From positions 339-20,892 of the forward strand of contig NZ_QRVG01000030.1 in assembly GCF_003459245.1 (NCBI RefSeq): a DNA stretch of 20,554 bases, given 5' to 3'. The notes below the pieces were generated by a model, which saw nothing but the letters and a program-made list of their open reading frames with translations, ran no database searches and was not told where the DNA came from. Positions 1 to 20,554 of the stretch are shown in pieces; the first letter of the stretch is position 1; the number at the start of each line of letters is the position of its first letter. The translations under genes and the position numbers were made by a program. Source of the stretch: Collinsella sp. AF23-2. GTDB taxonomy: Bacteria; Actinomycetota; Coriobacteriia; Coriobacteriales; Coriobacteriaceae.

Positions 1-53
1 CCCCCGGGGGCGGGAATCGCGCACTCCATATTTTGTTCACAAATGAATAGGTC

Positions 54-73
54 CCTCAGTCGCATCACTGAGG
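54..73. other. Small perfect stem-loop
   Basis: CCTCAGT and ACTGAGG form a 7-bp stem around a 6-nt loop. No clear T-run follows on either strand, so I do not call it a terminator. The surrounding stretch 1-265 has no convincing gene; the only open frame there reads into tRNA-like sequence. Confidence 0.35.
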
Positions 74-237
74 TTAAAACTGAAGCATTGGCTTCTGATA
101 TTGGCGATGACCAGCTGTTTTATGAATATTGAGACATCGGCCATCTCTGGAGCGCCACTTTACTCCAAAAGCATCAGCTATTTGTTTCCCGTCGGTAAAA
201 GGCAGGTTTTATTCGCCAAGCGTTCTTATATAGAGAG

Positions 238-262
238 GTTCGGGTTCGAACCCGTGGCGCGG
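238..262. other. tRNA T-arm-like relic
   Basis: A palindromic CGGGTTCGAACCCG block resembles a tRNA T-arm, but no other tRNA part is found around it on either strand and no CCA end is present. With a standard 7-nt loop the stem has a mismatch. It lies just beyond the tRNA-Lys terminator and may be the remnant of a tRNA or an old attachment site. Confidence 0.3.
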
Positions 263-265
263 CAA

Positions 266-295
266 CAAAAAAGCGGCCGGCGTCCGCCAGTCGCT
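266..295 (-). terminator. Terminator of tRNA-Lys
   Basis: On the minus strand a stem of two 11-nt arms (one A-C mismatch and one G-T pair) is followed by a run of T. It sits about 11 nt past the tRNA-Lys 3' end, in the right orientation to end that transcript. Confidence 0.7.
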
Positions 296-306
296 TTTCT
301 ATTCTA

Positions 307-382
307 TGGTGGGCCGTCAGGGGTTCGAACCCTGGACCTTGGGATTAAAAGTCCCCTGCTCTGCCAGCTGAGCTAACGGCCC
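307..382 (-). tRNA. tRNA-Lys (anticodon TTT)
   Basis: A 76-nt cloverleaf reads on the minus strand. The acceptor arm is GGGCCGT paired with ACGGCCC, the D arm contains AGCTCAGCTGGCAGAGC, the anticodon loop is CTTTTAA (anticodon TTT, lysine), and the T arm contains GGTTCGAACCCC. The CCA end is encoded in the DNA (307-309). A promoter lies just upstream and a terminator downstream, so it appears to be its own transcription unit. Confidence 0.95.
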
Positions 383-391
383 GCGGGTGGC

Positions 392-420
392 ATTGTACCA
401 CGGTCTGGGACTATTCCCAA
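392..420 (-). promoter_or_regulatory. Promoter of tRNA-Lys
   Basis: On the minus strand TTGGGA (415-420) and TACAAT (392-397) are separated by 17 nt, and the tRNA begins 10 nt after the -10 box. The -35 box lies inside the last codons of the aminopeptidase gene, so the promoter overlaps coding sequence. Confidence 0.6.
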
Positions 421-1691
421 CTCCATTGGCCGTTCTGGAAAATCACAACTTCACGTCCATCAGGCGTAATGCCCGTAATATCGATGTCGTCCGTGCCGAT
501 CATAAAATCGACGTGCGTGCTCGAGACGTTAACACCATGCTCCAGGAGCTCCTCCTTGGACATGTCGTACCCATCCTCGATACATTCGGGGAAACCGACA
601 CCTAGCGCGAGATGGCAGCTAGCGTTCTCGTCATAGAGCGTGTCATAGAACAGAACGCCACTTTCGCGGATCGGCGTGTTCTTGGAGATGAGCGCGACCT
701 CACCCAAACGAGCGGCACCTTCGTCGGTGTCAATGATGCTCGCAAGCGTCGCCTTGCCCACGCGGGCATCGTAGTCCACTACGCGGCCGGCCTCGAACTT
801 AATCCAAAAATCGTCAACCTTGTTCCCGTGGTGAATGAGCGGCATGGCCGAGTACACGATACCGTCGGCGCGCATACGATCAGGCGAGGTGAAGACTTCC
901 TCGGTGGGAATGTTGGGGAAGAAGGGGTGCCCATCGGGCGTCTTGCCCTTGCCGCCGGCCCACTCGTGACCCTTCGTCATGCCAATCGTCAGATCGGTTC
1001 CATTTTCCGCGATGTAATGCAGGCGGTCAAAACGATTGTCGTTCAGGAAACGCAGGTTCTTTTCGAACGCCGCGTCATGAAGCTCCCAGTCGCTCTCCGG
1101 GTCCTGGCCATCGGCACGAGCGGTGTGCAGAATCGCATTCCACAGCTTATAGATTGCAACCTCATCGGCGTCTCCCGGGAACACCTCGCGAGCCCAGGCA
1201 ACGACCGGCGCGCCGGCGATGCACCACGGGTTGATGTTGTAGTCCAGCCCACGGCGGAAGACCTTGCACTGCGTATTCCTTGCCTTGGAAGCCGCGGCGG
1301 GCTTGGCGGGATCGATACCCTTGAGAGCCGCAGGGTCCGCACCCTCGATAAAGATAAAGCAGGCACCGTCCTGGGCCAGGGAATCCAACTGCAGGCGCTT
1401 CCACTCGGGCGTCTGCTCAAAATAGCTTTTATCGACATGCTCGTACGTGAGCCTCGTCACGGCATCATCGGCCCAAATGACCGTCACGTGGCCAGCGCCG
1501 GCGTCATAAGCCTCCGCGACCACCACGCGGGCAAAAGGCGCGCACTCGACCGGAGACTGAACGACAACCTCCTGGCCGGGCTTGACGTTTACGCCCTTGC
1601 GGACAACCAGACGCGCATAGTTTTTAATCTTGGGCTCCAGGGCCTTCATGCCCTCCAGAGCTTCTTCGACCGTCAGGGCAGCTCGAATCAT
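411..1691 (-). CDS. M29-family metallo-aminopeptidase (AmpS/AmpT/PepS type)
   Basis: This is a cytosolic dimetal aminopeptidase that removes N-terminal residues from peptides. The 426-residue length fits family M29. Numbered from the proposed start, the likely metal and active-site residues are E265 in the TEEVFTSP segment, E331 in GEVALIS, H360 in CHLALG and the pair H393/D395 in STHVDF. These match the conserved order of metal ligands known for the family. An ATG 12 nt further upstream is in frame, but GGAG lies six nt before the ATG at 1689-1691, so I chose that start; the longer form would place this ribosome site inside the gene. No signal peptide is seen. A terminator separates it from the membrane protein gene upstream, so it is probably transcribed alone. 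Confidence 0.93.
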   Translation of the reverse strand: MIRAALTVEEALEGMKALEPKIKNYARLVVRKGVNVKPGQEVVVQSPVECAPFARVVVAEAYDAGAGHVTVIWADDAVTRLTYEHVDKSYFEQTPEWKRLQLDSLAQDGACFIFIEGADPAALKGIDPAKPAAASKARNTQCKVFRRGLDYNINPWCIAGAPVVAWAREVFPGDADEVAIYKLWNAILHTARADGQDPESDWELHDAAFEKNLRFLNDNRFDRLHYIAENGTDLTIGMTKGHEWAGGKGKTPDGHPFFPNIPTEEVFTSPDRMRADGIVYSAMPLIHHGNKVDDFWIKFEAGRVVDYDARVGKATLASIIDTDEGAARLGEVALISKNTPIRESGVLFYDTLYDENASCHLALGVGFPECIEDGYDMSKEELLEHGVNVSSTHVDFMIGTDDIDITGITPDGREVVIFQNGQWSWE

Positions 1692-1718
1692 GTGCCACTC
1701 CATCTATCTATAGAACAG

Positions 1719-1750
1719 TAAAAAGGCGCGCCGCAAAAACGACGCGCCTT
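1719..1750 (-). terminator. Terminator after the membrane-protein gene
   Basis: AAGGCGCG (1723-1730) pairs with CGCGCCTT (1743-1750). On the minus strand the stem is followed by TTTTTAC. It ends the purC/membrane-protein transcript. Confidence 0.7.
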
Positions 1751-1780
1751 ATATCTTAGCGATAAGTATGGATACAAGCG

Positions 1781-2356
1781 CTACTTCTTCTTGGAGGCCT
1801 TCGTGTCCTCCTCGGCAGCCGCGCGCTCAATAAGAGCGTTGAGCTTGTTCTCGGACATGCCCTCGGCCTGCGTGCGGTACATGTTGCGCAGGGGACGAAT
1901 ACGAACGAAGTCGTAGATAAAGTCACCCAAAATGACGATGTAAGACAAAACGATGCCGACCATCTGGACAGGGCTGGACACCATGCCAGCGGGAGCGAAG
2001 TACAGCGAAGCCCAAATGGCCACGACGAGCACCATGCCGATAGCGAGCACGGCCCACCAGATGCGGCGGCGCTTGGTGTAGTCCTCATCCTGCTTGAGAA
2101 GGATATTCGACACCGTGTAGATGCGATCCTCCTTGGCGCGCTGCTTAGCCTTGCGGGCGCGCTTCTCCTCTTTAGAGAGGCCCTCGAGGTTCTCGCCCTT
2201 CTCGAGCTCTTTGCGGCGTGCCTTAGACGAAGCCGGCACGACGCGGACAGAGCTCGCTGCCTGACGGGCGGGCTTGGCGGATGCGGCGGACTTGCGCGCA
2301 ACCCCGGTAACTTCGTGGGATTGCGTGCGCTTGTTCGTGGCGCTACGGGTACTCAC
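1781..2356 (-). CDS. Small two-helix membrane protein with basic N-terminal region
   Basis: I do not recognise the family. The 191 residues begin with about 95 very Lys/Arg/Ala/Ser-rich residues, including a charged probable coiled-coil section near 45-80, followed by two hydrophobic segments at about 100-122 and 128-148 and a charged tail ending in KKK. The start is a GTG that directly abuts the TAA stop of purC. AAGGAG lies nine nt upstream inside the purC end, so the two genes are almost certainly translationally coupled. Co-transcription with purC says little about function. It is likely an inner-membrane protein with both ends in the cytoplasm, conserved in related bacteria if my impression is right. 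Confidence 0.8.
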   Translation of the reverse strand: MSTRSATNKRTQSHEVTGVARKSAASAKPARQAASSVRVVPASSKARRKELEKGENLEGLSKEEKRARKAKQRAKEDRIYTVSNILLKQDEDYTKRRRIWWAVLAIGMVLVVAIWASLYFAPAGMVSSPVQMVGIVLSYIVILGDFIYDFVRIRPLRNMYRTQAEGMSENKLNALIERAAAEEDTKASKKK

Positions 2357-3244
2357 TTATGCGTTCTCCTTCATGCTTGTGAACTGGGCGCCCGTGATGA
2401 TCTGGAAGGCCTCGCGATAGCGCTCGGACGTGCCATCGATGACCTCGGCGGGCAGATGCGGGGTCTCCCCCGTCATATCCCAGTTGGCTTTGAGCCAATT
2501 GCGGACGAATTGCTTGTCGTAGCTGGGCTGAATCTTGCCCTCCTCGTAGCTGGCGGCAGGCCAGAAACGGCTGGAGTCGGGCGTGAGGCACTCGTCGATC
2601 AGCGTAACCTTGCCATCGATGACACCGAACTCGAACTTGGTGTCGGCAATGATGATGCCACGGGTCGCTGCATACTCGGCGGCAGCCTTGTAGATCTTGA
2701 GGGAAAGGTCGCGAATCTGCGTGGCGATGTCCTCGCCCACGATCTCGCAGCAACGCTCGAACGAGATGTTCTCGTCGTGGTCACCGATCTCGGCCTTCGT
2801 GGACGGCGTGAACAGCGGCTCGGGAAGCTTGGAAGCCTCGGTCAGGCCCTCAGGCAGCTGGATGCCGCAGACGGTGCCGTTCTCGTCGTAGGTCTTCTTG
2901 CCCGAACCGGTCAGATAGCCGCGGACGATGCACTCGATAGGAATCGTCTGGGCCTTCTTAACCAGCATGGCGCGGCCGGCGAGGTAGTCACGATACTCAG
3001 CAAACTCCTCGGGGAAATCCGCCGGGTCGATGGAAACGAGATGGTTGGGGACGATGTCGGCAAACTTATCAAACCAGAATGCCGAGATGCGATTGAGCAC
3101 CTCTCCCTTAAACGGAATCTCGTCGGGAAGAATGAAGTCGAACGCAGAAATGCGGTCGGTGGCGACCATCAGCAGGTTTTCACCGGCATCGTAGATATCA
3201 CGAACCTTGCCACGGGAATCCGGACGACGCTCCATCGTTGTCAC
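2357..3244 (-). CDS. purC: Phosphoribosylaminoimidazole-succinocarboxamide synthase (SAICAR synthetase)
   Basis: PurC joins CAIR and aspartate using ATP in de novo purine synthesis. Diagnostic segments are visible: RGKVRDIYD near the N-terminus (nucleotide loop), DRISAFDF, ECIVRGYLTGSG, KAEIGDHDENIS, DTKFEFG and IDECLTPDSSRFW. The length of about 295 residues is that of the long single-domain PurC form. The longest frame begins at a GTG at 3251-3253 that is fused to the ribosome site; AAGGAG is eight nt before the GTG at 3242-3244, so I use the latter. The downstream membrane-protein gene starts at the base after the stop. The product of this step is the substrate of PurB, whose gene lies 10.8 kb away on the same strand but not in the same operon. 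Confidence 0.97.
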   Translation of the reverse strand: MTTMERRPDSRGKVRDIYDAGENLLMVATDRISAFDFILPDEIPFKGEVLNRISAFWFDKFADIVPNHLVSIDPADFPEEFAEYRDYLAGRAMLVKKAQTIPIECIVRGYLTGSGKKTYDENGTVCGIQLPEGLTEASKLPEPLFTPSTKAEIGDHDENISFERCCEIVGEDIATQIRDLSLKIYKAAAEYAATRGIIIADTKFEFGVIDGKVTLIDECLTPDSSRFWPAASYEEGKIQPSYDKQFVRNWLKANWDMTGETPHLPAEVIDGTSERYREAFQIITGAQFTSMKENA

Positions 3245-3276
3245 GTGAGTCACTCCTTACCAAAATACGACAGTAA

Positions 3277-3294
3277 TGCGGGTTCTTTCCCGCA
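3277..3294 (-). other. Hairpin in the purC leader
   Basis: TGCGGG and CCCGCA form a 6-bp stem with a 6-nt loop between the sensor-kinase stop and the purC start. No T-run follows on the minus strand, so it is at most a weak terminator or a leader hairpin. Confidence 0.35.
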
Positions 3295-3353
3295 CGTTTT
3301 CGCAAACTCGGAGCGGCAGGGACGAAACCCCTCCTTCACCGAATAGCGAAAAG

Positions 3354-4919
3354 CTAGTGCTCCATTGTAGTAGATGCCGCGTCCGCCGTGTGCTCGCGAG
3401 GCAGATGAATCGTAAAAGTCGTACCCTTTCCAAGCTCCGACTCCACGGAAATGTAGCCATGATGTCGCTCGACGATCTGTTTAGTCACGGCGAGGCCCAC
3501 GCCCAGACCGCCCGCCTCACGGGCACGGCTGGCATCGGCGCGCCAAAAACGGCCGAAGATGCGCGACAAGTCATCCTTGGCAATACCGATGCCGGTATCA
3601 GAAACGGCGACGCTGACGTGTTTGCGGTCACTGAGCACCGACACCACGACCCAACCGCCCTCGGGGGTGTAGCGCATGGCGTTGCTCATGAGATTGATGA
3701 CGCATTGTGTGATCATGTCGGGATCGGCTTCGACGACATCGTCGTGACCTTGGGTCTCGTCAGCAAAGCGCAAGCGCAGATCGCGGTCGACAAACAGGCG
3801 CTCCTGGGCATTGACGATGGAACGCACGAAAGGAACCATGTCCACCGGCTCAAGGTTGAGCGGAGCCGTGCTGTTTTCCATGCGCGATAGATCGAGCATC
3901 TGCTGCACCAGACGAGCCAGGCGACGCGTCTCGGAAGCAACAGTCTCCAAGTGCTCATCGTCGGTAGGATATACGCCATCCTGCATGGCCTCGACCGTTG
4001 CGAGCATGGCCATAAGCGGAGTACGAAGTTCGTGAGCCACGTCCGAGGTCAAACGTTTCTCGTGTTTCATATCCTTCTCGAGCGAAGTGGCCATCTCATC
4101 GAAGGTCTCACCCAGCTGATCAATCTCGTCATCGCCGCGTAAGCCCGTACGAGCAGACAGATCGCCATCGCGAATTTGCTTGGCCGTGCTGGTAATACGG
4201 TGAATCGGCTTGGTGAGCATGCGCGACACGAGTGATCCGATAACGACCGAAATGCAAACTGCAACAACCGCAGCAAGGGCCATGGCGTTAAAGGTCTTCT
4301 CCCTAAACGCAGAATCTGCCTTGGTGAGCAAGGCATCGGAGCCGATGGCCCACAGCTTTACTTGTCCGACATGCTCGCCGGAAGACGTTATGATTTCGAC
4401 GTTTGCAACGCTATCGGAGCCGGTGGGAGCCGACGAGACCGGACTATGCGATGCTTTTTTCCCGCTCGAGCTGCTCGACGGCGATTCGTTCTCGCGCACA
4501 TCGGCGGTCGCGCTTGCCGAAGGCCATGAGTCGTCATAAACGACAACGCCTTTCTTGTTGACGACCTGCATACCCAAATCGTCGGACACCAAACTCGATG
4601 TCGCGACCGTACGTAGCTCGCCCGCAGTCCAATTGCCGTTTTCCTCATACGACGTCGCAAGCTTTTCGGCAGCGGAATTTGCGATTTCGACGATATTGGA
4701 GCGCGTGTAATCCGAAAAGACCGTGCCCCACACAACAGAGACCACGCCCACCAGCACCAATACCGTCATGAGCGATGTCAGAGCAAAAGCAAGTGCCATG
4801 CGCGAGGGATAGCTCATCGTTGGCCGTGAATCGGAGCGAGGCGTGTTCCAACTAGCCTTGGAACCCGCCTCGCTCTCCTGCTTGTGCTTTTGTCCGATTT
4901 CAAAGCGCGCAGGTGTCAT
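3354..4919 (-). CDS. Two-component sensor histidine kinase (HAMP, HisKA, HATPase)
   Basis: This membrane sensor kinase presumably phosphorylates the response regulator encoded directly upstream. The 521 residues show a first transmembrane helix at about 41-64, an extracytoplasmic domain of about 145 residues containing a Ser-rich low-complexity stretch (147-170), a second helix at about 211-232, a HAMP linker at 233-285 and the H-box SDVAHELRTP with phospho-acceptor H296. The ATPase domain carries the N-box around N413, DTGIGI (441-446), an F-box FGRFWR and the G2 box GGLGVGLA. The gene begins 11 nt after the regulator stop, so the two are co-transcribed. The stimulus is unknown; a cell-envelope signal is plausible from the architecture only. 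Confidence 0.95.
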   Translation of the reverse strand: MTPARFEIGQKHKQESEAGSKASWNTPRSDSRPTMSYPSRMALAFALTSLMTVLVLVGVVSVVWGTVFSDYTRSNIVEIANSAAEKLATSYEENGNWTAGELRTVATSSLVSDDLGMQVVNKKGVVVYDDSWPSASATADVRENESPSSSSSGKKASHSPVSSAPTGSDSVANVEIITSSGEHVGQVKLWAIGSDALLTKADSAFREKTFNAMALAAVVAVCISVVIGSLVSRMLTKPIHRITSTAKQIRDGDLSARTGLRGDDEIDQLGETFDEMATSLEKDMKHEKRLTSDVAHELRTPLMAMLATVEAMQDGVYPTDDEHLETVASETRRLARLVQQMLDLSRMENSTAPLNLEPVDMVPFVRSIVNAQERLFVDRDLRLRFADETQGHDDVVEADPDMITQCVINLMSNAMRYTPEGGWVVVSVLSDRKHVSVAVSDTGIGIAKDDLSRIFGRFWRADASRAREAGGLGVGLAVTKQIVERHHGYISVESELGKGTTFTIHLPREHTADAASTTMEH

Positions 4920-4930
4920 ATGTGATTTCC

Positions 4931-5653
4931 CTATTTCTCGTCCGACTTATCGGTCTTGGCCGGAGCCTCGAAGCGATAGCCGACACCGTGGACGGTGTAG
5001 AGCCACTTGGGCTTCTTGGGATCATCGCCCAGCTTGGCGCGAAGGTTCTTCACGTGGCTATCGATGGTGCGCTCATAGCCCTCAAAGTCGTAGCCGAGCA
5101 CCTTCTCGACCAGCTCCATGCGGTTGTAGACGCGACCGGGGTGACGGGCAAGCGTGGTGAGCAGCTTAAACTCGGAAGCCGTCAGGTCGACTTCCTTGCC
5201 CTCGACCAAAATCTTGTGGCCCGAGATATCGATGACCAGATCGCCGAAGTCGAGTACCTCGACGGCTGGCTCGTCGGCCTGATGGGCACGGCGGAACAGA
5301 GCGCGAACGCGCGCGACAAGCTCGCGCGGCGAGAACGGCTTAATCAGATAGTCGTCGGCGCCGAGCTCAAGACCGATAATACGGTCCTCGATCTCGCCCT
5401 TGGCAGTCAGCATGATGATGGGGACATCCGAGGTATCGCGAATGGTGCGGCAAACGCGCTCGCCGGGGATCTTGGGGAGCATAAGGTCGAGCACGACCAG
5501 GTCAAACTGATGCTTCTCGAACTCCTCGATCGCGGACTGGCCGTCGCCGACACCCACAACCCAGTAGCCTTCGCGCTCGAGATAGGCAGCGACGGCGTCA
5601 CGGATTGCCTTCTCATCCTCGACCAGCAGAATCTTTTTTGCATCTGAAGCCAT
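4931..5653 (-). CDS. OmpR/PhoB-family response regulator
   Basis: A 240-residue DNA-binding response regulator. The receiver domain shows the acidic pair ED near the N-terminus, the phospho-acceptor D56 in VVLDLMLPK, the conserved T in MLTAKG and K105 in IKPFSPREL. The C-terminal winged helix includes the LTASEFKLL segment and ends with the typical LYTVHGVGYRFE. The longest frame starts with a TTG at 5674, but a strong G-rich ribosome site sits before the ATG at 5651-5653, which also matches the usual start of such proteins. It precedes the kinase gene by 11 nt in one operon. A possible -10 box TAAAAT is at 5693-5698. Confidence 0.96.
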   Translation of the reverse strand: MASDAKKILLVEDEKAIRDAVAAYLEREGYWVVGVGDGQSAIEEFEKHQFDLVVLDLMLPKIPGERVCRTIRDTSDVPIIMLTAKGEIEDRIIGLELGADDYLIKPFSPRELVARVRALFRRAHQADEPAVEVLDFGDLVIDISGHKILVEGKEVDLTASEFKLLTTLARHPGRVYNRMELVEKVLGYDFEGYERTIDSHVKNLRAKLGDDPKKPKWLYTVHGVGYRFEAPAKTDKSDEK

Positions 5654-5708
5654 AACACGGCCCCCCTGTCTCAATCAGCTAAGAACAAGCCCATTTTAAC
5701 GCACCTGA

Positions 5709-5747
5709 GCCCGCCGGATGCCACTATGACGCGGCAGCTCGGCGGGC
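5709..5747 (-). promoter_or_regulatory. Long stem-loop upstream of the response-regulator gene
   Basis: GCCCGCCG (5709-5716) pairs with CGGCGGGC (5740-5747), and an inner TGCC/GGCA pair extends the stem. No T-run follows on the minus strand. It lies between the lipoprotein gene and the regulator and overlaps where the -35 region of the regulator promoter should be. It may be a weak terminator or a binding site. Confidence 0.45.
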
Positions 5748-5806
5748 GGTACTCACAATTACAACGCGTTTATTCCCCTGTTGGCGCCTTTTTAACCCCT
5801 CTAAGC

Positions 5807-7018
5807 TTAAAGAGAGAATAGGCGTGCGGTGACCGTCTCGGGTATACCCTGGCTGTTGCGCACCGTGGCGTACGTAAGGAATGAGTCCGATTTTCCCGCC
5901 GTAGCTGGATAATCGCCATATTCCAAAGCGCGGTCGGGCGACAGTAGCGAGCCATAGGTCTTGGCAGAAGTGTCGATGAGAAAATGCGATGACTGTACCT
6001 TAACGAGATATTTATTCTTCTTGCCGGCAGCACATGCGAGCGGCTCGCGGGACAGGAAGAGGTACGGCCCTCCCTCATTACCGATATACGTGCCCATGTT
6101 GCCCAAGCTGCCCACGCCACTATAGGTCGCCTCGATAGAAAACACGAAGGTATCGCCCATATATACGGCCTCGAAAGGCGAGACTGACGAGGGAAGGACT
6201 AGCTGGGCACGTTTGGTGTTGTTGCCGTCGGTCAGATCGATTGCCGTTATGCCGTAGTAGACACCCTCGTCGTTGCGAACACGCGGCGAGATGGTCAAAA
6301 TGCCGTCGCTCGCACGCGGGGCCGATGCAAAGCGACCCGTCGATTTCCAAATTGTCTCGGCCTTGGATTCATCAAGCGAGCGACGATAGCAAAACGAATC
6401 ACTACTCGTTTTATTGCCGCCTGCCGAAGGCATTTTATACCAGATGACTGATGACCCGAACGCCGTGAACAGTGGCGGATCATAGTCCTTGCCACCCCGA
6501 TCGAGCTCAACCACGTCGCCAGAGAGCGAAGCGCCCGACAGATTTTGAGCGTAGAGCTTCCACGATGAATTGGCAAAGTTCATCTCAACCCACGCAAACA
6601 CGCCATCGCCGGCGCGGACATCGTAAAACGAATACCCCGCACCTTCGATAGGATCCTCGATTAATGTGGTAAGCGAGCCGTCGCCCAAGTTGAACACGCC
6701 AAGCGTGTTGGCATGTAACGCAGACGCCGGGGCCATCATCGCCGCGGCGTAGTCACCATCGCAGTAGTACAGTAGCGTGCCCAGCGGCAGCGTCCACGAG
6801 GCCGCAGGCTCAAGATCGATATCGACGGCCTCATACTCATCAGTGATCGAGACGATCTTTGAGTCGTCCTTGATAACCTGCGGCTCGCCGGCGGCATCAT
6901 CGCTGGTGCCCGTTTTTTTCGAGCATCCGGCAAGCACCGTGGCAGCGCCCGCGGCAGCCCCACCGAGTACAAAGCCGCGACGCGATATTCCGTTCTTGAT
7001 GTGATCGGCGATACCCAT
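5807..7018 (-). CDS. Twin-arginine signal lipoprotein, probable beta-propeller-like domain
   Basis: The 403-residue protein begins with a signal containing SRRGFVLGG (twin arginine) and a lipobox LAGC with C32, so it should be exported folded by Tat and anchored as a lipoprotein. The rest has repeating short strand-like units (for example LLYYCDGDY, GVFAWVEMNF, SSVIWYKMP, YLFLSREP) that suggest a beta-propeller of the TolB/WD type, but I cannot name a family. No catalytic motif is visible. The start ATG overlaps the stop of the upstream TSCPD gene (TAATG), so the two are translationally coupled. Its function is unknown; a surface sensor or binding role is an inference from architecture. Confidence 0.88.
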   Translation of the reverse strand: MGIADHIKNGISRRGFVLGGAAAGAATVLAGCSKKTGTSDDAAGEPQVIKDDSKIVSITDEYEAVDIDLEPAASWTLPLGTLLYYCDGDYAAAMMAPASALHANTLGVFNLGDGSLTTLIEDPIEGAGYSFYDVRAGDGVFAWVEMNFANSSWKLYAQNLSGASLSGDVVELDRGGKDYDPPLFTAFGSSVIWYKMPSAGGNKTSSDSFCYRRSLDESKAETIWKSTGRFASAPRASDGILTISPRVRNDEGVYYGITAIDLTDGNNTKRAQLVLPSSVSPFEAVYMGDTFVFSIEATYSGVGSLGNMGTYIGNEGGPYLFLSREPLACAAGKKNKYLVKVQSSHFLIDTSAKTYGSLLSPDRALEYGDYPATAGKSDSFLTYATVRNSQGIPETVTARLFSL

Positions 7019-7281
7019 TAGGCGATCTCGGCGCGAGCGGCCTCGATAGCGCGTGTAAGCTGGTCGGCGCAGGAGGTCTTTTTCATACCGCAGGTATTAC
7101 CGGCGAGAACCTCGATGACGCGATCGGCAGGGGCGCCCTCGACCAGCTTAGAGATAGCCTTGAGATTGCCGTTGCAGCCACCGGTAAACTCGACGCCCAC
7201 CACCTTGTTGCCGTCATCAGAAAGATCAAGGTGGATATTGCGAGCGCATACGCCCTGAGGCTTGTAATCAAAACTAATCAT
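7018..7281 (-). CDS. TSCPD-domain protein (TIGR03905 type)
   Basis: An 87-residue protein matching the small stand-alone TSCPD domain family, related to the C-terminal cysteine region of adenosylcobalamin-dependent ribonucleotide reductases. Visible are GVCARNIHLDL, the GGCNGNLKAISKLVEG core, and GNTCGMKKTSCADQL near the end. Cysteines C12, C36, C64 and C71 could bind a metal. The biochemical role of the stand-alone proteins is not established. GAGAGGGG precedes the ATG at good distance. The downstream lipoprotein gene overlaps its stop by one base. Confidence 0.9.
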   Translation of the reverse strand: MISFDYKPQGVCARNIHLDLSDDGNKVVGVEFTGGCNGNLKAISKLVEGAPADRVIEVLAGNTCGMKKTSCADQLTRAIEAARAEIA

Positions 7282-7394
7282 TGCGTTCCCCTCTCGTAAA
7301 GCAATTTCAGACGTCTATTATCCCCGTCCGAACCGATAAAGTATCGCGGGCACCGATTCAACATCCCCCGATGCGCAGACCGGCGACAGCAATG

Positions 7395-9193
7395 CTAGCA
7401 ATCTGCTTCCCGAGCGTGGACTTTTCGTTTCTCTTGATACATGTTGTGGTCGGCGATGTGGTACATCTCGGTCAGCGAACATCCGGGTGTCTCTGCCGTC
7501 GCGACGCCAAACGACGCACTGACTGTCAACACCTCATCGCTCGCAGCAGCAAGGCTGAGGCGAAGATCTTGCACCACTTTGCATGCGGATTCGCGATCGG
7601 TGTGAGGGCAAATCAGCAAGAACTCGTCTCCACCAACGCGCATGGGTACAAATTTCTCGCCTGCCGCCCGCTTCAATACAGATGCAGTACGCCGTAGCAA
7701 CTCATCGCCCATTTCGTGACCGTAGAGATCATTGGTGCGCTTGAGGAAATTGCAGTCCATCATGATCACACTCACGGGCAGGGACTCGTTCACCAGGTCG
7801 TCGCCAAGGGACTCAAGGTAATTTCTATTGCGAAGTCCCGTCAGCTTGTCCTGGAAAGAAAGCTCCTCGGCGCGCTTTGTCATCGAGATGTTATGCGTCG
7901 CCACGACGACCGATTCCAGTCGACCCTGCTCGTCGCGGCGCTGTGGAACAACCTGCAGCGAATACCACGTACCTCGGCAATCTCGTACCTCGGCATCCAA
8001 GTACGGCATGCCCTCCATACGATTCTGAAGCGTGCTTATATCTATTAGCTCCATGACCGCCTCGCGGCTTTCGGGACTCACGATGTCTCGGCAAGCCGTT
8101 GTCAAAAAGTCATACACCTCGGCGTGCTCGGCAAATATCTTTGCCACCGATGGCGACATGTTAATTCCCTCGATCTCGAGCGTATCGAGATGTAGCAGGA
8201 AGGTCGACTCATATATGGAACTGATAGCATTGATGATGCCGAGTTGCTTGTCCTTTTCGGCCAAATTGCGACGATCGGCAATGTTGCGCGCCAACAGCAC
8301 TACAATCCAAAACGCCAAGCACACCAGCACGCCGGCAGCGATAAATGAAATCCTGCCCGACATGACCTCAGATTTGGGATAAAGCGCAAACAGGCGATAG
8401 TCCTCATACGCCGCACGCACGGCATACCAGGTACTTCCCCGATATTCGATACGTGTTAAGCCTTCGTCTTTCCAATCAATTCCGCTATCGGCAAGAAGCC
8501 GGGAAAGGGTTAGATCGACATTCGAATCGTTTGAGGAAACGATCTGCATATCGCGCATCACGAGCACCGTTGGGCTCTGATGGAATGTGTTGTTCACGAG
8601 CACGTCGGCGATCGTATACGAATAATCATCGGCGGGCTCGAGCGCAAGCGATCGATACCCCAGCGCTACGCCATCACCGTACGGAACAACACTCACGGCA
8701 AAATCGACATCGCGACGCTCAACGACCGTCGAGTAGGACACCTTGGATCCTCGATACATCGATGCGACCGACGAACAGGCGAGCTCCTCTCGCCACAGCA
8801 TCAGCGGATCGCGACCATCAATATCGTAATGAGCGGCCATATGGCCGTCGGCGTCCATGACCAACATTCCCGAAAGGTGCTCGGTATGGACGTACTCCTC
8901 GACGAGGTCATCGTTGACTTCAACGTGATCAGACGGCAAGAACGTCGAAAACGACTCGAGCGCGGCATCCAAATTGTGCGTCGCTTCGGTTTTTCTTCCC
9001 TGTTCATATCGGTCATATTTTTCGCAGGCGTTTTTAAAAACACCATGGTTTCCTGGCCAAACCCAAGCGTTTTATCGAGACAGCGATGCGTGCCGACCAT
9101 ATACAGCAGACCCAACAAAGCAGCGCTGGCCACAACGCAGATAGCCGCGGTGACTAATGCCTTTCGGCGTAAGCGGCGCTCATCATTTGTCAT
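7395..9193 (-). pseudogene. Membrane GGDEF diguanylate cyclase, split by a frameshift at 9032-9038
   Basis: Diguanylate cyclases make c-di-GMP from two GTP. Two frames together encode one protein of about 599 residues. Codons 1-54 (9193 to 9032) give a basic N-terminus and a transmembrane helix at about 12-33. The remaining 545 codons are in the -1 frame and give an extracytoplasmic sensor region, a second helix at about 282-304, a PAS-like region and a GGDEF domain with MDCNFLKRTNDLYGH and an intact RVGGDEF (521-525). No inhibitory RxxD site is seen. The downstream frame has only a TTG start without a ribosome site, and a stop (CGATAA) closes it upstream, so it needs the N-terminal frame. 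The switch lies on TTTAAAA. It is either a one-base loss in the T5A5 run or a -1 programmed shift. The first ATG overlaps the stop of the upstream binding-protein gene. Confidence 0.85.
9032..9038 (-). other. Slippery heptamer T TTA AAA at the cyclase frame switch
   Basis: Read in the zero frame the bases are T TTA AAA, fitting the X XXY YYZ pattern of -1 ribosomal frameshift sites. After a one-base slip the next codon is AAC and the frame continues exactly into the sensor and GGDEF region. An AGGA sequence lies about 12 nt upstream and could act as an internal ribosome-binding stimulator. Confidence 0.55.
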
Positions 9194-10062
9194 GATTCCG
9201 CTCCTTGCCCGTCCGTCGTCGCCCCCGCCTTGTACTTGCCCACAATGCGCTCAATCGTGCCATCTCGATCCATCTCGAACAGCACGGTATTGAGGTTTTT
9301 GACGTACTCCCCCTCATAGCCGTCCTTAAACGCGACGCCAAGGTCAACCGTCATAACGTTGTCAGCGAACACGCAGTAAAGGCCGGGATACTGGGCGACA
9401 AGTCGATCAAGCGGCTGAACGTCCGCCATCCAACAGTCGACATACCCTTTGGCGAGGGCGGCTTTGCAGAGCTCGGCAGAACCGTACGATTTGATTTGCA
9501 CGTCCGGCGAGATTTCCAGATCCCCTGCGAGCAATCGGCGCTCGCTCACCGAGCCCGCAATCACCGCGATGGTCTTGCTTCTATCGAGAGACGCCAAACC
9601 CTTGATACCACTCGTTTTCTTGGCGGCAACCGAGACTGTCACGGTCAGATACGGCTCAGTCCAGTAATAATCGTCTTCGCGATAATTGGGCGAATAGTCG
9701 CACCACAGACAATCGATATCGCCGTTTTTGAGCAGGCGATCGCGATCATTCCAAGATATGTCAACAAATTGCGGTTTGATTCCAGCACGCTTGCAGGCCT
9801 CGCGGGCGATATCGATATCGATACCGGCGTAGTCGCCTGTGGTATCAACATACACATAGGGATCGTTATCCGTAACGCCGATTTTAAGTACCGGGAGATC
9901 TTTATCGGCTTCGCTCGATGAGGTAGAGCTGCTTCGAACGGTATACGTCAGGGCGACCGCACAAACGGCAACAAGGAGTATGAGCACGGACGAGACGATG
10001 GCGCCTCGTTTGATACGTCTGGGCACACGGCTCTTTTCATCGAAACAGCAGATAAGGTTCAT
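9190..10062 (-). CDS. Membrane-anchored family-3 solute-binding protein
   Basis: This 290-residue protein belongs to the periplasmic amino-acid-type binding-protein family (SBP_bac_3). The N-terminus is cytoplasmic and basic, with an uncleaved-looking hydrophobic anchor at about 21-42 and no lipobox. It continues with a Ser-rich linker, IGVTDNDPYVY, the family signature region YAGIDIDIAREACKRAG, and the second lobe. The open frame extends 57 nt further upstream, but those codons are the terminator hairpin; I therefore use the ATG at 10060-10062. No strong ribosome site is visible there. No ABC permease or ATPase is nearby. Its stop overlaps the start of the membrane cyclase by four bases (ATGA), so the two probably work together as ligand sensor and output enzyme. 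Confidence 0.88.
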   Translation of the reverse strand: MNLICCFDEKSRVPRRIKRGAIVSSVLILLVAVCAVALTYTVRSSSTSSSEADKDLPVLKIGVTDNDPYVYVDTTGDYAGIDIDIAREACKRAGIKPQFVDISWNDRDRLLKNGDIDCLWCDYSPNYREDDYYWTEPYLTVTVSVAAKKTSGIKGLASLDRSKTIAVIAGSVSERRLLAGDLEISPDVQIKSYGSAELCKAALAKGYVDCWMADVQPLDRLVAQYPGLYCVFADNVMTVDLGVAFKDGYEGEYVKNLNTVLFEMDRDGTIERIVGKYKAGATTDGQGAES

Positions 10063-10091
10063 TTTATTACCAGGGGGCCAGTGCGGCAGTG

Positions 10092-10124
10092 AAAAAAGCG
10101 CCTTGCCCAAAACGGGCAAGGCGC
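10092..10124 (-). terminator. Terminator in the leader of the binding-protein/cyclase pair
   Basis: GCGCCTTGCCC forms an 11-bp stem with its complement around AAAAC, followed on the minus strand by six T. It ends only about 30 nt before the binding-protein ATG. An intrinsic terminator placed so close in front of a gene is typical of attenuators. Confidence 0.85.
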
Positions 10125-10301
10125 CAATGGTTGAACTGCATCCGCAGGCGGTCGAATTAGGTCAACCCTACTCGAAGCTCAGCTGCTCCCGAATGCACCC
10201 CCGACCGCTGCCTCGTTCAGGCCGTTGGCGCCGACCGCGTATCTGGCGGTTTCCGACGCGCCGCACTGCACGCGACACACGGGCTGAAGTCTTTAACGTA
10301 A
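10092..10301 (-). ncRNA. Structured leader with terminator/antiterminator, candidate riboswitch or attenuator
   Basis: About 175 nt without a gene precede the terminator. On the minus strand GGCGCCAA (10225-10232) is complementary to TTGGCGCC (10120-10127), and the latter overlaps the left arm of the terminator, so the two folds exclude each other. Within the enclosed region are a GCCT/AGGC hairpin (10210-10222) and a long-range pairing of CGGTCG (as written on plus, 149-154) with CGACCG (10202-10207). I cannot match this to a known riboswitch. It could instead be a free small RNA. An ORF-like reading of the same stretch exists but looks spurious. Confidence 0.5.
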
Positions 10302-10361
10302 AAGCCCCGTTGGTAAAACGAGTTACCAACGGGGCTTGGACTGAAAGGTCGCGCTTCAACG
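10300..10361 (-). repeat. Terminator cassette, copy A
   Basis: A 62-bp unit containing a terminator (10302-10337; 15-bp stem around 6 nt, followed by TTTTAC on the minus strand) plus its upstream flank. A near copy lies at 13902-13962. It follows the Ig-repeat gene stop by about 11 nt and ends that transcript. Confidence 0.85.
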
Positions 10362-10372
10362 AGAGGGGCGCC

Positions 10373-13300
10373 CTAGCGCTCGAGATGTTTGCGCATAAGC
10401 GCGAAGGCAATCAGCGAAGCGCCGACAACGGCCATAATAAAGGCGACAGCAAGGGCCTGGTCGCCCGTGTTGGCGAGCGTACCCTTAGTAGTCTTAGCAG
10501 ACTTTTTGGTTACCTTGGTCGTCGTCTGCTGACCGGGCTGGGACGGCGTCGCGGGCTGAGTCGGCTCCCCCTTGGCCTCCTCGCCCGTCACCACGTACGT
10601 CGAGAAGTGGCTCGTTCGGAAGCAGAGGTAGTCGCCCTCGGTCCACGTATCCATAGCCTGAGTGGAACCATCCTCGGCAACGTAGAGCACCTTGAGATTG
10701 GTGAGCGCCTTCATGGCAGCAGTCATCTTGACACGGACGATGAAGGACATGCCTTCGTAGTCCTCGATAACCTCGCCGTCCTTGAGAAGCTTGATATCGA
10801 GCTTATCGGCAACCTTGGTACTCCCCTGCTCAAGGCCGGAAATCGTAGCATTGGCGGCGTCGGTAAGATTTGTCGGTTCCTCGACCACAAGAGAGACGCT
10901 GTTGTTCTGGGCAATGCCGGCAGCGGCATTGTTCTCGGCGCTTACGCTAACGTCCGTTCCGTCGCTACCCGCAACGCCCGCAATGGTCCTCGCCGCCACA
11001 GTAACGGTACAGGTCGTTGTTTTGTCACCACAGGTGGCGGTGATCGTGGCGGTACCGGCCTTAAGCGGCGTCACGACGCCGTCTTTGACCGTAGCGATCG
11101 ACGAGTCGCTGGAGGCCCAGCTCACCGTCGTATCATCTGCATCGGCAGGACTCACCGTTGCGGAGAGCTTTACGGAGGCATCACCGACGGTAAAGGACAG
11201 GCTCGTCTTGTCGAGCTCGACTTTCTGGACGGGGTTGGTCACGGTCACCGAGACGGTTTGGGAGAGCGATTCTGCAGTAATGACAAATGAGCCAGAACCG
11301 GTCTTGAGGGCGGTAACGGTGTAGGAGCCATCGCCGTTGTCGACAACCTTAAACGCCTTCGAAGCGCCCGTGTTATCCAGAGCAAGCTTGGTCTCGTCGA
11401 CCTCGCCCGCAAGGGCTCCAACAAGAGAAATCTTCACGGTGCGCTCTTCGCCCTTCTTGAGGTTAAGAGCGGTCTGGTCGACCGTAAGGTTCGTTGCGGG
11501 GTTGGAAACAGTCACCGCGCAATCCTGAGAATAGGTGCTATCTTCGGTCGAAGCAGTGATGGTTGCGGCGCCCTTGGAAACAGACGTCACTTTGCCGGTT
11601 TGATCGACCGTAGCGACGCTGTCGTTACTGGACTTCCAGACAACCGTCTGGTCAGCCTCCGCGGGAACGACCGTTGCCTTAAGCTGCTCGGTTGCAGCGC
11701 CCACAAGCGTGACCTTCTGCTTATCGAGTGTGATACCCGTTGCAGGTTGAATAACCGTCACCTTGCACGTGGCGCTATACTCGCCGTCCTCAGTGGTAAC
11801 GGTGATCGTGGCAGCACCGGCCTTGACCGGGGTCACGACGCCGTCCGCAACCGTGGCGACCTCCGGGTCGCTCGAAGACCAGGACACATTCTTATTCGTT
11901 GCATTGTTGGGCTCAACCGTTGCGGTCAACGTCGAGGGCTCACCGCCCACAGCAAGCTTAAGATTCGACGCGCTGAGACTGACGCTCGAGACCCTTACTA
12001 CCGGAGTGGTTACCGTAATTGTATCCGTGGTTGCAGAGACTCCATCAACTGTTGCCGTGATCGTGGCATTACCGTCACCGACAGCGATAACAAGACCGTT
12101 GCCATCGACGGTAAGGACGCTCTCGTTAGAAGAGGACCAGACAACCTTACTGGCCTTATCGTCAGGGGAAACCTTTGCCTTCAACTGCTGAGTCGTGCCC
12201 TTGTCCATAGATGTTGAGTAACCATCCGTAATGGAGACCGTAGTTTTTGCAGGTTCCTCGCCCGGCTTGACGACGTGAACGGTCATAGTGTCGCAGAGAC
12301 GACCACCCAAGTACATTGAAACCGTTGCATCGCCGTAACTATGAGGCACTAAATACCCCAAGTAACTGCCACCATTAAACATCGGTCCTTTTACCTCGAG
12401 GACATCGGGATTATCTGAAGTGAAAGAATACTTTGCGCCGGCATAGGAGTCCATCAATTCCTCAGCGCTTTCGCTCAGCACGCCCTTTGGATATTCAAAC
12501 CCCCTGTCACATTCCAGCCAAAGCCAATCTTTGGATATACTATCTGAACTGACCTCACAGGGAAATGTATAATCGCTCGACACAAACTTAGCCTTCGAAA
12601 GGCTCACTTCCGCAGGGTCGACAACCTCTATCTCAAAGGGATGGTCATTGCCAAGGCCATCACGAGCATGAGCCTTAACGGTGCCAGGCTTTATTGCCTT
12701 AAACGAGTTTTCACCATCGGTAAGCTCAACAACATCGCTGCTTTCTAGAGAATAGGTTACAGAGCTAACGAGCGCATCCCAATGTGCACGCTGGCATGCC
12801 TTCAGTGCTTCATTTGGGGAAACGTTGAGAATGGCAGAAAGATAAGAGCTGTCCCCAACCAGCATCTTTTGTTTTTTGTTCCCACGCTCATTGAATCCAG
12901 GCTCCTGATTCTCGGTTACAACATCACATAACTTCTTCGTCTCGGTCTCGCCGTTGCAATAGTCGACAAGAACCTTGGCCTCTTTTGCATCTTTCGCCAA
13001 CGCCTCGAGTTGCAAAGAAGCGCTTAGCTCAGAAGTTCCATATGAATAATAATTCGAATTCACCCTTGCCTGAACTTTGGAATCCTTTGAGGGATCTTCC
13101 TTTATTTCAAAATATGTAGCCGCACGGGTCTCGTCCTTGGGGCGAACGTAAACTGTCCCCTCTAGCAATGCATAGTGCGTGTTCCCGCATTTTTGCGGAC
13201 AATCATCCGTGTAACCCAGCGTTGCAGTCGTTGTCGTCGCACCGGATTGGTCATAGGATACGAAACTCACCTTAATTGGATTGACATTAGCCACGCTCTT

Positions 13301-13714
13301 AATCTTAAGAGAACCGTTTAAACTCTCGTCAGCCCTGCTCTTCATGGTTATAGTCGTTGTGCCGACTTTGGTGGGACTAATTGTCAACACCCAATCACGT
13401 GATTTATAGCTCACTTTAGCGATATCCTCATCAGACGATGTGATATCGATATCACTAGGGTCAATGGGCGCCCATTCGTGATTTTTATTAAAAAAGGAAA
13501 GCCTTCCTTTCACCGTCTGTCCAACAGCGACATCAAATTCTGACCACACATCGCCTGTAGACGAATCGTATGGGAGAAACGATGCACCCATGGAACCATC
13601 CTGCGACTCCAGCATGACAGCATCCGCATGCGGGGCGGCCACCGTCAGCCCAAACGTTGCCGCCGTTAAAGCAACGCAGATGCCTGCGGCTATCCTCCAA
13701 AACCCTTTTCTCAT
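10373..13714 (-). CDS. Secreted, wall-anchored Ig-like (BIG2) repeat surface protein
   Basis: A large exported protein of 1113 residues from the ATG at 13712-13714. Its longer frame starts 45 nt upstream at a GTG; I prefer the later ATG because the protein then begins directly with a signal peptide (MRKGFWR, a hydrophobic core, cleavage near HADA). The N-terminal 450 residues contain a degenerate Ig-like unit and regions I cannot place. From about 490 to 915 there are four clear BIG2 units, each with the SSS/SSN and GxATIT patterns, and one divergent unit. A further domain and a Pro/Thr/Lys-rich linker follow. The C-terminus has LANTG (1080-1084), a hydrophobic helix and a basic tail, the layout of a sortase signal. 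Likely a surface adhesin; the ligand is unknown. Its promoter has a poly-G spacer. Confidence 0.9.
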   Translation of the reverse strand: MRKGFWRIAAGICVALTAATFGLTVAAPHADAVMLESQDGSMGASFLPYDSSTGDVWSEFDVAVGQTVKGRLSFFNKNHEWAPIDPSDIDITSSDEDIAKVSYKSRDWVLTISPTKVGTTTITMKSRADESLNGSLKIKSVANVNPIKVSFVSYDQSGATTTTATLGYTDDCPQKCGNTHYALLEGTVYVRPKDETRAATYFEIKEDPSKDSKVQARVNSNYYSYGTSELSASLQLEALAKDAKEAKVLVDYCNGETETKKLCDVVTENQEPGFNERGNKKQKMLVGDSSYLSAILNVSPNEALKACQRAHWDALVSSVTYSLESSDVVELTDGENSFKAIKPGTVKAHARDGLGNDHPFEIEVVDPAEVSLSKAKFVSSDYTFPCEVSSDSISKDWLWLECDRGFEYPKGVLSESAEELMDSYAGAKYSFTSDNPDVLEVKGPMFNGGSYLGYLVPHSYGDATVSMYLGGRLCDTMTVHVVKPGEEPAKTTVSITDGYSTSMDKGTTQQLKAKVSPDDKASKVVWSSSNESVLTVDGNGLVIAVGDGNATITATVDGVSATTDTITVTTPVVRVSSVSLSASNLKLAVGGEPSTLTATVEPNNATNKNVSWSSSDPEVATVADGVVTPVKAGAATITVTTEDGEYSATCKVTVIQPATGITLDKQKVTLVGAATEQLKATVVPAEADQTVVWKSSNDSVATVDQTGKVTSVSKGAATITASTEDSTYSQDCAVTVSNPATNLTVDQTALNLKKGEERTVKISLVGALAGEVDETKLALDNTGASKAFKVVDNGDGSYTVTALKTGSGSFVITAESLSQTVSVTVTNPVQKVELDKTSLSFTVGDASVKLSATVSPADADDTTVSWASSDSSIATVKDGVVTPLKAGTATITATCGDKTTTCTVTVAARTIAGVAGSDGTDVSVSAENNAAAGIAQNNSVSLVVEEPTNLTDAANATISGLEQGSTKVADKLDIKLLKDGEVIEDYEGMSFIVRVKMTAAMKALTNLKVLYVAEDGSTQAMDTWTEGDYLCFRTSHFSTYVVTGEEAKGEPTQPATPSQPGQQTTTKVTKKSAKTTKGTLANTGDQALAVAFIMAVVGASLIAFALMRKHLER

Positions 13715-13776
13715 TCCCCTAAGTCCAATCTCTCGTGAAAAAACGCAGCATTCTCCCACACCTTAAAATTGGCTTA

Positions 13777-13806
13777 AGGATACCCCCCCCCAACGAGCAC
13801 TTGCAA
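13777..13806 (-). promoter_or_regulatory. Predicted promoter of the Ig-repeat gene with a G9 spacer
   Basis: On the minus strand TTGCAA (13801-13806) and TATCCT (13777-13782) are separated by 18 nt, nine of which are a run of G (13783-13791). Each box matches four of six consensus positions. The transcript would begin about 55 nt before the ATG. Changing the run by one base alters the spacer length. Confidence 0.55.
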
Positions 13807-13901
13807 GCTAACGTTTGCCAGAAGGGGCAAATTAACGGCAAGCGACATTTCTGCAATATACCATCATCCGCTGAAGTGTGACTTTCCCGACGCTCCCACG
13901 C

Positions 13902-13962
13902 AAAAGCCCCGTTGATAAACGCGTTACCAACGGGGCTTGGGCTGAAAGGCCGAGCTTCAACG
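13902..13962 (-). repeat. Terminator cassette, copy B
   Basis: A near copy of 10300-10361, sharing the AAGCCCCGTTG stem and the flank containing CTTTCAG on the minus strand. The stem has one mismatch compared with copy A. It is placed after purB and should end its transcript. A further inverted repeat CTGATCG/CGATCAG lies between it and the stop (13978-14010). Confidence 0.85.
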
Positions 13963-14010
13963 GAGGCCGAAAGTAAACTGATCGGTTTGACTTCGTCCCC
14001 AATCGATCAG

Positions 14011-15354
14011 TTAGAACTCGAGCTGCTCCAGGCGATCGAAGACTGTGTCGATGCGGGTGAGGAAGTCCCACGGGTCAAAGATCTCGTCGAGCTTCTCCTG
14101 GCTGACGGTGCAGCGCGGATCAGCCTCGAGACGCTCCTTAAAGGTGGGACCGGAGACGCAATCCTGCACCTCGTGCCAGGTAGCCATGGCGTTTTCCTGC
14201 ACGATCGCATAGGCATCTTCGCGGGTGATGCCCGTATCGACGAGGGCCAGCAGGACCTTGGAGGAGAAGATGAGACCGCGAGTCTTGTTGAGGTTGGCCA
14301 TCATGCGAGCCGGATACAGCTGCAGGCCGTCGATAACGCGAATGAGACACTGGAACATGTGGTCGAGCGCGATGAAGCTATCGGCCTGGGCGACGCGCTC
14401 GGCAGAGGAGTGCGAAATGTCGCGCTCGTGCCACAGGGCGACATTGTCGAAGGCGACCTGGGCGTTGGACTTCACGATGCGCGACAGGCCGCAGACCTTC
14501 TCCATGGTGATCGGGTTGCGCTTGTGCGGCATGGCGGAGCTGCCCTTTTGACCCTTGCGGAACGGCTCCTCGGCCTCAAGCGTATCGGTCTTCTGCAGAT
14601 TGCGAACCTCGGTAGCGATGCGCTCGCAGGTGGCCGCGGTGGTGGCAAGAACGCCGGCGAGATAGGCGTGATGGTCGCGGCTGATAACTTGCGTGGACAG
14701 CGGGTCATGAACCAGGCCCAGGTGCTCGCAGACATACTCCTCGACAAACGGCTCGATGGAGCTGTACGTGCCGACAGCACCCGAGATGGCACCGAAGGCA
14801 ACATTCTTGCGGGCGTCCTCAAGGCGATCCAGATCGCGCTTGAGTTCCCAGGCCCAAGAGCCGAACTTCATGCCGAAGGTCATCGGCTCGGCGTGGATGC
14901 CATGAGTGCGGCCGGCACAGAGCGTGTTGCGCTCCTCAAAGGCGCGACGCTTGCAAATCTCGCCGAGCTTCTTGACGTCCTCGATGATCAGGTCGCAGGC
15001 CTGGGTGAGCTGGTAGCACAGAGCCGTGTCGCCCAGATCGGAGCTGGTCATGCCATAGTGAACCCAGCGGCTGGGCTTGGGGTCGCCCTCGGGAACATCG
15101 GCGTCGATGTACTCCTTCATGTTGGTCAGGAAGGCGATGACGTCGTGGCGCGTGACCTCCTCGATCTCGTCGACCTTTGCCTTCTCAAAGTTAGCATGGT
15201 CGCGGATCCACTGGGCTTCGTCTTTAGAAATGCCGATCTTGCCGAGCTCCGCCTGGGCCTCACAGGCCAGGACCTCGATCTCCTGCCAAATGGCGTACTT
15301 GTTCTCGAGGGAGAAGATGTGTCCCATCTCCGGGCGGGTATAGCGATCGATCAT
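14011..15354 (-). CDS. purB: Adenylosuccinate lyase
   Basis: PurB catalyses two eliminations in purine synthesis: SAICAR to AICAR plus fumarate, and adenylosuccinate to AMP plus fumarate. The 447-residue protein shows the superfamily signature GSSAMPHKRNPI with the mobile-loop serine, the AGRTHGIHAEP segment with the catalytic histidine, and the MTSSDLGDTA nucleotide segment. The longest frame starts 66 nt upstream, but AAGGAG is five nt before the ATG at 15352-15354. A possible -10 box TACAAT sits at 15399-15404. Nothing else is in this transcript; the repeat-rich stretch upstream is non-coding. Confidence 0.97.
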   Translation of the reverse strand: MIDRYTRPEMGHIFSLENKYAIWQEIEVLACEAQAELGKIGISKDEAQWIRDHANFEKAKVDEIEEVTRHDVIAFLTNMKEYIDADVPEGDPKPSRWVHYGMTSSDLGDTALCYQLTQACDLIIEDVKKLGEICKRRAFEERNTLCAGRTHGIHAEPMTFGMKFGSWAWELKRDLDRLEDARKNVAFGAISGAVGTYSSIEPFVEEYVCEHLGLVHDPLSTQVISRDHHAYLAGVLATTAATCERIATEVRNLQKTDTLEAEEPFRKGQKGSSAMPHKRNPITMEKVCGLSRIVKSNAQVAFDNVALWHERDISHSSAERVAQADSFIALDHMFQCLIRVIDGLQLYPARMMANLNKTRGLIFSSKVLLALVDTGITREDAYAIVQENAMATWHEVQDCVSGPTFKERLEADPRCTVSQEKLDEIFDPWDFLTRIDTVFDRLEQLEF

Positions 15355-15398
15355 AGCGGCTCCTTTTTGGTTATTGGCACGTTGGTCGTAACCCAACC

Positions 15399-15404
15399 AT
15401 TGTA
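15399..15404 (-). promoter_or_regulatory. Possible -10 box of purB
   Basis: TACAAT lies about 45 nt before the purB ATG. I see no convincing -35 box. The leader contains a small TTGG/CCAA inverted repeat. Confidence 0.35.
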
Positions 15405-15456
15405 CCGTGCGCAGGTGCAAGTATGGGCAGCAGGCATTAACCTAACATTTTGGAAT

Positions 15457-15639
15457 TGGAGCGGGCATGGGGACATCCGCGTATTTGCTTCGCAAATCCG
15501 CACCGGCTTCAGTGGCATACCGAGATCCGGGGAAGTGCGGGAGCAAAGCGGGCTGAATCTACCATTCCCGAAATCTTCCTTGCTCCATGGAGCGGGCAAC
15601 GGGACGTCCGCGTATTTGCTTCGCAAATCCGCACCGGCT
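15457..15639. repeat. Two 52-bp repeats beginning with a tRNA-Gly 3' end
   Basis: Copies at 15457-15508 and 15588-15639 match at 49 of 52 positions. Each begins with the sequence of the tRNA-Gly 3' end found at 15783 (second copy 18/18, first 16/18) and continues with a hairpin around TTTGCTTCGCAAA. Additional hairpins (GGTCGCC/GGCGACC and AAACGC/GCGTTT) follow the second copy. The region 15405-15742 otherwise holds no gene that I can support. Confidence 0.8.
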
Positions 15640-15704
15640 GCGGTCGCCTATCGGCGACCTTGCCTGCTCGCTATAAACGCTTCGCGTTTATTTAACGCTC
15701 GCAC

Positions 15705-15728
15705 CCTGTCGGGTTCGAGTCCCGGCAC
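15705..15728 (+). other. tRNA T-arm-like relic
   Basis: TCGGGTTCGAGTCCCGG resembles a tRNA T-arm on the plus strand. No acceptor, D or anticodon part surrounds it. Probably the fragment of another tRNA. Confidence 0.35.
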
Positions 15729-15734
15729 TTTATT

Positions 15735-15770
15735 GAAAAAAAAAGCACGGCACCGTGATGGTGCCGTGCT
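15735..15770 (-). terminator. Terminator of the (now truncated) tRNA-Gly
   Basis: AGCACGGCACC and GGTGCCGTGCT form a perfect 11-bp stem around 5 nt, followed on the minus strand by a run of nine T. It lies 13 nt after the CCA end of the tRNA fragment. Confidence 0.85.
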
Positions 15771-15782
15771 TGTGCTCTTAAC

Positions 15783-15827
15783 TGGAGCGGGCAACGGGAC
15801 TCGAACCCGCGAGTGTCAGCTTGGGAA
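15783..15827 (-). other. Attachment site: 3' 45 nt of tRNA-Gly(CCC)
   Basis: Read on the minus strand the segment contains an anticodon loop TTCCCAA, the 3' side of the anticodon stem GCTGA, a variable loop, a complete T-arm (GCGGG, TTCGAGT, CCCGT), the 3' acceptor strand TGCCCGC, a T discriminator and CCA. That is exactly the standard length from position 32 to 76. The bases before the loop (TAAGA) cannot pair with GCTGA, so the tRNA identity ends at the anticodon loop. This is one end of an element integrated into a tRNA-Gly gene; an intact copy should lie at the other end, outside the window. Confidence 0.8.
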
Positions 15828-15893
15828 TCTTACACGCAAATGTTCAAAGAGATAAAAAGCGTCGCTATCGTTGCAGGTAAAACGCGCGTTATG

Positions 15894-15902
15894 TGCCATA
15901 AT
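15894..15902 (+). promoter_or_regulatory. Extended -10 promoter of the integrase gene
   Basis: TGC followed by CATAAT makes an extended -10 element (five of six). Transcription would start close to the first CGTAGACCAAA motif, so the repeats would lie in the leader. No good -35 box is present at the usual distance. Confidence 0.4.
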
Positions 15903-15908
15903 GTGCAA

Positions 15909-15966
15909 CGTAGACCAAAGCAGTACACGCTATTTGGTCTACGTTTGGTCTACGTTTTGGTCTACG
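15909..15966 (+). repeat. Four copies of CGTAGACCAAA in front of the integrase
   Basis: One copy in plus orientation (15909-15919) is followed by three inverted copies (15933-15943, 15944-15954, 15956-15966), the latter spaced 11 and 12 bp, about one helical turn. A fifth copy is at 20381-20391. They may be arm-type binding sites for the integrase or an operator. Confidence 0.85.
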
Positions 15967-15974
15967 GAGCACGC

Positions 15975-17177
15975 ATGGAATACACGCACTACATAGCCGC
16001 GAACCTCGAAAGCAGGGGCGGGAAATACCGCGCGGCGCTGAAATACATCGACGAGGACGGCGCGAGGAGGAAAACGACCAAAGCCCTCAAGGCCACCGGG
16101 AAACGCGCGGCCCAAAAGGAGCTGGAGCAATGGCGCGAGGAGATGGAGGCCGACTGGGGCCAAAGACAGCGCGAGGGCGCGGCGTTGGCTGTTCTGGGGT
16201 TCGAGCCGGAGACGGTGCTTACCGTAGCCGCCTACGTTCGCCGCTATATCGACGGCAAGCGCCCGAGCATCGACCCGTCAACGTTCAACGAGTACGGGCG
16301 TCTACTCGACAACATCATTTCCCCGCTGCTCGGGGAGGTGGCGCTTTCCGATCTCAACCCGGACATGGTGAGGGCGTGGGTCGCCAAGATGGGCGAGACG
16401 TATGCCCCCGGCACGATGAAAAAGGCGCTCACACTGCTACGGTCTGCGTGCAATCAGGCCGTCGATACCGATTTGTTGGGCAAAGACCCGACCCGAGGCG
16501 TAAAGCCGCCCAAGGCCGGACGCCCGCGCCCCAACTCGCTTACCGCCGAGGGCGTGCGAACCGTGCGCGAGGTGCTCAGGGTAGCGGGCATGACGCCCGC
16601 CATGCTCGGGGTCAAAATCGCCCTATACACGGGCATGAGGGAGGGCGAGATATGCGGCCTCCGGTGGGCGAACGTCGATACAGATAGCGGCGTGCTCAAG
16701 GTGGAGGACAGCATAGGCCGCGACGGGACGAGGTTCTACGCCAAAGACCCCAAGAACGACGGCAGCGCCCGCGCGGTGTATTTCGGCTCAGAGCTTGCCG
16801 CCGATCTCGTGGCCCGGCGCGAGGAGATGGAGGCCGCCTGCCGTGCCGCGGGCGTGCCGTTCACCGGGGCGCTCTACGTGCTCGGGGACATTCGCGGCGG
16901 TTTCATGCGCCCCAACACGATTTGGCAGAGGTGGCGCAACCTTGCCGAGGCGCTGGAGCTGAAAGGGACGAGGGGAACCCGTCCGACGTTCCACGACCTA
17001 CGCCATACGTTTGCGACCATGGCTGTAGCGGCCCACGTGGACATTAAAGCCATCTCAGCATCTATGGGGCACTCGAACGCCGCCATGACGCTCAACATCT
17101 ACGCCGACGCGACAGCCGAGGGCAAGCAACGCGCGGCCCAGACCATGCAAACCGTTTTGTCGGGCGGTGAGGCGTGA
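15975..17177 (+). CDS. Tyrosine recombinase (phage/ICE-type integrase)
   Basis: The 400-residue protein integrates and excises the element. It has an N-terminal arm-binding-type region (about 1-75), a SAM-like core-binding domain (about 82-170) and the catalytic domain. Visible catalytic residues are R222 in TGMREGEICGLRW, a lysine at 257 or 260, H340 and R343 in HDLRHTF, H366 in GHSN and Y376 in LNIYADA. The frame is open from 15813, through the tRNA remnant and repeats, but GGAG lies five nt before the ATG at 15975, so I use it. The gene is next to the attachment site, as is usual. Its stop overlaps the following regulator gene (TGATG). The direct repeats in its leader suggest control by the integrase itself or by a regulator. 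Confidence 0.95.
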   Translation: MEYTHYIAANLESRGGKYRAALKYIDEDGARRKTTKALKATGKRAAQKELEQWREEMEADWGQRQREGAALAVLGFEPETVLTVAAYVRRYIDGKRPSIDPSTFNEYGRLLDNIISPLLGEVALSDLNPDMVRAWVAKMGETYAPGTMKKALTLLRSACNQAVDTDLLGKDPTRGVKPPKAGRPRPNSLTAEGVRTVREVLRVAGMTPAMLGVKIALYTGMREGEICGLRWANVDTDSGVLKVEDSIGRDGTRFYAKDPKNDGSARAVYFGSELAADLVARREEMEAACRAAGVPFTGALYVLGDIRGGFMRPNTIWQRWRNLAEALELKGTRGTRPTFHDLRHTFATMAVAAHVDIKAISASMGHSNAAMTLNIYADATAEGKQRAAQTMQTVLSGGEA

Positions 17178-17728
17178 TGGGTGCCGACTATATCGAACAT
17201 CAGGACAAGCACGGTAAAACAAGGGCAATTTCCCTAAGCGTCGAGGCCGTCGAAAGGCTCAATGAGAGGGCGGGGCGCTACGGAGTCCCCCCGTTCTCAA
17301 CGTTCCTCGACGGCGGGCGCGGTATCGTGGATTTACTCAAAAGATTCGACATTCCCCGGAAAGAGCTAGCCGCCGAATTGCAGGTATCCCCGGCGACGAT
17401 GACGAACTGGACAAGACGCGATGACCTTGACCCGTGCAGAGTTCAACGTGTGCTTGAGGCCGTTTCGGAGATACTGCGCAGGCGAGGGGCCGCTGACCCC
17501 GACGCAGATATTGCACGCTACGTTGCGCCGAAAATGGCTCCATCTCCGCGCATAGACGCTGCGAAGAATAAACGCATGTTTGTATCCGAGGCGTTGAACC
17601 GGCTGACTGATCAACAAGTCGATATGCTGCTAGAGGTTATGCGCGGACTGATGTTTTGCAATGGCGAAACAGAGAAGGCAAACGAATTGGCGAGAGCCAT
17701 CGCGGCGCTAGAGGCAACGCAAAAATGA
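17177..17728 (+). CDS. Putative HTH regulator of the element
   Basis: A 183-residue protein with a probable helix-turn-helix at about 60-84 (RKELAAELQVSPATMTNW), which resembles Cro/CI-like DNA-binding proteins. The N-terminal part contains a short Ser/Val-rich segment that could be a ribbon or dimerisation region; the C-terminal part is helical and ends in an acidic/Ala-rich segment. The ATG overlaps the integrase stop, and a GTG immediately before is an alternative. Translation is coupled to the integrase. It may repress the integrase or the cassette at 17947, perhaps through the palindrome at 17889, but this is only positional inference. Confidence 0.7.
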   Translation: MGADYIEHQDKHGKTRAISLSVEAVERLNERAGRYGVPPFSTFLDGGRGIVDLLKRFDIPRKELAAELQVSPATMTNWTRRDDLDPCRVQRVLEAVSEILRRRGAADPDADIARYVAPKMAPSPRIDAAKNKRMFVSEALNRLTDQQVDMLLEVMRGLMFCNGETEKANELARAIAALEATQK

Positions 17729-17825
17729 AAATCTATTCAATCCGCCCGTCACGTTTACTGGAGTCACTAAACCGCATTGACATAGTGCCAGCACGGATAG
17801 ACCGATAATTTAACAGCACGTCGAG

Positions 17826-17869
17826 AAACAGGCGCTCTACTGAATAATCGCAGGTAGAGCGCCTGTTTT
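17826..17869 (+). terminator. Terminator after the integrase-regulator operon
   Basis: AAACAGGCGCTCTAC and GTAGAGCGCCTGTTT form a perfect 15-bp stem around 13 nt, followed by TTTATG. A run of A on the other side means it could also end transcription from the right. The stretch 17729-17825 before it holds no gene; it contains a TTGACA at 17777 without a well-placed -10 box. Confidence 0.85.
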
Positions 17870-17888
17870 ATGTTTCGTTACAACATGG

Positions 17889-17903
17889 CTATAACCGTTA
17901 TAG
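17889..17903 (+). promoter_or_regulatory. Palindromic operator-like site before the excisionase gene
   Basis: CTATAAC-C-GTTATAG is a perfect 15-bp palindrome located about 45 nt before the ATG at 17947. It overlaps TATAAC and TATAGA, either of which could be a -10 box. A binding site for a repressor encoded by the element is likely. Confidence 0.55.
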
Positions 17904-17946
17904 AGCGCTCAAGAAGATAGCAACCGAACCACTGGAGGACATACCA

Positions 17947-18171
17947 ATGTGCACTCAGGAACATCTCGACGAACTCAGGAAAGCCGCGAACGAGGGCCGC
18001 TATTCCGATATTCCCAACCCGCTCACGGCACCGGAGGCGGCAGCTATCGCCCGTCGCTCGCGCGTGACTATCGCCCGCGCCTGCCAAAGCGGACAGCTCA
18101 AAGCCTCGAACACGGGCACCCGCTGGAACGTCAACCGTGATTCCCTGCTCGCATACGCGGGCCTTATCTAG
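17947..18171 (+). CDS. Small HTH protein, excisionase type
   Basis: A 74-residue protein with the winged-helix layout of excisionase-family (HTH_17) DNA-binding proteins: TAPEAAAIARRSRVTIARA, then SGQLKASN, then WNVNRDSLLAYAGL. In related elements such proteins steer the integrase toward excision or regulate transcription. GGAGG lies eight nt before the ATG. It is the first gene of the plus-strand cassette after the palindromic operator. Confidence 0.85.
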   Translation: MCTQEHLDELRKAANEGRYSDIPNPLTAPEAAAIARRSRVTIARACQSGQLKASNTGTRWNVNRDSLLAYAGLI

Positions 18172-18181
18172 GGCGCGGCGC

Positions 18182-18415
18182 ATGAGGCCGATCAGGGCGG
18201 CGCTGGGGGCCGCGAGGCACGCGGCGAACGCCGACGTAGCGGGAATGACCGGGCGGCAGATGGGCGAGGAGATAGACCGCCTCACGGCCCGTCTAGCCGC
18301 CAAGGGGTACAGACAGCCCTACCGCGCTTGGGCGCGGGGCCGTATCGAGGCCATCGGGCGCGAGATAGTGAGGCGAAAGAGAGGGGGCGGCGGCAGTGTG
18401 GAACGAGGACATTAG
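18182..18415 (+). CDS. Small basic protein of unknown function
   Basis: A 77-residue Ala- and Arg-rich protein. The middle (GMTGRQMGEEIDRLTARLAA) and the C-terminal part could form two helices. I recognise no domain. The frame is open to 18137 inside the previous gene; the ATG at 18182 follows AGGG eight nt upstream and leaves a 10-nt gap. Its end overlaps the next gene by 20 nt, consistent with a packed phage-like cassette. Confidence 0.55.
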   Translation: MRPIRAALGAARHAANADVAGMTGRQMGEEIDRLTARLAAKGYRQPYRAWARGRIEAIGREIVRRKRGGGGSVERGH

Positions 18416-18599
18416 GCCCGTACCCGTGAACATGGGGAGGCTCATAACGTCGGCTCAGGCGGGCGCGGTACTCGATCTCAGCGAGAGGGACGTTCGCCGC
18501 CTCATCAGACATGGGACGCTCGACGAGGTGCGCATAGGGCGGCGCGTCTACGTAACCCGCAAGTCGGCACTCGCACTCGTGGGGGTGAACGATGGATAG
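18396..18599 (+). CDS. Second small HTH protein (excisionase/MerR-like)
   Basis: A 67-residue protein that begins with GTG after an AGGGGG ribosome site at eight nt. The region LITSAQAGAVLDLSERDV, followed by RRLIRHGTLDEVRIGRRVYVTRK (positions 16-57 overall), shows the HTH_17 pattern. Two proteins of this type sit in one cassette; one may act as directionality factor, the other as regulator or replication accessory. Its stop overlaps the next ATG by eight bases. Confidence 0.8.
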   Translation: MWNEDIRPVPVNMGRLITSAQAGAVLDLSERDVRRLIRHGTLDEVRIGRRVYVTRKSALALVGVNDG

Positions 18600-19353
18600 C
18601 GAAAAGCGGACAGAGTACCGCCGAGAGGTCGAGCGCCGGGCGGCGGCACTCAGGCGCATGAGGAAAGACCGGGGCATTGCGAGCGGCAAGCCCCCGTGCG
18701 CATACGACAAGATCCAACTGCGGGATTACCTAGCGTCGCTCAGGATAGAGGACGAGGGCGAGCGGTGCGCCTACCTTGCCGCGCTCATCGACTATTGGTT
18801 CACGGGCGTGTGCCCCGACCATCTGGACGGCGTGCCCCGCGCCTATTTCGACGCAAATGCCGACCGCCTCAGCGACGCCCGCGAGGACTCGTGGCGAAAG
18901 GCCAACATGCTGCGGGACATAGACCTCACCGGGTGGCTGGAGGACGGGAACGGCAACGTTCCCCCAGTTGGAGAGGGGGTGTCACACCCCGTGTCAGACC
19001 CCGTGCCAGACGGGGTGTGCACACAGCATAGCTATAAACTACTACCTACTAGCTATGACCTATCCGCTACTAGCCATGGGCCTATAAGCCCAATGGCTAG
19101 TAGCGAGGAGGCTACCGACTATGAGCGAGGCCCCGGCGTTTTCGAGACGGGCGAGACGTTCTTTCACGCCCCGTGCCCCGTATGCCACGAGGCGGTGAGG
19201 GCATGGATAGACGGCAGCGGCCTAATCGTTTCGAGATGCGACAGGCACGGCATGAAAACCGTCGGCCTGCCGCCATCGGGTCTGGAGGCCGTGAGGGGGA
19301 ACGGTCGAAACTCATACGTGCTCAGGGAAAGCGGGGAGCATGGGGAGGGCTAG
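18592..19353 (+). CDS. Phage-like replication protein candidate with C-terminal zinc ribbon
   Basis: A 253-residue protein. The first 30 residues are basic and probably helical. Residues about 38-108 include a segment (YLAALIDYWFTGVCPDHLDG) that resembles phage proteins of the type found near replisome organisers. A low-complexity linker at about 119-190 is encoded by tandem 12-bp repeats and inverted repeats. The C-terminus has CPVC (195-198) and CDRH (216-219), a probable zinc ribbon. Known phage initiators often carry the origin inside the gene, which fits the repeats. The function remains an inference; it could also be a regulatory or packaging-related protein. It overlaps the genes on both sides. 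Confidence 0.6.
   Translation: MDSEKRTEYRREVERRAAALRRMRKDRGIASGKPPCAYDKIQLRDYLASLRIEDEGERCAYLAALIDYWFTGVCPDHLDGVPRAYFDANADRLSDAREDSWRKANMLRDIDLTGWLEDGNGNVPPVGEGVSHPVSDPVPDGVCTQHSYKLLPTSYDLSATSHGPISPMASSEEATDYERGPGVFETGETFFHAPCPVCHEAVRAWIDGSGLIVSRCDRHGMKTVGLPPSGLEAVRGNGRNSYVLRESGEHGEG
18982..19104. repeat. Origin-like repeats inside the replication-protein gene
   Basis: Three tandem 12-bp units (TCACACCCCGTG, TCAGACCCCGTG, CCAGACGGGGTG; 18982-19017) are followed by a more AT-rich stretch and by a 16-bp inverted repeat with a one-base bulge and 6-nt loop (19066-19081 and 19088-19104). An outer CATAGCT/AGCTATG pair lies at 19027-19033 and 19051-19057. Iteron-like repeats plus AT-rich DNA plus an inverted repeat is the layout of a replication origin. 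Confidence 0.55.
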
Positions 19354-19477
19354 GGCCGCTATCCATGCCGAATGGGTGCCCGATGCCCTCAGCCGTTCCC
19401 GGTGGAGCGCTGCGCACGCCCTCAAAGAGATCGAGGAGGCGGAGGCCGAGGCAACGGGAAAGCGCAAGCACCGCTAA
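19340..19477 (+). CDS. Small Ala/Glu-rich ORF
   Basis: A 45-residue frame (MGRARAAIHAEWVPD..., ending GKRKHR) that overlaps the end of the replication-protein gene by 14 nt. The ATG lies directly behind GGGGAG, which is too close for ideal spacing, so translation may be coupled. The composition matches its upstream neighbours. No domain is recognised. Confidence 0.45.
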   Translation: MGRARAAIHAEWVPDALSRSRWSAAHALKEIEEAEAEATGKRKHR

Positions 19478-19481
19478 CTAG

Positions 19482-19559
19482 GAATCGCTTGATGTCCTGC
19501 GGAAATACCTACCTGAATCAAGTAAAATATTCGAAGAGATGCTTGAGGAGCTGATTTGA
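19482..19559 (+). pseudogene. Truncated C-terminal gene fragment
   Basis: After a TAG at 19479-19481 a frame encodes 25 residues (ESLDVLRKYLPESSKIFEE and MLEELI), helical and charged, without a start codon. Its stop overlaps the ATG of the next gene (TGATG). This looks like the tail of a gene whose front was removed by recombination near 19478. GC content falls at this point. Confidence 0.35.
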
Positions 19560-19750
19560 TGGAAAGTCAGGTTAAGCAGGAGAAGATTGCAAAAGCTCGT
19601 ATCGAGAAGGCCGAACCCGTCTTTATTGAGATGTTCGGCTATGAGCCTATGTTCTACGGGCACATTTGCGAATATGCCGACCTTCTGGAAGAGTCCATCT
19701 CGTCCGGTGAGTCTAAGCTCATGGAGCATGACTCTAGCATCTTCCTTTAG
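19559..19750 (+). CDS. Small acidic protein of unknown function
   Basis: A 63-residue protein. GAGGAG is eight nt before the ATG and an upstream in-frame TTG is not used. It is charged, with a helical N-terminal part and an aromatic centre (VFIEMFGYEPMFYGH). The base composition is lower in GC than its neighbours. It is followed by a terminator, so it ends the cassette. No family is recognised. Confidence 0.6.
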   Translation: MESQVKQEKIAKARIEKAEPVFIEMFGYEPMFYGHICEYADLLEESISSGESKLMEHDSSIFL

Positions 19751-19790
19751 CCCATCAATCGGCTAATCGGTCTAACTGCTTGCCCAGTTC

Positions 19791-19815
19791 AGCCCCGCCC
19801 CGGCGGGGCTTTTTC
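19791..19815 (+). terminator. Terminator of the plus-strand cassette
   Basis: AGCCCCG pairs with CGGGGCT around a short loop, followed by TTTTTC. It separates the cassette from the mini-ORF region. The stretch 19816-19966 shows no supported gene. Confidence 0.8.
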
Positions 19816-19966
19816 ATGCCGGGGCGAACCCGCGAGGCGGGGCCGGGGACGTGGCTTGTGCAGGGTTTCGGCGTTTCGCCGGGACATGCGGAGCGAGGCC
19901 GCCGAGGGCGCGGCGTCGGTGCAACATGGGGAGCGCCGGGACGGAACGGAGAGACGAGGAGGAGAC

Positions 19967-20074
19967 ATGGCGACTCGATTTATCGGGGGCATGATCGCCG
20001 AGGGCCTGCCGGAGATAGCGGGCGCGGTACCCGCTGCGGGGGGGGGAGCGTCGTGGAGGTGGACACAGCGCTAG
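19967..20074 (+). CDS. Mini-ORF 1
   Basis: A 35-residue frame (MATRFIGGMIAEGLPEIAG...) with a good GAGGAGGAG ribosome site seven nt before the ATG. It contains a run of nine G at 20038-20046; one extra G would fuse it to mini-ORF 2. It overlaps mini-ORF 2 by 22 nt. No function can be assigned. Confidence 0.4.
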   Translation: MATRFIGGMIAEGLPEIAGAVPAAGGGASWRWTQR

Positions 20075-20205
20075 AGCCGGAACGCGGCGATTTGGTGGCG
20101 TGCTCGACCGCCGACGATTGCCCCTCAGCGCCCCAGATTGCCCGTATTCGGCGCGTTGACGCCGAGGCGGGGCGTTGGAGGTGCAGCCGTTGGACACGGC
20201 CCTAG
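20053..20205 (+). CDS. Mini-ORF 2
   Basis: A 50-residue frame starting with GTG behind GGGGGGAG. It begins VEVDTALEPERGDLV and contains two cysteines (ACSTADDC) and a Trp/Arg-rich end. It overlaps mini-ORF 1 (22 nt) and mini-ORF 3 (16 nt). It may be the second half of a fused protein with mini-ORF 1 if the poly-G run has lost a base. Confidence 0.4.
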   Translation: MEVDTALEPERGDLVACSTADDCPSAPQIARIRRVDAEAGRWRCSRWTRP

Positions 20206-20330
20206 AGGCCGCCACGGTGGCCCGAGACGCCAAACCGGAGGACGGGCTTACCGTTGACGGCGTGATAGTGGCCGCCTACGCCCCCGTCTACGTGAGGGGC
20301 CGGGGCGGGGAACATTGGCTCAGGGCCTAG
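20190..20330 (+). CDS. Mini-ORF 3
   Basis: A 46-residue frame that begins with TTG (LDTALEAATVARDAK...), eight nt after GGAGG. The beginning repeats the DTALE sequence of mini-ORF 2, and the preceding stop codon again lies within CTAGAG. It ends with WLRA. Function unknown. Confidence 0.4.
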   Translation: MDTALEAATVARDAKPEDGLTVDGVIVAAYAPVYVRGRGGEHWLRA

Positions 20331-20338
20331 CGCCCCGC

Positions 20339-20554
20339 ATGGGCGGCCCCATCGCCGGGGCGGTATCGGGGCGCGGACTCCGTAGACCAAAAACCGCGCT
20401 CGTTCCAAGCCGATACCGCGCCGAGGGCGGGGCCGTTCAACCTGAAGTTTCTGAAGCCCTAAAAAGGCCGTTCAATCTCAATAATCGCAAGCCTAAAAAA
20501 GGGGCCGTATCCCAGGGTACCGTCAAGATTCTTTCGCAAATTGATCGAGGCGGC
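20339..20554 (+). CDS. Partial ORF at the right edge
   Basis: A frame from ATG at 20339 stays open for 72 codons to the window edge. It runs across an inverted repeat and two 35-bp direct repeats; because 35 is not a multiple of three, the repeats are read in different frames, which argues against coding. The upstream AGGG is far from the ATG. No domain is recognised. Confidence 0.25.
   Translation, partial: MGGPIAGAVSGRGLRRPKTALVPSRYRAEGGAVQPEVSEALKRPFNLNNRKPKKGAVSQGTVKILSQIDRGG
20360..20419. repeat. Nested inverted repeat with the CGTAGACCAAA motif in its loop
   Basis: GCGGTATCGG (20360-20369) pairs with CCGATACCGC (20410-20419), and GCGCGG (20371-20376) with CCGCGC (20394-20399). The motif at 20381-20391 is in the inner loop. 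The layout suggests a protein-binding site or a processed single-strand structure. Confidence 0.7.
20431..20500 (+). repeat. Two tandem 35-bp repeats
   Basis: Units 20431-20465 and 20466-20500 share 26 of 35 bases. Each begins GGCCGTTCAA, contains AAGCC and ends in a run of A. Another GGGGCCG follows. They may be binding sites of a recombinase, replication or transfer protein. Confidence 0.65.

Follow-up and report, generated by a model that had tools for sequence, protein, structure and literature searches.

The window, a stretch of 20,554 nucleotides from Collinsella sp. AF23-2, carries a run of nine G upstream of a gene for a large surface protein, and the question raised by this locus is whether the run belongs to the promoter of this gene and tunes its output by slippage. 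We estimate at about two in three the probability that the G9 run is the spacer of a predicted promoter, in which slippage of the porA type would grade expression of the adhesin-like wall protein; this reading relies on sequence comparison.

Surface protein gene and its upstream region

The features of the locus are listed below.

10373..13714, minus strand: surface protein of 1113 aa with a signal peptide, a variable N-terminal part (to about residue 500), a conserved Big_2 stalk, and LANTG followed by a membrane segment and a charged tail (Pfam; both ends by eye)
13715..13776, minus strand: leader, with a TAA (13765-13763) in the frame of the gene (sequence and ortholog alignment)
13777..13782, minus strand: predicted -10 hexamer TATCCT, unchanged in the ortholog (window reading and ortholog comparison)
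13783..13791, minus strand: run of nine G in the predicted promoter spacer (C9 on the plus strand), read directly as GGGGGGGGG; nine G also in the ortholog from genome G035
13800-13792, minus strand: non-G part of the spacer, nine bases, GTGCTCGTT (direct reading)
13801..13806, minus strand: predicted -35 hexamer TTGCAA, TTGTCA in the ortholog (window reading and ortholog comparison)
13855..13882, minus strand: rival promoter-like pair GTCACA-16-TATATT with TG before the -10 (generic scanner), not found in the ortholog
13904..13938, no strand assigned: hairpin AAGCCCCGTTG...CAACGGGGCTT between purB and the surface protein gene (by eye)
14011..15354, minus strand: purB (adenylosuccinate lyase), the upstream neighbor on the same strand (Pfam Lyase_1 and ADSL_C)

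The gene downstream of the G run encodes a surface structure, and its preliminary description as a wall-anchored Ig-repeat gene was borne out by the signal peptide, four Big_2 stretches (Pfam, E 2e-48), and the C-terminus ...TLANTGDQALAVAFIMAVVGASLIAFALMRKHLER, in which LANTG is followed by a membrane segment and the basic tail KHLER. We take this C-terminus to be a sortase signal. Relatives of the protein are numerous: 64 proteins in the database reached E <= 1e-30, and one cluster, 92% identical to it, represents 3342 sequences. Translation likely starts at ATG 13714. An in-frame GTG is also present at 13759, but the leader of the ortholog deviates by one T between these two positions; therefore, the ATG was taken as the start and the GTG was disfavored. 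The gene thus lies downstream of the run as had been described, but at a slightly greater distance than the "55 nt or so" given earlier, since the ATG is 62 nt past the -10 hexamer.

The hairpin upstream of the predicted promoter is probably the terminator of purB, whose start was taken from a home-made gene caller; a terminator scan considering only loops of 3-8 bases reported none between purB and the surface protein gene. A second G9 run was observed near the right end of the window (20038-20046, plus strand), where plausible reading frames switch at the run and the region has an integrase-like gene.

On the minus strand, the predicted elements follow in the order TTGCAA, N9, G9, TATCCT, with 18 nt between the hexamers, so that the position of nine G between these two boxes at this spacing had been described exactly and with the right coordinates. 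The homopolymer is located entirely between the predicted -35 and -10 elements, at near-optimal spacing, both in the window and in the ortholog. By itself the run is only mildly unusual within 20 kb: G8 words averaged 0.86 in 100 dinucleotide shuffles of the window, and the observed number of four was reached by 3 of the 100. The hexamers are weak, each matching the consensus at 4 of 6 positions; a best pair of at least 8/12 was present in 104 of the 148 upstream regions examined; and the generic promoter scanner picked GTCACA-16-TATATT (9/12, with TG before the -10) over the run-containing pair. The promoter call therefore rests on comparison. The 190 upstream regions used gave too few strong pairs to show which spacer length promoters of the genus prefer.

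Comparison with the ortholog

A search with the window DNA against 43 genomes of the genus gave matches in 41, of which 40 matched only by the end of purB or by short pieces; the region before the surface protein gene was matched in G035 only. The protein search of the genome contigs returned 10 loci, and a single one, L031, carried a full-length relative (64% identity, residues 1-1113 matched). It appears to be the same contig as the match in G035.

The upstream region of the ortholog reads TTGTCA-N9-G9-TATCCT, with run length and spacing equal to those of the window. Identity between the two sequences amounted to 43 of 46 columns for the -10 hexamer with 40 leader columns, 19 of 24 for the -35 hexamer with N9 and the run, and 79 of 105 for the columns upstream of the -35. 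Conservation in these alignments is therefore clear from the -10 onward, while the -35 and the non-G part of the spacer are little above their surroundings. The run-containing pair was the sole pair common to both upstream regions at a score of at least 8/12, with A2 and T6 required in the -10 and a spacer of 15-20 nt.

The proteins themselves have diverged unevenly. Between the window protein (10373-13714) and that of L031 (4001-7378), residues 1-500 are 24-43% identical in 100-residue blocks, and residues 501-1113 are 87-99% identical. The protein is thus a mosaic, which suggests exchange of the head domain. Selection by host or phage would be expected to give a surface protein of this kind, in which the head varies and the stalk and anchor are conserved.

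G runs across the genus

G9 words were present in all 43 genomes of the genus. The census, covering every run of at least nine G in the six genomes with complete lists (G001-G006), gave 60 runs, compared with 0.24 expected if the ratio of runs of five to runs of six is extrapolated and about 10 if the 6-to-7 ratio is used. In 376 kb of fetched sequence, G/C runs of 5, 6, 7, and 8 numbered 385, 24, 5, and 6, runs of eight being slightly commoner than runs of seven. Position was classified in the same 376 kb for 59 runs, i.e., those of the six genomes minus one in L043. Of these, 21 fell within the first 190 bases of a coding sequence, a class with 14% of bases, and 10 within 150 bases upstream of a start (6.5%), so that these 5'-end classes together held 31 of the 59 runs in 20.6% of bases; 5 were further inside genes, and 23 were in the rest of the intergenic sequence. 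The gene caller was home-made, and by eye some of the "intergenic" runs, e.g., in L098 and L121, look like frame-shifted 5' coding ends. All 26 runs placed inside genes by the caller had G on the coding strand. Numbers of G9 words in G031 (566), G032 (989), G033 (270), and G007 (90) were far above those of the other genomes, and the long G stretches in G031, G032, G033 (and G007) may be assembly artefacts.

Run lengths differed between genomes in several gene families. The MKANSE family (FctA in Pfam, L099) was matched in 20 of 43 genomes. Nine of its alleles had a run of at least eight: seven with G9 were open as far as fetched, and one with G8 and one with G10 ended at 68 and 64 residues, respectively; the remainder comprised seven alleles lacking a run of this length, three in which no start was found, and one piece that was too short. 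For the MANYSPQ family (CAP in Pfam, L138), six G9 alleles were open and two G10 alleles, from loci whose DNA is 98% identical to the query, ended at 61 residues; one further G9 allele (G024) was broken beyond the run, and no start was matched in four pieces. A run upstream of a signal peptidase gene (L106, Pfam peptidase S26; the SipW label was assigned in this analysis) measured 9, 9, 10, 11, 9, and 9 in the six matching genomes of the 43. The gene at L117 received no Pfam assignment.

The pilin-like genes (L095, L121, L127, L134, L136, L140, L141, and L048) have ATGCATG before the G run, that is, overlapping ATGs four bases apart in different frames. Three of four G9 alleles were open from the first ATG and all five G10 alleles from the second; therefore, either run length yields a pilin with a slightly different N-terminus. 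One G9 allele had neither pilin frame. For L134, Pfam reported DUF6273 and, below the cut-off, Flp_Fap.

Runs were also observed at genes of other functions. In BREX brxA loci, the run was just before or in the 5' end of the gene, with G9 in L103, L115, and L235 and G10 in L096, at 32 nt before the MRIVA start in the three of four loci where this distance was measured. L103 was assigned to BrxA by both Pfam and PADLOC, and the family search was made for this locus only. The run at brxA could possibly confer phase-variable phage defence. Genes resembling DNA cytosine methyltransferases by eye (L231, L246, and L264) had G9, G13, and G10, respectively, at seemingly the same place. A G run was found a short way upstream of sugar transferases of the exopolysaccharide type (L143, bacterial sugar transferase in Pfam; L094, by eye), and a LoaP/NusG-like gene of the exopolysaccharide type (L114, by eye) begins at a G run adjoining masked bases. 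In a secreted C69-dipeptidase-like gene (by eye), the run in the signal peptide region was G9 in L261 (G042), G10 in L262 (G036), and G9 in L051 (G029), so that its length differs in two closely similar loci.

As to runs of the promoter type, a promoter of like build was TTGACT-N9-Gn-TACGCT in G036 and G042. It precedes the gene of a secreted 1088-residue protein in the same layout as in the window, and the run was G9 in G036 and G8 in G042, giving spacers of 18 and 17 nt in a locus 99% identical over 301 bases. Runs inside pairs of at least 8/12 before secreted-protein genes were found in L057, L061, L111 (SpaA in Pfam), and L225, and TTGACA-20-TAAACT and TTGACG-19-TATACT are examples among the further promoter-like runs. 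L057, L061, and L225 came from loci chosen with promoter-shaped patterns; of the six candidates from the six-genome census only L111 qualified, and its run was G10 in both genomes carrying it. A full counterpart of the L225 promoter was not found in the other 42 genomes.

Eight G followed directly by TANNNT (GGGGGGGGTANNNT) matched 23 times, against 19 for the reversed control, in the 43 genomes, which is no genus-wide signal. A looser pattern of -35, run, and -10 matched 15 times against 5; however, 5 of the 15 came from a single orthologous coding site present in three genomes, two of which contributed it twice, and several spacings were not promoter-like. When promoters were scored around runs, 6 of 15 candidate runs reached 8/12 compared with 53 of 980 control points. 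Since there were five control points per region, not independent of one another, and the six comprised the window and its ortholog and three picked by pattern, no p-value was drawn.

Taken together, these data make it probable that Collinsella has a broad repertoire of poly-G phase variation (a "phasome"). It would comprise promoter rheostats like that of the window, frame switches in Flp-like pilins (two overlapping starts serving G9 and G10) and in sortase-type surface proteins, and runs upstream or at the 5' end of genes for an exopolysaccharide sugar transferase, a SipW-type signal peptidase, and BREX brxA, and would shuffle surface and phage-defence states within a population.

Proposed mechanism, alternatives, and known systems

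In the proposed mechanism, the G9 run would serve as the spacer of a sigma-70-type promoter of the gene for the wall-anchored Ig-repeat protein, and replication would add or remove a G. A change of run length would alter both the distance and the turn between the -35 and -10 elements, the spacer being 17 nt for G8, 18 nt for G9, and 19 nt for G10. The altered spacing would change the strength of transcription, so that protein levels in the population would be graded and reversible. By analogy with porA and from sigma-70 spacing rules, G8 is predicted to be the strongest, G9 intermediate, and G10 weaker. We infer that this predicted promoter is active and that this run slips. The arrangement rises above chance because it is conserved in the ortholog and because G runs in the genus are in excess and placed toward 5' ends.

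Run-length changes could instead act on translation, as an ON/OFF switch in which the run is part of a translated leader fused to the gene. Many other G runs of the genus are indeed located in coding 5' ends, and because of a leader with T5 where that of the window has T6, an uninterrupted frame leads from a TTG next to the run into the gene of the G035 ortholog. In the window, however, the TAA at 13765-13763 stands in the frame of the gene between the run and the ATG, the run is not in an open frame continuing into the gene, and a change in its length therefore cannot shift the gene's frame. Frame switching was thus ruled out by sequence for the window allele, and with leader frames that are unlike in the two alleles, we regard a translational switch at this locus as very improbable. 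A role in the promoter explains both alleles more simply, since -10, spacing, and run are the same in the window and G035.

Transcription could also start from the upstream extended -10 promoter GTCACA-16-TATATT, which would place the G run in the 5' leader, where, if active, it would affect RNA structure, stability, or translation. This pair is the top-scoring one of the window's upstream region, one point better than the pair around the run. It was not found in the ortholog, which does have the run-containing pair, the spacing, and the leader, and such an origin of the transcript appears unlikely. We consider slightly less likely still that the run is a slippery stretch of no regulatory effect, retained in two relatives by descent or chance. 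The comparison of only two alleles, the similar runs away from gene starts (other intergenic sequence and deeper parts of genes), and the near-equality of the G8-TANNNT count and its control would agree with this; on the other hand, runs of at least nine G are in excess with a 5' placement, and run and spacing persisted despite divergence of the protein over its first 500 residues. The spacer reading has its own weak points as well: the hexamers are weak and another upstream pair outscores them, only the sequence from the -10 onward stands out in the alignment, GGGGGGGGTANNNT is hardly above its control across the genus, three of the four further promoter cases stem from loci found with promoter-shaped patterns, the only qualifying census run is invariant in its two carrier genomes, and run-length differences in assemblies may be sequencing or assembly errors. 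Overall, the promoter phase variation proposed in the preliminary description held as to the hexamers, spacing, run, wall protein gene, and conservation in a diverged ortholog; slippage and graded expression are predicted for this locus, whose two alleles are both G9. Its standing is helped by the exclusion of the translational route in the window and by comparable runs of the genus that differ in length, one of them in a promoter of like build (17 versus 18 nt).

Species of Collinsella are common in the human gut. If the promoter is a slippage rheostat, individual cells of a strain would differ in their display of the protein, and switch state may confound comparisons of strains or cultures. 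The idea could also be examined in existing reads at the many other G-run loci, among them a phage-defence operon that may be phase-variable. Poly-G switching in Collinsella was not found in the open-access literature, among the matches listed, as judged by title and start of abstract, which is consistent with the earlier statement that it had not been described in Collinsella-like bacteria.

The comparison with porA drawn at the outset is apt, as slippage in a poly-G spacer is established for this gene of Neisseria meningitidis; in the available part of the source, 11G gave high surface expression, 10G 2-fold reduced, and 9G 13-fold reduced expression (PMC3639595). Both loci have a poly-G tract in the promoter spacer of a surface protein gene, and the output of porA is graded rather than ON/OFF (PMC3639595, same part). 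Unlike porA, the window comes from a Gram-positive gut commensal and encodes a wall-anchored Ig-repeat protein instead of a porin, and its promoter is predicted from sequence, with G9 in both alleles. Bifidobacterium, a second point of comparison, represents another class of the phylum than Collinsella. Bifidobacterium breve UCC2003 resembles the present case as an actinobacterial gut commensal with G runs at sortase-type surface structures: according to the portion of the study available to us, intragenic G runs switch its sortase-dependent pili, and runs in promoter spacers are mentioned (PMC9187656). The switches demonstrated there are intragenic, whereas that of the window would be of the promoter type. 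In Gardnerella, about 70% of G/C runs of at least eight are within 300 bp upstream of genes, the associated proteins commonly have LPXTG, InlB-repeat, or Rib features, and one run was 9 or 10 bases long among colonies (PMC11287997, in the part available); genus and genes differ from those of the window. Further parallels are the coding G-run families of Collinsella itself (MKANSE, MANYSPQ, and Flp-like pilins), which share the genus, the kind of run, and the surface location of their products and differ in run length between genomes. Unlike the window gene, whose run is outside its frame, they would switch by reading frame. The kind of mechanism proposed for the window is thus already known from Neisseria and noted in Bifidobacterium, and the repertoire of Collinsella is the more interesting result.
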